NCBI GenBank assembly: GCA_030425925.1
Contig: JAUHZO010000005.1
Location: 202,306-266,305 of the forward strand
Length of the DNA stretch: 64,000 nt
Source of the DNA: Alphaproteobacteria bacterium
Lineage (GTDB): Bacteria; Pseudomonadota; Alphaproteobacteria; Rhodobacterales; Rhodobacteraceae
Direction of reading: 5' to 3'
This document shows positions 1-64,000 of the stretch, piece after piece. Both the position numbers and the translations under genes were made by a program. Position 1 is the first letter of the stretch. Each line of letters begins with the position of its first letter. A model generated the notes under the pieces. It was not told the origin of the DNA. It saw nothing but the letters and a program-made list of their open reading frames with translations, and made no database searches.

Positions 1-1298
1 ATGGAGGCATCATAGGTGACCTGTGCAGCCGGCGTGACCTCGACGATTTCGAGCAGGTCAAATTCCGAGGTCGGGTTTTCCTTGCCCTTCACCACGAGCA
101 CGTCCTTGAAGCACTGGTGGTCTTCGGCGCGGTAGAGGGTCGGGCCGTTGCCCATGCCGTCGAACTCGAAGCCTTCCAGCGCCTCGACAACCGCGCAGGG
201 GTTGAACGACCCGGCGCGCTCCACGGCGTCTGCATAGAGCAGGGCCTGGACGTAGCAGGTGTGTGCCGCCTGCGACGGCGGGAAGCCGTACTTGGTGCCG
301 AAGGACTTCACGAAGGCCTTGGTGCCCTCATCCTGCAGCGACCAGTGCCAGTTGGTCGAGCCGAAGATGCCCTTCACGTTCTCGCCCGCACCGCGTGCCA
401 TCAGGCGCGAGTAGAGCGGAACGATGATCTCGAAGTTCTTACCGTTCACCAGCTTGTCGCGCAGACCGAACTGGACCGCGTTGGTCAGCGAGTTCACCAT
501 GTTCCCGCCGTAATGGTTCAGGACCAGAACGTCGGCACCCGACTGCAGCACCGGGGCGATGTAGGACGAGAAGTCGGTCTGGGTCAGCGGCGTGCGCACG
601 GCGGCGACGGTTTCCCAGCCCAGGGCCTCGGTCGAGGTCTTGACCGCTTCCTCGGTGGTGTAGCCCCAGTTGTAGTCGGCGGTCAGGTGATAGGCCTTGC
701 GGTCATTGCCGTAGTTGGCGGCGAGGATCGGCGCAAGCGCGGCACCCGACATGTAGGAGTTGAAGAAATGGCGGAAGCCGTTTGCCTTCTTGTCCTTGCC
801 GGTGGTGTCGTTCGAGTGGGTCAGGCCCGCCATGAAGATCACGCCGGCTTCCTGGCAGAGCGCCTGCACGGCCACGGCCACGCCCGAGGACGAACCGCCG
901 GTGATCATCACCGCGCCGTCCTTTTCGATCATCGACTTGGCCGAGGCGCGGGCGGCGTCCGACTTGGTCTGGGTGTCGCCGGTGACGTATTCCACCTTCT
1001 TGCCCAGGATGCCGTTGCCCTGCAGGGCCTTCGACGAGAAGGTGTTCATCATGCCGCCGTCGCCTTCACCGTTCAGGTGCTCGACAGCCAGTTCGTAGGC
1101 GCGCAGTTCGTCGGCACCTTCGTCGGCATAGGGGCCCGACTGGGGCACGTTGAAGCCCAGCGTGACGGTGGACCCGGTGGGGGCGTTGGTAAAGCCCTCG
1201 TGGCCGGCGGCCGAAAGATAGGTCGGCAGCGCCAGGCCGGCCCCTGCAACGGCACCGGTTTTCAGGACGCCGCGGCGAGTCAGAGTGGTCTTGGACAT
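1..1298 (-). CDS. ABC transporter periplasmic substrate-binding protein, Tat-exported (partial, runs off left edge)
   Basis: This is a type-1 periplasmic binding protein of the branched-chain amino acid/urea/short-chain amide class (Peripla_BP_6-like). It captures a small solute in the periplasm for an ABC importer whose other subunits must lie left of the window. 432 codons are visible with no stop. The start is ATG at 1298 behind a strong GGAGG ribosome site. The N-terminus has a twin-arginine signal (TRRGVLK followed by an Ala/Gly/Leu-rich segment ending near ALPTYLSA), so export is probably by Tat. The mature part has the usual two-lobe pattern, with GGSSSG near the first ligand loop. It is divergent from the XRE short-chain fatty acyl regulator at 1517, which may control it. 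The substrate cannot be told from sequence; a short-chain carboxylate or amide is an inference from the neighbour. Confidence 0.85.
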   Translation of the reverse strand, partial: MSKTTLTRRGVLKTGAVAGAGLALPTYLSAAGHEGFTNAPTGSTVTLGFNVPQSGPYADEGADELRAYELAVEHLNGEGDGGMMNTFSSKALQGNGILGKKVEYVTGDTQTKSDAARASAKSMIEKDGAVMITGGSSSGVAVAVQALCQEAGVIFMAGLTHSNDTTGKDKKANGFRHFFNSYMSGAALAPILAANYGNDRKAYHLTADYNWGYTTEEAVKTSTEALGWETVAAVRTPLTQTDFSSYIAPVLQSGADVLVLNHYGGNMVNSLTNAVQFGLRDKLVNGKNFEIIVPLYSRLMARGAGENVKGIFGSTNWHWSLQDEGTKAFVKSFGTKYGFPPSQAAHTCYVQALLYADAVERAGSFNPCAVVEALEGFEFDGMGNGPTLYRAEDHQCFKDVLVVKGKENPTSEFDLLEIVEVTPAAQVTYDAS

Positions 1299-1359
1299 AA
1301 AATCCTCCCGTTTCGTGGAATGCAGCGCGGGCTCCTCATTCCCGGCGCTGCGGGCACGG

Positions 1360-1446
1360 TTGTGCAAAAACAGTATCGCAGAGGCGGTGAAAAGCAGGCA
1401 ACAAGCGCTTTTGTCGCAAGGGTTTTTTGGTAAAGACTTGCAAAGT
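1360..1446. promoter_or_regulatory. Divergent promoter region with TTGCAAA-like motifs (possible XRE/ScfR operator)
   Basis: The 218 bp between the divergent genes hold ACTTGCAAAGT at 1436-1446, a dyad with arms ACTT/AAGT, and a related TTGTGCAAAAA at 1360-1370. RamB-type regulators of acetate metabolism are known to bind TTTGCAAA-like sequences, and a regulator of that family starts at 1517. Assigning these sites as operators is inference. Confidence 0.3.
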
Positions 1447-1516
1447 GCGCCATGGTATTCTGTAAATGCCTTTATGTTGCGGCGCAGAAACCCCTTGATT
1501 ACGCAAAGGAAAGCGG

Positions 1517-2815
1517 ATGGCGCGGGACACGCTTACGGGATCGCGGATCCGCGAACGGCGCATCGCGCTGGGGCTGCGGCAGGCGGCGCTTGCGCAGGCG
1601 GTGGGCATTTCCGCCTCGTATCTCAACCTGATCGAACACAACCGCCGCAGAATCGGCGGCAAGCTGCTGGTGGCAATCGCGCAGCGCCTGGGGGTCGAAC
1701 CGGCGCTGCTGAGCGAAGGCGCCGGTGCCGCGCTGATCGCCTCGCTGCGTGAGGCCGCCTCGGACCTGCCGCAGGCCGGGGCAGAGCTGGACCGGATCGA
1801 CGAATTCGCCGGGCGGTTCCCGGGCTGGGCGCAGCTTCTGGCCCAGAGCCGGACGCGCATCGCGGCGCTGGAGCGCAGTGTCGACGCCCTGACCGACCGG
1901 TTGACCCATGACCCGCATCTGGCGGCTTCGCTGCACGAGATGCTGTCGACGGTGACGGCGATCCGCTCGTCGGCCTCGATCCTGGCCGAACCCGGCGAGG
2001 TGGACCCGGAATGGCAGGCGCGCTTTCATCGCAACATCTACGAGGACAGCGCGCGGCTGGCCGACACGAGCCGCGCGCTGGTGGCCTATCTGGAGGCCGA
2101 CGAGACCACCGAGACCGCCACCGGCACCCCGCAGGAGGAACTGGACGCGTTGCAGGACCGCATCGGGCACCGGGTGGCGGAGCTTGAGGACGGGGCGGCC
2201 CCGGTCGAGGTGGCGGCACGGCTGGGCGCGGCGCTGACACCGCTGGCGCAGCAGATGCTGCGGGCCTGGCTCGATCGCTATGCCGCGGATGCCGCGGCGC
2301 TTCCGGCGGCGGCGCTGCGGCGGGCGGTGGCGGCGCAGGGGCTGGACCCCGGGCGGCTGTCGCAGGCGCTGGGATGCGATCCGGCACAGGTCATGCGGCG
2401 GCTTGCAGCCCTGCCGGATGCCGATGTGCCGCAGGCCGTGGGGCTTGCGATCTGCGACGCCTCTGGCGCGCTGACGTTCCGCAAGCCCTTGCCGGAGTTC
2501 CCGATGCCGCGGTTCGGGGCGGCCTGTCCGCTCTGGCCGCTTTACCAGGCGCTGAGCCGGCCGCATGTGATCCTGGCGCAGGCGCTGAGCGCAGCGGGTC
2601 GGCAGGGCGGCCCGTTCCGGGCCTATGCCGTGGCGCTGCCCTGCGGGCTGCCCGAAACCGGCTGCGAGCCGCGCTATCAGGCGCACATGCTGGTGACCGG
2701 GCCCGCCGATACGGGTGCGCTGCCGGTGGCCGAACTGGGCGTGTCCTGCCGCATCTGCCCGCGCCGGGACTGCCCGGCGCGGCGCGAGCCCACCATTCTG
2801 GCCGGCACGGCGTAA
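1517..2815 (+). CDS. XRE-family short-chain fatty acyl regulator (ScfR/RamB-like) with embedded DHp-like domain
   Basis: This is a 432-aa DNA-binding regulator. Residues 9-63 form a helix-turn-helix of the Cro/C1 type (SYLNLIEHNRR is the recognition region). The C-terminal 130 residues match the short-chain fatty acyl regulator domain (DUF2083), with a cysteine cluster C411, C414, C419. RamB relatives control acetate and propionate metabolism genes. No M78 peptidase-like domain is seen. Instead residues about 125-195 align with the HisKA/DHp domain of the kinase at 3582: L-H140-E141...T147-A-I149-R150 matches S-H-E...T-S-I-R, and a second helix containing EDSARL matches DESLRL. The ATG at 1517 follows an AAGGAAAG ribosome site. 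The gene is divergent from the binding protein and about 100 bp upstream of the REC gene. Family assignment is confident; the DHp-like reading is my alignment by eye. Confidence 0.85.
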   Translation: MARDTLTGSRIRERRIALGLRQAALAQAVGISASYLNLIEHNRRRIGGKLLVAIAQRLGVEPALLSEGAGAALIASLREAASDLPQAGAELDRIDEFAGRFPGWAQLLAQSRTRIAALERSVDALTDRLTHDPHLAASLHEMLSTVTAIRSSASILAEPGEVDPEWQARFHRNIYEDSARLADTSRALVAYLEADETTETATGTPQEELDALQDRIGHRVAELEDGAAPVEVAARLGAALTPLAQQMLRAWLDRYAADAAALPAAALRRAVAAQGLDPGRLSQALGCDPAQVMRRLAALPDADVPQAVGLAICDASGALTFRKPLPEFPMPRFGAACPLWPLYQALSRPHVILAQALSAAGRQGGPFRAYAVALPCGLPETGCEPRYQAHMLVTGPADTGALPVAELGVSCRICPRRDCPARREPTILAGTA

Positions 2816-2911
2816 CAGTCTTTTGACAGTGGTGGAATCTTGCGGGTAAAGTCCCCCTGACCACAGGTGAGAACGCCGCCCAACGGCGCGCCTGGGGGGA
2901 GGGGGAATGAC

Positions 2912-3280
2912 ATGGGCGGTCACGTTCTGCTGATCGAGGATGAACCGAACATCATCGAGGCGATCCGGTTCATCCTGTCGCGTGAAGGCTGGCGGGTGCA
3001 CACGCATTCCGACGGGCGCAGCGCCGTGGACGTGGTGCGGGAACGGGCCCCCGACGTGCTGATTCTCGACGTGATGCTGCCCGGCCGGTCGGGCTATGAC
3101 ATCCTGCGAGACCTGCGCGGCGATCCCGCCACCGCCGGGCTCAAGGTGCTGATGCTGACGGCGCGCGGGCAGAACCGCGATCGCGAAATGGCCGAGCAGG
3201 TGGGCGTCAACATGTTCATGACCAAGCCGTTCTCCAATGCCGAGGTGCTGGAGGCGGTGCGCACGTTGTCGGCCCCGTGA
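2912..3280 (+). CDS. REC-only (single-domain) response regulator
   Basis: This 122-aa protein consists of one receiver domain and no output domain. The key residues are present: acidic pair E9/D10, phospho-acceptor D53 in LILDVMLPG, T83 and K105 in MTKPF. It should receive phosphate from a histidine kinase and either pass it on or act by protein contact. I chose ATG 2912 because GGGGGAGGGGG sits just upstream; a GTG at 2867 in the same frame would add 15 residues with no homology. Its stop overlaps the start of the next gene (GTGA), and the SLC5-STAC kinase follows, so that kinase is the probable partner. CheY-like or Spo0F-like relay roles are both possible. Confidence 0.88.
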   Translation: MGGHVLLIEDEPNIIEAIRFILSREGWRVHTHSDGRSAVDVVRERAPDVLILDVMLPGRSGYDILRDLRGDPATAGLKVLMLTARGQNRDREMAEQVGVNMFMTKPFSNAEVLEAVRTLSAP

Positions 3281-3585
3281 GCGCGCCGGGCATGGCAGAC
3301 GACCCGGCAGACGAGTCCGGCCCCGTTCCGCTGTTTGTCGAGCGTCACACCTATCGGCGGCGGCGGCTTATGGATGCGATCCGCGCCCTGCCGGTGCTGG
3401 GCGTGGTGCTGTGGATGCTGCCGATGCTCTGGGCATTACCCGGCGCGGGAATGCGCGGAGCGGCGGCGCTGATCTATCTCTTTGCCGTCTGGATCGGCCT
3501 GATCGCCCTGGCCGGAGGTCTGCTTCTGGCCCTGCGCCTGTGGGAACGGCGCGCCGGACTGGACCACGGGGAGCGCGGGCGGTGA
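3277..3585 (+). CDS. Small two-TM membrane protein coupled to the SLC5-kinase
   Basis: This is a 102-aa protein with two hydrophobic helices (about residues 40-57 and 62-87) and a charged N-terminus with the run TYRRRR just before the first helix, so the N-terminus is likely cytoplasmic. It starts at a GTG overlapping the stop of the REC gene, with a possible ATG at 3292, and its TGA overlaps the GTG of the kinase gene. I do not recognise a named family. Small membrane partners are known for some SLC5-type transporters (DUF485/DUF4212), but the typical signatures of those are not seen here. Tight coupling on both sides suggests a subunit or accessory of the kinase-transporter. Confidence 0.7.
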   Translation: MSAPGMADDPADESGPVPLFVERHTYRRRRLMDAIRALPVLGVVLWMLPMLWALPGAGMRGAAALIYLFAVWIGLIALAGGLLLALRLWERRAGLDHGERGR

Positions 3586-6266
3586 CGACGCTCAACGGGC
3601 TGGCGGCGATCTCGGTCGCCTATGTGCTGCTGCTTTTCGCCGTGGCTTTCGTGGCCGAGCGTGTGGCCTGGCGCGGCCATGGCCGCTGGCTGAGCGCACC
3701 GGTCATCTATACGCTGTCGCTGTCGATCTATTGCACGGCATGGACATTCTACGGTGCCGTGGGCTCGGCCGCGCGCAACGGGTTCGAATACCTGACGATC
3801 TATCTTGGTCCTTCGCTGGTGATGATCGGCTGGTGGTGGGGGCTGCGCAAGCTGGTGCGGATCGGGCGCAGCAACCGCATCACCTCGATCGCCGACCTGC
3901 TGTCGTCGCGTTATGGCAAGTCCAACCTGCTGGGGATCGGGGTCACGATCCTCGCCGTGGTGGGCACCACACCCTATATCGCGCTCCAGCTGCAATCGGT
4001 GACGCTGAGCGTCGAGGCCTTTGCCAGCGTCGATCCCGAAACCGCCGGACAGGGGCGTCATACCGCGCTTTGGGTGGCGCTGGGGCTGGCGCTGTTCACG
4101 GTGATCTTCGGTACCCGGAGTCTCGATGCCAACGAACGCCATCACGGGGTGGTCATGGCCATCGCGGTCGAGGCGGTGGTCAAGCTGGCGGCGCTGCTGG
4201 CGGTGGGGGTGTTCGTGGTCTGGGGGCTGTCGGGCGGCGTGGGGGCCACGCTGGCCCGCATCGACGCCTCGCCGCTGGCCGACTGGACGGTGCCCGGCGG
4301 GCGCTGGGCGGGGCTTACTCTGCTGTCGGCCGCCGCCTTCCTCTGCCTGCCGCGCATGTTCCAGGTGCTGGTGGTCGAGAACGACAACGACGCGCAGCTG
4401 CGCATGGCCGCCTGGGCCTTTCCGCTGTACCTGATGCTGATGAGCCTGTTCATCGTGCCGATTGCGGTGGTCGGGCTCGAGATGCTGCCGCCGGGCAGCA
4501 ATCCCGACCTGTTCGTGCTGACACTGCCCCTGTCGCAGGGCCGGGACGGGCTGGCGGTGATGTCGTTCCTGGGCGGGTTCAGCTCGGCCACCTCGATGGT
4601 GATCGTCGCCGCGATTGCGCTGTCGACGATGGTGTCGAACCACGTGGTCATGCCGCTCTGGCTGCATTACCGCGAAGGCGGGGCCAGCGTGTCCGGGGAT
4701 GTGCGCAACGTGGTGTTGCTGTCGCGGCGTCTGTCCATCGCCGGGGTGCTGGCGCTGGGCTACCTGTATTACAAGCTGTCGGGCGGCGGCGAGGCGCTGG
4801 CGGTGATCGGGCTGGTGTCGTTCACCGGGGTGGCGCAGGTGCTGCCGGCGATGATGGCGGGGCTGTTCTGGCGCGGGGCGACGCGCAACGGGGCGCTGGC
4901 GGGGCTGTCGGTGGGGTTTGCGGTGTGGCTTTACACGCTGTACCTGCCCAGCCTCGGAACCGGCTCGGTGCTGCCGCCATCGTTCTTTTCCGAAGGGCCG
5001 CTGGGCCTGGCCTGGCTGCGGCCCGATGCGCTGTTCGGGATCGGCGGGCTGGATCCGCTGATGCATGCGGTGTTGTGGAGCCTGCTGCTAAACACGCTGG
5101 TGTTCTTCACCGTCTCGCTGCTCAGCTTCCCGTCGCCGCTGGAGCGGCTGCAGGGGGCGCAATTCGTCAGCATCCAGCAGACCCCGGGCCGGGCGCGGCG
5201 CTGGACCGGCGGCGTGGCCGAGGCCGAAGACCTGATGGTGATGACCCAGCGCATCCTTGGCGCGCCCGAGGCGCACGCACTGTTCCTGCGCGAGGCGCAG
5301 AAACAGGGCATGCCGGGCCCGCTGCCCGAACCCACCGCCGATTTCCTGGAAACGCTGGAGCGCGAGCTGGCCGGATCGGTTGGGGCGGCAACGGCCCATG
5401 CCATGGTCAGCCAGATTGTCGGGGGATCGGCCGTGTCGGTCGAGGACCTGATGGCGGTGGCGGACGAGACCCAGCAGATGGTGGAATACTCCGCCCGGCT
5501 GGAGGCGCAATCGCAGGAACTGACCCGCACCGCGCGGCAGCTGCGCGAGGCCAACCGCAAGCTGACCCAGCTTTCCGTGCAGAAGGACGCCTTTCTCAGC
5601 CAGATCAGCCACGAATTGCGCACGCCCATGACCTCGATCCGGGCGTTTTCCGAAATCCTGCGCGATGGCGACGGGCTGGGGCCGGAAGAGCAGACGCGCT
5701 ATGCCTCGATCATCCATGACGAATCGCTGCGCCTGACCCGGTTGCTGGACGATCTGCTGGATCTCAGCGTGCTCGAGAACGGCCAGGTCAGCCTGAACAT
5801 GCGCGACGGACGGCTGTCGGACCTGCTGGACCGCGCGGTCGCTGCGGCGGCGGCCAGTGACGAGGGCAGCGGGCTGAGGATCGTGCGGGTCGAGGCGGAT
5901 GAAGACCACTGGCTTTACACCGATATCGACCGGCTGAGCCAGGTGTTCATCAACCTCATCGCCAATGCGCGCAAGTATTGCGATGCCGACGCGCCCAGCC
6001 TGGAGATCCGCGTCTGCGAAGAGGGCGGAGACCTGGTGATCGACTTTATCGACAACGGCACCGGCGTCGCCACCGAGGCGCAGGAGATGATCTTCGAGAA
6101 ATTCGCCCGTGTGAGCGACCGCGAGGCCGGGGGGGCCGGGCTGGGGCTGGCGATCTCGCGCCAGATCATGACCCGGCTGGGCGGGGCGATCAGCTATCTG
6201 CCGGGGCAGGGCGGCGCGGCCTTCCGCGTGGTTCTGCCGCAGGCCGCGGCCCTGGCGGCGCAATAA
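3582..6266 (+). CDS. SLC5 (Na+/solute symporter)-STAC-histidine kinase, CrbS-like
   Basis: This is an 894-aa inner-membrane sensor. Residues about 1-516 form the multi-helix sodium:solute symporter (SSS/SLC5) domain. Residues about 545-625 fit the STAC linker, and a coiled coil (about 630-670) leads into HisKA with H677 in SHELRTP. A HATPase_c domain with DNGTG and GGAGLGLAIS motifs completes it. Relatives such as CrbS of Vibrio and Pseudomonas sense acetate and switch on acetyl-CoA synthetase; a PAS domain is not evident here. The start is GTG 3582, overlapping the previous stop as GTGA; an upstream ATG in frame at 3237 would add 115 residues translated from inside other genes and is rejected. 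Partners are likely the REC protein and perhaps the XRE regulator. A short-chain carboxylate ligand is inference from family and context. Confidence 0.9.
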   Translation: MTTLNGLAAISVAYVLLLFAVAFVAERVAWRGHGRWLSAPVIYTLSLSIYCTAWTFYGAVGSAARNGFEYLTIYLGPSLVMIGWWWGLRKLVRIGRSNRITSIADLLSSRYGKSNLLGIGVTILAVVGTTPYIALQLQSVTLSVEAFASVDPETAGQGRHTALWVALGLALFTVIFGTRSLDANERHHGVVMAIAVEAVVKLAALLAVGVFVVWGLSGGVGATLARIDASPLADWTVPGGRWAGLTLLSAAAFLCLPRMFQVLVVENDNDAQLRMAAWAFPLYLMLMSLFIVPIAVVGLEMLPPGSNPDLFVLTLPLSQGRDGLAVMSFLGGFSSATSMVIVAAIALSTMVSNHVVMPLWLHYREGGASVSGDVRNVVLLSRRLSIAGVLALGYLYYKLSGGGEALAVIGLVSFTGVAQVLPAMMAGLFWRGATRNGALAGLSVGFAVWLYTLYLPSLGTGSVLPPSFFSEGPLGLAWLRPDALFGIGGLDPLMHAVLWSLLLNTLVFFTVSLLSFPSPLERLQGAQFVSIQQTPGRARRWTGGVAEAEDLMVMTQRILGAPEAHALFLREAQKQGMPGPLPEPTADFLETLERELAGSVGAATAHAMVSQIVGGSAVSVEDLMAVADETQQMVEYSARLEAQSQELTRTARQLREANRKLTQLSVQKDAFLSQISHELRTPMTSIRAFSEILRDGDGLGPEEQTRYASIIHDESLRLTRLLDDLLDLSVLENGQVSLNMRDGRLSDLLDRAVAAAAASDEGSGLRIVRVEADEDHWLYTDIDRLSQVFINLIANARKYCDADAPSLEIRVCEEGGDLVIDFIDNGTGVATEAQEMIFEKFARVSDREAGGAGLGLAISRQIMTRLGGAISYLPGQGGAAFRVVLPQAAALAAQ

Positions 6267-6347
6267 TCCGGCAGGTCTCAAGCTGTTGGTAACCAAATCG
6301 CGCCATACCTCTTGCCAAGGGCAATGGCAGGGTAGGCGATTTCCGGT

Positions 6348-7460
6348 ATGTCAGGGCAGGATGCGCGACAGGACGTTCTGGGCCGCAAGGCGGACGCGGC
6401 GCAGCGCGCGTTCGAGGCGCGCGGCATGTCGCCGTCCAAGGCGCTGCGCCGGGCGTTGTCCCGCACCGCCGACGTGTTGTGGGATCTGGCCCTCGTGGTG
6501 CACGGCGTCTCGGTGGATCTGCTTGACCAGGACGGGGTGACCGCCTCGCTGGGCGAGGATGATCTGCTGGTGTTGCTGGACGGCCCTGACGGCGCCACCG
6601 GTTTCGCCGCGCTGGACCGGCAGGTCCTGACCGGCCTTGTCGAGGTGCAGACGATCCAGCAGGTCACCTCGATGCCCGTGGACGAACGTGCGCTGACGGC
6701 CACGGATGCCGCGATGGTTGCGCCGATGCTGGATGGCACGATGGCGCGCTTTGCCGAAAATCTTGACGAACACCCGCTCCGGGCCGAGCTTGAGGGGTTT
6801 CGCTTTGGCGCCATGGTCGAAGACCGGCGGATGGTGGCGCTGATTCTGGATGCCGCGCAATACCGCGCGTTTCGCGCCGATCTGGACCTTGCGCTGGGCC
6901 GCCGCCGCGGGACGCTGTCGCTGATCCTGCCGGAACGGCGCGCCACCCGCGCAGGTGCCGCCGGTCAACCCGGCGCGCCCGGCCCGCACGAGGCGCTGTT
7001 CAAGGCGGTGCCGGTGCGGCTGGAGACCGTTCTGGCGCGGGTCAGCATGCCGCTGCGCGCCGCCTCGCGGCTGCGCCCGGGCGACGTGCTGCCGCTGACG
7101 CAGGATTGCATCGACCGGGCCGAGCTGCGCACCGGCTCTGGCCAGCTGGTGGCCCGGGGACGGTTCGGCCAGTTGATGGGGATGCGCGCGGTGCGGATCA
7201 ACTGGCCCTGCACGGCGGCCCCGGCCATGGCCGCCGATGCCGCAAATGCAGCCGAAACGCCCGCGCCGGATACACCACCGCCGCCCGAACCCACGCCCGA
7301 GGCACCGCAGGCCGCCCTGCCCGATCTTGTGCCGGACCCTCCGGCGGACGACGCCATTCCAGAGGGAGAGGACTTTCCCGATCTGCCGCCGCTCGATTTC
7401 GAAACCGAGATGGCGGAATTCGACGGGCTGGCGGATTTCGAAACCGTCGAGGAAAGCTGA
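6348..7460 (+). CDS. FliM/SctQ-like SpoA-domain protein, not in a flagellar locus
   Basis: This 370-aa protein has a middle region (about 30-190) resembling the FliM/YscQ middle domain, with LLVLLDGPDGATGFAALD. Residues about 221-285 form a SpoA (FliM_C/FliN) domain with VPVRLETVLARVSMPL and the RPGDVLPL turn. An acidic, proline-rich tail of about 80 residues ends it. SpoA proteins build the C-ring of flagella and type III secretion machines, but no flagellar or secretion gene is nearby. It lies 81 bp after the kinase gene on the same strand and may be cotranscribed. The ribosome site before ATG 6348 is weak. Role unknown; the fold assignment is good, and a signalling link to the kinase is inference. 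Confidence 0.8.
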   Translation: MSGQDARQDVLGRKADAAQRAFEARGMSPSKALRRALSRTADVLWDLALVVHGVSVDLLDQDGVTASLGEDDLLVLLDGPDGATGFAALDRQVLTGLVEVQTIQQVTSMPVDERALTATDAAMVAPMLDGTMARFAENLDEHPLRAELEGFRFGAMVEDRRMVALILDAAQYRAFRADLDLALGRRRGTLSLILPERRATRAGAAGQPGAPGPHEALFKAVPVRLETVLARVSMPLRAASRLRPGDVLPLTQDCIDRAELRTGSGQLVARGRFGQLMGMRAVRINWPCTAAPAMAADAANAAETPAPDTPPPPEPTPEAPQAALPDLVPDPPADDAIPEGEDFPDLPPLDFETEMAEFDGLADFETVEES

Positions 7461-7611
7461 GCCTGCGGACCTGCTGCGTCAGGGCCTTTGGCGGTGACAT
7501 TCCGGCCGGGTAAAAAAACGCGCACCGCCCGGGGCCAGACCGGCGGCAAGGTGCGCCGTCACGCGCCTTGCGAGGGACAGCATCGGCACCGCGACGGGCC
7601 GGATGCCGGGA
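7461..7611. other. Intergenic, convergent ends
   Basis: About 150 bp separate the SpoA gene from the convergent sulfur operon. I see no gene and no clear terminator with a T-run here. Confidence 0.5.
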
Positions 7612-8031
7612 TCAGCCTTGCGACATGCTCTCCAGCGTCGGACGCAAGCCGCTCAGGTCATACCCCGCAGCAGAGGTGGCGGCCAGGATGTCGTCCACCG
7701 ACCGCTGTCCCGCCTGTCCCAGCGCCCAGACCACCGAACAGCGCGTGCCCGAGGCACAATAGGCCAGGACCGGACCGCCTGCGCTGTCCACCAGCTCGGC
7801 CTGCCGGGCCACGTTTTCGGGGGTCATGGTCTGGTGGGTCAGTTCCAGCACCGCGAAATCCAGCCCCGCCGCGCGCACCGCGTCGCCAATTGCGGCGGAC
7901 TGGTGGCTGGGTGGCACTTCGCCATCGGGCCGGTTGCAGATGACCCGGGTGATCCCGGCGGCCTTGAGCGCCGGGACATCCTCGACCGCGATCTGCGGCG
8001 AGACGTGGTAGATTGGTGTGATCTGTCGCAT
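7612..8031 (-). CDS. Beta-lactamase-hydrolase-like / DUF442 sulfurtransferase-phosphatase family protein
   Basis: This 139-aa protein belongs to the DUF442 (TIGR01244, Blh N-terminal-like) family with a rhodanese/dual-specificity phosphatase fold. The active loop AYCASGTR carries C92 and R97. In BigR/Blh-type loci this domain acts with a persulfide dioxygenase, handling sulfane sulfur or sulfur transfer during sulfide detoxification. It is the last gene of a minus-strand operon: dioxygenase, two YeeE/YedE halves, then this gene 9 bp after the stop of the second half. The start is ATG 8031. The sulfur role is well supported by context; the exact reaction is not. Confidence 0.85.
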   Translation of the reverse strand: MRQITPIYHVSPQIAVEDVPALKAAGITRVICNRPDGEVPPSHQSAAIGDAVRAAGLDFAVLELTHQTMTPENVARQAELVDSAGGPVLAYCASGTRCSVVWALGQAGQRSVDDILAATSAAGYDLSGLRPTLESMSQG

Positions 8032-8040
8032 GAGATGTGC

Positions 8041-8478
8041 CTATTCTGCAGGAACCGGTCTGTCCAGTCGCGACCGCAGCAGCGGGGCAAGGGCCATGCC
8101 GGTCAGCATTGCCGCGACAAAGACGTAAAGCCCCGCGCCGCCATAGCTCAGCGCCGCGATGGACGGGCCGGGGCAGAGCCCGGCCAGGCCCCAGCCGATG
8201 CCGAACATCACCGAACCGAGGATCAGCTTGCCGTCGATGCGGGTCGAGGGCGGCGGCGGCAGCGGCGTGCCGGTCAGCGCCGTAGTGCGGCGGCGGCGCG
8301 CCAGCCAGGCGAGGGCCATGGGGATCATGGCACCGCCCATGACAAAGGCCAGCGTCGGATCCCAGTTGCCAAAGACATCCAGCCAGCCCTGCACCTTGGT
8401 GGTGTCGGTCATGCCCGAGACGAACAGCCCGGCCCCGAACAGGCCCCCGGCAAGAAACGCAAGTGACAGGCGCAGCAT
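8041..8478 (-). CDS. YeeE/YedE-type sulfur transporter half, DUF6691 (PmpB-like)
   Basis: This 145-aa membrane protein has about four hydrophobic helices. The motif GLCPGPSIA with a cysteine after a Trp-Gly-Leu-rich helix is typical of the second YeeE/YedE half. These proteins move thiosulfate, polysulfide or related sulfur species across the inner membrane, and the pair resembles PmpA/PmpB. The start ATG at 8478 shares one base with the stop of the upstream half (TGATG), so translation is coupled. It probably forms one transporter with the product of the gene before it. Confidence 0.85.
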   Translation of the reverse strand: MLRLSLAFLAGGLFGAGLFVSGMTDTTKVQGWLDVFGNWDPTLAFVMGGAMIPMALAWLARRRRTTALTGTPLPPPPSTRIDGKLILGSVMFGIGWGLAGLCPGPSIAALSYGGAGLYVFVAAMLTGMALAPLLRSRLDRPVPAE

Positions 8479-8903
8479 CAGATCACCCCCAGCAGATGGC
8501 GGAACACCACAACGCCGACACCGCCGGCGAGGATATAGACGATGGTCGCCGCAAAGCCGCGGAGCGACAGGCGCGACATGCCGCACACGCCATGCCCCGA
8601 GGTGCAGCCATTGGCGATGCGCGTGCCCACGCCCACCAGCAGCCCGGCCGCGATCAGCACCCACCAGTTGGACGTGATGTGCGGGTCGACCTCGCGGTAG
8701 AACGGCATCAGCACGATGGGCAGCAGGAAGACTCCGGCCAGAAAGACCAGGCGCTCCCATTTCGTGTCATGGCCCGAGCCGTCGACGAGCCCGCCGATGA
8801 TGCCCGAGGCCCCCATGATGCGGCCATTCCCGAGCAGGTAGACCGCTCCGCCGGTGCCGATCAGCAGGCCGCCGATCAGCCCCCAGATCCAGTCGATTGG
8901 CAT
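8478..8903 (-). CDS. YeeE/YedE-type sulfur transporter half (PmpA-like)
   Basis: This is a 141-aa membrane protein with about four helices. The motif [16 protein letters not shown] is the hallmark of the YeeE/YedE family; its cysteines are thought to relay sulfur through the pore. The ATG at 8903 follows AAGGAAA at a good distance. The gene lies downstream of the persulfide dioxygenase gene, separated by a hairpin element, and is coupled by one base to the DUF6691 half. Together they are a probable importer of sulfane sulfur species or thiosulfate; direction and substrate are inferred from the family. Confidence 0.87.
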
Positions 8904-8978
8904 GTTCGCGTTTCCTTGTGTTGTCCTCGAAGGGTTGACCCCGGTTCGCGGCGGGGTGTGATACGGCCCCCTCCCCAA

Positions 8979-9001
8979 CCCTCCCCCCGGCAGGGGGAGG
9001 G
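8979..9001. repeat. GC-rich intergenic palindrome (CCCTCCCCC / GGGGGAGGG)
   Basis: A 9-bp perfect stem with a 5-nt loop (CGGCA) sits between the dioxygenase and YeeE genes, flanked by more C/G-rich sequence. Palindromes of this composition are common dispersed elements between genes in high-GC alphaproteobacteria. In the operon mRNA it could stabilise or attenuate; no T-run follows, so it is not a classic terminator. Confidence 0.55.
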
Positions 9002-9026
9002 GGCAGGGCGCGCCGGGCGGGGCCGG

Positions 9027-9890
9027 TCAGAGCTTGTTGACCGGCACCTTGAGAAAGACATCGCCCTTGTCGTCCGCGGGCGGCATCTGGCCCGCGCGCA
9101 TGTTGACCTGCAGCGAGGGGATGATCAGCTTGGGCATGTCCAGCGTGGCATCGCGGGCGTCGCGCATCTCGACGAACTGCGTCTTGGACTTGCCGTCCCC
9201 GACATGCACGTTCTTTGCCTTCTGCTCGCCCACCGTGGTTTCCCAGGCATAGGCGTCACGGCCCGGGGCCTTGTAATCGTGGCCGACAAAGATGCGGGTC
9301 TCGTCGGGCAGGGCCAGGATCTTCTGCACGCTGTCGTAAAGCGTTTCGGACGACCCGCCGGGAAAGTCGCAGCGCGCGGTGCCGAAATCCGGCATGAACA
9401 GCGTGTCGCCGACAAAGGCCGCGTCGCCGATGACATAGGTCAGGCAGGCCGGGGTGTGGCCCGGCGTGTGCAGCACGTCGGCGCGCAGCTGGCCGATATG
9501 CACGCTGTCACCCTCTTCGAACAGCTGGTCGAATTGCGAGCCGTCGCGCTGGAACTCGGTGCCCTCGTTGAACACCTTGCCAAAGGTGTCCTGCACGATG
9601 CGGATACGGTCGCCGATGCCGATCTTGCCGCCCAGCTTTTCCTGGATGTAGGGCGCGGCCGACAGGTGGTCGGCATGGACATGGGTTTCCAGCAGCCAGT
9701 GCACGTCATAGCCCTTGTCGCGGACAAAGGCGATCACCGCATCGGCCGAACGGGTGTCGGTGCGGCCCGAGGCATAGTCGAAGTCGAGCACGCTGTCGAT
9801 GATGGCGCAGGCGGTGCCCATGGGGTCGCGCACCACATAGGTGATGGTGTTGGTGGCGTCGTCGAAAAAGCCGGTCACTTCGGGGGTCAT
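9027..9890 (-). CDS. MBL-fold persulfide dioxygenase (ETHE1/Blh-like)
   Basis: This 287-aa metallo-beta-lactamase-fold protein has the full metal set: H70-x-H72-x-D74-H75 (THVHADH), H145 in HTPGH, D162 in FVGDTLF and H204 in GHDYKAPG. The spacing fits ETHE1/Blh persulfide dioxygenases, which oxidise glutathione persulfide to sulfite with a single iron. The ATG at 9890 follows GGAGAG. It is the first gene of the sulfur operon and starts 30 bp downstream of a SqrR/BigR-like dyad. No rhodanese domain is fused; the DUF442 domain is encoded separately at the operon end, as in split Blh systems. Confidence 0.9.
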   Translation of the reverse strand: MTPEVTGFFDDATNTITYVVRDPMGTACAIIDSVLDFDYASGRTDTRSADAVIAFVRDKGYDVHWLLETHVHADHLSAAPYIQEKLGGKIGIGDRIRIVQDTFGKVFNEGTEFQRDGSQFDQLFEEGDSVHIGQLRADVLHTPGHTPACLTYVIGDAAFVGDTLFMPDFGTARCDFPGGSSETLYDSVQKILALPDETRIFVGHDYKAPGRDAYAWETTVGEQKAKNVHVGDGKSKTQFVEMRDARDATLDMPKLIIPSLQVNMRAGQMPPADDKGDVFLKVPVNKL

Positions 9891-9919
9891 GAATCTCTCC
9901 TGTGCTTTCCGGCAAACAT

Positions 9920-9935
9920 ATACGTAATTACGAAT
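9920..9935. promoter_or_regulatory. SqrR/BigR-like operator upstream of the sulfur operon
   Basis: The sequence ATAC-N8-GAAT surrounds a perfect 10-bp palindrome CGTAATTACG, in an AT-rich island just upstream of the dioxygenase start. The persulfide-sensing ArsR-family repressors SqrR/BigR bind ATTC-N8-GAAT-type dyads, so one half-site is exact and the other differs by one base. The repressor gene itself is not in the window. Site assignment is inference from position and match. Confidence 0.5.
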
Positions 9936-10030
9936 GTGTTTCAAGCCCCGCTCTGCATCTTGACTTGTGTCAATGACGGATCGCCCGCCGCGGGGCAGCC
10001 TGTTGCGACGGGAAGCAGGAGACCACGTTC

Positions 10031-10357
10031 ATGTCGCATCACAAGCACAAGCAGGCCCTTCTGACCCGGCTGCGCGAACTCGATGCGCGGCTGGTCGGGA
10101 TCGGCGAGGAACTCGAAGCGCCGCACAGCCGCGACTGGGAGGAGCTGGCGGTGGAACGCGAAGGCGACGAAGTGCTGGAGCGGCTGGGCGAAAGCGGCCA
10201 GCACGAGGCGCAGCGCATCTTTGCGGCGCTCAAGCGTCTGTCGGAGGGCAGCTATGGTGTCTGCCTGTCTTGCGGCGAGCCGATTTCCGAGGCCCGTCTG
10301 GACGTGCTGCCGGAGGCGCCGCTCTGCCGCGACTGCGCCGCCGAAGCGGCCGCCTGA
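10031..10357 (+). CDS. DksA/TraR-family C4 zinc-finger protein
   Basis: This 108-aa protein has a helical N-terminal half, probably a short coiled coil, and a C-terminal four-cysteine zinc finger with C78, C81, C99 and C102 (CLSCGEPI...LCRDC). Members bind the RNA polymerase secondary channel and modulate transcription with ppGpp, but this one is shorter than canonical DksA (about 150 aa) and lacks the long coiled-coil arm with the DxxDxA tip, so it belongs to the short TraR/YbiI-like group. It is divergent from the sulfur operon. A 70-codon gene follows at 28 bp. Function beyond RNA polymerase binding is unknown. Confidence 0.85.
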   Translation: MSHHKHKQALLTRLRELDARLVGIGEELEAPHSRDWEELAVEREGDEVLERLGESGQHEAQRIFAALKRLSEGSYGVCLSCGEPISEARLDVLPEAPLCRDCAAEAAA

Positions 10358-10384
10358 CACCGATCGCATCAGGGGGAGATCACG

Positions 10385-10597
10385 ATGACAGCAAGCCTCA
10401 AGGCCCGGATCGAAGCGCTGCGCGACGAGATCGCGCAGGCCGATCCCGATATCCGCGACGATCTGATCGAACATCTCGAACAGGCGGTGCGCACGCTGGA
10501 AACCCATGGCGAGGCGCCGCCCGACTGGGCCCGCCAGACCCTGGCGGACCGCGACGACGATCCCGGGGAGGACGTGTTCGACAACATGCCTGTCTGA
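10385..10597 (+). CDS. Small acidic hypothetical protein
   Basis: This is a 70-aa helical, acidic protein with no recognised family. It starts at ATG 10385 behind GGGGGAGATCACG, a clear ribosome site. Heptad-like spacing of Leu/Ile in LKARIEALRDEIAQA suggests a short coiled coil. It follows the DksA-like gene closely and is probably cotranscribed with it. Confidence 0.65.
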   Translation: MTASLKARIEALRDEIAQADPDIRDDLIEHLEQAVRTLETHGEAPPDWARQTLADRDDDPGEDVFDNMPV

Positions 10598-10742
10598 CGG
10601 CGGACCGCTACAGATCGTGTGCCGCGGGCAGCAGACACCCAGTTCTGGGGCCGCGCCGGGCCGAAACGCTTGCGCCACGGGGCAAGATGCCGTCTAATCG
10701 CGCCAAGGATGCAAGCAATGCGTCATGCGGCAGAGCAGGGCC

Positions 10743-12761
10743 ATGGGTGAGACGGTCGAGTATCTCGTAGCGGACGGGGTGGCCTTTCTGGGCATCTCGA
10801 ACCCGCCGGTGAATGCGCTGTCGCGCGCGGTGCGGGTGGCGCTGATGGAGGCGCTTGACCGGGCCGAGGAATGCGAGGACGTGCACGAGATCGTGCTTTA
10901 CGGCAAGGGCGTGACCTTTCCGGCGCGGGCCGATCTGGCGGAATACGAAAGCGGTCTGCGCGACCCGACGCTGCGCGATCTGTGTACCCGCGTCGAGTAT
11001 TGCGAAAAACCGGTGATCGCGGCGCTGCACGGCACGGTCTATGCCGGTGGCTGCGAACTGGCGCTGGCGGCGCATTACCGCGTGGCGCATGGAGCGACGC
11101 GGATCAGCCTGCCGGAAATCCGTGTCGGCCTGCCGCCGGGCGGCGGCGGCTCGCAACGTCTGCCGCGGCTGATCGGGGCGGGCCCGGCCCTGGACATGCT
11201 GCTGACCGGCGCGGTGTCCCCGGTGTCGCGGCCCCCCGGGTCGGATCTGGTGGACGATGTGTCGGACGGTGCGGCGCGGCTGGCGGCGGCGCGGCTGGCG
11301 CAAACGCTGCGGTCCGAACAGCGCGGGCCGCGGCGGCTGAGCGAGGAAACCGCCGGATTCGCCGATCCGCAGGCCTATCAGCGCGAGGTCGCCCTGCGCC
11401 GCGAACAGCTGCCCCCCGATCCCGAAAGCGCACCGGCGCAGATCGTCTCGCTGGTCGAAGCGGCGCAACTGGTGCCGTTCGACACCGGGCAGGAGATGGA
11501 GCAGGCGGCCTTTGACACCTGCCTTGCCTCGGACAATTCCCACGCGCTGCGCCATGCCTTCCGTGCCGAACGCGACGCGCGCCGCTTTGCCGTGGCCGCG
11601 CGGGTGGAGTTGCCGCGATTGCAGCGCATCGCGGTGCTGGGGGGCGGGCCGCTGGCCTTGCAGATCACGCTGGCGGCGCTGAACGCCGGGCTGGGCGTGA
11701 ACTGGGGCACCCGCGATCCCGAACGGTTGAAAGAGGGCATGGACCAGCTGACCGCGATGCTGCGCCGCGGCGTCAGCGAAGGCGGCATCAGTCCGCAGGC
11801 CATAGAGAAACGGCTGGACCTGCTGCGTGGCGGCGACAGCGCCGAGATGCTGGAGGGGGCCGATCTGGCGATCCGCGCCGCACGCGGGCAGGGCGACTTG
11901 CCGATCCCGCGGGGTCTGGTCCAGGCGGTGGCGATCCCGGGCAAGGTGGAAGGGCTGGGCCTGCGCTTTACCCCGCCTGCCTTTGCCACCCGCCTGCTCG
12001 AGATCATCCACGGGCCCAGGGCCACCCAGGGCCAGCGCGCCGCGGCGGTGGCGCTGTCGGACCGGCTGTCCAAGGTGCCGGTGATCGTCAAATCCGAAGG
12101 CGAAAGCGCTGCGGGACGGCTGGAAGCGGCGCTGCAACGCGCCGCCGACGGGCTGGTGGACATGGGGCTGAACCCCTACGACGTGGATCGCATCGTGCGT
12201 GACTGGGGCTGGGCCCGGCCGCCCTTTGTCATGCGCGACATGATCGGCCTGCAGGACCTGGCCCGCGTACCGCGGGCCGCGGGCGCGGTGAACTGGTCGG
12301 CCCTGCTGGCCGAGGCCGGTCGCACCGGGCGCGCCGCGGGACGCGGCGTATACAACTGGGACAAGGGCGATCCGCACCCCGATATCACGGTGCGCACCCT
12401 GGTCGAGACCCAGCGCCCCGCGCAGAAGATCGCACCGGAGCGGGCGGCGCTGCTTCTGGTCGGCGCGATGGCCAATGAAGGCGCGCGCATGCTGGAACAG
12501 GGCATGCTGCGCCGCGCGGCGGATGTGGATGTGGTCGCGATGCTGGCGCTGGACTTCCCGCGCTGGAAGGGCGGCCCGATGAAGGCGGTCAGCCAGCAGG
12601 GGCTGTTCCGGGTGTGGAAGTTCCTGACCACCACCGGCCATCCCGACACCGCGTTCTGGACGCCGGTTCCGGTCTGGCAGGATCTGATCAAGAACGGCCG
12701 CAATTTCGACGCCCTGACTGGGGCCCGTCGGGCCGCCGGGGTTCCGGGCGTGTCGCGCTGA
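10743..12761 (+). CDS. FadB-like enoyl-CoA hydratase/3-hydroxyacyl-CoA dehydrogenase with degenerate dehydrogenase half
   Basis: This 672-aa protein has the FadB/FadJ fusion layout. An N-terminal crotonase domain (about 1-190) keeps both catalytic Glu positions (GGCELALAAHYR and LPEIRVGLPPGGGGSQRLPRL). A 3-hydroxyacyl-CoA dehydrogenase-like domain (about 290-470) and two C-terminal HAD helical domains follow (DRIVRDWGWARPPFVMRD; GRGVYNW). The NAD loop reads GGGPLA instead of GxGxMG, and the region of the catalytic His (usually HFFNP) reads LRFTPP, so the dehydrogenase is probably inactive or altered. I prefer ATG 10743 after GCAGGGCC; an in-frame ATG at 10725 is possible. It is probably an acyl-CoA hydratase in fatty or aromatic acid breakdown. 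Confidence 0.82.
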   Translation: MGETVEYLVADGVAFLGISNPPVNALSRAVRVALMEALDRAEECEDVHEIVLYGKGVTFPARADLAEYESGLRDPTLRDLCTRVEYCEKPVIAALHGTVYAGGCELALAAHYRVAHGATRISLPEIRVGLPPGGGGSQRLPRLIGAGPALDMLLTGAVSPVSRPPGSDLVDDVSDGAARLAAARLAQTLRSEQRGPRRLSEETAGFADPQAYQREVALRREQLPPDPESAPAQIVSLVEAAQLVPFDTGQEMEQAAFDTCLASDNSHALRHAFRAERDARRFAVAARVELPRLQRIAVLGGGPLALQITLAALNAGLGVNWGTRDPERLKEGMDQLTAMLRRGVSEGGISPQAIEKRLDLLRGGDSAEMLEGADLAIRAARGQGDLPIPRGLVQAVAIPGKVEGLGLRFTPPAFATRLLEIIHGPRATQGQRAAAVALSDRLSKVPVIVKSEGESAAGRLEAALQRAADGLVDMGLNPYDVDRIVRDWGWARPPFVMRDMIGLQDLARVPRAAGAVNWSALLAEAGRTGRAAGRGVYNWDKGDPHPDITVRTLVETQRPAQKIAPERAALLLVGAMANEGARMLEQGMLRRAADVDVVAMLALDFPRWKGGPMKAVSQQGLFRVWKFLTTTGHPDTAFWTPVPVWQDLIKNGRNFDALTGARRAAGVPGVSR

Positions 12762-12830
12762 TCGCCGGATTTGCCGTCCGAAGCAGGGCAGGGGCTGCAC
12801 GCGCCCCGTTGTCGGCCCACAGCCCGCGCG

Positions 12831-13046
12831 TCAGCCCAGGAAAATGCCCAGGATCACCATCATCAGCCCGATCACCGACAGGAACAGCGCCGCCATGTTG
12901 ATCGGCACCACGCCCCGCACGATCTCGCGCAGGGCCTCGTCGCTCAGCCCGGCCCCGCGGGCACGCCAGACCCGGAAGATGCACCAGACCAGCCCCGCCA
13001 GCCCGGCCAGAGACACCGCAGCGCCCGTCCAGATCAGCCAGTCCAT
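12831..13046 (-). CDS. Small two-TM membrane protein, hypothetical
   Basis: This 71-aa protein has two hydrophobic helices (about residues 4-24 and 48-70) joined by a charged linker ARGAGLSDEALREIVRG. The ATG at 13046 follows a strong AGGAGGCAAGG site. No family is recognised. It is convergent with the FadB-like gene and divergent from gapR. Confidence 0.7.
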   Translation of the reverse strand: MDWLIWTGAAVSLAGLAGLVWCIFRVWRARGAGLSDEALREIVRGVVPINMAALFLSVIGLMMVILGIFLG

Positions 13047-13168
13047 CGCCCTTGCCTCCTGCCTGTGGATGTGGGGCGCTGGGTAAACCGCGCACCCGCC
13101 CCCTGCAACCCCTTGATGGGCCGGAACCGGGGCGCTAGCAAGAAGCCCCACATGCAGGAGGCACGGGA

Positions 13169-13426
13169 ATGCAGGACGAAGCGTCGGACGCCTATGGCGT
13201 GGCCGCGGGCGAGCTGAAGCAGTTCATCGAGCGGTTCGAACGGCTGGAAGAGGAAAAGAAGGAAATCGCCGACCAGCAGAAGGAGGTGATGGCCGAAGCC
13301 AAGGCGCGCGGCTATGACACCAAGGTCATGCGCAAGGTGATCGCGCTGCGCAAGCGCGACAAGGACGAGATCGCCGAGGAAGAAGCGGTGCTGGAGATGT
13401 ACAAGGCCGCGCTGGGCATGGCCTGA
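13169..13426 (+). CDS. gapR: GapR nucleoid-associated protein (DUF2312)
   Basis: This 85-aa, highly charged helical protein matches the DUF2312/GapR family over its whole length ([20 protein letters not shown], then AKARGYD and KVIALRKRD). GapR is a conserved alphaproteobacterial protein that encircles overtwisted AT-rich DNA ahead of replication forks and RNA polymerase and stimulates topoisomerases. Length and motifs are typical. The start ATG 13169 has GGAGGCACGGGA upstream. It is convergent with the gene at 13433, with only 6 bp between the two stops. Confidence 0.95.
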
Positions 13427-13432
13427 CCGCGC

Positions 13433-14314
13433 TCAGGGCGCAATCAGAGTGACCCCGGGCATGCGTCCGATCTGTTCCAGATCGTCCTCGTACAACTCGG
13501 TCAGCATGTCGACATAGGCCGCGTCCCAGCCGGGCAGGTCCAGCTCTTCCTCGATCGCGTCGTCGAGCGCGTATTTGTCCAGAAACGCCGTCATCACGCG
13601 GCGTTTCTGCATCTCGTTGATATTGGGATGCTCCTTCAGGAAGGCGCGGAACCGTTTCATGCCCTCGGGGCTGATGATGTCGGAAAAGACGTCGAAGGCA
13701 CCGACGATCTTGCGCGTCAGTTCGATGCCCGCGACCTCGCGCACCACCTCGCCCCAGATCAGCGGCGTGTCCTCGTTGGCCCAGACGGTGACGGGCAGGC
13801 CGGGCAGGCTGTCGCGGATCCGGCGCAGCAGGTCCGACCAGCGCAGATGCATCGGGTCGACCCCGTTGAGGAAGGTCGCGAAATCCTCGTGCGGGGTGGC
13901 GCGGAACACCGCGGGCAGAAAGGTGGCCGGGTCGCGCAACCCCATGAACAGTTCGACCTCGTCCTCGGCAAAGAGGCGGCACAGAACTTCGAGCCGCTGC
14001 TCGGCCTTGCGGTAAAGCCGCCCGCCCGCCAGCGTCAGCTTGGGCACGCAGAACAGGTTCTCGTGGCACAGGATCAGCCGGTCCACCTGGTCCGGATCCT
14101 GGGCAAGGATGGCGTCAAGCAGGATGTCGCGGGCATCCGGAGCCGGATCGACCTCGACCAGCGAGTTGACGGCTTCGGACAGCAGCAGACGGTACTTGCC
14201 GGGCCCCGGCACGGCAATGCCTTCGTGACGCCATTCACCCGCATTGCGCAACAGGCATTTCAGCAACCTGTCTTCGTCGGTGCAATGCACGCCGGTGTGG
14301 AGGATGACCTGCAT
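13433..14314 (-). CDS. Conserved hypothetical protein, possibly sulfotransferase-like
   Basis: This 293-aa soluble protein opens with VILHTGVHCTDEDRLLKCLL, which is reminiscent of the first strand and loop of sulfotransferase-like P-loop proteins, but the phosphate-binding signature is not intact. Later segments include ELFMGLRDPATFLPAVF, similar to the Arg/Asp-Pro region of such folds. No catalytic residues can be named. It is transcribed toward gapR, and its start lies about 140 bp from tRNA-Thr on the other strand. Function unknown. Confidence 0.75.
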   Translation of the reverse strand: MQVILHTGVHCTDEDRLLKCLLRNAGEWRHEGIAVPGPGKYRLLLSEAVNSLVEVDPAPDARDILLDAILAQDPDQVDRLILCHENLFCVPKLTLAGGRLYRKAEQRLEVLCRLFAEDEVELFMGLRDPATFLPAVFRATPHEDFATFLNGVDPMHLRWSDLLRRIRDSLPGLPVTVWANEDTPLIWGEVVREVAGIELTRKIVGAFDVFSDIISPEGMKRFRAFLKEHPNINEMQKRRVMTAFLDKYALDDAIEEELDLPGWDAAYVDMLTELYEDDLEQIGRMPGVTLIAP

Positions 14315-14454
14315 GAGATGTCTTTGCCTGCGCTTGTGCAGGCACTATACGGTGTTTGCCGTGAGGTGAAACCGCCTATCGCCGCCACGCGGTGCGGCAA
14401 GCGGCAAAATCACTTGCACCGGCAGGCCGGCCTGGCGTAAACGCTTGCACCAAC

Positions 14455-14530
14455 GCCCCTATAGCTCAGCTGGTAGAGCAACTGATTTGTAATCAGTAGG
14501 TCCGCGGTTCGAGTCCGTGTGGGGGCACCA
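14455..14530 (+). tRNA. tRNA-Thr (anticodon TGT)
   Basis: A 76-nt cloverleaf is present: acceptor arms GCCCCTA/TGGGGGC, D-arm AGCTCAGCTGGTAGAGC, anticodon stem ACTGA/TCAGT with loop TTTGTAA (anticodon TGT), T-loop TTCGAGT in stem CGCGG/CCGTG, and an encoded CCA end. The AT-rich sequence immediately after it (14531-14560) contrasts with the surrounding GC-rich DNA. Confidence 0.97.
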
Positions 14531-15425
14531 TTTTATTTATATTTTATTCGTATTTACAATGACTTAGGCTTGGCTCTGCGCAAGGCGTCCACCTTTCCGT
14601 CCACCTTGGAGGTCACGCTGAGCAGGCGTCTTGCAGGGTTGGGGCCACAGTGGTTCGGTAAATATCTCTTCGAGCAAATCAGTTCTCACTATCAGATCAC
14701 CGCCGGTTTGGGACACCCTTGTGGACACGCTGGACATTCGCTCCCCGCTTTTGTTCGTCCATACAAACACGGCCAGCCGTTCCTTGCGATAGAAGCGATA
14801 GAGCTTCTTCCAATTGACTTCCCAGCCCTCCCGGCGGAGCAGGATATGCAGGCGCCGATATCCGATCCGCCGCCGCTCGGACGACAGCTCGCGCAGCCCG
14901 CGCTACCGGTGGAAATCACACCAACCGTTGGGACACTGCTGTGGCCCCGTCCGAATATCGCTGACACTGCCGCGGGCTTGCCATGGTTTCGCATCAGGAC
15001 GCTTGGTTCGCCGGGAACTCGGTGGCCGCTCGGAGGCACAGCCGCGATGGTGTTCGGCTGAACAACCCGCATCGTGCTGTTGACGCTTTCAAAAGCAGTG
15101 TTTTTCTCGCGACCGACCAGGGGGTCGTAGACGTCTGTTCGAAACCCCGCAGTTCGAGACCCGGCCACGAAGCACCGCGACCGTGCTCCGGGACACGACG
15201 TCCAGCGCAAGCCCTCACGCCGGTCCTTGCCGCACAGCTCGTTCCGATCCGGAGTCTCGACCTGTCGTCGCCAGAGGCGCGGTGCAGCCTGCCACGCCTG
15301 GGCCTTTGCCGGATTCAGACCGCTAAAGAACATTTAGGCCAGTTTTAGGACCGGCTTCAGGACGCTTAACCGAGGCTCTGGCAGGTTGGGTTCAAGGAAA
15401 CAAACCTCAACCCGGAGACACGCCA
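14531..15425. other. Decayed stretch after tRNA-Thr with no intact gene
   Basis: Nearly 900 bp hold no convincing intact gene. The first 30 bp are AT-rich. A 134-bp piece of IS3-family transposase lies inside (own entry). The rest has only short open frames without family signatures. The position next to a tRNA 3' end fits an old insertion site of a mobile island that has mostly been lost; this is inference. Confidence 0.6.
14769..14902 (-). mobile_element. IS3-family transposase (OrfB) fragment
   Basis: On the minus strand this encodes RGLRELSSERRRIGYRRL, then HILLRREGWEVNWKKLYRFY, then RKERLAV. This is the start of the IS3-group OrfB region preceding the rve integrase domain. An in-frame TAG lies directly before it (plus-strand CTA 14903-14905), and the matching sequence is lost after it, so it is a dead fragment of about 45 codons. 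No terminal repeats are identified. Confidence 0.75.
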
Positions 15426-15650
15426 ATGACCACCTTTTCCACCAACACCCATGCCGACCTGCACGCCGACCTCAACGCCCGCGGCCGTCAGATGCTGAAG
15501 AACCAAGCGCAGGCCGACGCGCAGGTCTGGAGCCTGACCGACATGATTTCAGCCTTTGTCGTGCGGATGCGGCCCGATCCGGAACAGGAGATTGCAAAGG
15601 CAGCCCGTCGCGAAGCGGCCCGCCGCGCGGTGGACAACCTGCTGCGCTAA
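15426..15650 (+). CDS. Small hypothetical protein (74 aa)
   Basis: This is a 74-aa protein, helical and rich in Ala/Arg/Asp, ending EAARRAVDNLLR. It starts at ATG 15426 after ACCCGGAGACACGCC. No family is recognised. Its TAA stop (15648-15650) overlaps the TAG stop of the convergent regulator gene (plus-strand CTA 15647-15649): four bases, CTAA, end both genes. Confidence 0.65.
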   Translation: MTTFSTNTHADLHADLNARGRQMLKNQAQADAQVWSLTDMISAFVVRMRPDPEQEIAKAARREAARRAVDNLLR

Positions 15651-17152
15651 TCGGGCAGGCCCACGCCCCGGTAGGCATCTTTCATCAGGTCCCGCTGGTC
15701 GGGCTGACGATAGGGTGTGCTTTCGAGCGCGGCGCTCAGCGTGATGTCCGGCACGATGCGGCGCAACGCGTCGGCCATGCGGTGCGCGTCCCTTGTCCGG
15801 CCCGCCGCCCAATAGGCGAACATCAGGAAGTTCACCCCGGTGTGGTACGACGGAAGCTCGGCGACGACCTGTTCCAGGATTGCAACGCCGGTATCGACTC
15901 GCCCCGCCAGGACATGGCAATAGCCCGCCCCCATGCGGCAATAGATGGCCATGTCCCCCAACGGGTCGAGCCGGACACCCGCATCGAAGGCCCCGATCGC
16001 CTCGTCATAGGCGCCGATATAGCTGAGCGGCCAGCCTGCCGCGAGGTTGACCAGCGCCGAATTGGGGCACAAGCGCTGTGCGCGGCGCACGGCCTCGGCC
16101 CCTTCCTGCTGGCCCCAGCCGGAAAAGGCGTGGAACTGCCCCGAGAAGGCCAGCACGAGGGGGTCGTCGCCGGCTTCGGCCAGAAGCGCCTGCGCCAGCG
16201 GCGCGACTTCGAGGTATTCTTCCCACGAGATCATCCGCGCGCCGCGGGCGATCAGGTAGGCACGCACCTTCCACGCTTTGGCCATCTTGTATCCGGGATC
16301 GCGCGCGAAGGCCTGATCCAGAAGGGCTATCCCTTTCCGGAAATCCTCCAGCGTCCGGACTCCGTAGACATGCGGCAGGGCGCGCAGCACAAGATCATAG
16401 GCGCCGAGGTCCTCGGTCGGCTTGGCTTGCGCGATCCCGGCCTCGGCGAACATAAGCCTCGGCTCAACCGCGCCGGCAACGCGCGCGGCTATCTCGTCCT
16501 GCAGCGCGAAGACATCGTCGGTTGCCCCCGTGAAGCGCTCTGACCAGATGGTGCGGGCGGTCTCGGCCTCGACCAGTTGCACGGTGACGCGCAAGGCTTG
16601 CCCCGCCTGCTGCACCGATCCTTCGACGGCATAGCGCACGCCCACCTGTCGCGCGACATTGGACAAGTCTACCGGTTGGCCCTTGAAGCGGAAACTCGTG
16701 GCCGCGGCGATCACGAAGAGGCCCGAGAGCCTGGACAGGCTGGCGATGATGTCCGTGATCAACCCATCGACAAGATAGTCGTTTTCGGAGGTGGCCGACA
16801 GATTGGTGAAGGGCAGCACGATCAGCGACGGCTTGTCGGGCAGCGCGGGGCCCGAGGGCGGCGGGGCCTCGGGCCCCTGGACAGGTTTGTAGCCAACGCC
16901 AGGCACCGTTGCGATGGCCTTGGCCCCAAGCGCCTTGCGCAGGGCGCTGATCTGGACGGAAAGATTGCCCTCTTCCACGGCCAGCCCGCCCCAGACATTT
17001 TCCAGAAGTTCCGCCTTTGAGACCACCCGGTCCCGGTGTCCATCCAGATAGGCCAGCACATCGAAGGCGCGCGCCCCGAGGGCGACGGGCGTGCCATCCA
17101 CCAGCACCTCGCGGTTGTCGTGTTTCAGGACGAAGGGGCGTGTCCCGGTCAT
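15647..17152 (-). CDS. Winged-helix/TolB_N-like/TPR regulator, paralogue 4 of 4
   Basis: This 501-aa cytosolic regulator has three parts. Residues about 5-95 are an OmpR/CadC-type winged helix (GARAFDVLAYL, VWGGLAVEEGNLSVQISALR, TVPGVGY). Residues about 110-235 are a TolB_N/FlgO-like alpha/beta domain (PSLIVLPFTNLS, DYLVDGLITDIIASLSR, VEGSVQQAG). TPR-like helices extend to the C-terminus. There is no membrane helix, unlike CadC. It is the last of four tandem paralogues on the minus strand; its ATG at 17152 overlaps the stop of the previous copy by 4 bp (ATGA). The winged helix is nearly identical among the four, while the TPR part differs. The signal and targets are unknown. Confidence 0.85.
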   Translation of the reverse strand: MTGTRPFVLKHDNREVLVDGTPVALGARAFDVLAYLDGHRDRVVSKAELLENVWGGLAVEEGNLSVQISALRKALGAKAIATVPGVGYKPVQGPEAPPPSGPALPDKPSLIVLPFTNLSATSENDYLVDGLITDIIASLSRLSGLFVIAAATSFRFKGQPVDLSNVARQVGVRYAVEGSVQQAGQALRVTVQLVEAETARTIWSERFTGATDDVFALQDEIAARVAGAVEPRLMFAEAGIAQAKPTEDLGAYDLVLRALPHVYGVRTLEDFRKGIALLDQAFARDPGYKMAKAWKVRAYLIARGARMISWEEYLEVAPLAQALLAEAGDDPLVLAFSGQFHAFSGWGQQEGAEAVRRAQRLCPNSALVNLAAGWPLSYIGAYDEAIGAFDAGVRLDPLGDMAIYCRMGAGYCHVLAGRVDTGVAILEQVVAELPSYHTGVNFLMFAYWAAGRTRDAHRMADALRRIVPDITLSAALESTPYRQPDQRDLMKDAYRGVGLPD

Positions 17153-18645
17153 TCGGGAAGCCCCGCGGCGCGCAAGGCGCCACCGTAGCGATCTTCCATA
17201 TCCCGGTCCCGGAACGGGGTGTTGGCATAGTAGTAGCGGACAGTCATTTGGGGCACCGCATTCATGTAGGCGGCGTTGAGGGCCACGGCCTTTTCATGCT
17301 GCCCGGCAAGTTCATAGGCCGCGACAAGGGCCTGTGTCGTCGATCCGAATCCGGGATCTTCGGCCCGTGCCTCTTCGAGTATCGCGACGGCTTCGTCATA
17401 GCGGGCGACGCCAATCAGGGCGTATCCATGTCCGGATCGCGCATGCGCGGCGTGGGGATGCAAGGGATTCAAACGGTAGCATGCCTCGAAATGCTCGATC
17501 GCCTCGTCGTAGCGCCCGCCATAGTTGCAGACCCAGCCAAGCGAACTGCGCACCTGGATGGAGTTCGGGTTCAGCGCCGTGGCCTGTTTGAGAGTCCTGT
17601 AGCCAAGCTCCGTCTCGCGCGCGAGATAGGCGAGGTAATGTCCAGCGTTGGCCAACACGATCGGATCCGTCTGCCGTCCGTTGAGCAGGCTGTAGGCCAG
17701 CGGTATCACCACGCGCCCCGCTTCGTACGGCACTGCGCGCGAGGCCATGGCCATCAAATGCGCGCGGAGCTTCAGAGACTTGGCATAGGCATAGTCCGGA
17801 TCAAGGGCAAGCGCGCGATCCAGGATGGCGCAGGCGGCCTCAAGCTCTTCCCTGGTCTGGACGCGGAACACCAACGGCGCGGCCTGCAAGGCCAGATCAT
17901 AGGCCTGCACATTGTCCGTGGGCTTGGCCCGGGCGCGGTCCGCCTCGGCGAGAAGGATGTTGAGTTCCAGCGCGCTGGCGGTGCGCTGCGCGATCCGGTC
18001 CTGAAGGTCAAAGACGTCATCCGCGACCCCCTCGAACCGCTCGGTCCAGAGCGTGTGGCCGGTTTCGGCCTCGACCAGTTGACTGGTGATGCGCAACCGG
18101 TTGCCGCCCGCCTGGATGGCGCCTTCGAGGATGTATCGCACGCCCAGTTCGGCCCCGATGTCCGGCAAGGCCACCGTCTTGCCCTTGTAGGCAAAGCTCG
18201 AAGAGCTTGCGATCACGAAGATGCCTGGCAGGCGGCTGAGCGTGGACACCAGATCGGCAACGATCCCGTCGACAAGATAGTCCTGCTCTGCCCGCCCGGT
18301 GAGATTGGCAAAGGGCAGCACGGCGATGGACGGGATGGTCGGCAGGGCAGGGCCCTTTGGCGCAGGCTTTGCCGCGCCCGTCGCAAGCTTGTACCCCACG
18401 CCGGGCACAGTTGCGACGGCCTTGGGGCCAAGCGCTTTGCGCAGGGCGCTGATCTGGACACTCAGATTGCCTTCTTCGACGGCAAGACCGCCCCAGACCT
18501 GCTCCAGAAGTTCGGCCTTGGAGACCACCCGGTCCCGATGCGCATCGAGATAGACCAGAACATCGAACGCGCGCGCCCCCAGCGGCACGGGCGTGTCGCC
18601 GACGATCACCTCTCGGCTGTCCGGATGCAGTGTGAAGGATGTCAT
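17149..18645 (-). CDS. Winged-helix/TolB_N-like/TPR regulator, paralogue 3 of 4
   Basis: This 498-aa protein has the same layout as its neighbours: winged helix (about 5-95), TolB_N-like domain with PSIAVLPFANLTGRAEQDYL and YILEGAIQAGG, then TPR-like repeats (ALNPNSIQVRSSLGW; YRLNPLHPHAAHARS). Its ATG at 18645 overlaps the TGA of copy 2 by 4 bp, and its own stop overlaps the start of copy 4. The run of coupled genes means the four are made together in one message. It differs from copy 4 mainly in the TPR half, which suggests a shared DNA site but different inputs. Confidence 0.85.
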   Translation of the reverse strand: MTSFTLHPDSREVIVGDTPVPLGARAFDVLVYLDAHRDRVVSKAELLEQVWGGLAVEEGNLSVQISALRKALGPKAVATVPGVGYKLATGAAKPAPKGPALPTIPSIAVLPFANLTGRAEQDYLVDGIVADLVSTLSRLPGIFVIASSSSFAYKGKTVALPDIGAELGVRYILEGAIQAGGNRLRITSQLVEAETGHTLWTERFEGVADDVFDLQDRIAQRTASALELNILLAEADRARAKPTDNVQAYDLALQAAPLVFRVQTREELEAACAILDRALALDPDYAYAKSLKLRAHLMAMASRAVPYEAGRVVIPLAYSLLNGRQTDPIVLANAGHYLAYLARETELGYRTLKQATALNPNSIQVRSSLGWVCNYGGRYDEAIEHFEACYRLNPLHPHAAHARSGHGYALIGVARYDEAVAILEEARAEDPGFGSTTQALVAAYELAGQHEKAVALNAAYMNAVPQMTVRYYYANTPFRDRDMEDRYGGALRAAGLPE

Positions 18646-20153
18646 GGCGGCAGCCCCAGGCCGCTGGAGTGCCGCGCGACAAAGGCAAGTTGTTCCGGCA
18701 ACTGGAAGGGCTGCACGGCAAGATTGCCGGAGATCGTGTACTCCGGCAGCAGGCGCATGACCTTGTCCGCCAGGACCTTTGCCTCCTCCATGCGGCCCAG
18801 AAGGTGATAAGCGTTCATCAGCGGCAGGATCGAACTGGAGTAATCGGGGTTCTCGGCATAGCCCAGTTCGAGCGAGACCAGCCCCGCCTCGACCTGCCCG
18901 GACAGCACCTGGCAGATTCCCATGCCAGAGTGGTAATAGCCGGTGCTCGGGCCAAGCGGGTCATAGCGGATGGTGCGCTCAAAACAGTCGATGGCTTCGT
19001 CGTAAGCCCCGACATAGGCCAGCACCCAGCCCGCGCCCTGCAGGACAAGCCCCGAGTTCGGTGCCATGGCGCGGGCCTGCCGCACGGCCTGCGCGGCAGT
19101 GGTCTTGTCCGCGGCCAGATACCCGTATGTCGTGGCCGCGAAGGCCAGCGCGAGCGGATCATTGTTGTGATCGCTGAGCAGGCGGCGCGCCACCGGCTCG
19201 ATCTCCTGCATGTTCTGTTGCCCGATATAGCGGCCGCCGCGCGCCAGCAGAAAAGCGCGGCATTTCCAGGCCTCGGCGAGGACATAGCCGGGATCCAGCG
19301 CGATGGCCTGATCCAGCAGATCCACGGCTGTGCGGAACGTGTCGGCCTTGGGCATCCGCAGGATCAGGCTGATTGCCTTCAGACACAGGTCATAGGCGTG
19401 CAGGCTGTCGGTTGGCGTGTCGCGGATGCGTCCCGCCTCGGCTTGGATCAGCGTGGGTTCGAGCGCGCCAGTGACTTCTTCGGTGATCTGGTCCTGAAGC
19501 GCGAATATCTCGGCCACGGGCCCGGTGAACTTCGCATTCCAGATGGTGTGGCTGGTGGCCGTCTCGACCAGTTGAACCGAGATGCGCAACGTGTCGCCGC
19601 CCTTCTGGATCGACCCTTCGAGCACATAGCGCACGCCCAGATCGGTGCCGACCTCGGCCAAGCTCACCGTCTTGCCCTTGTAAGCAAAGCTTGACGTGGC
19701 GGCGATGACGAAGATGCCGCTGATGCGGGACAGGCTGCCGATCAGGTCCGTGACGATGCCATCCACAAGGTAGTCGTTGCCCGCGTCACCGGTCAGATTG
19801 GCGAAGGGCAAAACCGCGAGCGACGGCTTGGCCGGCAGCGGCGGTGCGGCGTGCCCTTCGGTCGTTGCGGTACCGACCGTATCGGACGCCGCGAACTGGT
19901 AGCCGACGCCCGGTACCGTGGCGATCGCCTTGGGCCCCAGCGCCTTGCGCAAGGCACTGATCTGGACCGTGAGGTTGCCTTCCTCGACGGACAGACCGCC
20001 CCAGACCTGTTCCAGCAATTCCCCCTTGCTGACCACGCGCCCGCTGTTGCGCGACAGGTGCAAGAGCACATCATAGGCGCGCGCGCCCAGCGCGACGGGC
20101 CGGCCATCCAGGTGAACCTCGCGCGTTTCGGGGGAAAGCGTGATCCGGGTCAT
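18642..20153 (-). CDS. Winged-helix/TolB_N-like/TPR regulator, paralogue 2 of 4
   Basis: This 503-aa regulator has a winged helix at about 3-92 (EQVWGGLSVEEGNLTVQISA), a TolB_N-like domain (PSLAVLPFANLTGDAGNDYL, RYVLEGSIQKGG) and a TPR-like C-terminal half. The linker between domains (SDTVGTATTEGHAA) is longer than in copies 3 and 4. Its ATG at 20153 lies 3 bp after the stop of copy 1. It ends LGLPP, as copies 3 and 4 end in similar GLP-type tails. Soluble, with no signal peptide. Confidence 0.85.
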   Translation of the reverse strand: MTRITLSPETREVHLDGRPVALGARAYDVLLHLSRNSGRVVSKGELLEQVWGGLSVEEGNLTVQISALRKALGPKAIATVPGVGYQFAASDTVGTATTEGHAAPPLPAKPSLAVLPFANLTGDAGNDYLVDGIVTDLIGSLSRISGIFVIAATSSFAYKGKTVSLAEVGTDLGVRYVLEGSIQKGGDTLRISVQLVETATSHTIWNAKFTGPVAEIFALQDQITEEVTGALEPTLIQAEAGRIRDTPTDSLHAYDLCLKAISLILRMPKADTFRTAVDLLDQAIALDPGYVLAEAWKCRAFLLARGGRYIGQQNMQEIEPVARRLLSDHNNDPLALAFAATTYGYLAADKTTAAQAVRQARAMAPNSGLVLQGAGWVLAYVGAYDEAIDCFERTIRYDPLGPSTGYYHSGMGICQVLSGQVEAGLVSLELGYAENPDYSSSILPLMNAYHLLGRMEEAKVLADKVMRLLPEYTISGNLAVQPFQLPEQLAFVARHSSGLGLPP

Positions 20154-20156
20154 GGA

Positions 20157-21668
20157 TCAGCCCTCCGGGATGCCGCAAGCGCGTTGCGCGTCGCGGAACA
20201 TTTGCAGGAAGGGAGGGTACTTGTAGGGCGTCGCCTCGAGGGTGCCGCGGACGGTGATGTTCGGATTGATGCGCAAAAGCTCTGCCGCCATGCGCTTTGA
20301 ATCCTCCGTCCGCCCCAACAGCCAATACCCATTCAGCAGGATGTTGAGCGTCGATCCATAGGTCGGCGCCTCGTGGTAGGACAGTTCCACCAGCGCGACA
20401 GCCTCTTCAACCCGTCCCAACCCCATCAGGATCGGTCCCATGGCGCTGCGCACGAAACCGGTGTTGGGGTCGAGCGGGTTCAGACGCAAGGCGCGCTGGA
20501 TGTCCTCGTAGCCTGCCTCGAACCGGCCCAGATAGGCGTGGATCCAGCCCGAAGAGCCCAGCACGGCAACCGAATTCGGGTTCACCGCCTTTGCGTTCTG
20601 GATCGCGCCCAGGGCCTGCTCGGCCCCGTGGTCGAGAAAGGCGATGCTGTGGGCCGCATAGGTCAGGACCAGCGCATCGCGCGTGCCGCTGTCAAGCAGC
20701 GCATAGGCGTCGGGCAGCACGGGTGCTGCGTCCGATATCGGGATAAAGCGCCCCCCGGCAGCGATCGTATAGGCATAGAACCGCATGGCGCGGGCCATGG
20801 CATAATCCGGGTCACGCGCCACCGCTTCGTGCAGAATTGCGATGGCCCGGCCGAGATGCTCGGGCTTGGAGGTGAAGCGCATCAGCGGCTCGGCCTGCAG
20901 GCACAGGTCATAGGCGTGCAGATCGTGCTGGGGTTTCTCGCGGGACCGCACCGCCTCGGCGGCGCGCAGGGTGGGTTCGATGGCGGCGGCGACGCTTTCG
21001 GTCAGCCGGTCCTGCAAGTCGAAGATTTCCTCCATCGTGCCACTGAACCGATCCGACCAGATGGCGCGGGCCGTCGCGGCCTCCACCAGTTGCACCGAGA
21101 TGCGCAGCGTCCCGCCGGCCTGCTGGATCGACCCCTCGAGCACGTAGCGCACACCCAGTTCGCGCCCGACATCGGCCAGTTGAACGGCACGGCCCTTGTA
21201 GGCAAAGCTGGACGTCGCGGCGATGGTGAACAGCCCGGATATCCGGGTCAGCGCGCCGATCAATTCCGTGGTGATGCCGTCGACCAGATAATCCTGCTCC
21301 GGCCGCCCGGTGAGGTTGGCAAAGGGCAGGACGGCAAGCGACGGCACCCCGGGCAAGGCCGGTCCGTCGTGGACCGCAGCCTCGCCCCCGCCCAGGGCGA
21401 GCTTGTACCCGACACCGGGCACTGTCGCGATGGCCTTTGCCCCCAGCAGCTTTCGCAATGCGCTGATCTGGACGGTAAGGTTGCCCTCTTCCACGGCCAG
21501 CCCGCCCCAGACGGTTTCCAGTAGCGCCTGTTTCGAAACGACCCGTCCGGAATGCGCTTCGAGATGGACCAGCACATCGAAGGCGCGCGCCCCAAGCGAC
21601 ACCTGTGTTCCATTGAGCCTCACTTCGCGGGCGGTCGCATCGATGTCCAGCGTGTTCATCGCGGGCAC
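20157..21668 (-). CDS. Winged-helix/TolB_N-like/TPR regulator, paralogue 1 of 4 (operon head)
   Basis: This 503-aa protein is the first gene of the four-copy operon. Its winged helix (about 8-98) reads ETVWGGLAVEEGNLTVQISA; a TolB_N-like domain (PSLAVLPFANLTGRPEQDYL, RYVLEGSIQQAG) and TPR-like repeats follow. I take GTG 21668, which has GGAG six bases upstream; ATG 21659 in the same frame is a possible alternative. The 220 bp upstream (21669-21888) hold no gene and should contain the operon promoter. The promoter target could be the operon itself, as is common for local regulators, but no operator is evident. Confidence 0.85.
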   Translation of the reverse strand: MPAMNTLDIDATAREVRLNGTQVSLGARAFDVLVHLEAHSGRVVSKQALLETVWGGLAVEEGNLTVQISALRKLLGAKAIATVPGVGYKLALGGGEAAVHDGPALPGVPSLAVLPFANLTGRPEQDYLVDGITTELIGALTRISGLFTIAATSSFAYKGRAVQLADVGRELGVRYVLEGSIQQAGGTLRISVQLVEAATARAIWSDRFSGTMEEIFDLQDRLTESVAAAIEPTLRAAEAVRSREKPQHDLHAYDLCLQAEPLMRFTSKPEHLGRAIAILHEAVARDPDYAMARAMRFYAYTIAAGGRFIPISDAAPVLPDAYALLDSGTRDALVLTYAAHSIAFLDHGAEQALGAIQNAKAVNPNSVAVLGSSGWIHAYLGRFEAGYEDIQRALRLNPLDPNTGFVRSAMGPILMGLGRVEEAVALVELSYHEAPTYGSTLNILLNGYWLLGRTEDSKRMAAELLRINPNITVRGTLEATPYKYPPFLQMFRDAQRACGIPEG

Positions 21669-21888
21669 GTTTCGCTCCAGTCAGCACCGAAATTGGCGGG
21701 TGACGCCTCAGGTTGGGCCGGGAACGAAAAACGGTAACCGCGTGCCGGCCCTTTGCCTGTCAATCTAGCCATATGCAGCCTGCATGGAACCCAGGAAACG
21801 ATGGGGACCGCACGAACACATGACATGGGGCGCGCACACAGCCGTTCCGCCCCTTGCGACAGTCTTGCAGCCCGCAATCTGCCGTCGT

Positions 21889-22356
21889 TCACATCGCAAA
21901 GCCGAGGATGGCGGAGTGATGCTTGATCAGCGACAGCACCATGCTTGCCTCGGCACGTTCGGGGTCGATGGCAATGGCGCGCTCGAGCAACGTGTTGGCC
22001 GAGGCATAGGGCGAGCGCGACAGGGCTGTGATGATGTCGGCCGTGATCGCATCCGAGACGTAGTCCTGCCCGGGATTGTCCGACATGTTCTCGAAGGCGA
22101 GCACGGCGATCGAGGGCTTGTCAGGGCGCGGCGGCAGTTCCGCTGGCGGATCAGCGGCCGGCGCCGTCTCGATCTGGCGGCGCAGGTCCAGCTTTGTAGA
22201 GACACCGAGCTTGCGGCAGATCGTTGCGAGATGGGTTCGCACCGTCGAGGGGGCGAGGTTCAGGCAGTCGGTGAGTTGCTGATAGGTCGCGCCGCCGGCG
22301 AAGCCCCCGGCAATCTGGCGCTCGCGCGGACTGAGCGGGGCCCCGGCGCTGCTCAT
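21889..22356 (-). CDS. Internally deleted LuxR-HTH/TolB_N-like regulator (remnant)
   Basis: This 155-aa product starts with a LuxR-type helix-turn-helix (LSPRERQIAGGFAGGATYQQ, TVRTHLATICRKLGVSTK). It then has the first strand and helix of a TolB_N-like domain (PSIAVLAFENMSDNPGQDYV, ADIITALSRS) and jumps directly to one TPR-like helix pair (LLERAIAIDPERAEASMVLS) and a stop. Intact relatives are normally several hundred residues, so the middle is missing in frame. Its last codons overlap an 18-bp repeat also found in the neighbouring gene. The ATG at 22356 overlaps the old stop of the upstream gene (ATGA). It is probably non-functional, or kept as a small DNA-binding protein. Confidence 0.6.
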   Translation of the reverse strand: MSSAGAPLSPRERQIAGGFAGGATYQQLTDCLNLAPSTVRTHLATICRKLGVSTKLDLRRQIETAPAADPPAELPPRPDKPSIAVLAFENMSDNPGQDYVSDAITADIITALSRSPYASANTLLERAIAIDPERAEASMVLSLIKHHSAILGFAM

Positions 22357-23165
22357 GTCTGCGCGGCCTGCTGGCGCAAGGCGGCGATCATGCGCGCGTT
22401 GTCCAGCGCGATGACGCTCTGGTCGGCAAAGGTCTGGGCCAGCGCGGTGGCCTGTGCGTCGAAGGGGCGGACGCTCTGGCGTTAGATCGTGAAGGCACCC
22501 GCAAGCGCGTCGCCGGACATCATCGGGATCGCGACGAAGGATCGAGCGCCGCCAAGCACCGCGGTGGCATGGCGGAGCGGATCGTCGGTCTGGAAGATCT
22601 CTTCGGCCCGCACGTCGAAGATGTTCACGACGGCACGTCCTGTCGCCAGGCGGCCGAGACCGGTGCGGGGGCTGGCCGCAAAGACACCCTGGGCGTCGAG
22701 CCAGTCCCGGAACGGCTTGGGGATGCCCCGCGTATGGCTGGCCGCATACCGCCCGTGGCCATGATGCTCGAAAAGGATGCCGAACTCGGCCTCGCACAGC
22801 TTGAGCGCAAAGCCGAGGATGGCTGCCATGACGGCGTCGGTATCGCCACGCGACCGGCTGATGATGCGCAGCACCTCGGCCAGCGCCTGCTCGCGGCGCA
22901 GCGAGTCCTCGAGGCTCAGCGCCAGTTCCGAGATGATGGCCGCATGATCCGTCTGCATCTCGGCAGAGGGCAACGCGCCGTCGAGCCGGGCATGCAGGTC
23001 GAGTTTCGAGGAGACCTCGAGCTTGCGGTAGATCGTGGCCAGATGGGTGCGTACCGTCGACGGGGCGATGCCCAGCCGGGCCGCAATCGCCTGATAGGTG
23101 TCGCCCTGCGCATAGGCGCTGGCGATCTCGATCTCTCTGGGACTCAGGATTTCGTCAGGGGACAC
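22353..23165 (-). pseudogene. LuxR-HTH/GAF regulator interrupted by an in-frame TAA
   Basis: The frame encodes an N-terminal LuxR-type helix-turn-helix (LSPREIEIASAYAQGDTYQA, STVRTHLATIYRKLEVSSK), a helical linker with REQALAEVLRIISRSRGD, and a GAF domain (AILGFALKLCEAEFGILFEH ... FVAIPMMSGDALAGAFTI). A TAA at 22482-22484 stops it, yet the same frame goes on for 42 codons with the expected end of a GAF domain (RQSVRPFDAQATALAQTFAD, then QSVIALDNARM) to a TGA at 22353 that overlaps the next gene's ATG. GAF relatives have Tyr or similar at the stop, so this looks like a single nonsense change. The start is probably GTG 23165; the frame is open to a TTG at 23228. Confidence 0.75.
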
Positions 23166-23346
23166 GGGGGCGGCACATCCTTGGGCAGGGCTTTTGCCGA
23201 TCCTGCGGCAGCGGGCGGGATCGGGCAATCCTGCAGATGCTGTAGCAGAATACCGCAGGCATGGGCGCAGATTACTGCAGCTGACCGATATCGGCCTGCG
23301 CGGTCCGGGTTTACCCTGATCCCACCTTCAACAGGGAGATGGACCC

Positions 23347-23760
23347 ATGACACTTGAACAGACAGCGCGCGACTTCTTCGAAGCCTGCGAAACCGGCGGC
23401 GGCTGGAACGCCTGCAAGGGCCATTGCCATGACGGGGCGAGCTTTGCCTGTCAGGCGGACGCACTGGCCGACGTCACGACACTGGCCGACTATGCCGAAT
23501 GGATGAAGGGCCTGCTGGGTCCGATCCCGGACGGGCGCTACGAGCTTACGGCGTTCGCGACGGATACGGAGCGGGCCACGGTGGTCGCCTCCGCTGTGTT
23601 CCACGGCACGCAGACCGGCGCAGGCGGGCCGGGCGAGCCGACCGGGAAAACGGTTGCCTCCGACTATGCCTATGTCATGCGCTTTGACGGCGACCGCATC
23701 GCGCACATGACCAAGATCTGGAACGACGCGCAGGCGCTGCGCCAGCTGGGCTGGGCGTGA
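23347..23760 (+). CDS. SnoaL-like / NTF2-fold protein
   Basis: This 137-aa protein has the NTF2-like cone fold pattern of SnoaL-type proteins: N-terminal helix EQTARDFFEAC, internal YAEWMKGLLGPIPDG, and the C-terminal strand MRFDGDRIAHMTKIWND. Such proteins are small enzymes or binding proteins acting on hydrophobic small molecules; no specific substrate can be named. The ATG at 23347 follows AGGGAGATGG. Its TGA overlaps the next gene's ATG by one base, so it is the first gene of a three-gene operon with a GNAT acetyltransferase and an MFS exporter. Confidence 0.8.
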   Translation: MTLEQTARDFFEACETGGGWNACKGHCHDGASFACQADALADVTTLADYAEWMKGLLGPIPDGRYELTAFATDTERATVVASAVFHGTQTGAGGPGEPTGKTVASDYAYVMRFDGDRIAHMTKIWNDAQALRQLGWA

Positions 23761-24332
23761 TGACAACGCTTCGGTCTGCGATCACATCCGGCGTTGCAGT
23801 CCCCGGCGGCGTCCCCTCCGCCGACCGCATCAGCCCGGTGGCGGTGGCAACGGACCGGGACGCGCTCGATGCGCTGCTGCTGGAATACTACGGCGTGATC
23901 GTCGGCAAACTTGCAGCCGCCGGGGCACCCGGCGGCGACACGCCCGCTGGTCTCAAGGCCTCGTTCTGGCCCAACCTGCACTGGGTCCTGCCGCCGACCG
24001 GCCAGCTCCTGCTGGCGCATGGCGGGGCGAATCGGCTGGTGGGGTGCGCCACGCTGCAACCCGCCGGCCCGGACGCAGGGGAAGTCAAGCGCCTCTACTT
24101 CCGTCCCGAAGCCAATGGCAACGGGCGTGGACGCAGGCTGGTCACCGCGCAGATGGCGGCGGCGCTGTCGCGAGGCTGGCGCAGGGTTGTTGTCAACATC
24201 CTCAAGAGCAACACCGGGAGCATCCGCATCTTCGAGGCCCTCGGCTTTCGCTACATCGACCGCTACCCGGACTGCGTCGATCCGGTCGAACTGGATCCCT
24301 GGTTCGTCTACATGCAGCGTGATCTGCCATGA
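23760..24332 (+). CDS. GNAT-family N-acetyltransferase (copy A)
   Basis: This 190-aa protein carries the GNAT core: strand and turn GEVKRLYFRPEANGNGRGRR with the acetyl-CoA pyrophosphate loop (NGNGRGRRL) and the closing IFEALGFRYIDRYPD. The start is ATG 23760 (a GTG just before it is also possible), overlapping the previous stop by one base. It lies in an operon with a SnoaL-like protein and an MFS transporter, which suggests acetylation of a small molecule linked to transport. It is related to the GNAT at 25611 (shared FW...VLPP.G...L..VG...P..GE.K.LY.RPEA pattern). Substrate unknown. Confidence 0.85.
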   Translation: MTTLRSAITSGVAVPGGVPSADRISPVAVATDRDALDALLLEYYGVIVGKLAAAGAPGGDTPAGLKASFWPNLHWVLPPTGQLLLAHGGANRLVGCATLQPAGPDAGEVKRLYFRPEANGNGRGRRLVTAQMAAALSRGWRRVVVNILKSNTGSIRIFEALGFRYIDRYPDCVDPVELDPWFVYMQRDLP

Positions 24333-25507
24333 TGCGGTGGCGGATGCTGGCGCTTCTGTTCGCCGACCGGGTCAGCCTTGGCCTGCAATTCCAGACCATG
24401 GGCTCTGTCGGCGGCGACATCTCGGCGGCCTTCGGTCTCGACAATGCGCAGGTCGGAATGATGATCGGCCTGTTCATGGCGCCGGGTCTGTTCCTCGTCC
24501 TGCTGGCCGGCGTTCTGGGGCGTCTTGCGTCGGACCGGCTTCTGACGGGGGCCGGTCTGGTGGCGCTTGCCGTTGGCGGCCTCGTGTCTGCGATGGCGTT
24601 GTCGCCCGGCATCCTGGGCCTTGGGCGTGTCCTGGCCGGCATCGGATCGCTGCTGGCCATGCTCTACCTGTCGAAGATGGTGGTGGACTGGTTCGAAGGG
24701 CACGAGATCGCCACCGCAATGAGCATCTTTGTCATGAGCTGGCCCATCGGAATCGCGATGGGGCAGGTCGGGCATGTCTGGCTGGCCGGGCTCCATGGCT
24801 GGCGCATCCCCTTTGCCGCCGCCTCTGCCTGGTGCGCCGTGTCGGGCCTCGCCGTCCTTGCGCTCTACCGCGCGCCGGAGGGCGTGCGCCCGGGTGCCGG
24901 TGGCGGGATCAGCGGGCTCTTGCCGCGCGAATGGGGATTGGTCGCCCTCGCGGGGACTGCCTGGGGCGCGTTCAACGCAGGCTATGTCGTCTATCTCAGC
25001 TTCGGGCCGCGCATGCTCGAGGCGCAGGGGATGGGCACGCTTGCGGCCGCCTCGGTGATCAGCGTCGGCAGCTGGCTGATGATCCTGTCCGGGGCGGTCT
25101 GCGGCCAGGTGGTCGACCGGTTCGGGCGGCGGGAGACGGTCCTGACCGTCTGCATGGCGGGCGCGGTTCTGGCCCTGATGTTGCTGAGCCGGCCCGGTGC
25201 GGGACTGCCGGCCAGCCTGCTTTTCGGTCTGGTGGGCATGGCCCCGGCGGGTGTCATCATGGCACTGGCCGGCCACGCCGTCGCGCCAGAGCGACGCGCC
25301 TTTGGCATGGGGGTCTTCTTCACCTTCTATTACGTCATCATGACGGCCAGCCCGCCTTTCGCGGGATGGTTGTTCGACAGGACCGGCACGCCCGACGGCG
25401 CGATCCTGTTCGGTGCGGTGCTCTTCGCCCTTGTCGTGCCGGTGGCGGTTCTCTTCGCAAGGCTCAAGACCAGGGCGATCGCCGTGCCCGCAAGGGAAAG
25501 TGCCTGA
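24329..25507 (+). CDS. MFS transporter
   Basis: This is a 392-aa membrane protein with about 12 hydrophobic helices and the MFS loop motif between helices 2 and 3 (GVLGRLASDRLL); the matching loop in the second half is GQVVDRFGRRETVL. It resembles the CynX/NimT-type and drug/anion antiporters. Its ATG overlaps the GNAT stop by 4 bp (ATGA), so the two are coupled. It probably exports or imports a small compound handled by the operon; direction and substrate are unknown. Confidence 0.88.
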   Translation: MMRWRMLALLFADRVSLGLQFQTMGSVGGDISAAFGLDNAQVGMMIGLFMAPGLFLVLLAGVLGRLASDRLLTGAGLVALAVGGLVSAMALSPGILGLGRVLAGIGSLLAMLYLSKMVVDWFEGHEIATAMSIFVMSWPIGIAMGQVGHVWLAGLHGWRIPFAAASAWCAVSGLAVLALYRAPEGVRPGAGGGISGLLPREWGLVALAGTAWGAFNAGYVVYLSFGPRMLEAQGMGTLAAASVISVGSWLMILSGAVCGQVVDRFGRRETVLTVCMAGAVLALMLLSRPGAGLPASLLFGLVGMAPAGVIMALAGHAVAPERRAFGMGVFFTFYYVIMTASPPFAGWLFDRTGTPDGAILFGAVLFALVVPVAVLFARLKTRAIAVPARESA

Positions 25508-25610
25508 TGCCGGTCCGCTCGACGGCGGTGATCCGCGACCGCACCGCGCCCCGACGAGATCGTCGCAGGTGCCGGCATGTCTGATGGCGCGCGGTCCAGG
25601 GCGCGCGTTT

Positions 25611-26201
25611 TCAGAGCGACATGCGGAAAAAGAGCATGTGTTGCACCAGTTCAGGTGAAGTCGCCGCCGTTCCGCCAACGCTGAACGGCGCGACGCGCGA
25701 GAAACCGATCCTGTCGTATAGGGCCGGCATCTCCGGGTTCGCGGCGAAGGTATCCGCCAGAAGTGTTCTGATGCCCATCGCCCGGGCATCCTTGATGCGC
25801 GCCTCGGGGCGGACGTAGAGATGTTTCATCTCGCCCACGCCGGGCGAACCCGTTCTGAGGGCACCCGTGCCGACAAAGGCCCCCTGCGCACTCCAGGCCA
25901 GGTAGTAGCTGCCGTTTGGCGGAAGCACCTGGTCGAACTTTTTCCAGAAGCCGTTGACGTGCGGCATGATGTCGAAATCCGGCCCGCCCCCTGCAACCAT
26001 GCGATCGCGCATCAAGTGCGCATGTTCCATCAGAAGCGCGTTTGCGGCCTCGAACGGCACATCGGCGCGCGCGCTGTAGCGCTCCAACCGCACCGCTGGA
26101 TAGTCAGGCTTGCGTCCCGTCATGCACGTATTCTCTGTTCCCAGTGCGATGGCAGGCAGGCTGCCCCTCTCACTGGGCATGCGCCGGTCGATACAATCCA
26201 T
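25611..26201 (-). CDS. GNAT-family N-acetyltransferase (copy B)
   Basis: This 196-aa protein is similar to the GNAT at 23760. It has VLPPNGSYYLAW, GEMKHLYVRPEARI and the closing PALYDRIGF. Its acetyl-CoA loop (RIKDARAMG) is less canonical than in copy A. I take ATG 26201, which has AGGAGC seven bases upstream, giving an N-terminal tail; an in-frame ATG at 26123 would start at the conserved part but has a poor ribosome site. It is divergent from the LysR regulator at 26299, a usual arrangement for a LysR target. Confidence 0.8.
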   Translation of the reverse strand: MDCIDRRMPSERGSLPAIALGTENTCMTGRKPDYPAVRLERYSARADVPFEAANALLMEHAHLMRDRMVAGGGPDFDIMPHVNGFWKKFDQVLPPNGSYYLAWSAQGAFVGTGALRTGSPGVGEMKHLYVRPEARIKDARAMGIRTLLADTFAANPEMPALYDRIGFSRVAPFSVGGTAATSPELVQHMLFFRMSL

Positions 26202-26282
26202 GGGGCCGCTCCTGCACCTTGTTTCATTGGTTTACAGCTAGCCAAAGGAGAGCCATGCCGCGAGCGACGGATTTTTTCCGGA

Positions 26283-26299
26283 TGATAGCCAAACTATCA
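26283..26299. promoter_or_regulatory. Palindrome over the lysR start (TGATAG-N5-CTATCA)
   Basis: A perfect 6-bp inverted repeat with a CCAAA spacer fits the LysR T-N11-A pattern. It ends at the first base of the LysR start codon, so binding there would block the gene's own transcription or translation start. It sits in the 97-bp divergent region with GNAT copy B. Operator role is inference. Confidence 0.5.
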
Positions 26300-27180
26300 T
26301 GTCAATCGACTGGCGCAGCATTTCCCCCCTTGCATCATTGCGCGCCTTTGATGCCACCGCCCGTCATGGCGGGTTCGCCGGTGCCGCGCGATCCCTGAAC
26401 GTCACACATGCCGCCATCGCGCAACAGGTGCGGGCGCTGGAGGCTGATCTGGGCATGAGCCTTGCAGTGCGGCAGAAGCGCAACGTGGTGCTTACCGAGG
26501 CGGGATTGCTGTTGGCACGGTCCCTTGGCGAAGGATTCGACACGATCGCCGGGGGCATTGCGCACCTGCGCGAGACCAATGCCCGCCGCGCCTTGCGTGT
26601 GACGACAACGCCATTCCTTACGGAACGTGTCATCATGCCGAAGCTGTCAGTGTTCTGGACCGCGCATCCCGGCGCGGAAATCTCGATTTCGCCCAAGCGG
26701 GAATACGCGGATGTTCTGGGCGAAGGCTTCGACCTTGCAGTGCGTGCACTTGTGCCGTCCCGGGCCCATGCGTCGGCGGAACCGGGACTGGACCATGAAG
26801 CCATCAAGGAGGTCACCTTGGTCGGCATCGCATCCCCGACTCTCCTGGCCGACCGGGGTCCGGGGCCTGCCGATCTTCCCTGGCTTTGGCACGAAGGCAC
26901 GGACGCCAAGCTCGAACTGATGCGCCGCTGTGGCCTGCCGGTCGGGCGGTTGCAGCAAGTCAAGATCGGAAGCGCGAATTTGCTGCTGGAGGCGGTGCGC
27001 CAAGGCATTGGGGCCACCATTTTCAACGAAACCATCGCGCGCAGTGAAATTGCGCAGGGCGGGATCGTCGAATTGCCGCTCCCCAAGGCTGCGGGCGTCG
27101 TCCATAGCGCACTCACGCCAAAGGGCCCAAAGCATCCCCTCGTCGCCGACTTCGTTCTATGGGCGCGCACGCTGCTCTGA
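26299..27180 (+). CDS. LysR-family transcriptional regulator (GcvA-like)
   Basis: This 293-aa regulator has an N-terminal winged helix (ISPLASLRAFDATARHGGFA, VTHAAIAQQVRALEADLG) and a C-terminal periplasmic-binding-protein-like effector domain (about 95-293). The pattern is closest to the GcvA subgroup. It is divergent from GNAT copy B with a palindrome covering its start codon, so autoregulation and control of that gene are likely. No clear ribosome site precedes ATG 26299, which may mean a leaderless message. Confidence 0.9.
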   Translation: MSIDWRSISPLASLRAFDATARHGGFAGAARSLNVTHAAIAQQVRALEADLGMSLAVRQKRNVVLTEAGLLLARSLGEGFDTIAGGIAHLRETNARRALRVTTTPFLTERVIMPKLSVFWTAHPGAEISISPKREYADVLGEGFDLAVRALVPSRAHASAEPGLDHEAIKEVTLVGIASPTLLADRGPGPADLPWLWHEGTDAKLELMRRCGLPVGRLQQVKIGSANLLLEAVRQGIGATIFNETIARSEIAQGGIVELPLPKAAGVVHSALTPKGPKHPLVADFVLWARTLL

Positions 27181-27660
27181 GGCATCTTGCGCCGGCGGGT
27201 CCTTCTGCCGGGCAAAACCCGGGCCGGGCCACAATGGTATCCCGCATTTCTGGTCTTGAGACGATGGGCGTTCTTGCACGACGTCATCAAGGGCCGGTTC
27301 GGCAACGCTGGGCCGCAGCGCCAGGCCCGCGTTTGAAAGCCCGCTGAGGGCCAAAGGCGGTCAGGGCAAAAGGCAAGGGGTCTTGTGTGACGACGAACGC
27401 CAGCTTTGGGTGCCGGTCACCAAAGACTGCATTCCGCACGGTCCGCGACACGCAGCGGTGCTTTCTGCGCGTGATGGTTCCCTTCGACCGGATCGGTGGT
27501 CCGTTTGCTCGGGGGCGTACAAGGACATGTTGGTTGCAAGGCAATATTCGCGCTTCAGTCCGTGCGCGTCCGCTGGAACAGACATGCCACAAGGCAGCCT
27601 GACCGTCCGGGCTGCCTTGTGTCATGGGTTTCCGCAGACGGGGTCCGTCGGCAGCTAGGC
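27181..27660. other. Gene-free stretch between convergent genes
   Basis: 480 bp between the ends of the LysR and SPFH genes have no supported gene on either strand. The only clear structure is the stem-loop at 27588-27621. Confidence 0.6.
27588..27621. terminator. 12-bp stem-loop downstream of the SPFH gene
   Basis: CACAAGGCAGCC (27588-27599) pairs perfectly with GGCTGCCTTGTG (27610-27621) around a 10-nt loop. It lies 40 bp past the stop of the SPFH gene, the last gene of the long operon. No T-run follows on either strand, so it is a candidate terminator or a 3'-end stabiliser rather than a textbook intrinsic terminator. Confidence 0.5.
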
Positions 27661-29196
27661 TCAGTCGCCTTTCCGGCGGGGGCCGGTGACACCTTCGATG
27701 CCCTCTTCGAGATTCATCCCGACCGCATCGCCGATCTTTTTCAGGGCGGGCAGTTGCACCGCCATGTCCATGATGGAATCGAGCGCCTGGTTGACGACCG
27801 GACGCTCGCCGCCTTCGCCCGAGCCGCCCGACAGGCCGCCCGAGATATGGTTGATGCTGATCCCCTTGATCTTCTCGGCGGGCTTGACCATCTCGGCGAC
27901 GATCCTGGGCATGGCCTCCAGTCGCGCTTTTTCCAGCTCCATCGCCACCAATGCGTCCGAGCGGGCGTTTTCCGCCTCGATCCGGGCCTGAACGGCGTCG
28001 GCCTCGGCCTGCTTGGCGAACTTGGTGGCTTCGGCGTCGGTGCGGCGGGCCTTGGCCAGGTCTTCGGCGATGGCCGCGGCGGCGCGGGCCGCGATCTCTT
28101 CGCGACGCGCCTTTGCTTCGGCCTCGGCCTGTGCCGCGACCAGCCCCAGTTCGCGGCGCCGTTCGGCTTCGGCCAGCGCCTTGGCGGTTTCCACGGCGGC
28201 GGCGGCCTTGACCGCTTCGGTGCGGGCGGCGTCTGCCGCCGCCTCGGCGCGGCTTTCCTCCTGGCTCTTGGCGGCGATGGCGATCAGGCGGTCCTGTTCG
28301 GCAATCGCCAGAGCCTGCTCGCGGGCGATCTCGGCCGCCTGGATCTGGCGCTCCATCTCGATCCGCGCGGCGGTGGCCAGTTGTTCGCTTTCGGCCTTGC
28401 GGCGGGCAATCTCGGCGAGTTGCGCGGCGGAGAGCGTCTCGATCTCCTGCTGCTGGGCGATCTGGGCGCGGCGCTCTTCGAGGTCGATCTCCAGCGACCG
28501 CTTGGCCGCCTCCATCGCCGCGCGGCGCACCGACACCTCGGCATCGGCGTCGATCTCGGCACGCTCTTTCTTGGACTTCGCGATCACCTCGGCCAGCTTG
28601 CGCATCCCCACCGCATTGAAGGCGTTGTTTTCGTCCAGCGAGGCAAAGGGCGTCTGGTCCAGCGCGGTCAGCGAGACGCTGTCCAGCTCCAGCCCGTAGC
28701 GCGCCAGCACGTCCTTGAGCGAGTCCCGCACTTCCTTCACGAACACCGCGCGGTTTTCGTGCAACTCGTCCATCGTCATGCGCGCCGCGACCGAGCGCAG
28801 GGCGTCGACCATCATCCCGTCCACCAGCGCGCGCAGTTGATCGGCCTGAAAGGTCCGCTTGCCCAGCGTCTGCGCGGCGCGCGCGATGGCGGCGTCCTCG
28901 GGCGCGACCGAGACATAGAACTCCGCCCCCACATCCACGCGCATCCGGTCCTTGGTGATCAGCGACGCATCACCCTTGCGCTGCACGTCCAGCCGCAGGG
29001 TCTGCATGTTCACGCGGCTGACCTCGTGGAAATAGGGCACTGCCAGCGTGCCGCCGGCCTTCACCACCAGTTGCCCGCCATAGCCCGTCCGCACGAGGCT
29101 GACCTCGTTCGTGGCGCGTTCGTAAAACCACGCGATGACCGCGATGATGGCAGCGATGAGGACGAGAAGAAGAAGGATCCAGGCAAGTGCGCTCAT
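27661..29196 (-). CDS. Flotillin-like SPFH-domain membrane protein (YqiK-like)
   Basis: This 511-aa protein has one N-terminal membrane helix (about 3-24), an SPFH/Band-7 domain (about 25-210), a long Ala/Glu/Arg-rich coiled coil (about 210-440) and a glycine-rich tail. Flotillins form large ring assemblies on the inner membrane and organise membrane microdomains. It is the last gene of the aldehyde/Liv operon, 18 bp after the SDR gene, which is an unusual neighbour set. It may protect or organise the membrane under stress from hydrophobic aromatics; that is inference. Confidence 0.88.
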   Translation of the reverse strand: MSALAWILLLLVLIAAIIAVIAWFYERATNEVSLVRTGYGGQLVVKAGGTLAVPYFHEVSRVNMQTLRLDVQRKGDASLITKDRMRVDVGAEFYVSVAPEDAAIARAAQTLGKRTFQADQLRALVDGMMVDALRSVAARMTMDELHENRAVFVKEVRDSLKDVLARYGLELDSVSLTALDQTPFASLDENNAFNAVGMRKLAEVIAKSKKERAEIDADAEVSVRRAAMEAAKRSLEIDLEERRAQIAQQQEIETLSAAQLAEIARRKAESEQLATAARIEMERQIQAAEIAREQALAIAEQDRLIAIAAKSQEESRAEAAADAARTEAVKAAAAVETAKALAEAERRRELGLVAAQAEAEAKARREEIAARAAAAIAEDLAKARRTDAEATKFAKQAEADAVQARIEAENARSDALVAMELEKARLEAMPRIVAEMVKPAEKIKGISINHISGGLSGGSGEGGERPVVNQALDSIMDMAVQLPALKKIGDAVGMNLEEGIEGVTGPRRKGD

Positions 29197-29214
29197 GGGT
29201 CTATGCTCTTTCGG

Positions 29215-30003
29215 TTAAAGCCCGTGCATCTGGCACAGGATGTTGGAAGACATGCCGCCGTCAGAGGCGATGTTGGTGCCGCGCAGCCAGGTGGTCTGGT
29301 CGGACAGAAGGAAGGCCACGATGGGGGCCAGATCCTGCGGCGTGCCGGGGCGGTCCATGATCTTCATGTCTTCGGCGGCGCGCGCGCCGAGCGTCTGGAT
29401 GAAATCACCCAGGATCGGGGTGTCGACCGGGCCGGGGCTGACCGTGTTCATGCGAATGCCCCGGTCGCGCCATGTCCAGCGGTTCTGCATCGTCCAGACG
29501 ATCAGCGCCTCTTTGGAGAAGAAATAGGACCGCCCGCCCTCGTTGGTGACGTTCCAGCGCTCCATGAAGGCGCGGATACCGTCGAAATCCAGCGTCTCGG
29601 ACGCCTTGATCGCCTCGACCGCCTGCGGCCAGCCGAACCCGGCCAGCGAGGCGAGGTTCACGATGGAGGCCCCGTCCGACAGTTTGGGGATCAGCAGGTT
29701 GGTGAAGTGTTTCAGCCCCACAAGGTTCACCGCCAGCACCTTTTCGGCCGGGGCCGTGGGCGGCAGGCCCGCGATATTGGCCAGCCCGTCGATGCCCTCG
29801 GGCAGCACGTCCACCAGCGCCTCGATCGTGCGCTTGTCGCTCAGATCGGCGCGGTAGAATTCCTCCACGTGGTCAAAGCGCTTGGTGATGTCGACGCCCA
29901 GCACCTCGGCGCCCTGTTCGGTCAGCACCCTCGCGGTTTCCAGACCGATCCCGGACGAGGTGCCGGTGACGACGATGCGTTTGTCCTTAAGCAGATCCCG
30001 CAT
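29215..30003 (-). CDS. Coniferyl-alcohol dehydrogenase-like SDR
   Basis: This 262-aa short-chain dehydrogenase has the cofactor loop TGTSSGIG (residues 13-20), the NIAG motif, and the catalytic YFFSK (YxxxK) with an upstream Ser. Length and sequence features (SDGGMSSNILCQMHGL at the C-terminus) fit the coniferyl-alcohol dehydrogenase group (CalA), which oxidises coniferyl alcohol to coniferyl aldehyde with NAD. It sits 3 bp after an aldehyde dehydrogenase gene, as expected for an alcohol-aldehyde-acid pathway. Substrate could be another aromatic alcohol. Confidence 0.82.
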   Translation of the reverse strand: MRDLLKDKRIVVTGTSSGIGLETARVLTEQGAEVLGVDITKRFDHVEEFYRADLSDKRTIEALVDVLPEGIDGLANIAGLPPTAPAEKVLAVNLVGLKHFTNLLIPKLSDGASIVNLASLAGFGWPQAVEAIKASETLDFDGIRAFMERWNVTNEGGRSYFFSKEALIVWTMQNRWTWRDRGIRMNTVSPGPVDTPILGDFIQTLGARAAEDMKIMDRPGTPQDLAPIVAFLLSDQTTWLRGTNIASDGGMSSNILCQMHGL

Positions 30004-30006
30004 GGC

Positions 30007-31488
30007 TCAGAACACCGGCGGAAAGGGTTTCTGCCCGCGGTCCAGCGTGATCCAGCGGGTTTCGGAGAAGCTTTCCAGCGACCAGCGCCCGCCATAGCGG
30101 CCCAGACCGCTGGCCTTGGCCCCGCCAAAGGGCGCGTGCGCTTCGTCGTTGATGGTGGCGCAGTTCACATGGCACATGCCGGTTTCCAGATGCTGGGCGA
30201 TGTCCATGGCGCGGTATTCGTCGCGGGTGATGATGCCCGAAGACAGCCCGTATTCGGTGTCGTTGTTCATCGCGATGGCCTCGGCATCGGTGCGGAAAGG
30301 CACGACAACGGCGACCGGGCCAAAGGTTTCGTCCCGCCAGATGTCCATGTCGGGTGTGACGTGGGTGACAATCGTCGGCTCCACAAAGCGGCCCTTGACG
30401 CCACCCCCCAGCGCGATCTTGGCCCCCTTGGCCACCGCGTCCTCCAGCTGGTGCTTGACCCGTGCGGCCTGACGGTCGTTGATCAGCGGGCCGATCACGT
30501 TGGCCTTGTCGGCCACGTTGCCGGTTTTCAGCTTGGCGGCGCGGGCGACAAAGCCGCGCAGGAATTCGTCATAGACCTTCTCCTGCACCAGCACCTTCTC
30601 GACGCTCATGCAGACCTGGCCCTGATGCATGAAGGCCCCGAAACTGGCGGCCGAGGTGGCGCGCTCCATGTCGGCGTCTTCCAGCACGATCAGGCTGTCC
30701 TTGCCGCCCAGTTCGATACAGGCCTTTTTCAGATGCGCGCCGCATTTGGCGGCGATCCGGCGGCCCACGGCGGTGGAGCCGGTAAAGGCGATGCCCTTGA
30801 CGGTGGGGTTGTCCACTAGCTCGTCGCCAACCTCGGCCACGGTCTCGCGCGAGCAGGTGACGACGTTGAAGACGCCGGGCGGCACCCCCGCCTCTTCCAT
30901 CACCTCGGCAAAGAAGAGCCCGCCCATCCAGGGCGTTTCCTCGGAGGGTTTCAGCACGATGGTGTTGCCCATCGCCATGGTGAAAGAAAACGGGCGCGCG
31001 GCCAGAATGCCCGGCACGTTCCACGGGCTGATGACGCCGATCACCCCCATCGGCACGCGCACCGCCTGGGAAATCTTCCCGTTGAGCGACGGCAGCACCT
31101 CGCCGATGGGCGCGTAGCAGACGGCGGCGGCGGCCTTGAAGATTTCGGGCATGGCCTTGGTCTCGTAGACGCCCTTGCCGTACCAGCCGCCGCCTTCGAA
31201 CTGCGCGGCGGAGACGAAATCCGGCGCGCGGCGTTCGATCACCTCGGCGATCTTCAGCATGTAATCCGCGCGTTCCTGAAACTTCAGCCCGGCCCAGGCG
31301 GGAAAGGCGGCCTGGGCTGCGTCGATGGCGCGGCGCGTGTCAGAGGCGGTGGCATCGGGGATGCGCGCCCAGACACTGCCGTCCGAGGGGTTCAGATCGT
31401 CGAACTGGCGGGCGGTCTGCTGCCATTGACCACCGATGTAAAGACCTTTGATGGCAGGGCCGAATGAGGCATTGTCGAGCATGGTCAC
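30007..31488 (-). CDS. NAD(P)-dependent aldehyde dehydrogenase (aromatic aldehyde, CalB/Vdh-like)
   Basis: This 493-aa protein has all ALDH landmarks: FTGSTAVG (cofactor), ELGGKDSLIVLEDAD with the general-base Glu, the nucleophile Cys in QGQVCMS, and ETFGPVAVV. It should oxidise an aldehyde to the acid. In this operon the likely substrate is coniferyl aldehyde or a related benzaldehyde, made by the SDR just downstream. The start ATG at 31488 overlaps the LivF-like gene's stop by 4 bp, coupling enzyme and transporter. Confidence 0.88.
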   Translation of the reverse strand: MTMLDNASFGPAIKGLYIGGQWQQTARQFDDLNPSDGSVWARIPDATASDTRRAIDAAQAAFPAWAGLKFQERADYMLKIAEVIERRAPDFVSAAQFEGGGWYGKGVYETKAMPEIFKAAAAVCYAPIGEVLPSLNGKISQAVRVPMGVIGVISPWNVPGILAARPFSFTMAMGNTIVLKPSEETPWMGGLFFAEVMEEAGVPPGVFNVVTCSRETVAEVGDELVDNPTVKGIAFTGSTAVGRRIAAKCGAHLKKACIELGGKDSLIVLEDADMERATSAASFGAFMHQGQVCMSVEKVLVQEKVYDEFLRGFVARAAKLKTGNVADKANVIGPLINDRQAARVKHQLEDAVAKGAKIALGGGVKGRFVEPTIVTHVTPDMDIWRDETFGPVAVVVPFRTDAEAIAMNNDTEYGLSSGIITRDEYRAMDIAQHLETGMCHVNCATINDEAHAPFGGAKASGLGRYGGRWSLESFSETRWITLDRGQKPFPPVF

Positions 31489-32624
31489 TCCCTTTCGAAC
31501 TGGCCGGACGGGCGGCGGCGGTACACTTCGACACGCGGGCGGCGATAGACCTCGATCACCGGAGGCGGCGTGTCGTCTTGGGTTTCGGGTGCCGGGGCGG
31601 GCGTCTTTGCCCCCGCGGATTTGCGCGGCGGAAGTGGCCGGCGCTGGCGCGCGCGCCTGGCGGCCTCTTCGATATCCTTCAGCACCACGGCGACACGGTC
31701 CTGCGTGTGGCGCTGCACCTCGGCTGCGATATCGGCCGCGGGTTTGCGCGGCGTGTTCGCCGAGGCGCGGCTGGCCGTGGCCACCAGATCGTCGATGGAC
31801 ACACCGATCTGCTGCTCGGCGCTGCGGCGCGGGGTCGGGCGGGCCACGGCGGCAATGACCGGGGGTGCCTGAGGGGCGGGGGATGCGGCGGGCGCGGGCC
31901 GCGTCGCTGCCTTGCCACCTGCGCCCAGATAGGCCTTTTGCACCGCCGGATCGCGGGCCAGCCGTTCGGCGCTGTCCTCATGCACGATATGGGCGTTTTC
32001 CAGCAGATAGCCGCGATCCGCAATGGCCAGCGACTGTTTGGCGTTCTGTTCTACCAGCAGGATGCCGATCCCCGCTTCGCGCACCCGGGTGAGGTTCTGG
32101 AACAGCTCCTTGCACAATAGCGGCGACAGACCCAGCGACGGCTCGTCCAGCATCAGGATCTGCGGGTTCGACATCATCGCGCGCCCGATGGCCACCATCT
32201 GCTGCTCGCCGCCCGACATGGTGCGCGCGATCTGCGACTGGCGTTCGGTCAGCTTGGGGAACAGGGTCAGCACCCGTTCCAGATTGGCGGCCTCGTCCTC
32301 GCGCGCGCGGTTTGCATAGGCGCCGAGGATCAGGTTCTCGCGCACGCTCAGATCGCCAAAGATCCCGCGGCCTTCCGGCACCAGCGCAACCCCGGCCTCG
32401 ACGATGCGGTCCGAGGTCAACCCCTTGAGGGGATGACCACCCATGTCGATCTGGCCCGAGACCCGGCCTTCGCAGATCCCGCTGATGGCGCGCAGCAGCG
32501 TGGATTTGCCCGCGCCGTTGGCCCCGAGGATCACAACGATCTCGCCCTTGTCCACGCGCACCGAGACATCGTCCAGCGCCCGGTGCTGGCCATAAACGAC
32601 CGACAGATTGCACACCTCAAGCAT
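31485..32624 (-). CDS. LivF-type ABC ATPase with long basic C-terminal extension
   Basis: This is a 379-aa ATPase; LivF proteins are usually about 235 aa. Residues 1-235 are a complete ABC domain: Walker A GANGAGKST, signature MSGGEQQ, Walker B ILMLDEPS. About 140 further residues are Pro/Ala/Arg-rich and low complexity, and end with the repeat EVYRRP-RVEVYRRRP. It pairs with the LivG-like ATPase on the LivHM permease. It overlaps the livG stop by 8 bp. The extension has no recognised domain; membrane or RNA contact by its basic parts is only a guess. Confidence 0.87.
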   Translation of the reverse strand: MLEVCNLSVVYGQHRALDDVSVRVDKGEIVVILGANGAGKSTLLRAISGICEGRVSGQIDMGGHPLKGLTSDRIVEAGVALVPEGRGIFGDLSVRENLILGAYANRAREDEAANLERVLTLFPKLTERQSQIARTMSGGEQQMVAIGRAMMSNPQILMLDEPSLGLSPLLCKELFQNLTRVREAGIGILLVEQNAKQSLAIADRGYLLENAHIVHEDSAERLARDPAVQKAYLGAGGKAATRPAPAASPAPQAPPVIAAVARPTPRRSAEQQIGVSIDDLVATASRASANTPRKPAADIAAEVQRHTQDRVAVVLKDIEEAARRARQRRPLPPRKSAGAKTPAPAPETQDDTPPPVIEVYRRPRVEVYRRRPSGQFERE

Positions 32625-33354
32625 CCTCGTCCCCCAGATAGGCCCGGATCACCTCCGGATCGGACAGCACGTCGTCGGGCGTGCCCTCGGCGATCTTCGC
32701 TCCCGAGGACATCACCACGCAGCGGTCGCAAAGCGACCGGATCGCGTCCATCACATGTTCCACCAGAATGACCGTGCGGCCTTCGTTGCGCAGGTCGTGG
32801 ATCAGCTCGATCCCGGTTTCCAGCTCGGTCGGGTTCAGCCCGGCCAGCCATTCGTCCAGCAGCAGGATCTGCGGCTCTCCGGCCAGGACGCGGGCCAGTT
32901 CGACCCGCTTCTGGTCGATATAGGTCAGGGACGAGATCGGCGCATAGCTCATGGCGTCCATGCCGACCCGCTCCAGCATCCGGTGCGCGTGGTCTTCGGC
33001 CTCGCGCCCCCAGCGGCGGCGGTGGCCAAAGACCGCGCCCGCGATCACGTTCTCCAGCACGCTGAGCGACGGCAAGAGCCGTACCAGCTGGAACGTCCGC
33101 CCGACACCGCGTCGGGCGATGTCCTGCGCGGGCAGGTCCGAGATCTGCCGCCCCATCATGGAAATCGTGCCAGAGGTCGGTTTGAACGCGCCCGAGATCA
33201 TGTTCATCATGGTGGTCTTGCCCGACCCGTTCGGGCCGATGATGCCCACCATCTCGTGTTCGCCCACCTGAAAGGTCATGTTGTCCACGGCGACCAGCCC
33301 GCCAAACCGTTTGGTCACGCCCGAGACGGAAAGCATGTTGCCGGAATACCGCAT
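32617..33354 (-). CDS. livG: LivG-type ABC ATPase
   Basis: This 245-aa ATPase subunit belongs to a branched-chain-amino-acid-type (HAAT) importer: Walker A GPNGSGKTT, Walker B ILLLDEWLAGL (Trp in place of the common Pro), and the LivG tail ending VIRAYLGDE. The signature region reads SLTYIDQKRVELARVLAGEP and lacks a classic LSGGQ, as is seen in some members of this family. ATG 33354 shares one base with the livM stop. It powers import with LivF, LivH and LivM. Confidence 0.9.
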   Translation of the reverse strand: MRYSGNMLSVSGVTKRFGGLVAVDNMTFQVGEHEMVGIIGPNGSGKTTMMNMISGAFKPTSGTISMMGRQISDLPAQDIARRGVGRTFQLVRLLPSLSVLENVIAGAVFGHRRRWGREAEDHAHRMLERVGMDAMSYAPISSLTYIDQKRVELARVLAGEPQILLLDEWLAGLNPTELETGIELIHDLRNEGRTVILVEHVMDAIRSLCDRCVVMSSGAKIAEGTPDDVLSDPEVIRAYLGDEDA

Positions 33355-34286
33355 CACTGCCCTCCTTCGCGCATGCGTTTGGCCAGTTGCTCCAGCCGCC
33401 CGACGATGCCGTGGGGCAGGACGTAGACGATCAGCAGAAAGATCAGGCCGATCAGCATCGTGGTCTGGTTGGGCATGTTGATCGACACCCATTCCCAGAC
33501 CAGCGTGAAGGGGATCACCCCCACGATCGGCCCCCACAGCCGCCCCGCGCCGCCCAGCAGCGCCATGATCACGACCATAAAGCTCAGTTCGGGGGAAAAC
33601 ACCTGATTGGGCTCGATATAGCTGTAGCGCGGCGCGATCACGGCACCGACAAGGGCGGCAAAGAAGCCGGTGGACATGAACAGGATGATCTTGGCGGTGG
33701 CGGTGTTGATGCCCACATGCCGCGCGACGGTTTCGTCATTGCCGATGATGCGCAGCGCAAACCCGATGCGTGACCGTTGCACCCACCAGCCCATCAGGTA
33801 GACCACTGCCGAGATGCCAAGAAGCATCCAGTAGATATGCGCCTCGGTGAAGTCGGTCAGGACATAAAGCCCGCGCGAGCCAAGGAAATTGTTCTGGATC
33901 CAGCTGACAAGGTTGCGGATCATCTCGGCCAGGCCCAGCGTGAAGATCACGAAATAGACGCCGGTCAGGCGCAGCGTGGCCCAGCCGATCAGCCCCGCCA
34001 GCACCAGCGCCACCAGCGGCGCAATGGCGGCCATAAGCCAGAACGACAGGTCGTAATCGCTCATCCCGGTGGCGACGAGATAGCCGCCGATGCCAAAGAA
34101 CGCCCCCGAGGCCAGCGAGATGTAATGTGTGGGTCCCGAAAAGATCACCCAGCTTGTGGTCAGCGCGATATACATCATCGCGGTGACGCCGATGGAGAGC
34201 CAATAGGCGTTGACCACCAACGGCACAAAGGCCGCGGCCAGCGCGACCAGCGCGGCGATCAGGATTTCACGGATGCCGCCGCTCAT
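33354..34286 (-). CDS. livM: LivM-type ABC permease
   Basis: This 310-aa inner-membrane permease has about eight to nine hydrophobic helices and the LivM loop near GRSRIGFALRIIGNDETVARHVGI, shown here only in part: RIGFALRIIGNDETVARHV. Its ATG overlaps the livH stop by 4 bp. With LivH it forms the translocation channel of the importer. In this operon the imported solute is more likely an aromatic acid or alcohol than an amino acid, as known for HAAT transporters of aromatic compounds; this is inference. Confidence 0.9.
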   Translation of the reverse strand: MSGGIREILIAALVALAAAFVPLVVNAYWLSIGVTAMMYIALTTSWVIFSGPTHYISLASGAFFGIGGYLVATGMSDYDLSFWLMAAIAPLVALVLAGLIGWATLRLTGVYFVIFTLGLAEMIRNLVSWIQNNFLGSRGLYVLTDFTEAHIYWMLLGISAVVYLMGWWVQRSRIGFALRIIGNDETVARHVGINTATAKIILFMSTGFFAALVGAVIAPRYSYIEPNQVFSPELSFMVVIMALLGGAGRLWGPIVGVIPFTLVWEWVSINMPNQTTMLIGLIFLLIVYVLPHGIVGRLEQLAKRMREGGQ

Positions 34287-35146
34287 GTCGCGCGCCTCCC
34301 AAAGAGGCCTTGCGGGCGGAACAGCAGGATCAGGATGAAGATGGCATAAGCCGAGGCCAGTGTCAGGCCCGGGTCAATCATCGTGGCAACGGCGGTTTCC
34401 ACGATGCCAAGGATCACCGCGGCCACGATCGCCCCGCGGATCTCGCCCACGCCGCCCATGATGACGATGATCAGCGCTTTCATGGTAAAGATCACGCCCA
34501 TCGACGCGTCCAGCGTGATGAAGGTTGATATCAGTGCGCCCCCCACCGCCGTGACCGCGCCTCCGATGGCAAAGGCCAGCGCCGAGATGCGCGGCACGTC
34601 GATGCCCACAAGGCCCGAGGCCTCGGTGCTGACGGCCACGGCACGCACGGCCACGCCCGGGCGGGAGTGGTTGAGCCAGAGGTATAGCGCCCCGCCGATC
34701 ACCACCGCCAGAAGGAAGGCCACCAGCCGGTTCAGCGACGAGGTGGAGCCAAGGATCGTGATCGGCTCGGACAGGTACTTGTAGGCAAAGAACCCGCCTT
34801 CGATGGAAATCATGATGCCCACAAGGAAAAAGCTCATGCCAAACGTGGCAAGGATCGAGTCGACCTCAAGCTGGCCCTGGTTCTTGGACCGCCGCACCAG
34901 CGGCGTCAGCAGGAAGCGGTAGATCAGCCAGTTGCCCACAAAGGCGGTGGGTCCGACCAGAAAAAGGGTCAGCAGCGGGCTGATCAGCGCGTTCAGGTAC
35001 AGCCAGAACGCTGCCAGCGCGCCCAGGACCAGCACCTCTCCATTGGCGAGGTTCATGATGCGGGCGACGCCGTATTGCAGGTTCAGCCCCATCGCGACCA
35101 GCGCATAGGTGCCTGCCAGCAGCAGTCCCGAGACAAGGATATCCAT
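34283..35146 (-). CDS. livH: LivH-type ABC permease
   Basis: This 287-aa permease has the LivH hallmarks GTYALVAMGLNLQYGVARIM near the N-terminus and the loop PGVAVRAVAVSTEASGLVGI. I set the start at ATG 35146, where the family homology begins (MDILVSGLLLAG); the frame is open further upstream without homology. It follows livK after a 100-bp gap with a strong hairpin, and overlaps livM by 4 bp. Confidence 0.9.
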   Translation of the reverse strand: MDILVSGLLLAGTYALVAMGLNLQYGVARIMNLANGEVLVLGALAAFWLYLNALISPLLTLFLVGPTAFVGNWLIYRFLLTPLVRRSKNQGQLEVDSILATFGMSFFLVGIMISIEGGFFAYKYLSEPITILGSTSSLNRLVAFLLAVVIGGALYLWLNHSRPGVAVRAVAVSTEASGLVGIDVPRISALAFAIGGAVTAVGGALISTFITLDASMGVIFTMKALIIVIMGGVGEIRGAIVAAVILGIVETAVATMIDPGLTLASAYAIFILILLFRPQGLFGRRAT

Positions 35147-35172
35147 TGTGACGCGGTTTCCGTTTCCGTGTT

Positions 35173-35197
35173 CGCCGCCCGGACGGTCCGGGCGGCG
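35173..35197. promoter_or_regulatory. Intercistronic hairpin between livK and livH
   Basis: CGCCGCCCGGAC is followed by one base and then GTCCGGGCGGCG, a near-perfect GC-rich palindrome in the livK-livH gap. On the mRNA it lies just after the binding-protein gene. Such hairpins commonly protect upstream binding-protein mRNA so that it is made in excess over the permease, as in malE-malF. Role inferred. Confidence 0.55.
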
Positions 35198-35247
35198 TTT
35201 TGCGTGCAGCAGCGGTGCGGGCTGCTGTGGTTCAGGCGCGGCGCGCC

Positions 35248-36447
35248 TTAGTTCCAGCCGTCCTTCAGGCGGACATCGGCGGCACCGTCCATGTTGACGC
35301 CCTTGACGCCCCGGAACACGCCGTCCTGCCACTGGCCCACGGTCCAGAACTTGTACGAGACGTTGTTCTCGAAGGTCAGCGTGCCCATCACCGTGTCAAA
35401 GGAATTGTCCTTGATGTACTGGGTGACCACGTCGCGATCGAGCGAGGCCGCGCCTTCGATCGCCTGCTGCAGCACCTGGAGCGAGGCATAGGTGTTGGCG
35501 GACGCCCAGTAATCGGCGGTCTTGCCCGTCACTTCTTCATGTGCCGCGCGGTATTCGGCGATCAGCGGATCATCCACATTGGTGCCGCCCGCGCCCAGGA
35601 CGTTGTCGATCTTGGAGCCGTAGGCACCAAAGAACGCCGGGAAGGACGTGGCCACCGCCGAATAGTAGATGCTGACATCCAGATCCTCGATGATCGCCTG
35701 TTCGGCCAGGCCGAAGCTGTCGGGCGGGTAGGACCAGGCGATGAAGGCATCGGGTTCGGACGCCTTGGCGCCCTTCATCACCGGGCTGAGGTCCGGCGTG
35801 CCCAGCGGGTAGGACTTGTCATAGACAAGTTCGAACCCGGCCTCGGTGAACATCTCGCGCGCCACGTCCGACAGCTCGATGCCAAAGGCGTCGGCCACGT
35901 TCACCATGGCCACCTTGCTGCCGATATTGCCGGCCTCGCGCTGTTCAACCAGAATGTCGCGCACGCCGCCCACGAAGGAGCTGGTGGTGCCCAGGGTGAA
36001 GAACAGGTTGGGATAGCGCTCGGTCAGCTCGTCCATCTTGTCGGTGATGGCCGAAACGGCAACCATGGGATAGCCTGCCTTGCCGTAGATCGGTGCGGCG
36101 GCGATGTTGAAGCCGGTGCCGTAGGGGGCGACGACAAAATCCACCTTGTCCTGGTTGATCAGGCGGTTGGCGGCCTTGATATGCTCGCCCGGGTTGGTCT
36201 TGTCATCATATTCGATGATCTCGACCGGCATCATGGTGCCGCCCACGTTGATGCCGCCGGCCTCGTTGACCTGATGCGCCCACAGTTCCACGTTCGGCCA
36301 CTGCGTCACGGTCGCGCCACCGGCCAGGGCGCCGGTCTTGGGCGCGACGGCACCGATCTTGATCGTCTCGGCCGCCAGCACGGCCGGGGCCAGCGCGAGT
36401 CCGGCCGCGAGGGCCGCCACCGCCTTGATAGTCGTTCTGCGCTTCAT
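35248..36447 (-). CDS. livK: LivK-type periplasmic substrate-binding protein
   Basis: This 399-aa type-1 periplasmic binding protein has a Sec signal peptide (MKRRTTIKAVAALAAG... cleaved near VLAAE). It starts at ATG 36447 behind GGAGGAGAAG. The two-lobe Peripla_BP_6 pattern is complete (KIGAVAPKTGALAGG; FVVAPYGTGFNIAAAPIYGK). It delivers solute to LivHM. The context of two aldehyde dehydrogenases and an aromatic-alcohol dehydrogenase points to a lignin-type aromatic ligand; the sequence alone does not show this. Confidence 0.9.
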   Translation of the reverse strand: MKRRTTIKAVAALAAGLALAPAVLAAETIKIGAVAPKTGALAGGATVTQWPNVELWAHQVNEAGGINVGGTMMPVEIIEYDDKTNPGEHIKAANRLINQDKVDFVVAPYGTGFNIAAAPIYGKAGYPMVAVSAITDKMDELTERYPNLFFTLGTTSSFVGGVRDILVEQREAGNIGSKVAMVNVADAFGIELSDVAREMFTEAGFELVYDKSYPLGTPDLSPVMKGAKASEPDAFIAWSYPPDSFGLAEQAIIEDLDVSIYYSAVATSFPAFFGAYGSKIDNVLGAGGTNVDDPLIAEYRAAHEEVTGKTADYWASANTYASLQVLQQAIEGAASLDRDVVTQYIKDNSFDTVMGTLTFENNVSYKFWTVGQWQDGVFRGVKGVNMDGAADVRLKDGWN

Positions 36448-36502
36448 CTTCTCCTCCTGAGGGGTCTGGTGTTTGATGTGATCCCGCTCTGTGGCGGGCT
36501 GG

Positions 36503-37957
36503 CTAGAAAGAAAATGCCTGTTTCTCCTCGTGCACGGCGATCCAGCGCAGTTCGGTGAATTCCTGCACCGATTCCACGCCGCCCATCCTGCCGTAGCCGC
36601 TGGACTTCATGCCGCCAAACGGCATGTTGGCGTCGTCGTAGACGGTGGAGCCGTTGATCTGGCAGACACCGCATTCCAGCTGTTCGGCCACCGCCATGGC
36701 GCGCGCCGTGTCGCGGCTGTGCACCGCGGCGGCAAGGCCGAATTCGGTGTCGTTGGCCACCGTGATCGCCTCGTCGTCCGAGCCGACCCGGATGATCGAG
36801 GCGACGGGGCCAAAGCTTTCTTCGGTGTAGATCCGCATCGTCGCGTCCACGTGATCCAGCACCGCGGGCGACATGGACGACTTGAACACCTCGCCGCCGA
36901 CAACCAGCCGCGCGCCCTTTTCGACGGCGTCCTCGACCAGATTCTGCACCCGGATCGCGGCATTGGCCGAGATCAGCGGGCCCATACGAACCCCTTTGGT
37001 CTTCGGATCGCCGACGCGCATGGTGCGGGCAATGGCGGCGATCCGGTCCACCAGGGCGTCGGCCTGCGACCCATGCACCACGATCCGTTCGGTGGACATG
37101 CAGACCTGGCCCTGGTTGAAGAACGCCCCATGCGCGGCGGCGCGGGCGGCATGGTCGATATCGGCATCGTCCAGCACCAGAAGGGCGGATTTGCCGCTGA
37201 GTTCCAGAACCGCCGGCTTGAGATGGCGCGCGCAGGTTTCCGCGATCACCCGCCCGACGCGGGTGGAGCCGGTGAAGTTGATCCGCCGCACCGCGCCATG
37301 ACCGATCAGCGCCTCGACGATCTCGGTGGCGTGGCTGGGCGCGTGGGTGACAAGGTTGACCACGCCCGGCGGTGCCCCGGCCTCGACCAGCGCCTCGATC
37401 ACCAGAGAATGGGTCTTGGGGCACTTTTCCGACGCCTTCAGCACCACGGTGTTGCCCACCGCCAGAGGGATTGCCACCGCGCGCGTGGCCAGCACGATGG
37501 GCGCGTTCCACGGCGCGATGCCCAGCACGACGCCCACGGGCTGGCGCAGCAGCACCGACCTGACGCCGGGATCAAAGCCCGCCCGCTCTTCGCGGCGCGG
37601 ATAGGCGGCCATCCGCGCGGCATGGCGGAACATGCCCGCGGCGATCTCGCAATTGAAGCGGGCCCAGTCTTCGGTTGCGCCGGTTTCCAGCGCCATCGCC
37701 TCGACAAACGTGTCGGCCCGGGCCATCAGGGCGTCGGCGGCGCGGTCCAGCAGGGCGGCCCGTCGGGTATCGGCAGAGGCGGCCCATCCGGCAAAGGCCG
37801 CGGCGGCGGCGTTTGCGGCCTGCCGCGCATCCTTGCTGCCGGCCGAGGCCGACACCGTGGCCACCCCGTCGCCCAGGGCGCAATCGCGCGTATAGACCGC
37901 GCTGGCCCCGGCATCGACAAAGGCACCGTCGACAATCAGTTTGGTTTCAAAGGCCAA
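36503..37957 (-). CDS. Aldehyde dehydrogenase, vanillin/salicylaldehyde-type (operon head)
   Basis: This 484-aa ALDH has INFTGSTRVGR, LELSGKSALLVLDDADI (catalytic Glu kept; Ser replaces the usual Gly), nucleophile Cys in NQGQVCMSTE, and ESFGPVASI. Its nearest functional relatives by pattern are salicylaldehyde and vanillin dehydrogenases. It is the first gene of the operon and is divergent from the AraC regulator. Together with the second ALDH at 30007, it gives the operon two aldehyde-oxidising steps, for example coniferaldehyde and vanillin. Confidence 0.87.
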   Translation of the reverse strand: MAFETKLIVDGAFVDAGASAVYTRDCALGDGVATVSASAGSKDARQAANAAAAAFAGWAASADTRRAALLDRAADALMARADTFVEAMALETGATEDWARFNCEIAAGMFRHAARMAAYPRREERAGFDPGVRSVLLRQPVGVVLGIAPWNAPIVLATRAVAIPLAVGNTVVLKASEKCPKTHSLVIEALVEAGAPPGVVNLVTHAPSHATEIVEALIGHGAVRRINFTGSTRVGRVIAETCARHLKPAVLELSGKSALLVLDDADIDHAARAAAHGAFFNQGQVCMSTERIVVHGSQADALVDRIAAIARTMRVGDPKTKGVRMGPLISANAAIRVQNLVEDAVEKGARLVVGGEVFKSSMSPAVLDHVDATMRIYTEESFGPVASIIRVGSDDEAITVANDTEFGLAAAVHSRDTARAMAVAEQLECGVCQINGSTVYDDANMPFGGMKSSGYGRMGGVESVQEFTELRWIAVHEEKQAFSF

Positions 37958-38069
37958 ACCGTCAACACCTCCCCTTTGGCAGAGCGCGCGCCGTTCCTGT
38001 GTCCGGACGTGTCGTGCGACTCCCTGTCGCGGAAGGTAAGCACAGCCAGCCCCGGGTTTACATGACGGA

Positions 38070-38100
38070 TTCCGGAGTTAACCTGTCAATTTCCGGAATT
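38070..38100. promoter_or_regulatory. AraC-type direct repeats, 21 bp apart
   Basis: TTCCGGAGTT (38070-38079) and TTCCGGAATT (38091-38100) agree in 9 of 10 bases and are offset by exactly 21 bp, two DNA turns. AraC-family activators bind direct half-sites at this spacing. They lie between the divergent operon head and the AraC gene and support the AraC start at 38119 rather than 38062. Confidence 0.6.
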
Positions 38101-38118
38101 TTCTGCGGGGCAAGGCCG

Positions 38119-38988
38119 ATGCTGCATTGCGAACGGATCGAAACCGCCCTGCGCGACCGGGTCTGGAGCCTTGGACCCAAACCCGGGTTGCGGCGCTGGA
38201 CCGGGCTGCTTGTGCAGGGCGGCGGTGCCGTGATCGAGGCCCGCGAGACCCGGCTGGTGCTGGAACCCGCCATGATCTGCCTGACCCCGGCCACCCATGC
38301 CCAGAGCCTGCGCATGCGGGCCGGGTCCGAAGGGATGCTGTTTTCCTTCGACGAAAACAGCGCCCCGCTGGTGACCGGGCGCGGGGCCGAGGCCGACCTG
38401 CTGCGGCATCTGCTGGACGCGCCGGTTCAGGCCCGGCTGGATCGGGGCGACATCGCGCTGCGCGACGTGGAATTTGCGCTGGAGCTTGTGCTGCGCGGTC
38501 AGGACAGCCAGGCCCCGGGCCATCTGTCGATCCACGACGCGGCGCTCCGGATCGTTCTGGTCGCGATCCTGCGCAATCTGCCCGCCACCGCCCGTGTCGC
38601 CGACCATCGCGACCGTTCGGCCGCGTTGCTGCAGCGGTTCCGCCACTTGCTGGAAAGCCGCTTTCGCGACCGCTGGACGGTGGCGCAATACGCCGAGGCG
38701 CTGGGGATCGGGGCGGACCGGCTGCACGACCTGTGCACCGCGCGGCTGAACAAGTCCCCCAGCCGGCTGATTGCCGAGCGGGTGATGTACGAGGCCCGGC
38801 TGCTCTTGCGCAACACGCCGGCCAGCGTCGAAGAGATCGCTGGCCGCCTGGGCTACCGTGACCCGAGCCATTTCTCGCGCGCCTTCTCGCGCATGCAGAA
38901 CGAAAGCCCCAGCCGGTTCCGCCGCCGCAGCGCAGAAGCCGCCGATCAGGGCCGCCCCGCCGCGATCGACTTTGCCAACTGGCCCTGA
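38119..38988 (+). CDS. AraC-family transcriptional regulator
   Basis: This 289-aa regulator has an N-terminal cupin-like sensing region and a C-terminal double helix-turn-helix (about 185-285): QYAEALGIGADRLHDLCTAR is the first helix pair and the AraC signature is VEEIAGRLGYRDPSHFSRAF. I choose ATG 38119, which follows GGGGCAAGG; an in-frame ATG at 38062 would place the 21-bp repeats inside the coding region. It is divergent from the aldehyde/Liv operon and is its likely activator, with an aromatic inducer. The effector cannot be told from sequence. Confidence 0.88.
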   Translation: MLHCERIETALRDRVWSLGPKPGLRRWTGLLVQGGGAVIEARETRLVLEPAMICLTPATHAQSLRMRAGSEGMLFSFDENSAPLVTGRGAEADLLRHLLDAPVQARLDRGDIALRDVEFALELVLRGQDSQAPGHLSIHDAALRIVLVAILRNLPATARVADHRDRSAALLQRFRHLLESRFRDRWTVAQYAEALGIGADRLHDLCTARLNKSPSRLIAERVMYEARLLLRNTPASVEEIAGRLGYRDPSHFSRAFSRMQNESPSRFRRRSAEAADQGRPAAIDFANWP

Positions 38989-39015
38989 CACGGCGGCGCG
39001 TGCAACCGGAGAGGG

Positions 39016-41691
39016 TCAGGCGATGTTGACATCGTCCAGCAGCGGGCCCGTGCGCTCCAGGTTGTTGATGGTCAGCGTATCCCCGGTGGCGAAGGTCAGC
39101 ACCAGGTTGCCAGACACCACGCTGGCATAGTTGCGCAGGTCCACCTGTGCGGCGCTGGTTTCGGTGAACAGGCCCAGGTCAAGCTGCAGCGTGTCGATGT
39201 TGTTCTGGAAGTCCAGCACCAGGTCGTTGCCGTCTCCGGCGGCGAACTGGAAGGTATCGGCCCCGATGCCGCCATGCAGGATGTCGTCGCCAAGCCCGCC
39301 GTTCAGCACATCGCTGCCGGCATTGCCGAACAGCCGGTCGTTGCCGCCATCGCCGAACAGCGTGTCCGACCCGTTGCCGGCGTTCAGCGTGTCGTTGCCG
39401 CCATCGCCGTTCAACAGGTCGTTGTTGATCCCGCCATTCAGCACGTCCTGCGCCCCGCCGCCCGCCAGCGTGTCGGAGCCGGAATTGCCGTCCAGCGTGT
39501 CGTTGCCTTCGCCGCCTTCCAGATTGTCGGCCCCGGCCTGGCCGATCAGCCGGTCGCCGCCATCGCCGCCCAGCAGCGTGTCGGGGCTCAGCCCGCCAAT
39601 CAGCGTATCCGACCCGGCACCGCCATCCAGCAGGTCGAACCCGCTTTGCCCGGTCAGCTGGTCGGACCCGTTGCCGCCCCGCAGCGTATCGTAGCCGTCA
39701 AGCCCGTTCAGCGTGTCGCTGCCGTCGCCGCCGGTCAGCGAGTCAAACCCGAACCCGCCGGCCAGAAGGTCGTTGCCACTGCCGCCGTCAAGCGCGTCAT
39801 TGCCGCTGCCGCCCGACAGCGTGTCGGCATCCGCGCCGCCGCCCAGCGTGTCGTTGCCGTCAAGACCCGACAGGTCGTCCCGGCCCAGATTGCCCAGGAT
39901 CACGTCATCCGCCGCGCTGCCGCTCACGGTTTCACCCACCACGTCGGTCAGCGAGATGGTCAGGGTTTCGGTATAGACCCCGCCCGACGGGTCGCGCACC
40001 TCGACGGTGACGTTGCGCGTCGGCTGTGCCTCGAAATCCCACAGCAGGCCGTCGCCCACACGCAGCCCGCCGCCCGAAGCGCCGATGGTGAAGGCCTGCG
40101 AGGCTCCGGGCAGCGAGAAGGTAAAGCCGCTGCTGTCATCCGGGTCGGTGACGGTCAATACCCCGATCAGCGTGCCCGGGGCCGCGTTTTCCATCACGGT
40201 TGCGCTGCTCAACGTCAGGTCGGTGGGGGGCTGGCGGGTGTCGACCGGCGTCTGCGACAGCACCTGCGCGATGCTCAGCTCGGTCTGTGCCGCCCCCGAC
40301 AGATCCTGGCCCGGGGCAAAGATCACGGACGAGACCGGCAGCTCGCCGTCCGGATCCACCTGCAGGATCACCGAAGATCCGCCGGTCAGGTCGAACAGCT
40401 GCACGCTGCCATCGCCCAGCGTCAGCTGCGACAGCTCGCCCGGTGTCAGCCCCTGGAAGACCAGCACGTTGCCTTCGGAGCCGCGGTCGATGATCGTGTC
40501 GGTGCCGCCGGCGCGGGGCGAGTTCGTCTCGACCAGGTAGATGTCGGCCCCGCCCGCCCCGGCGATGGTGTCGTCCATCGGCCCGCCGTTCAGCTGGTCG
40601 GATTCCTGGCTGCCGGTGATCAGCAGCGACACGTCGCCGCCGTAGAAATCCACCAGGTTGTAGCCGTCTGCATCGCCCACGGGGCCCAGCAATTCCTGCC
40701 CCAGAAGCCCAAGCAGCGCGATGCGGTCGTCCTCGCTCAGCGCCGGATTCGCCAGGGCGGCCAGCGCTGCGCCGATCTGCGTTGCGGTCGGTGCGAACTC
40801 GGCCTCGTCGAAGGTCATGGTCAGGATGGGCGTGTTGAACGGCGGCACCGTGCCACGCCCGCCCTCGACCAGGTACATCAGCCCCTCGCCATTTCCGGCC
40901 TGGGGATAGAGCAACGCCCGGTAGTCGTGCAGCGGAAAGTCGAAGTAGTTGCCCTCGTCCGAGGGGATGGCTGTGGGAAACAACACGCCCAGCCCGGGGC
41001 CCTGGTCGCTGAAGGCGAAATCGTCCGTCAGTTCGATCAGCTGCTGGCCTGGCTGGCGGTCCGGCACGGGCAGGGGCGGCAGCGCGCCCGATCCGTCATC
41101 GAAGACCGGCGGGGTCGCGGCGTCGAGTGTCTGCAAGGGCGAGACATTGTTCGTGAAGGTCACTCCCGTCAGATCAAACGATGTCGGCTGGCCAAAGCTG
41201 GGGTCCCAGCCGGCTTCGTACAGCACGGCGATGGGCGGCACTTCGTCGCCGCGATAGATGTTGGGGATGTAGAAATCCGGATTGCCGTTGCCGTCGAACA
41301 CGGTGCCGTCAAAGCTGGCATCCGACAGGAAGCTGGCCACCGCGTCGCCATTGCCGTTCTCGTAGATGTAGAATTCGGTATCGATGCCCAGCCGCGGGTC
41401 AAGCTCGAAGGCGCGGGTGCCGAATTGCTGCCCGGCTTGATTGCCCGAGAACGTGCCGCCGGTGACCTCCAGCACTGTGTTGCTGACAAACAGTCCGCCG
41501 CCAAACACCGCGCTGTTGTCGATCAGGTCGACATCGGTCAGCGTCACCTGCCCGCCCAGTGCCGCGATGCCGCCGCCCTGCGAGGGCAGGCCGTCATACC
41601 CCGTGATCAGCGAGGCCAGAAACGGCGGCAGGTTCAGGAACGCCTGCTGAAACCGGTCGATCTCTCCCGCGCCAAAGCCTTCGATGCGCAC
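39016..41691 (-). CDS. RTX calcium-binding protein, C-terminal part of a frameshifted gene
   Basis: This open frame of 891 codons (first codon GTG) continues the frame of the gene at 41697. It carries further beta-helix-like sequence, a cadherin-like domain (about 495-585), then 23 consecutive nine-residue RTX repeats of the LxGGxGxD(T) type and a C-terminal segment ending ERTGPLLDDVNIA that fits a type I secretion signal region. RTX repeats bind calcium outside the cell. The true protein probably starts at 43436 and is about 1,470 residues; there is no independent start signal at 41691. No type I secretion genes are nearby. Confidence 0.85.
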   Translation of the reverse strand: MRIEGFGAGEIDRFQQAFLNLPPFLASLITGYDGLPSQGGGIAALGGQVTLTDVDLIDNSAVFGGGLFVSNTVLEVTGGTFSGNQAGQQFGTRAFELDPRLGIDTEFYIYENGNGDAVASFLSDASFDGTVFDGNGNPDFYIPNIYRGDEVPPIAVLYEAGWDPSFGQPTSFDLTGVTFTNNVSPLQTLDAATPPVFDDGSGALPPLPVPDRQPGQQLIELTDDFAFSDQGPGLGVLFPTAIPSDEGNYFDFPLHDYRALLYPQAGNGEGLMYLVEGGRGTVPPFNTPILTMTFDEAEFAPTATQIGAALAALANPALSEDDRIALLGLLGQELLGPVGDADGYNLVDFYGGDVSLLITGSQESDQLNGGPMDDTIAGAGGADIYLVETNSPRAGGTDTIIDRGSEGNVLVFQGLTPGELSQLTLGDGSVQLFDLTGGSSVILQVDPDGELPVSSVIFAPGQDLSGAAQTELSIAQVLSQTPVDTRQPPTDLTLSSATVMENAAPGTLIGVLTVTDPDDSSGFTFSLPGASQAFTIGASGGGLRVGDGLLWDFEAQPTRNVTVEVRDPSGGVYTETLTISLTDVVGETVSGSAADDVILGNLGRDDLSGLDGNDTLGGGADADTLSGGSGNDALDGGSGNDLLAGGFGFDSLTGGDGSDTLNGLDGYDTLRGGNGSDQLTGQSGFDLLDGGAGSDTLIGGLSPDTLLGGDGGDRLIGQAGADNLEGGEGNDTLDGNSGSDTLAGGGAQDVLNGGINNDLLNGDGGNDTLNAGNGSDTLFGDGGNDRLFGNAGSDVLNGGLGDDILHGGIGADTFQFAAGDGNDLVLDFQNNIDTLQLDLGLFTETSAAQVDLRNYASVVSGNLVLTFATGDTLTINNLERTGPLLDDVNIA
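39250..39885 (-). repeat. RTX nonapeptide repeat block (23 units)
   Basis: In-frame 27-bp units encode LxGGxGxDT-type nonapeptides without interruption. Repeats at protein level are strong; at DNA level the units have diverged. They form the calcium-binding parallel beta-roll of secreted RTX proteins. Confidence 0.85.
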
Positions 41692-41696
41692 GTCGC

Positions 41697-43436
41697 TCAG
41701 CTCCAGCGTGCCGAATTGCGACAGATCCCGCCACCGGTGCGGCCGTTCTGTTCGGCATCGGCCAGGTTCGGCGTGTCGGTGCCGGTCAGGGTGAACCCGC
41801 TGCCGGTCAGGCTGCCGTTCTGCAGGATGTGAAAGGCGCGGTTGTCGCCGAGGCCCGAGGCGTCGATGATCGTGGCCCCGACACCGGCCCCCACGATGTT
41901 GATGTTGTTGGCGATGTCCAGATCGCCCAGGCTGGCATTGTTTTCGGGAACCTGAGACGCGGCGATGCTGGCCGCGGCGTCGTCCTGATAGAACACCCCC
42001 CCGCGCGTCAGCGTGTAGGTGCCCGCGGGCAGGATGATCTCGATCTCCGGTGCGGTGAACGGGCTGCTGAAGGAATTGTTGGCCCAGATGATCGCTTCGC
42101 GCAGGCTGGTGACATCGGGATCGTTATCCAGCGTGTCGGCAAAGGTGTTGACGGTGATCTGGTTGGGCCCCGACAAGGTGACCGGCACGGGCAGGTCGTT
42201 CACGTCGGTCTGGATCTCGAACGCGCCCAGATCGACGGACGCGTTCACGATCCGGTCGTCACCGCCAAGATCGTCATTCAGCGCCGCGCCGTCCAGGGTG
42301 ATGGCGTAGGCGGTATCGCCGCTGTCCAGAGCCGGATTTCCCAGCGATTCCAGCAGCGTGATCTGGCCTGTCCCGGCCCCGCGGTCGATGACCTCCGCCG
42401 CATCCGCATGGCCCAGATTGGCAGGCCCGGCCGAGGGACCGTCCGTCAGGTTGTAGGCCGGCAAGATCAACCGGGTCACGTCGAAATCCGCAGGCGTGAC
42501 GATGGTAGAGGGGTTGCCGGCGGTGACGATGCCGTTTTCCATCGACAGGCTGTTGGCCAGGATCAGCCGGTGCGCCTCGACCGCCGCACCGGGACCCAGC
42601 GCGCGGTTGTTGTAGAGCGTGACATTGTTCAGCGTGACCGTGCCGCCTGGCGCGGCAATCCCGCCGCCATTCCCGGCATCGGCGAGGGAATCGTAGATCA
42701 CGCTGTTGGTGATCGTGACATCGACGCCCTGGGCAAAGATGGCGCCCCCTGCATCGGCCTGGCCGGTCAGCGCACTGCTTTCGATGCCCAGCGATGCGCC
42801 CGCGCCCGAGATATGCACCACCCCGCCATCGCCGTTTGCAACCTGACCGGAGATCTGGCTGTCGCGGATCACCACATCGGCCCCGTCTGCAAGGATCGCC
42901 GCGCCATCGCCCGCGGCGGTAGCGCGCACCGACACGCCATCCACGGTCAGCGACCCGCCCGTGACGCTGGCCAACGCGCCGCCGCCGGACGGGTTGAAGA
43001 CGTTGATGAAGGGCCGGAAGGACTGATCCGGCAGATCGCTGATCGTGACATCGGCCCCGTTGGCCGTGACCAGCGGGCCGCCAGTGGTGCCCAGGTCGAT
43101 CCCCTCGATGGTGAAACTGTTCACGCCCGGCAGCACATCGAACAGCCCGCTGCCCAGCGCCCGGATGCGCAGGCTGTCGTAGAAGTCGTTGCCCGAAATG
43201 GTGATGGCGTGCGCGATCTCGAGCGGCGCGCTCAGCGCCAGGTCGATTTCCAGTATGCCGAAGATCGGCGCGCTATTCACGGTGTCGGCAAAGGTGATCG
43301 TGTCGCCGTCCCGCGCCAGTTCCAGCGCTTCGAGAAAGGACAGACCGTCGCCATCGGCCTGTTCCTGCGCCAGCGTCCCGGTGGCGGTGGCATCGTCATT
43401 TTCGTTCAGTGCGGTGGTGACAGTCAGAATCGGCAT
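41697..43436 (-). CDS. Beta-helix repeat protein, N-terminal part of the frameshifted RTX gene
   Basis: 579 codons start at ATG 43436 behind GGGGGAGA. The product has the pattern of right-handed beta-helix (polymorphic outer membrane/pectate-lyase-like) proteins, with repeated strands such as NNVTLYNN and SALTGQADAGGAIFAQG and no Sec signal peptide, as expected for type I secretion. The frame ends in GICRNSARWS then TGA. In the +1 frame the expected motif (N-S-G-T-L-E-L-S) resumes and runs on into the RTX part, so one G is missing near 41711. Either the gene is a recent pseudogene or this is a sequencing error. Confidence 0.82.
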   Translation of the reverse strand: MPILTVTTALNENDDATATGTLAQEQADGDGLSFLEALELARDGDTITFADTVNSAPIFGILEIDLALSAPLEIAHAITISGNDFYDSLRIRALGSGLFDVLPGVNSFTIEGIDLGTTGGPLVTANGADVTISDLPDQSFRPFINVFNPSGGGALASVTGGSLTVDGVSVRATAAGDGAAILADGADVVIRDSQISGQVANGDGGVVHISGAGASLGIESSALTGQADAGGAIFAQGVDVTITNSVIYDSLADAGNGGGIAAPGGTVTLNNVTLYNNRALGPGAAVEAHRLILANSLSMENGIVTAGNPSTIVTPADFDVTRLILPAYNLTDGPSAGPANLGHADAAEVIDRGAGTGQITLLESLGNPALDSGDTAYAITLDGAALNDDLGGDDRIVNASVDLGAFEIQTDVNDLPVPVTLSGPNQITVNTFADTLDNDPDVTSLREAIIWANNSFSSPFTAPEIEIILPAGTYTLTRGGVFYQDDAAASIAASQVPENNASLGDLDIANNINIVGAGVGATIIDASGLGDNRAFHILQNGSLTGSGFTLTGTDTPNLADAEQNGRTGGGICRNSARWS

Positions 43437-43587
43437 GCGAATTCTCCCCCAAGAAAATGGCCGTCAGATCAATTCCGGTGAAATCTAGCAGCACATGCCG
43501 ATTCGATCCGAAAGGAATCCGGTGCCGGCGGGGGGAATTGTCGCCGTTGCGCGGACAATCCGGGCAGATGTCCAGACAGGGCTGGCG

Positions 43588-44913
43588 TCAGGCGGCGTCG
43601 GCGGGGCGGTCGGGCACCGCCAGCCGGTTCACACCCTGCGCCGTCAGTGCCGCGGTCAGCGCGCCCGCCGGTACGTTCTGCACGGCCAGACCGGCGTCAA
43701 GCGCAAGGCCGGCGGCGGTGCCGCAGGCCTGGCCCATGGTCATGCATTGCGGCATGCCGCGGACCGAGGCAAACGCCACCGCGTCCGCCGACAGGATGCG
43801 CCCGGCAAACATCAGGTTTTCGACATGCTGCGGCACCAGAGACCGGAACGGGATGGTGTAATAGTCACCCTTTTCCAGGGCGGCGTCATGGGTCATCCCG
43901 CCGTCCGAGCGCATGACATCGTCGACGGGGTTGTCGCAGGCGACCACGCCATCGGCGAATTTCGTGCCGCGGGCCAGGTCGCTGCCGGTCAGGCGGTACA
44001 GCCCCTGCAGCTTGCGCGTCTCGCGCACGCCGACGGTGGGGGACAGCATGGACATGTGCGCCCCGGCAAAGCCCGGCACGTCGCTTCGCAGGAACGTCGC
44101 CAGCTGATGGCAGCGCCTGCGCCCTTCCTGCGTGGCGCGGCTGACAGCCACCGGGTCGCGCCCGTCGACGCCGCGCACATGCACCGAATTGCAGAACACC
44201 GTGCCTTCGTGAAAGCCGCGCATCAGGTAGAGCCGCGCCAGATCGGGGTGCAGACGGCCCTCGGCGACGCCGCGCGCGGCGTAGCGCCGGAAATAGGGAT
44301 CGGGATCGGCAAAGGCCGCCTGCCAGTCGACGCCCACCATGTGGAACGAGATCGTCACCGCCATCATCGCGCCGCTGGCATCGCCCAGGGCATAGGGCAC
44401 CCCGGCCTTGGCCGAGATGTCGCCATCGCCGGAACAGTCGATCACCAGGCGTGCGGCGATCTCCAGCGGGCCGTTGCGGTCGCAGCAGGCGACGCGGGCG
44501 ATGCGGGTACCCGACATTTGCGGGGTCAGCGCAAAGGTCCCCAGGTGCAGGTGCACGCCGGCCTCTTCCAGCATCTCGAACATGGTCAGGGTCGCCACGT
44601 CGTGATCATAGACGATTTCCGGCCCGAAATTCTCCAGAGCGCAGGCGCGCTTTTCCGCCGCGGGCGGGTCCATCGCGGACAGGCGCGTGGTCAGTTCCTC
44701 GATCAGGCCGCCCACGATGCGGTCCACCGGGTATCCGCCGCCCCAGGGCATGCCGGGGCAGAACGCCATCACGCCGCCCACCTTGGTGGTGGCCTCCACC
44801 AGCGTGACGTCCAGCCCTTGCCGCGCCGCCGCGATCGCCGCACCGAACCCCGTGGTGCCGCCGCCAATCACCAGAACGTCGGTCTGCGTTTCCCTGATCG
44901 TCTCCTTGTGCAT
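43588..44913 (-). CDS. FAD-dependent oxidoreductase
   Basis: This 441-aa flavoprotein has an N-terminal dinucleotide-binding loop (VLVIGGGTTGFGAAIAAARQ), the FAD region LVIDCSGDGDISAKAGVPYA, and a C-terminal FAGRILSADAVAFASVRGMP ... GQACGTAAG. This is the FAD_oxidored family found beside sugar or uptake genes, with unknown substrates. I take ATG 44913 because homology begins there. It is divergent from the RND efflux pair with 200 bp between them, and convergent with nothing. Confidence 0.82.
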   Translation of the reverse strand: MHKETIRETQTDVLVIGGGTTGFGAAIAAARQGLDVTLVEATTKVGGVMAFCPGMPWGGGYPVDRIVGGLIEELTTRLSAMDPPAAEKRACALENFGPEIVYDHDVATLTMFEMLEEAGVHLHLGTFALTPQMSGTRIARVACCDRNGPLEIAARLVIDCSGDGDISAKAGVPYALGDASGAMMAVTISFHMVGVDWQAAFADPDPYFRRYAARGVAEGRLHPDLARLYLMRGFHEGTVFCNSVHVRGVDGRDPVAVSRATQEGRRRCHQLATFLRSDVPGFAGAHMSMLSPTVGVRETRKLQGLYRLTGSDLARGTKFADGVVACDNPVDDVMRSDGGMTHDAALEKGDYYTIPFRSLVPQHVENLMFAGRILSADAVAFASVRGMPQCMTMGQACGTAAGLALDAGLAVQNVPAGALTAALTAQGVNRLAVPDRPADAA

Positions 44914-45112
44914 CCTGCCGCTTCGTCCCCTGCCTGCATGGCCCTGCATACCCGGTTCGGACCGCGTCTGGCGAGGCCGCAAGCGCCGCGGATCGCCTGC
45001 AAGCGACGTGGCGTCCGGCTGCGGACGGATGACATGCGGCGCGCAGGGGCAACTGACACAGGCCTGGCGTATGTCTAGGCTGAGGCGCGAATCGAAGGAC
45101 GGGAATGACGAC

Positions 45113-46210
45113 ATGAAAAAGCTTGCCGCCTTTGTGGCCTTTCTTGCCCTGACCGGCTGTTTCGAAGAAGAGACCGTGGCCGGCGATCCGCCCGTGCGCG
45201 GGCTCAAGACGCATCTGGTCGCCGCCACCGAACGCAGCACCTTGCGGCGCTTTCCCGGCGTTCTCGAACCGACCTCGCTCAACGTGCTGTCCTTCGACAT
45301 CTCGGGCAAGCTGACCGCGGTGTCGTTGCAGATCGGCCAGCGGGTTGCCGCCGGAGAGGTGCTGGCCGCGCTGGACACCGAGGCGCTGGAAATCCAGGTC
45401 CGCAATGCCGAGGCCGGGCTGCGTTCGGCCGAGGCGGCGCTGGCCAGGGCCAACGAGGATCTTGCCCGTCAGGAAGAGTTGTTCGAGCGCGGCACCATCA
45501 CCCTGGTGGCCCGCGATGCCGCCCGGACCGAAGCCACCACGCGCGCCGCCCAGCTGGAACAGGCGCAGCAATCGCTGGCCAGCGCCAGGGACACGCTGGC
45601 CAAGGCCGAACTGACGGCACCCTTCGACGCGGTGGTGAACTCGGTCGAGGTCCAGAGCTTTGCCACCGTCACCGCCGCCACTCCCATCGTGTCGCTTTAT
45701 GCGCCGGACGTTTTCGAAATCTCGTTCACCGCCGATTTCGAGGTGATCAGCCAGCTGGTGGTCGGCAGCCCGGCCCGGGTGCGCCTGGCCGACCGCCCCG
45801 ATCTGGTGCTGGCCGCGCAGGTCAGCGAGATCGGCGCGCGGGCGGACACGGTGTCAAGCTTTCCGGTGGTGCTGAGCCTGACCGAAACCGATCCGATCCT
45901 GAAGGCCGGCATGGCGGTGGAGGCGTCGCTGGAGTTGCCGCTGCCCGCGGCCGAGGGTTTTCTCATCCCGCTGACGGCGGTGATCAAGGAAGGCACGATC
46001 GCGGACCAGACCGGCCCGGGTGAGGTGCAGGTCTTTGTGTACGATCCGGCCGGGTCCACCGTGCAGCGCCGCGACATCCGTATCGCCGGGGTGCGCGAGA
46101 ACGCGCTGCTGGTGGTGGACGGGCTGAGCGCCGGAGAGCGCGTGGCCTCGGCCGGCGTGTCCTTCCTGCGCGAAGGGCAGGAGGTCCGGCTGCTGTCCGG
46201 GGAGGAGTGA
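45113..46210 (+). CDS. RND efflux periplasmic adaptor (membrane fusion) lipoprotein
   Basis: This 365-aa protein has a lipoprotein signal ending in LTGC (Cys16), a biotinyl-lipoyl-like half (SLQIGQRVAAGEVLAALD), a helical hairpin (about 85-150) and a beta-barrel. It bridges an inner-membrane RND pump and an outer-membrane channel. The ATG at 45113 lies in GACGAC-ATG with GGGAATGA upstream. Its stop overlaps the region of the pump's start; no TolC-type gene is in the window. Confidence 0.9.
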   Translation: MKKLAAFVAFLALTGCFEEETVAGDPPVRGLKTHLVAATERSTLRRFPGVLEPTSLNVLSFDISGKLTAVSLQIGQRVAAGEVLAALDTEALEIQVRNAEAGLRSAEAALARANEDLARQEELFERGTITLVARDAARTEATTRAAQLEQAQQSLASARDTLAKAELTAPFDAVVNSVEVQSFATVTAATPIVSLYAPDVFEISFTADFEVISQLVVGSPARVRLADRPDLVLAAQVSEIGARADTVSSFPVVLSLTETDPILKAGMAVEASLELPLPAAEGFLIPLTAVIKEGTIADQTGPGEVQVFVYDPAGSTVQRRDIRIAGVRENALLVVDGLSAGERVASAGVSFLREGQEVRLLSGEE

Positions 46211-46212
46211 CG

Positions 46213-49200
46213 ATGGACCTTCTGACCCGTTTCGGCCTGGAACGGTCGCGCCTGACGATGCTGGTGATGATCGGCCTGCTGCTTCTGGGCACGATGACCT
46301 ATCTGGGCTTGCCCAAACGCGAAAACCCGGCCATCACCATCCGCCAGGTCGTTGTCACCGCGCAGTTTCCCGGCATGTCGCCGGAACGTGTCGAAGACCT
46401 TGTTGCCGTGCCGCTGGAACGTGCCGCGCGCGAGATCGGCGAGGTGGAGGACATCCACACCCTGGTGCTGACCGGACGCACGACCCTGACGCTGTCGGTC
46501 TACAATTCCATCCCGAAGGAAACGCTCGACACCGTGTTTCAGGACATCCGCAACCGGATGGAGGATGCCGGACGCGATCTGCCCAGTGGCACCCAGGGCC
46601 CCTTTGTGAACACCAATTTCGGCGATGTGGCGATTGCCACCATCGCCGTCACCGGCGACGGGTTCGACCCGTCCGAACTGCACGACGCCGCCGAGGATCT
46701 GCGCGACGGCCTGTACCGGCTGGACGGCATCACCAAGGTGTCGATCCACGGCGCGCAGGAGGAACGGATCTGGCTGGAGATCGACAGCCGGCGGCTGGCG
46801 GCCATCGGCGTGCAGATCCCGCAACTGCTCAGCGATCTCAGCGCCCAGAACGTGATCCTGCCCGCGGGGCAGCTGGATGCCGACGGCACCGCCATCGTGC
46901 TGGAGGCCAATGGCGATCTGGGCTCCATCGAAGAACTGGAGAACGTGCTGACCAAGGTGCCGGGCCTTGCCGGGCTGGTGCGGCTGCGCGACATCCTGAC
47001 GGTGCGGCGCGGCTATGTCGATCCGGTGGAAACGCCGATCTTCTTCAACGGCGAACCGGCGCTCTTGGTGGCGGTGGAGATGGCGGATGACCGCGACATC
47101 CAGAAGGTCGGGCGCGATCTGGCCCGCGCGATCCCGGCGCTGGAGATGACCCAGCCCATCGGCATCAGCTACAATCTGTCCACCTTTCAGGAAACCAACG
47201 TCACCAATGCGATCAACGACGCGCTGTCGAACGTGGGGCAGACCTTTGCCGTGGTGCTGCTGGTCATGCTGGTCTTTCTGGGGCTCAGGCCCGCGCTGGT
47301 GATCGCCTCCATAGTGCCCTTTGCGGTGATGTTCGCCCTGCTGGGCATGGCCAACATGGGGATCGACCTGCAACAGATCTCCATCGCCGCGGTGATCATC
47401 TCGCTGGGGCTTCTGGTGGATAACGGGCTTGTCGTCGTCGAGGATATCGAGGCGCGGATCAACGAAGGCGCCGATCCGCAGGCGGCGGCGCTGGCCACGG
47501 GCGGGCAGTTCTTCGTGCCGCTGGCGGTGGCGTCGATCACCACGGTGTCGGCCTTTGTGCCCATGCTGATCCTTGAAGGCACCGAGGGCGAATTCGCGTT
47601 CTCGCTGGGGGCCGTCGTGGGGCTGATGCTGGCCGGGTCCTGGCTGTCGGCGCATTACATGCTGCCCTTTTTGGCTGCCCGGCTGATCCGTCCGCGCCGC
47701 AAGGCGGGCGGGGGAGACACCGCGCTGATGCGCGGATTTGGTGCGTTGACCCGCGCGCTGTTGCCGCTGGGCCTGCCGGTGGCACTGTTGTGCTACGGGC
47801 TGGTGGCGGCGGCGCTGTCACTGTTTCCGCTGCTGAAATCCGAGATGTTCCCGCTCAGCGAGCGGTCGGAATACCTGATCTATCTCGACCTGCCCAAGGG
47901 CACCGCGATTTCCGAAACCCGGGCCGAGGCGCTGCGGGTCGAGGCCTGGCTTGGCAATCCAGAGGTGAACCCCGAGGTGCGCGACACCACCACCTTTGTC
48001 GGTGATGGCGGTCCGCGTTTCTATCTCGCCCTCGATCCTGCCGAAACGGACCCGGCCAGCGCCTTCATCCTGGTCAACACCCGCGACTACGCCGGTGCCG
48101 TTGCCGCCGCCGACCGCGCCCGGCGGTACCTTTACGAAAACCACCCCGCCGCCCGCGCCCGCGTCACCCGGCTGTCCATGGGCGGGGCCGAATCCGGGAT
48201 CGTCGAGGTGGCGATCACCGGACCCGACGGCGACGTGCTGCTGGATGCGGCACAACGGATCGAGGCCGCCTTTGCCGCGATGCCCGACATGGTGCTGAAC
48301 CAGAACGATTGGGGCAACAAGCGGCTCAAGATCGTGGTCGACATCGCGCAGGACAAGGCGCGCGAACTGGGCGTGACCTCGAACGACATCTCGGACGTGA
48401 TGGACACCTATTTCAGCGGCACGACCTATTCCACCTTTCGCGAGGGATCGGAGTCGATCCCCATCGTGGCGCGCGCCGCCGAGGGGTTTCGCGACAGCCT
48501 GGAGGATCTTGCCAACCTGTCCATCCCCGCGGACGGGCGGCTGGTCTCGCTGAGCCAGGTCGCCACCTTCCGCCCGACGCTGGAATTCAGCCAGCTGAAG
48601 CGGGAAAACCAGATCCGCCAGATCGTGATTTCCGGCAAGAGCGCCACGCTGTCGGCGGCCCAGGTCGAGGCCCGGCTGGCGCCGACGCTGGCGGCCCTGT
48701 CGCTGGGGCCGGGCTATACCGTCACGCTGGGCGGTGAAACGGAGCAGTCGGGCGAGGTCAACGCCAAGCTGGCCGCCGGCCTTCCGGCGGCGCTGGCGAT
48801 CATGCTGGCGGCGCTGGTGTTCCAGTTCAATTCGGCCCGCCGGGTGGCGCTGACGCTGATGACGATCCCGCTGATCGTGGTGGGCGCGCCGGTGGCGCTG
48901 TTGCTGAGCGGGCAGCCGATGTCGTTCTTTGCCATCCTCGGGCTGATCTCGCTGATGGGGATCATCATCAACAATGCCATCGTGCTGATCGACCAGATCG
49001 ACATCGAACGCGCCGCGATGGGGCTGGACGACGCCATCGTCACCGCCGCGAGGAAACGTGTCACGCCCGTCCTGCTGACCTCGCTGACCACGGTTCTGGG
49101 GCTTGTGCCCATGGCGCTGTTCGGCGGCGCGCTGTTCGAGCCCATGGCCACGCTGATGATCGGCGGGTTGCTGTGCGCATCCCCGCTGACCCTGCTGCTG

Positions 49201-49266
49201 ATCCCGGCCGGCTACCGGCTGATGTTCCGGCGCGGGGCCGAGGGTGCATCCGCAGGGGCAGGCTGA
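46213..49266 (+). CDS. RND multidrug efflux pump, inner-membrane subunit
   Basis: This 1,017-aa transporter has the AcrB-like duplicated layout: 12 membrane helices, with two large periplasmic loops after helices 1 and 7. Helix 4 has LGLLVDNGLVVVEDI, where AcrB has two Asp; one Asp is kept. A second-half helix reads LISLMGIIINNAIVLIDQID. It uses the proton gradient to export hydrophobic compounds. The start is ATG 46213 with GGGGAGGAG five bases upstream; a GTG at 46207 overlaps the adaptor stop. Likely an HAE1-type drug or solvent pump; substrate unknown. Confidence 0.92.
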   Translation: MDLLTRFGLERSRLTMLVMIGLLLLGTMTYLGLPKRENPAITIRQVVVTAQFPGMSPERVEDLVAVPLERAAREIGEVEDIHTLVLTGRTTLTLSVYNSIPKETLDTVFQDIRNRMEDAGRDLPSGTQGPFVNTNFGDVAIATIAVTGDGFDPSELHDAAEDLRDGLYRLDGITKVSIHGAQEERIWLEIDSRRLAAIGVQIPQLLSDLSAQNVILPAGQLDADGTAIVLEANGDLGSIEELENVLTKVPGLAGLVRLRDILTVRRGYVDPVETPIFFNGEPALLVAVEMADDRDIQKVGRDLARAIPALEMTQPIGISYNLSTFQETNVTNAINDALSNVGQTFAVVLLVMLVFLGLRPALVIASIVPFAVMFALLGMANMGIDLQQISIAAVIISLGLLVDNGLVVVEDIEARINEGADPQAAALATGGQFFVPLAVASITTVSAFVPMLILEGTEGEFAFSLGAVVGLMLAGSWLSAHYMLPFLAARLIRPRRKAGGGDTALMRGFGALTRALLPLGLPVALLCYGLVAAALSLFPLLKSEMFPLSERSEYLIYLDLPKGTAISETRAEALRVEAWLGNPEVNPEVRDTTTFVGDGGPRFYLALDPAETDPASAFILVNTRDYAGAVAAADRARRYLYENHPAARARVTRLSMGGAESGIVEVAITGPDGDVLLDAAQRIEAAFAAMPDMVLNQNDWGNKRLKIVVDIAQDKARELGVTSNDISDVMDTYFSGTTYSTFREGSESIPIVARAAEGFRDSLEDLANLSIPADGRLVSLSQVATFRPTLEFSQLKRENQIRQIVISGKSATLSAAQVEARLAPTLAALSLGPGYTVTLGGETEQSGEVNAKLAAGLPAALAIMLAALVFQFNSARRVALTLMTIPLIVVGAPVALLLSGQPMSFFAILGLISLMGIIINNAIVLIDQIDIERAAMGLDDAIVTAARKRVTPVLLTSLTTVLGLVPMALFGGALFEPMATLMIGGLLCASPLTLLLIPAGYRLMFRRGAEGASAGAG

Positions 49267-49319
49267 GCGCCACGCGGGGCAAAGCCGGGCCGCAGGTGGC
49301 ACCTGCGTCCGGGCGCTGT

Positions 49320-50447
49320 CTACAGATCGGTCCAGACGCCGTTGGCGCGGGACGAGTCGATGCAGGCCCCGATAAAGCGCATCCCTGCCAGCCCGTCACC
49401 GATCCCGGGCAGCTGCGTGCCCGCGGGCGGGGTGCCGTCGGCAAGCCCGCCGATCAGGTCGGCGGCTTCGGCGTAAAGCGTGGCAAAACCTTCGAGATAG
49501 CCTTCGGGATGGCCCGGCGGCACGCGCAGAAGGGTCTGCCCGGCCGGGGTCGCCCCGGCACCGCCGCGGGTCAGGGTCTGCCTCGGGGCACCGAACCTGG
49601 TAAAGCTCATGGCGTTGGGCGTCTCTTGCGCCCATTCCAGCCCGCCCTTGCTGCCATAGACCCGCAGACGGAGCGCGTTCTCGTTGCCCACGGCCACCTG
49701 ACTGGCCCAGAGCATCCCCCGGGCCCCGCCCCGGAACCGCAGCAAGACCTGCACATTGTCATCGACGCGGCGACCGGGCACGAAGGTGCCGAGATCGGCC
49801 AGCAGGGCTTCGGGTTCCAGCCCGGTGACAAAGCAGGCCAGGTTGAAGGCATGGGTGCCGATATCGCCCACGCAGCCCCCGGCCCCGGAGCGGGCGGGAT
49901 CGGTGCGCCAGTCCGCCTGCTTGTTCGAGGTTTCCTCGGTCAGCCAGTCCTGCGCGTATTCGACCTGCACCACCCGGATCTCGCCCAGCTCGCCCTGCGC
50001 GATCATCTCGCGCGCCTGCCGCATCAGGGGATAGGCGGTGTAGTTGTGGGTCAGGATGAACTGCCGTCCGCTGCGGGCCACTGCGGCGGCGATGGCCTCG
50101 GCGTCGGCACGCGTGGCGGCCAGCGGCTTGTCGCAGATCACGTGGATGCCGGCATCCAGAAAGGCCACGGCGGGGGCGGCGTGCATGTGGTTGGGCGTGA
50201 CGATGGCCACGGCGTCGATGCCGTCGGCGCGCGCGGCTTCGGCCCTGGCCATCTCGGCAAAGTCGCCATAGCTGCGATCGGGGGGCAGCCCCAGCTCGGC
50301 CGCCGAGGCGCGGGCGCGCTCGGGGTCCGACGACAGCGCCCCGGCCACCAGGTCCCAGCGCCCGTCAAGCCGTGCGGCGATGCGGTGCACGCCTCCGATA
50401 AACGCCCCCTGGCCGCCGCCGACCATGCCCAGCCTGAGCTTTCTCAT
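49320..50447 (-). CDS. Gfo/Idh/MocA oxidoreductase (copy 2)
   Basis: This 375-aa NAD(P)-dependent sugar dehydrogenase has an N-terminal Rossmann fold (LGMVGGGQGAF), the dinucleotide motif CDKPLAAT (Asp where the family usually has Glu), and the catalytic helix GGCVGDIGTHAFNLACF. It oxidises or reduces a sugar or cyclitol hydroxyl. It is the last gene of the sugar operon and overlaps the TIM-barrel gene by 4 bp (ATGA), so the two probably act in sequence. Confidence 0.9.
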   Translation of the reverse strand: MRKLRLGMVGGGQGAFIGGVHRIAARLDGRWDLVAGALSSDPERARASAAELGLPPDRSYGDFAEMARAEAARADGIDAVAIVTPNHMHAAPAVAFLDAGIHVICDKPLAATRADAEAIAAAVARSGRQFILTHNYTAYPLMRQAREMIAQGELGEIRVVQVEYAQDWLTEETSNKQADWRTDPARSGAGGCVGDIGTHAFNLACFVTGLEPEALLADLGTFVPGRRVDDNVQVLLRFRGGARGMLWASQVAVGNENALRLRVYGSKGGLEWAQETPNAMSFTRFGAPRQTLTRGGAGATPAGQTLLRVPPGHPEGYLEGFATLYAEAADLIGGLADGTPPAGTQLPGIGDGLAGMRFIGACIDSSRANGVWTDL

Positions 50448-51505
50448 GACGTCACCCCCAGCATGGCGCGCAGCTGCGCCGGGTCGGTGGCCCCGCCGGC
50501 AAAATCGTCGAACGCCTTGTCGGTGACGTCGATGATGTGGCGGGCGATGAAGGGCGCGCCCTCGGCCGCGCCCTGTTGCGGCGATTTCAGGCAGCATTCC
50601 CATTCCAGCACCGCCCAGCTGTCATAGTCGTACTGCGCCAGTTTCGAGAAGATGCGCCCGAAATCCACCTGCCCGTCGCCCAGGCTGCGGAACCGGCCGG
50701 CACGGTTCAGCCAGGGCTGGTAGCCGGAATAGACCCCCTGCCGCCCGTCGGGGTTGAACTCGGCATCCTTGACGTGAAAGGCGCAGATGCGGTCGTGGTA
50801 GAGGTCGATGAACTGCACGTAATCCATGGCCTGCAGCAGGAAATGGCTGGGATCGTAGTTGATCCGGGCGCGCGTATGCCCGTTGCAGGCATCAAGGAAC
50901 ATCTCCCAGCTGGCCCCGTCGAACACGTCCTCGCCGGGGTGGATTTCAAAGCCGATATCGACGCCAAGCGCGTCATAGTGGTCAAGGATCGGCCCCCAGC
51001 GGCGCGCCAGTTCGGCAAACGCCTCTTCGATCAGCCCCGCCGGGCGTTGCGGCCAGGGATAGAGATAGGGAAAGGCCAGCGAACCGGTGAAGCTGACCGT
51101 GGTGGACAGGCCGAGATTGCGCGCGGCCTGCGCGGCCTTCTTCACCTGATCCACCGCCCAGGCCTGCCGCGCCGCCGGATTGCCATGCACCGCGGCGGGG
51201 GCAAAGGCGTCGAACGCGCTGTCATAGGCCGGGTTCACCGCCACAAGCTGGCCCTGCAGATGGGTCGAAAGCTCGGTGATCACGACGCCGGCATCCGTGC
51301 AGATGCCCTTGACCTCGTCGCAATAGGTCTGGCTTTGTGCGGCGCGGTCCAGATCGAAGAGCCGGCTGTCGAAGCTGGGGATCTGAACCCCCTTGTAGCC
51401 CAGGCCAGCGGCCCATCCGGTGATGCTTTCCAGAGTGTTGAAGGGGGCCTCGTCGCCTGCGAACTGGGCGAGGAAGAGGGCCGGTCCCTTGATGCGTCCG
51501 GGCAT
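50444..51505 (-). CDS. Sugar isomerase/epimerase-like TIM barrel (copy 2)
   Basis: This 353-aa protein of the xylose-isomerase-like/AP-endonuclease-2 superfamily keeps the metal-site strands: FEIHPGEDV, INYDPSHFLLQAMD, HVKDAEF and LEWEC. Such enzymes isomerise or epimerise keto sugars, and relatives also cleave 3-keto C-glycosides. ATG 51505 follows AAAGGACACC. It is coupled to the Gfo/Idh/MocA gene after it. The exact reaction is unknown. Confidence 0.88.
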   Translation of the reverse strand: MPGRIKGPALFLAQFAGDEAPFNTLESITGWAAGLGYKGVQIPSFDSRLFDLDRAAQSQTYCDEVKGICTDAGVVITELSTHLQGQLVAVNPAYDSAFDAFAPAAVHGNPAARQAWAVDQVKKAAQAARNLGLSTTVSFTGSLAFPYLYPWPQRPAGLIEEAFAELARRWGPILDHYDALGVDIGFEIHPGEDVFDGASWEMFLDACNGHTRARINYDPSHFLLQAMDYVQFIDLYHDRICAFHVKDAEFNPDGRQGVYSGYQPWLNRAGRFRSLGDGQVDFGRIFSKLAQYDYDSWAVLEWECCLKSPQQGAAEGAPFIARHIIDVTDKAFDDFAGGATDPAQLRAMLGVTS

Positions 51506-51521
51506 GCGGTGTCCTTTCGTC

Positions 51522-52361
51522 TCAATTGGTGTCCGCATAGCGGACATAGGCAAAGCGGCGGCTGTCGGGGGCCCAGCAGGGCACGTTGAGCGTGCCCTGG
51601 CCGCCAAAAAGCGTGGTCAGGATGCGCGACGAACCGCCCGTGGCGGGCATCAGGTTCAGCGTGACCGTCAGGCCGAACGGATGTCCGTCGGTCCCCGCCG
51701 GATAGGCGAGGTAAAGCACGTGGCGGCCGTCGGGCGAGGGATGCGGGAACCAGGCGTCGCCGACTCCACGGGTCATCTGCTCGGGGTCGGTGCCGTCGGG
51801 ACGGACGCGCCAGAGATCCATCTGGCCGCCGCGATCCGAGTTGAACCAGATCCACGCGCCGTCGGGCGTGTAATCGGGGCCGTCATAGTGATGCGCAGAG
51901 CCGATCAGCAGGGTTTCGGTGCCGCCCTCCGCAGGACAGGTGGCAATGCCGAACTGCCCGTTGCGGATGCAGGTATAGGCGATGCGGCGGCCATCGGGCG
52001 ACCAGCCATGCCACCAGCTGGGCGCGGTTTCGGTGATGCGCACCGGCGTGCCGCCGGTGGCGGGCAGGGTGTAGACCAGCGATGTGCCGCGACCGGGCGA
52101 GTTCGACACCGCCATGGTGCGGCCATCCGGCGAAATGCCGTGATCGTTGTTGAGATGCACGAGCCCCTCGCAGGGGATGGGGTGCAGGGCCGGATGGTCC
52201 AGCGGCACACGGTAAAGCCGTCCTGCGCCGTTCACGAACAGCGCACGGCCATCAGGGGCCCAGTTGGGGGCCTCGATATGGAGGTCGGAGGCGAGCAGCA
52301 GCGTCGCCTTGCCGGTTTCCAGATCGAATATGTCCAGAACGGCGCGTGTCACGGGGTGCAT
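51522..52361 (-). CDS. TolB/PD40-type beta-propeller protein, cytoplasmic
   Basis: This 279-aa protein has six or so repeats with the PD40 core (APDGRALF, SPDGRTMA, SPDGRRIAY, TPDGAWIWF, SPDGRHVLYL, APDSRRFAY) and no signal peptide. His residues recur at blade edges: NNDHG, WWHGW, HHYDG, FPHPS. In oligogalacturonate-lyase-type propellers, central His residues hold a metal, so it may be an enzyme acting on an oligosaccharide rather than a TolB-like partner. It lies inside the sugar operon, which supports a catabolic role. Confidence 0.75.
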   Translation of the reverse strand: MHPVTRAVLDIFDLETGKATLLLASDLHIEAPNWAPDGRALFVNGAGRLYRVPLDHPALHPIPCEGLVHLNNDHGISPDGRTMAVSNSPGRGTSLVYTLPATGGTPVRITETAPSWWHGWSPDGRRIAYTCIRNGQFGIATCPAEGGTETLLIGSAHHYDGPDYTPDGAWIWFNSDRGGQMDLWRVRPDGTDPEQMTRGVGDAWFPHPSPDGRHVLYLAYPAGTDGHPFGLTVTLNLMPATGGSSRILTTLFGGQGTLNVPCWAPDSRRFAYVRYADTN

Positions 52362-52409
52362 CCCGCCCCACGCCCGCCGCGGAGCAAGGGACCGGGCCGG
52401 CAGGGGAGG

Positions 52410-52447
52410 TCCCGGGTCAGGCCCGGGACACCCGGTCTTGTGTCCCG
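52410..52447. repeat. Intergenic GC palindromes with alternative pairing
   Basis: TCCCGGG (52410-52416) pairs with CCCGGGA (52422-52428), and CGGGACA (52424-52430) pairs with TGTCCCG (52441-52447). The two hairpins share bases and exclude each other. TCCCGGGTCA-type palindromes are common dispersed elements in alphaproteobacterial intergenic DNA; an attenuator role between the copy-1 dehydrogenase and propeller genes is possible but unproven. Confidence 0.45.
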
Positions 52448-52458
52448 CCCGGCGCGCA

Positions 52459-53589
52459 TCAGGCCAGCAGCGCCTGCGCGTCTGCGGGGCTCAGCGCGGC
52501 GGGCCGGTCGCAGGTGGTGGTCATCTCGACCCATGCGCGGTCCTCGCCGGCCTGCAGGATCGCCGTCATCACCTCGACCACATGCGTCGCCAGCTCTTGC
52601 GAGCAGCGATGCGGGCGGCCCGCGTCGATGGCGGCGGCCATGTCGGCAAGCCCGGCGCAGCGATAGTTCGCCCGGTCGATGCCGCGGCCGTCCTGCATGT
52701 TGGTCACGGCAAACGGGTGGTCGCGCCCGGCCACGGTGTCGACCGCGCCCGGCGTGGCCAGCTGCACCTCGCCGCCAAAGAAGTTGGGATCGGGCACGTA
52801 GACCGACGCGTCGAGCCCGTACAACTCCATGTTGGCGTGGCGATGCGCGCGGACATCCCAGCTGGCCCCCAGCGTCACGATGGCACCGTTGGCAAATTCC
52901 AGCAGCGCATGGGCGGTGGTCGGGGTCTGTACCGGGATCGCTTCGCCGTCGCGCGGGCCGTTGGCGATGGTGCGGGTGGTCCGCGCCATGCCCGTCATCG
53001 CCGCCACGGCGCGCACGGGGCCGATCAGCTGCACCAGGTTGGTGATGTAGTAGGGGCCCAGATCCAGCACCGGGCCACCGCCGGGCTGAAAGAAGAAATC
53101 CGGGTTCGGGTGCCAGTGCTCCATGCCGAAGGACATCACGTGGCAGGTGCCCCCGGTGATGCGCCCGGCCTGGCCTTCGTCGATCACCGCCCGTGCCAGC
53201 TGGTGTGCGCCGCCCATGAAGGTGTCGGGCGCGGAGCCGACTCGCAGCCCCCTTTCGGCGGCAAGGCGGCGCAGCGCCTCGCCCTCGTCCAGCGTCAGCA
53301 CAAAGGGCTTTTCCGAATAGGCGTGCTTGCCCGCCTCCAGAATGCGGCGCGACACCTCGTAATGCGCGGCGGGCACCGTCAGGTTCACGACGATGTCGAT
53401 GTCCTCTGCCGCCAAGAGGGCATCGACCTCCAGCGCCTTCAGGCCGAATTCCGCGGCCCGCGCCCGGGCCGCGTCCATGTTCATGTCGGCGCAGGCCCGC
53501 ATCTCGAGCCCGCGGAACAGCGGGGCCAGCTTCATGTACGCGGCCGAGATGTTGCCGCAGCCGATCACGCCGATGCCGTAGGTCTTCAT
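52459..53589 (-). CDS. Gfo/Idh/MocA oxidoreductase (copy 1)
   Basis: This 376-aa sugar dehydrogenase has a Rossmann fold (GVIGCGNISAAYM), the SEKPFVLT motif with the conserved Glu-Lys-Pro, and the substrate helix VLDLGPYYITNLVQLIG. It is only distantly similar to copy 2 at 49320, so the two should act on different substrates or in opposite directions. It lies 3 bp after the copy-1 TIM-barrel gene. Oxidation of a sugar hydroxyl, possibly at C3, is inferred from operon content. Confidence 0.9.
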   Translation of the reverse strand: MKTYGIGVIGCGNISAAYMKLAPLFRGLEMRACADMNMDAARARAAEFGLKALEVDALLAAEDIDIVVNLTVPAAHYEVSRRILEAGKHAYSEKPFVLTLDEGEALRRLAAERGLRVGSAPDTFMGGAHQLARAVIDEGQAGRITGGTCHVMSFGMEHWHPNPDFFFQPGGGPVLDLGPYYITNLVQLIGPVRAVAAMTGMARTTRTIANGPRDGEAIPVQTPTTAHALLEFANGAIVTLGASWDVRAHRHANMELYGLDASVYVPDPNFFGGEVQLATPGAVDTVAGRDHPFAVTNMQDGRGIDRANYRCAGLADMAAAIDAGRPHRCSQELATHVVEVMTAILQAGEDRAWVEMTTTCDRPAALSPADAQALLA

Positions 53590-53592
53590 GGT

Positions 53593-54342
53593 TCAGAGCC
53601 CCCGGATGGTTTCGATGGACCGGGCGGCAAAACGCTTCAGGTCCGACGGCTTGTCATGTTCGGCGACGAACAGGTCGACGCCCGCAGCACGCAGCGCGGC
53701 CATGATCGCGGCCCAGTCCATGGTGCCGTGGCCGACATCGGCCCAGCCGTCCTCGTCGCCGTTCTCGCCCTCGGGGGCGATGTCCTTGACATGGGCCGTG
53801 GTGATGCGGTCCGTGTGGTCGGCGATCCATTTCAGCGGGTCGGCACCGCCGCGCACCACCCAGGCCACGTCGATTTCCCAGTCGATCGAGGGCGCGTGTT
53901 CAAGAAGCAGGTCCATGGCGAGGCTGCCATCGGGCAGGGGCAGGAACTCCCAGTGATGGTTGTGCCAGCCAAAGGCCATACCCGCATCGCGGACCCGCTT
54001 GCCGGCTTCTTCCAGCCGCCGGGCCAGCGCGATCCAGGTGTCGGCATCGGTGCCCTTGCGCCAGAGGTCTTCCGGCGCGGGGCAGAACAGGCGCTGCATC
54101 CCCAGCGCCCGCGCCGTGGCCAGCGAGGTGGCAAGGTTTTCTTCGAACGCGGTGATGGGGAAGAAATGGCCCGAAGGCATGCTCAGACCATGCCGATCGA
54201 GCGTGGCGCGGAAGGCCTGAGGGTCTGCGTAGACGCCGCCAAAGCCTTCGACCTGAGTGTAGCCCAGATCGGCGATCGTGGCGACGACATCGTCCCACGG
54301 GGTGAAGTCGCGCGCCGAGTAAAGCTGGAATGATACGTCCAT
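53593..54342 (-). CDS. Sugar isomerase/epimerase-like TIM barrel (copy 1)
   Basis: This 249-aa compact AP-endonuclease-2-like barrel has the usual strand motifs: FGWHNHHWEF, WEIDVAWVV, HVKDIAPEG and VAEHDKPSD at the metal site. It is shorter than copy 2. Located between the ABC ATPase gene and copy-1 dehydrogenase, it probably acts on the imported sugar or its oxidised form. Relatives include keto-sugar isomerases and inosose dehydratases. Confidence 0.88.
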   Translation of the reverse strand: MDVSFQLYSARDFTPWDDVVATIADLGYTQVEGFGGVYADPQAFRATLDRHGLSMPSGHFFPITAFEENLATSLATARALGMQRLFCPAPEDLWRKGTDADTWIALARRLEEAGKRVRDAGMAFGWHNHHWEFLPLPDGSLAMDLLLEHAPSIDWEIDVAWVVRGGADPLKWIADHTDRITTAHVKDIAPEGENGDEDGWADVGHGTMDWAAIMAALRAAGVDLFVAEHDKPSDLKRFAARSIETIRGL

Positions 54343-54374
54343 GGGTCTTTCCTGTCTGTCCTGTCGGGCGGCGT

Positions 54375-55463
<1,089 letters not shown>

Positions 55464-55555
55464 TCTTGACCTCCCGGCGCGGCGTGGTGGCGCGGCGCGT
55501 TCGTGACATGTGCGCCGCCCGGGGCGCGTTCGGGTTTGCGGCGCTGGATCATGGC

Positions 55556-56464
55556 CTACCCCTTGACCGCGCCCGCGGCGATGCCGCGCACGAACAGCTT
55601 GCCCGAGACGAAGTAGATCACCAGCGGCACCAGCCCGGTCAGCAGGGTTGCTGCCATGTTGACGTTGTATTCCTTCACCCCCTGCACCGAGTTGACGATG
55701 TTGTTCAGCTGAACCGTCATCGGGTAGAGGTCGGGCTTGGTGTAGATCACGCCGAACAGGAAGTCGTTCCAGATGCCGGTGACCTGCAGGATCATCGCCA
55801 CCACGAAGATCGGGAGCGACATGGGCAGCATGATCTGGAAATAGATCTGCCAGAACCCGGCACCATCGACCCGCGCGGCCTTGAACAGCTCTTGGGGCAA
55901 CGAGGTGAAGTAGTTGCGGAACAGCAGCGTCAGGATCGGCATGCCAAAGATCGAATGCACGATCACCAGACCCCAGAGCGAGCCGTAAAGCCCGATTTCG
56001 CGCAGCATGATGACAATCGGGTAGAGCATCACCTGGTAGGGGATGAAAGCGCCGAAGATCAGGATGGTAAAGAACACATCCGCCCCCCGGAACCGCCAGT
56101 TCGCCAGCGCATAGCCGTTCACGCTGGCAATGGCGATGGAGACGATCACCGACGGCACGGTGATCCGCACCGAATTCCAGAAGCCTCGGGACAGCCCGTC
56201 GCAGTTCAGCCCGGTGCAGGCCTGCGACCAGGCCTTGACCCAGGGTTCGAACGTGATCTCGACCGGCGGGGCAAAGATGTTGCCCATGCGGATTTCCGGC
56301 ATGCCCTTGAGCGAGGTCACCACCATCACGTAAAGCGGCAGAAGGTAATAGAGCGCCACGACGATCAGCGTGCCGTAGACGATGATGTTGGTGCGCGAGA
56401 AGCGCTTGCGCGGGCGCGGCCCCTGAGGGCCCTCCAGCGCCGCAGGGCGGGCGATGTCAGCCAC
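55556..56464 (-). CDS. Carbohydrate ABC permease, MalG/UgpE-type
   Basis: This 302-aa inner-membrane protein has six helices and the EAA loop near the C-terminal part (ELFKAARVDGAGFWQIYFQI). Its first codons overlap the partner permease gene by 8 bp. It forms the sugar channel with that protein. Residues 1-20 are a cytoplasmic tail rich in Arg/Pro. Confidence 0.92.
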   Translation of the reverse strand: MADIARPAALEGPQGPRPRKRFSRTNIIVYGTLIVVALYYLLPLYVMVVTSLKGMPEIRMGNIFAPPVEITFEPWVKAWSQACTGLNCDGLSRGFWNSVRITVPSVIVSIAIASVNGYALANWRFRGADVFFTILIFGAFIPYQVMLYPIVIMLREIGLYGSLWGLVIVHSIFGMPILTLLFRNYFTSLPQELFKAARVDGAGFWQIYFQIMLPMSLPIFVVAMILQVTGIWNDFLFGVIYTKPDLYPMTVQLNNIVNSVQGVKEYNVNMAATLLTGLVPLVIYFVSGKLFVRGIAAGAVKG

Positions 56465-57347
56465 GTTTCCGGCCTCCGAATTCGAGCATGGCCCAGGGGA
56501 TCACGACGATCAGCACCGCAAGCAGCATCATGGTGGAGGCGGCAAAGCCCTGGCCCAGGTTCTGCCCGCCGAACATGTAGTCATAGACGTATTTCGCGGG
56601 CATTTCCGTGGCGATGCCCGGGCCGCCGCCGGTCTGGGCGACGATCAGGTCATAGACCTTGACGATCGACGAGGCGACCAGCACCAGCGTGGTGATGAAG
56701 ATCGGGCGCATCATGGGGATGATGATGAAGACATAGGTCTTCCATGTGGGGATGCCGTCGACGCGCGCCGCCTTCCAGATGTCCTGGTCGATGCCGCGCA
56801 GCCCGGCCAGCATCAGCACCATGATCAGCCCCGTCCCCTGCCATAGCCCGGCGATCAGCACGCCGTAGATGGCGATCTGCGCGTTGTAGAGCGGGTCGAA
56901 GGTGAAGCTTTCCCAGCCCATCCCGCGAACCACGCTCTGGATGCCCAGATCGGGGTTCAGCAGCCATTGCCACACCAGCCCGGTGACGATGAACGACAGC
57001 GCAAAGGGGTAAAGGATGATGGTGCGGAACGTGTTCTCGAACCGGATCTTCTGATCCATCAGCGCCGCCAGCACAAAGCCGATGACAAAGCTGAAGACCA
57101 GCATGCAGGCACCGTAGATGAACAGGTTCTCGATGGAGACGAGCCAGCGGCGGCTGTCCCAGAGCCGTTCGTACTGGTCGAGCCCGACGAACTGCCACCG
57201 CGGCAGCAGGCCGGACTTGGTAAAGCTGTAGGCCACGGTCCAGATCGTGCCGCCGGTGAACACCACCAGCGCGGTCAGGATCATGGGGATCGCGGCAATC
57301 TTGGCGTTGAGATTGCGCAACAGCGATCTTGGTCGTGAAGCGGCCAT
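56457..57347 (-). CDS. Carbohydrate ABC permease, MalF/UgpA-type
   Basis: This 296-aa permease has six helices and the EAA loop DIWKAARVDGIPTWKTYVFI. It is paired with the permease at 55556. The binding-protein gene lies 85 bp upstream in the same direction, so the order is binding protein, permease, permease, ATPase, as in ThuEFGK- or Ugp-type operons. Confidence 0.92.
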   Translation of the reverse strand: MAASRPRSLLRNLNAKIAAIPMILTALVVFTGGTIWTVAYSFTKSGLLPRWQFVGLDQYERLWDSRRWLVSIENLFIYGACMLVFSFVIGFVLAALMDQKIRFENTFRTIILYPFALSFIVTGLVWQWLLNPDLGIQSVVRGMGWESFTFDPLYNAQIAIYGVLIAGLWQGTGLIMVLMLAGLRGIDQDIWKAARVDGIPTWKTYVFIIIPMMRPIFITTLVLVASSIVKVYDLIVAQTGGGPGIATEMPAKYVYDYMFGGQNLGQGFAASTMMLLAVLIVVIPWAMLEFGGRKRG

Positions 57348-57432
57348 GGCTCCCCCGGCGGTGGTGGGCTGAAACGAGACGGGTGTCGGGAACCGGGGCC
57401 GGACCCTTGCGGTCCGGCACCGGCCCGTCGGG

Positions 57433-58668
57433 TCAGTCGGCGTCGGCGATCAGGTCGGCAAAGCGTGCCTGGGCATCCTCGACCGTGATGCTGGCATCCG
57501 CAAAGAACTCGACGAACAGCTCTTCGATCTGGGTCCGCGTGTCCGAGCTGATCAGCTGGTTGATGTCCGGAAGCGCATCTCCCGTCGCCAGGATGTCCAG
57601 CCCCTTCTTCATGCAGTCGTTGGCGGCCGCCAGATCGACATCGCCACGCACCGGAAGCGAGCCCTTCTTGAGGTTGAAGGCCACCTGGACCTGCGGGTCC
57701 AGGAGAAGGGCGGCAAGATCACCCTGCGCGGCCGACATGTCGGCATCGTCCAGAACCGGGAAATAGAACGCATCGCCCCCGGCCTGAAGCGTCTTGTTCA
57801 CGCCCAGCCCCGGCAGGCAGGTATAGTCTTCGCCCGCGACCTGGCCCGCGACCTGGAATTCGCCCTGCGCCCAGTCTCCCATGATCTGGCCGCCGGCCTG
57901 GCCGGTGATCACCATGTTGGTGGCCTGGTTCCAGTCCTGAACGTTGCTGTCGGCAGCCATGTCCCGTGCATCGGCGGCGGCCTGGAAGATCTTGGCCACA
58001 TCCGGACCGGCAGCGACCTCGGCGTTCTTTTCGTCGTAGACGCTGAGATAGACATCCTTTGGCAGGAGCGAGATCATCATGACGTTGAACGCGCCGTTCT
58101 GCTGCCAGCCCTGCTTGCCCATCGCCAGCGGAACGATCCCTGCCGCGCGCAGAGCCGGTGCCGCGGCGACGAATTCGTCCCAGTTCGTCGGGACGTCCAG
58201 ACCTGCCTTTTCATAGGCGGCGTGTGACAGCCACAGCCACTGCCACGAATGGATGTTCAGCGGGGCGCAATAGACCTTGCCGTCCACGGTGCAGGCATCC
58301 AGCAGGGAAGGGGGGTTGATCACCTCGCGCCAGTTGCCGGCCTCGGCAATGTCGGTCAGATCGCGCATCAGGCCAGCCTCGACCAGTTCCTCGGCCTGGC
58401 GGCCATGGTTGAACTGGGTGGCGGCCATCGGATCGCCGCCGGTGATGCGGCTGATCATGATCGGGCGCGCGGTGTTGCCCGAGCCGGCGATGGCGCCGTC
58501 GATCCAGCTGTGCTCGGTGCGCTCGTTCAGCGCCTTGGCCAGTTCGGCCACAGCCGCGGCCTCGCCGCCCGAGGTCCACCAATGCGTGACCTCCAGATCG
58601 GCGGCCTGCGCCGAGAGCGCAGTGAGCATCGCGGTCGAAGCCGCAAGGAATGTGTGAACTGTCTTCAT
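57433..58668 (-). CDS. Sugar ABC transporter extracellular solute-binding protein (family 1)
   Basis: This 411-aa periplasmic protein has a Sec signal peptide (MKTVHTFLAASTAMLTALSA, cleaved near AQAAD). The mature part starts LEVTHWWTSGGEAAAV, a hallmark of the glucose/mannose-type solute-binding family 1. It delivers a mono- or disaccharide or glycoside to the permeases. It is the first gene of the operon; two LacI-type operators lie 70-120 bp upstream. Confidence 0.92.
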   Translation of the reverse strand: MKTVHTFLAASTAMLTALSAQAADLEVTHWWTSGGEAAAVAELAKALNERTEHSWIDGAIAGSGNTARPIMISRITGGDPMAATQFNHGRQAEELVEAGLMRDLTDIAEAGNWREVINPPSLLDACTVDGKVYCAPLNIHSWQWLWLSHAAYEKAGLDVPTNWDEFVAAAPALRAAGIVPLAMGKQGWQQNGAFNVMMISLLPKDVYLSVYDEKNAEVAAGPDVAKIFQAAADARDMAADSNVQDWNQATNMVITGQAGGQIMGDWAQGEFQVAGQVAGEDYTCLPGLGVNKTLQAGGDAFYFPVLDDADMSAAQGDLAALLLDPQVQVAFNLKKGSLPVRGDVDLAAANDCMKKGLDILATGDALPDINQLISSDTRTQIEELFVEFFADASITVEDAQARFADLIADAD

Positions 58669-58737
58669 GTTGTCCTCCCTGTCGCGCGACTGTCGCGCCG
58701 TCTTCGTGCCGCGGCTGCCTCTGTGTGCGCCGCCTGA

Positions 58738-58751
58738 TGAAAACGATTACA
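58738..58751. promoter_or_regulatory. LacI-type operator 1 (TGAAAACGATTACA)
   Basis: This 14-bp imperfect palindrome centred on CG, typical of LacI/GalR-family operators, lies upstream of the sugar binding-protein gene. Operator 2 lies 36 bp away centre to centre and is its near reverse complement. Confidence 0.7.
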
Positions 58752-58773
58752 GGCTAGCGATCCGCTGGACGGA

Positions 58774-58787
58774 TGTAAACGATTTCA
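58774..58787. promoter_or_regulatory. LacI-type operator 2 (TGTAAACGATTTCA)
   Basis: This second CG-centred 14-bp dyad matches the reverse complement of operator 1 at 12 of 14 positions. It lies 63 bp before the lacI-type start and 106 bp before the transport operon. The pair could bind two dimers and control both divergent units. Confidence 0.7.
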
Positions 58788-58849
58788 TTACCAATCGGGT
58801 TGCATTCGGTCAGGCGGGTTCTGCACAAGACCGGAGAGGATGCAGGCAG

Positions 58850-59935
58850 ATGGAACGCAAACCGGCGAGAATTCAGGATGTTGCGCGGGCGGCGGGGGTG
58901 TCGACAGCGACGGTCAGCCGTGCGCTGTCCAATCCCGACCTCTTGGCCGAAGCCACCCGCAAGGCCGTCATGGAGGCGATTCGCGACACCGGCTACCGGG
59001 TGAACCAGGCCGCGCGCAACCTGCGCAAGCGGCGTGCGGGCGCGGTTCTGGTGATGACGCCGAACCTGGGCAACCCGTTCTTTTCCGAGATCCTTGCAGG
59101 CATCAGCGCCACGCTGTCGGAAACCGATTATTCGGTGCTGATCGCCGATACTCAGGACCATGCCGACATGGTGCGCACCGCGCTGGACTATTTCGGGGAT
59201 GCCCGGATCGACGGCATGATCTCGCTGGATGGCCGGCTGTCCCCGCAGCGCCTGGCCGAGATGGAGGCCAGCGAATATGCCGATGCCATCGTCTTTGCCT
59301 GCGAATGGGTGAACGGGATGCACCTGCCATCGGTGCGCAGCGACAATGCCAAGGGCGCACGGCTGGCGATCCGTCACCTGTACGGGCTGGGCCATCGCAA
59401 GATCGCCCATGTCACCGGGCCCGCCGGCAATGTGCTGACCCGCGAGCGGCGCGAGGGCATGCTGGCCGAGCGCGCGCGGCTGGACCTGCCGGCCCGGGAC
59501 GACTGGATCATTCGCGGCGATTTCAGCCTGGCCTCCGGACGGGCAGCGGGGCAGCGCATCCTGGCCATGACCGACCGGCCCACGGCGGTGTTCTGCGCGT
59601 CGGACATGGTGGCCATCGGGCTGATCTCGGCGCTGCACGAGGGCGGGGTGCAGGTGCCTGCCGACATGTCGGTGGTGGGCTTTGACGATATCGACATTGC
59701 CGGACACACGATCCCGCCGCTGACGACCATCCGGCAGGACCGCAGCGCGCTGGGCACGGTGGCGGCGCGGCGGCTGTTGCGGCAGATCGAACCGCCCGCC
59801 ACGCCCGACCCGGCCCCGGCCCCCGCCATCGAGATGATCGATGTCGCGCTGGTGGTGCGGCACAGCAGCGCCCGCGCGCCCGGGCCCGGCGCGGCTGTCT
59901 CGGGGCTGACGCGTCCGGGCGCGTCGCCTGCCTGA
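58850..59935 (+). CDS. LacI-family transcriptional regulator
   Basis: This 361-aa repressor has an N-terminal helix-turn-helix (IQDVARAAGVSTATVSRALS), hinge helix NQAARNLRKRR, and a sugar-binding core (VLVMTPNLGNPFFSEILAGI; DRPTAVFCASDMVAIGLI; SVVGFDDIDIAGHTIPPLTT). The ATG at 58850 has GGAGAGG upstream. It is divergent from the sugar operon with two fitting operators between them, so it should repress that operon until its sugar is present. A low-complexity Ala/Pro/Gly tail (about 325-361) is extra. Confidence 0.93.
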   Translation: MERKPARIQDVARAAGVSTATVSRALSNPDLLAEATRKAVMEAIRDTGYRVNQAARNLRKRRAGAVLVMTPNLGNPFFSEILAGISATLSETDYSVLIADTQDHADMVRTALDYFGDARIDGMISLDGRLSPQRLAEMEASEYADAIVFACEWVNGMHLPSVRSDNAKGARLAIRHLYGLGHRKIAHVTGPAGNVLTRERREGMLAERARLDLPARDDWIIRGDFSLASGRAAGQRILAMTDRPTAVFCASDMVAIGLISALHEGGVQVPADMSVVGFDDIDIAGHTIPPLTTIRQDRSALGTVAARRLLRQIEPPATPDPAPAPAIEMIDVALVVRHSSARAPGPGAAVSGLTRPGASPA

Positions 59936-60103
59936 CGTCAAACCGGGGACACCCTCGTTTTCAGCGCGCGCCTTGGGCGCTGCTCCGGTCCTGGCGTTTG
60001 TGTCCGGCGGGCGATCCGCAGCGCATGGCGCAGCCGTGCCGTTGGCGGCGCGGTCCGGTTCCTGTTCTTCCAGAAGCACTTTGTGCGCGGTCTCGGGGCC
60101 GGG
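59936..60103. other. Intergenic; lost 5' end of the SDR remnant
   Basis: No gene start is visible. The usual Rossmann opening of an SDR (TGxxxGIG) is absent in all frames before the SDR homology begins at about 60104. Confidence 0.4.
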
Positions 60104-60551
60104 AACGCACCGGGTCGACCTTGCAGAGGCCGCGGCGGTGACCGCGCTAGCAGAGACCGTTGCGGCGCAAGGCCCGCTGCACCTTTTGGTCAACAATGCC
60201 GGCATCGTGCCCAACGCGGCGCTGGAAGCGACCTCGGCCGAGGCCTGGGACAGGTGTCAGGCCATAAACCTGCGCGCGCCGTTCCTTCTGACCCGGGCGC
60301 TGATCCCGGCGCTGGTGGCGGCGGGCGGCTCGGTTGTCAACGTCTCGTCCGTGCATGCCGACCAGGTGGTGCCGCTGCTGGGGGCCTATGCGGTGTCGAA
60401 GGCGGGGCTGAACAGCCTGACCAGGGGCTGTGCGCTGGAGCTTGGTCGCCGCGGCATCCGCGTCAACGCCGTGATGCCCGGTTTTGTCCGCACGGCCGTC
60501 TACGGCGACTGGCTCGGGGCCAACGCTCCACGTCCCGTTCCGTGTCGTTAA
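60104..60551 (+). pseudogene. Truncated short-chain dehydrogenase (SDR) remnant
   Basis: The frame encodes the middle and C-terminal part of a classical SDR: LLVNNAGIVPNAALE, VVNVSSVHAD, the catalytic YAVSK, and GIRVNAVMPGFVRTAVYGDW. The N-terminal cofactor loop is missing, and the C-terminal end is replaced after about 60520 by unrelated codons to a stop at 60551. Both ends are therefore broken. It follows the LacI gene and may once have belonged to the sugar locus. Confidence 0.75.
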
Positions 60552-60576
60552 GCTTGGCGGGCGGAAGGAGATGCAG

Positions 60577-60987
60577 ATGCCCGATGGCGCCACTCAACCG
60601 CGGCGGACTGACAACACGCTGGTCAAGGCGCTGGCCCGCGCGTTCCGGTGGAAGAGGATGCTGGAGTCGGGCGAATACACAACCATCGCCGAACTTGCCG
60701 AGCGCGAGGGGATCGCGCCCTCCTACATGACCCGGGTGCTGCGGCTGACCCTGCTCGCGCCCGACATCGTCGAGGCGATTCTGGACGGGACTCAGGGGCC
60801 AGAGGTGACGCTCGCGCAGGTGCTGGTGCCTTCCCCAGCAGAATGGGCGAGGCAACAGGCGACGACGCGGATTTTGACAGATAAACGATCACCTCATTCT
60901 ATGGTGGTCAAGTTGCAGATCTGTCCCCACCTTTGGTGGATCTCCGCACCATCGTCGTCATGGCACAATCGTTGCGTGGTGACGTAG
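60577..60987 (+). pseudogene. Recombinase-associated HTH protein fragment
   Basis: The sequence matches a small protein that I associate with serine recombinase/phage-type elements: upstream codons in frame read TLHVPFRVVKLGGRKEM, then TLVKALARAFRWKRMLESGE, IAELAEREGIAPSYMTRVLR (helix-turn-helix) and APDIVEAILDG. The 5' end joins the SDR remnant near 60520, and homology is lost after EWARQQ (about 60860). AAGGAG lies six bases before ATG 60577, so a shortened product could still be made. It is a leftover of a mobile element. Confidence 0.6.
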
Positions 60988-61001
60988 GCACTATCCGATC
61001 C

Positions 61002-62648
61002 TTATCCCCCACGACCCACACCGCCATCTGCGCCGGGCATAGCGATCTCGGGGATCGGTGCCGCGTCCCGCAACTGGCGCGTGTAGTCTTCGCGCGGCGA
61101 TCTGAAGAGTGTTTCGACATCGCCTTCTTCCACAACCCGACCGGCATAGAGTACCAAAGCTCGGTCACAGAAATCCCTCAAGACCGCCAGATCGTGGGTG
61201 ATGAAGATGAAGCTTAGGCCACGCCGCGACTGGATATCCTTCAGGAGCTTCAGCACTTGCGCCTGAATTGTGACGTCCAGAGCCGAGACCGCTTCGTCGG
61301 CGATGATCAGATCGGGTTCGAGCACGAGCGCGCGGGCGATCACGATGCGTTGCCTCTGGCCGCCCGAAAACTCGTGGGGATAGCGGTCCGCCGCTTCAAG
61401 CGGCAGACCCACCTCGGCCAGCAGATCCTTGACGAAAGGCAACGCCTCGCTGAACGACAGACCCTTGTGAACCTTCAGCGGCTCGGCCAGAGCGCGGCCC
61501 ACCGAAAGCCGCGGGTTGAGGGAGGAATACGGGTCCTGGAAGACGATCTGCACCTTCTTGCGCAGATCCCTCCACGCCGCCTCACCCTGGTCGGTGATGT
61601 CCTCGCCCGCAAACAGGATTCTGCCGGATGTGGGCTGGACAAGGTTGAGAATGCACCGCGATAGGGTCGTCTTGCCGCACCCGGACTCGCCGACGATGCC
61701 GAGGGTTTCGCCCTTGCGCAGGGAAAACGAGATGCCTTGCACCGCATGGACCGGTTTGCGCGGCTTGAGGAAACCGGTCCGCGCCCCGGGATAGGTCTTG
61801 GTGATGTTCTCGATCTCGAGGATGACATCGGACGCCGGGATCTCTGCGGCGGAGGCCTCGCGATCCTTAGCGGTGTCGGCCCGTAGGGCGGCGGACAGCA
61901 ATTGCCGCGTGTAGGCATGCACCGGCGCATTGAACACCTGCCACGCCGCGCCGGTCTCGACGATCTGCCCATCGAGCATCACGACGACACGATCGGCGAT
62001 CCGCGCAACGACGCCCAGATCATGGGTGATGAAGACGACCGAGAGCCCGCGGGACACCTGGATTTCCCTCAAAAGATCGAGAATCTCGGCCTGGATCGTC
62101 ACGTCGAGCGCGGTGGTGGGTTCGTCCGCAATCAGGATATCCGGCTCGCAGGCCAAAGCCATCGCGATCATGACCCGCTGCCGCATCCCGCCCGACAACT
62201 CGTGCGGATATTGCCTGAGACGCTGTTCCGGGTCGGGTATCTTGACCACCTCAAGAAGCTTGAGGGCTTCGCGGCGCGCCTCGCTCTCGGATTTGCCGAG
62301 GTGGAGGCGCAAGGGTTCGGTAATCTGCTGCCCCACGGTCATCACCGGGTTAAGGGCCGTCATCGGCTCTTGAAAGATCATGGCGATCTTCTTGCCGCGG
62401 ATCCGGTTCATCGCCCCGTCGGACAGACCCACCAGCTCTTGGGACCGATAGACGATGCTGCCACTCAGCGCCGCCGATCCCGGCAGCAGCCCCAACACCG
62501 CGAAAGCCGTGGTGCTCTTGCCGCTGCCGGACTCGCCGATGATGCACAAAGTTTCGTTCTCGAGCACATCGAAGTCGACCGATCGCACCGCCGATATCGC
62601 GTCTTTGCCGAATGTGACGGTCAGGTCTCTGACACTCAGGATCGCCAT
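61002..62648 (-). CDS. Fused dipeptide/oligopeptide ABC ATPase (DppD-DppF type)
   Basis: This 548-aa protein contains two complete ABC ATPase domains. Domain 1 (about 1-255) has GESGSGKST, ELSGGMRQRVMIAMAL and ILIADEPTTALD. Domain 2 (about 285-530) has GESGCGKTT, EFSGGQRQRIVIARAL and LIIADEAVSALD. This is the GsiA/YejF layout. It powers a peptide or nickel/opine-type importer with the permeases encoded upstream. The ATG at 62648 is one base after the DppC stop. Confidence 0.92.
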   Translation of the reverse strand: MAILSVRDLTVTFGKDAISAVRSVDFDVLENETLCIIGESGSGKSTTAFAVLGLLPGSAALSGSIVYRSQELVGLSDGAMNRIRGKKIAMIFQEPMTALNPVMTVGQQITEPLRLHLGKSESEARREALKLLEVVKIPDPEQRLRQYPHELSGGMRQRVMIAMALACEPDILIADEPTTALDVTIQAEILDLLREIQVSRGLSVVFITHDLGVVARIADRVVVMLDGQIVETGAAWQVFNAPVHAYTRQLLSAALRADTAKDREASAAEIPASDVILEIENITKTYPGARTGFLKPRKPVHAVQGISFSLRKGETLGIVGESGCGKTTLSRCILNLVQPTSGRILFAGEDITDQGEAAWRDLRKKVQIVFQDPYSSLNPRLSVGRALAEPLKVHKGLSFSEALPFVKDLLAEVGLPLEAADRYPHEFSGGQRQRIVIARALVLEPDLIIADEAVSALDVTIQAQVLKLLKDIQSRRGLSFIFITHDLAVLRDFCDRALVLYAGRVVEEGDVETLFRSPREDYTRQLRDAAPIPEIAMPGADGGVGRGG

Positions 62649-62649
62649 G

Positions 62650-63498
62650 TCATCCCCCCCGAAGCTTGGGGTCGGTGGCGTCGCGGACGCCGTCCCCCAT
62701 GAGGTTGAGCGCAAACACGACCACCAGCAGAACAAGGCTCGGGTAGATCGTGACCCAGGGCGCATCGAGCATCTTCTCGAAACCTTCGCGGATCATGCTG
62801 CCCAGGGTCGGCACCGGCGGTGCGATCCCGAGACCGATAAAACTCAGATAGGCTTCGACGCGGATCGCATAGGCCGCCCAGAGCGAGGCGAGCACGAGGA
62901 CATCGCCGAGGACGTTGGGAAAGATGTGAACCACCATGATCCGCAGGTCGGAATACCCGAGCGCCCGGCACGCTTCGACGAATTCGCGTTCCTTCAGCGC
63001 GATCGTCGGGGCACGCGCGACGCGGGCGAAGTTCGGCACGATCGTCGTCACGATGGCGATGATGATATTCGGAACGCTGGCCCCCAGCACTGCGACGATC
63101 ATCAGGCCGGTGATGAGCGTCGGGAACGCCAACAGGATATCCATCGCGCGCATGATGGTCGCGTCGATCCTGAAACCCGCCAGGATTCCGAGCGACGTTC
63201 CGATCACGAAGGCGATGGCGGTCGCTGACAGGCCGATCAGAAGCGAAAGGCGCAGCCCATAAAGTGCCCTCGACAGGGTGTCACGGCCGTAGACGTCTGT
63301 CCCCATCCAATGATCCGCGGAAACATTCTTCAGCCGATTGAGGATGTTCTGCTCATAGGGATCATAGGGCGCCAGGATCGGCGCGAGAAGCGCAACGGCG
63401 ACGATGACCAGAAAGATCGCGCTCCCCACGATTGTGGTTCGATTTGCCGTCAGCACCTGCCAGGTGCGGAAGGCTTGGGATCCCATCGCGGCCATCAT
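62650..63498 (-). CDS. Dipeptide-type ABC permease, DppC-like
   Basis: This 282-aa permease has the DppC layout: one N-terminal helix, the N-loop LAPILAPYDPYEQNI and HWMGTDVYGRDTLSR, then five helices with the EAA loop (EREFVEACRALGYSDLRIMV). It is coupled to the dppB-like remnant by a 4-bp overlap and to the ATPase gene downstream. Confidence 0.92.
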   Translation of the reverse strand: MMAAMGSQAFRTWQVLTANRTTIVGSAIFLVIVAVALLAPILAPYDPYEQNILNRLKNVSADHWMGTDVYGRDTLSRALYGLRLSLLIGLSATAIAFVIGTSLGILAGFRIDATIMRAMDILLAFPTLITGLMIVAVLGASVPNIIIAIVTTIVPNFARVARAPTIALKEREFVEACRALGYSDLRIMVVHIFPNVLGDVLVLASLWAAYAIRVEAYLSFIGLGIAPPVPTLGSMIREGFEKMLDAPWVTIYPSLVLLVVVFALNLMGDGVRDATDPKLRGG

Positions 63499-63911
63499 GA
63501 CAGTTTGACCCGCGGATCGAAGAAGCCGTAAGCGATGTCGGTCAGAAGGTTGATCAGCACGACGAGGAACGCGAATACGATCATCAGACCCTGAAGCGTG
63601 GCGTAGTCGCGCTGGCTCAGGGACAGCACGATCAGCTTGCCCAGGCCCGGCCGGTTGAACACGATCTCGACCAGCACTGCGTTCCCGATCAGGCTACCCA
63701 GGTAGAGGCCGATAATGGTAACAATCGGGATCATCGCGTTCTTCAGGGCGTGCCGGGTGATGACCTTGTCGCGCGGGATGCCCTTTGCCTTCGCGGTCCG
63801 GATATAGTCGTTGCCGAGCACTTCGATCATCGAGGCCCGGGTCGTGCGCATGACGTAGGCGACCATGATCAGTCCTAGGGTCAGGACCCATTGAATGAGC
63901 GGTAAGCTCAT
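63495..63911 (-). pseudogene. DppB-like permease, N-terminal part removed by an IS element
   Basis: The remaining 138 codons are the C-terminal third of a DppB-type permease: RTTRASMIEVLGNDYIRTAK, the EAA loop RHALKNAMIPIV, and the final helix with DIAYGFFDPRVKLS. Complete DppB proteins are about 310-340 aa. Upstream of ATG 63911 there is an in-frame stop and then an IS5-type transposase gene on the other strand. The importer is probably broken here. Confidence 0.85.
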
Positions 63912-64000
63912 GATTCACTGTTCGAAAAGGGAGCGGTGGCATGAGCAATCTCTTCTGGCTGACGGACGCGCAGATGGCGCGTCTGGAGCCCTACTTCCCG
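63912..64000 (+). mobile_element. IS5-family insertion sequence, left end (partial)
   Basis: A transposase frame begins at ATG 63941 behind AAAGGGAGCGG and reads MSNLFWLTDAQMARLEPYFP to the window edge. This is the start typical of IS5-group (DUF4096-type) transposases. The IS left boundary lies near 63905-63915, at the break in the dppB-like gene; the terminal repeat and target duplication cannot be defined without the right end. Confidence 0.85.
63941..64000 (+). CDS. IS5-family transposase (partial, runs off right edge)
   Basis: 20 codons are visible, beginning ATG at 63941. The N-terminal FWLTDAQMARLEPYFP is the conserved opening of IS5-group transposases. It is transcribed opposite to the disrupted dppB-like gene. 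Completeness cannot be judged. Confidence 0.85.
   Translation, partial: MSNLFWLTDAQMARLEPYFP

Follow-up and report, generated by a model that had tools for sequence, protein, structure and literature searches.

In the usual two-component output, a receiver domain is fused to a DNA-binding domain. A gene cassette in the Rhodobacteraceae raises the question of how a transporter-like sensor kinase could reach DNA when its receiver stands alone and the DNA-binding protein beside it bears a kinase-like domain of its own. The cassette lies in a 64,000-nucleotide stretch of contig JAUHZO010000005.1 (assembly GCA_030425925.1), here called the window. A preliminary description had proposed that a phosphoryl group passes from the kinase through the receiver-only protein to His140 of an XRE-type short-chain fatty acyl regulator. 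The regulator, the receiver and the cassette kinase are abbreviated REG, REC and HK, and the features concerned are as follows.

1..1298, minus strand: gene for an ABC-transporter substrate-binding protein (Peripla_BP_6), divergent from REG
1362..1404, plus strand: conserved operator-like element in the divergent intergenic region, GTGCAAA..CAnTAT....GAAAA....GCAA
1517..2815, plus strand: REG, an XRE-DHp-ScfRs regulator of 432 aa
1547..1708, plus strand: HTH_3 DNA-binding domain of REG, residues 11-64
1820..1909, plus strand: long linker helix of REG, residues 102-131, running into the DHp in the structure model
1913..2107, plus strand: HisKA-type DHp hairpin of REG, residues 133-197, predicted by profiles and structure model
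1934..1936, plus strand: codon of REG His140, predicted phospho-acceptor, invariant in 110/110 aligned REGs
2123..2812, plus strand: PrpR-like C-terminal part of REG, with the ScfRs domain and conserved Cys 337, 411, 414 and 419
2867..3280, plus strand: REC, a stand-alone receiver of 137 aa
3277..3585, plus strand: 102-aa protein (TM), a membrane protein by eye, with a 4-nt overlap with REC and with HK
3582..6266, plus strand: HK, an SLC5-STAC-type sensor histidine kinase of 894 aa
5610..5612, plus strand: codon of HK His677, in the HExxTP motif

REG matched ScfRs (PF09856) at 51.7 bits and HTH_3 at 47.3 bits, above the curated cut-offs of 24 and 23 bits. The Cys residues C337 and C411-X2-C414-X4-C419 were each present in 84 of 85 aligned rows and correspond to the four Cys that ligate the [4Fe4S] cluster of PrpR (PMC6765138), a cluster that is putative in REG. 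Part of the PrpR region that precedes the C-terminal fold is missing, so that acyl-CoA binding may have been lost. After the linker sits a DHp of about 65 residues, which its absence from the aligned ScfR paralogues shows to be an insertion; REG is a ScfR-family DNA-binding protein with an inserted sensor-kinase DHp domain. The DHp is followed by the PrpR-like fold, the ATPase-like C-terminal domain of the Spo0B/ChpT type being absent, and neither HATPase_c nor any other ATPase domain occurred among the domain matches of REG at E values up to 1, as the preliminary description had held.

That description had also recognized a kinase-like DHp in residues 125-195 by eye, and both profile comparison and structure prediction bore this out for residues 133-197. 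When the REG region was compared with the DHp of the cassette kinase by hhalign, a probability of 98.8 and a score of 87 were obtained with His on His, whereas 30 column shuffles of the same comparison reached a score of at most 19. In the ungapped 62-column profile alignment, the residue pairs proposed earlier (H140-E141 with H677-E678, T147 with T684, I149-R150 with I686-R687, and EDSARL with DESLRL) were all in register. A PDB profile search with the DHp region ranked HK853 first (E 8e-5, again His on His), and Pfam HisKA (PF00512) was matched at E up to 0.1 by 22 of 85 full-length orthologues and by 32 of 71 excised DHp pieces (best 6.8e-11); the window's own piece gave E 0.058 and 13.9 bits, below the 26.9-bit cut-off. 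The NCBIfam CreC kinase model matched residues 117-196 with E 1.1e-5, its 24.5 bits being far below the curated cut-off of 356, and one orthologue (P0111) is labelled 'sensory histidine kinase CreC' in a source. Chance resemblance to HisKA was ruled out by the PDB profile match, the Pfam HisKA matches and the hhalign score relative to shuffles. No Hpt family was among the 25 families listed (of 54 and 45 found) for the orthologues and the excised pieces.

The structure model of REG (mean pLDDT 88 overall, block means of 62-92 across residues 121-200) contains helices at 102-131, 133-157 and 164-197. Foldseek with the hairpin alone placed HK853 first but weakly (E 0.04), and fold matching was discarded as proof of a DHp, unrelated helical hairpins tying the best Z (9.8, for HK853, at 12.1 Å over 86 residues). 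At the level of profiles and predicted structure, the assignment of residues 133-197 as a HisKA-type DHp hairpin is confirmed.

As had also been stated before, REC carries no output domain: Response_reg was its sole match above cut-off. Its phosphorylation residues are retained in the aligned receivers (D25 and D68 in 118/118, T98 and K120 in 117/118), and by eye an in-frame ATG at 2912 is the likelier start. HK contains HisKA (668-734, with H677 as given in the preliminary description) and HATPase_c (781-887), and the H, E, T and P of HExxTP are present in all 108 cassette kinases. Its residues 4-610 match PDB chain 10ed_A ('histidine kinase', E 8e-70), so that a transporter part is fused to HisKA and HATPase_c; neither a STAC nor an SLC5 model was among the domain matches of HK, and its STAC domain was named by eye.

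REG, REC and an SLC5-STAC-type kinase form one gene group in most related genomes examined. Among the 80 named loci, which are the best 80 of 568 passing and lean to near relatives, REC was present in all and HK in 79, the contig of the remaining one ending 378 bases past REG; the order REG-REC-TM-HK was found in 78 of the 80. HK also occurred in 30 of 40 further loci. The 372 of 394 family genomes with a match cannot be taken as the frequency of REG, plain ScfRs being among them, and in a phylum sample of 398 genomes the matches listed for the 8 matching genomes of other classes started only at model position about 194 and so are plain ScfRs. Three loci (L227-L229) proved to duplicate L160, L161 and L171; with these repeats removed, 33 receiver-adjacent loci became 30 distinct ones (one, L181, of the window's own family).

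In all ten genomes searched, the best match to the REG DHp, after REG itself, was the HK of its own cassette (E 8.5e-18 to 1.8e-12; next best 1.9e-9 or worse). In a DHp tree of 65 columns with weak support, the REG copies stood beside the cassette kinases, with a His-less stretch from L242 among them. Positions for receiver specificity (H+8, +11, +15, +34 and +37) were taken from HK853 (titles of PDB 4jav and 4jau), and 34 of 40 other DHp stretches fetched, those with His in the column, were compared, with a mixed outcome; these unrelated kinases matched as well as the cassette kinase did in 19-24 cases for 4 of 10 regulators, in 2 of 34 cases for 2 of 10, and in none for 4 of 10.

The earlier proposal had also called for checking whether His140 is conserved in orthologues of the same neighborhood. 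It was invariant in all 110 aligned REGs and present in all 108 distinct loci where the REC gene starts no more than 2.2 kb from the REG start (78 named loci, 29 of other families and one more from the window's family). The 85-row alignment A1 and the 71-row alignment A2 exclude seven His-less loci (L166, L167, L175 and L177-L180), the invariant His within them being by choice of rows, and L051 exceeds 2.2 kb only through a stop-to-stop frame, its receiver lying 33 bases after REG. Where no REC lies that close (15 distinct loci), His was retained in 8 and replaced by F, Q or Y in 7. On the tree His140 was lost twice, to Q in one clade and to F and Y in another, each with an ultrafast bootstrap of 100; both clades consist of loci without REC beside REG, and the rest of the hairpin was retained in them. 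In five His-less genomes examined, REC and HK adjoin each other elsewhere in the genome. Two loci that kept His differ in arrangement: in L163 no receiver was found within about 8 kb, and in L157 HK adjoins REG with no receiver between, a receiver (140-aa frame) lying elsewhere in the genome.

The neighbors of His140 follow a pattern of their own. In HisKA proteins, the acidic residue after His (H+1) is needed for kinase but not phosphatase activity, and T or N four residues after it (H+4) for phosphatase but not kinase activity (PMC3510030). Position 141 is E in 107 and D in 3 of the 110 REGs from the window and near relatives, so that the kinase acid is not lost throughout, whereas only 2 of the 29 receiver-adjacent distinct loci of other families have an acid there. 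Autophosphorylation of REG would be unexpected, as an ATPase domain is lacking and most copies beyond the window's family have lost the H+1 acid too. The H+4 residue is S, T or N in all 29 of these loci and S or T in 77 of 78 named ones (S 68, T 9, G 1), which is compatible with a phosphatase role as well.

Taken on these sequence grounds, a route from the kinase through REC to His140 of the DNA-binding ScfR is the best model, held at somewhat better than an even chance, and the relay interpretation of the preliminary description is partly supported. It is favored because the nearest genome-wide relative of the REG DHp is the one in its own HK (10 of 10 genomes), and because His was lost only where REG is away from the receiver gene, an argument from coupling that rests on two loss events only. 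By analogy with CrbS, whose target is acs, the SLC5-STAC-type HK may sense acetate or a similar short-chain carboxylate, and it would phosphorylate the stand-alone REC; phospho-REC would then dock on the REG DHp and transfer its phosphoryl group to His140, a step with precedent in the transfer from phospho-Asp of Spo0F to the His of the Spo0B DHp (PMC5231405). Phospho-His140 could change the geometry of the dimeric linker helix and, through it, the HTH, with the divergent ABC-transporter/acetate-CoA-ligase operon as the putative target. His140 phosphorylation, REC docking and the effect on DNA binding are all inferred.

It is possible that the DHp only binds phospho-REC, altering DNA binding, or dephosphorylates it, His140 not being stably phosphorylated. 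The retained phosphatase residue at H+4 (PMC3510030) and the close similarity to the cassette kinase DHp would suit such a role, which is nevertheless judged unlikely: His is strictly conserved in receiver-adjacent loci, in uncoupled loci it was lost while the remaining domain was kept, and DesK (HisKA_3) with His188 changed is still a phosphatase (PMC5231405), so that a pure phosphatase need not keep its His. A direct route, on which the ATPase domain of HK would phosphorylate His140 within a mixed dimer of the two DHp domains and REC would serve as a sink or separate branch, seems improbable. The close resemblance between these domains, the retention in near relatives of E141, which supports kinase chemistry, and the receiver-free junction of kinase and regulator in L157 speak for it; however, REC lies between REG and HK in the named loci, the L157 genome has its receiver elsewhere, and the acid needed for phosphorylation by ATP is missing from 27 of the 29 receiver-adjacent loci of other families.

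An equally improbable explanation is that the hairpin is a mere dimerization bundle of an acyl-CoA-sensing one-component regulator, unconnected to HK. It would account for the hairpin retained in His-less versions, for the four PrpR [4Fe4S]-cluster Cys kept in the C-terminal part (PMC6765138) and for the divergent binding-protein gene that stays with the regulator in 7/7 His-less loci. Such a bundle has no evident need for an invariant His in H-box register, though; the presence of His tracks that of the receiver gene, and 79 of the 80 named loci still have REC and HK grouped with REG.

For the favored relay, the divergent transporter genes point to a physiological role. A substrate-binding gene is divergent from and adjacent to REG in 65 of 80 named loci and in 39 of 43 other distinct loci (42 of 46 before repeats were removed), including all seven His-less ones. 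Most of these regulators face a LIV-type ABC operon; in the window's genome, the binding-protein gene extends beyond the window start into this operon, followed by an acetate-CoA ligase gene. Upstream acs was seen in only 24 of 80 named and 4 of 40 further loci, and a literature search for a substrate of the ABC transporter assigned from fitness data gave no result. GTGCAAA occurs in 61 of 80 regions upstream of REG, and the longer operator-like pattern, a consensus built from 64 occurrences, was found once in the window and never in 100 shuffles. REG may bind the element at 1362-1404, and the relay probably serves to take up acetate or some other short-chain carboxylate.

Several known systems share parts of this arrangement. 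In Spo0B, the DHp is followed by an ATPase-like C-terminal domain, and Spo0B and ChpT pass the phosphate on to another receiver. The DHp of REG differs from both in lying inside a DNA-binding protein, as a predicted relay end point, with no ATPase-like domain after it. Common to all three are the hairpin and a conserved His that works with a receiver, in REG by prediction (PMC5231405, PMC3433190), the DHp of ChpT likewise preceding an ATPase-like domain (PMC3433190). CrbS/CrbR, CbrA/CbrB and RpuS/RpuR resemble the cassette in their SLC5-STAC transporter-kinase sensor and in a link to acetyl-CoA synthetase (here acs in the divergent operon). The output side differs: CrbR belongs to the LuxR family of response regulators (PMC5715377), whereas the cassette pairs a receiver lacking any output domain with a DNA-binding protein that bears a DHp. 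Compared with the ScfR family (RamB, PrpR/MccR and PccR; PF09856), REG stands out by its inserted DHp, its gene group with kinase and receiver, and its partly missing PrpR region. In Paracoccus denitrificans, Pden_1785 and Pden_2985 were mentioned as further members of the ScfR network, one ScfR gene being clustered with two-component genes, and then set aside, the passages on them naming no kinase-like domain or function (PMC10370305); from that description, rather than sequence comparison, one of the two is probably an orthologue of REG. XrpA of Cereibacter and the Caulobacter XRE factors were dismissed as related regulators, the passages on them in PMC11999139 and PMC10688885 giving no link to REG. 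A literature search mostly outside subscription papers yielded no published description of a DHp inside a DNA-binding regulator.

More generally, there is about an even chance that a kinase pathway came to end on a one-component transcription factor through grafting of the kinase's own DHp, giving a His-Asp-His relay that ends on the His of a DNA-binding protein in several alphaproteobacterial orders, with His lost but the hairpin kept when the regulator left the REC-HK group. The natural His-less relatives with Q, F or Y are ready-made controls. If the relay holds, the usual order would be reversed, REC being a shuttle and the DNA-binding protein carrying the acceptor His, an unusual end point for a phosphorelay; a single domain graft would have placed a metabolite-sensing one-component regulator under a membrane sensor, and for a group of transporter-like kinases that is widespread in Alphaproteobacteria, the output would become directly testable.

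The cassette consists of four genes read in the same direction and faces a divergent transport operon:

1-1298 and 3896-11204 of L286 (the genome stretch around the window start), minus strand: ABC operon of the LIV type, including an acetate-CoA ligase gene and transcribed away from REG
1362-1404, intergenic between REG and this operon: two-part conserved element, candidate operator
1517-2815: regulator (REG), 432 aa, HTH_3 and ScfRs domains (Pfam)
2867-3280: stand-alone receiver (REC), 137 aa, receiver as sole domain (Pfam)
3277-3585: small protein, 102 aa, overlapping REC and HK genes by 4 nt each
3582-6266: sensor histidine kinase (HK), 894 aa, HisKA and HATPase_c domains (Pfam)

Comparison of related loci revealed that the presence of the regulator His follows the receiver gene. 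His140, the predicted phospho-acceptor of the HisKA-type hairpin of REG (DHp, residues 133-197), was invariant in 110/110 aligned REGs, and residue 141 was Glu in 107 and Asp in three. The 80 named loci were the best 80, so that their counts cover the top-ranked relatives; REC was present in 80/80 and HK in 79/80, the remaining locus stopping at a contig edge. A class-wide search, which matched 51 of 385 genomes including those with plain ScfRs (members lacking the DHp), provided 40 loci with flanks, to which six from a separate search were added (43 distinct). REC lay within 2.2 kb of REG (start to start) in 108 distinct loci (78 named, plus one from the window's family outside the named set and 29 from other families), all of which had the His, bearing out the conservation check proposed in the preliminary description for same-neighbourhood orthologues.

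Among the 15 distinct loci without REC inside 2.2 kb, the His was kept in eight and lost in seven. The eight are L051 and L056 (REC at 2.7-3.0 kb, a distance due to an over-long frame in L051), L146, L151, L168 and L174, in which REC lies 3.4-5.7 kb away, and L157 and L163, whose loci contain no REC; the L157 genome encodes a receiver in a 140-aa frame away from the locus. In L056, approximately 1.2-1.3 kb of extra DNA separates the regulator and receiver genes. The His was replaced by Phe (four loci), Gln (two) or Tyr (one). A search of two whole orders identified 23 F-type loci, all in one genus, and three Q-type loci (six of these duplicate the seven His-less loci), and REC was found in none of the locus stretches inspected. 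In a 59-sequence tree, the His was lost twice, in a Q clade and in an F+Y clade (each with 100 ultrafast bootstrap). REC and HK were side by side elsewhere in all five inspected genomes with a His-less regulator. In the distant regulators of L173, L168, L174 and L176, the H-box is fairly close to that of kinases (L173: HELRTF), and a binding-protein gene was not found beside the regulator in these loci; the kinase gene of L168 and L174 is on the opposite strand.

Judged by alignment, the DHp hairpin is an insertion in a ScfR: it was absent from ScfR paralogues of two other orders (L185-L197, of which L197 is a fragment, and L221-L225), which are alignable with REG elsewhere. The four Cys reported to bind the PrpR cluster (PMC6765138) were each retained in 84/85 aligned regulators. 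Since Peptidase_M78 (an IrrE-like domain) was detected in 31/85 of these, a count for the alignment as a whole and not row by row, and 33/85 rows were longer proteins from loci outside the named set, it is likely that the DHp was grafted first and that shortening occurred later in the window's family. His131-Asp132-Pro133, just before the DHp of the window REG, was invariant in 110/110.

The resemblance of this region to a kinase DHp, noticed earlier by eye, was upheld by profile comparison, by which the graft matches its own kinase. When the regulator DHp profile was searched against ten genomes, the best match after REG was the cassette HK in 10/10 (E 8.5e-18 to 1.8e-12), and all remaining matches had E 1.9e-9 or worse. 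Most regulator copies adjoined cassette kinases in a DHp tree, with weak support; a five-position specificity comparison gave a mixed result and carries no weight as support. Besides the window's family, DHp-bearing regulators occurred in the orders to which genomes G613, G433 and G757 belong; these genomes are from families other than that of the window. Outside the class, none of the listed matches among 398 genomes sampled across the phylum covered the DHp. In Paracoccus denitrificans, two further ScfR-network members have been mentioned, one beside two-component genes, and the subject was apparently left there (PMC10370305).

Over residues 4-610, its first two thirds, HK matched the solved chain 10ed_A (E 8e-70), a deposited 'histidine kinase', which is consistent with the SLC5-STAC type assigned to it previously; neither an SLC5 nor a STAC model was among the listed family-model matches. 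The position of the small protein recalls that of CbrX, which in Pseudomonas putida is translationally coupled to CbrA (PMC6591292). A FliMN_C/SctQ-like protein is encoded at 6348-7460, directly 3' of HK.

The HExxTP residues His, Glu, Thr and Pro were all present in 108/108 cassette kinases. The regulators lacked the Pro in 123/123 distinct loci. In the 29 receiver-adjacent regulators of other families, H+1 was an acid in 2/29 and H+4 was Ser, Thr or Asn in 29/29; the acid is required for kinase activity and Thr/Asn for phosphatase activity (PMC3510030). By this chemistry, REG could at most accept phosphate. Aligned receivers retained D25 and D68 in 118/118 and T98 and K120 in 117/118, so by family rules REC should be phosphorylatable. 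A relay from HK via REC to REG is the best model, in which transfer from REC to His140 is the predicted step; the solved transfer from Spo0F to Spo0B offers a precedent for movement from phospho-Asp to a DHp His (PMC5231405).

The products of the divergent operon are a Peripla_BP_6 binding protein, a pair of LIV-type permeases and a pair of ATPases, to which an acetate-CoA ligase is added in this genome (TIGR02188, 1004 bits vs. a cut-off of 725). The binding-protein gene was divergent from and adjacent to REG in 65/80 named loci (four more were overlapped by over-long frames) and in 39/43 other loci, including all seven that are His-less. The operon is a very constant neighbour, which stays at these seven loci, where REC and HK are not beside the regulator. 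GTGCAAA was present in 61/80 regions 5' of REG, as part of an element GTGCAAA..CAnTAT....GAAAA that lay 155-166 nt from REG in the ten occurrences listed; its position in the window is 1362. The acetyl-CoA synthetase gene acs was upstream in 24/80 and 4/40 loci, some loci being too short to contain it. In gammaproteobacteria, acs is controlled by CrbS, a kinase of HK's type, via a LuxR-type regulator (PMC5715377); by this analogy, the signal here is likely to be acetate or a relative of it.
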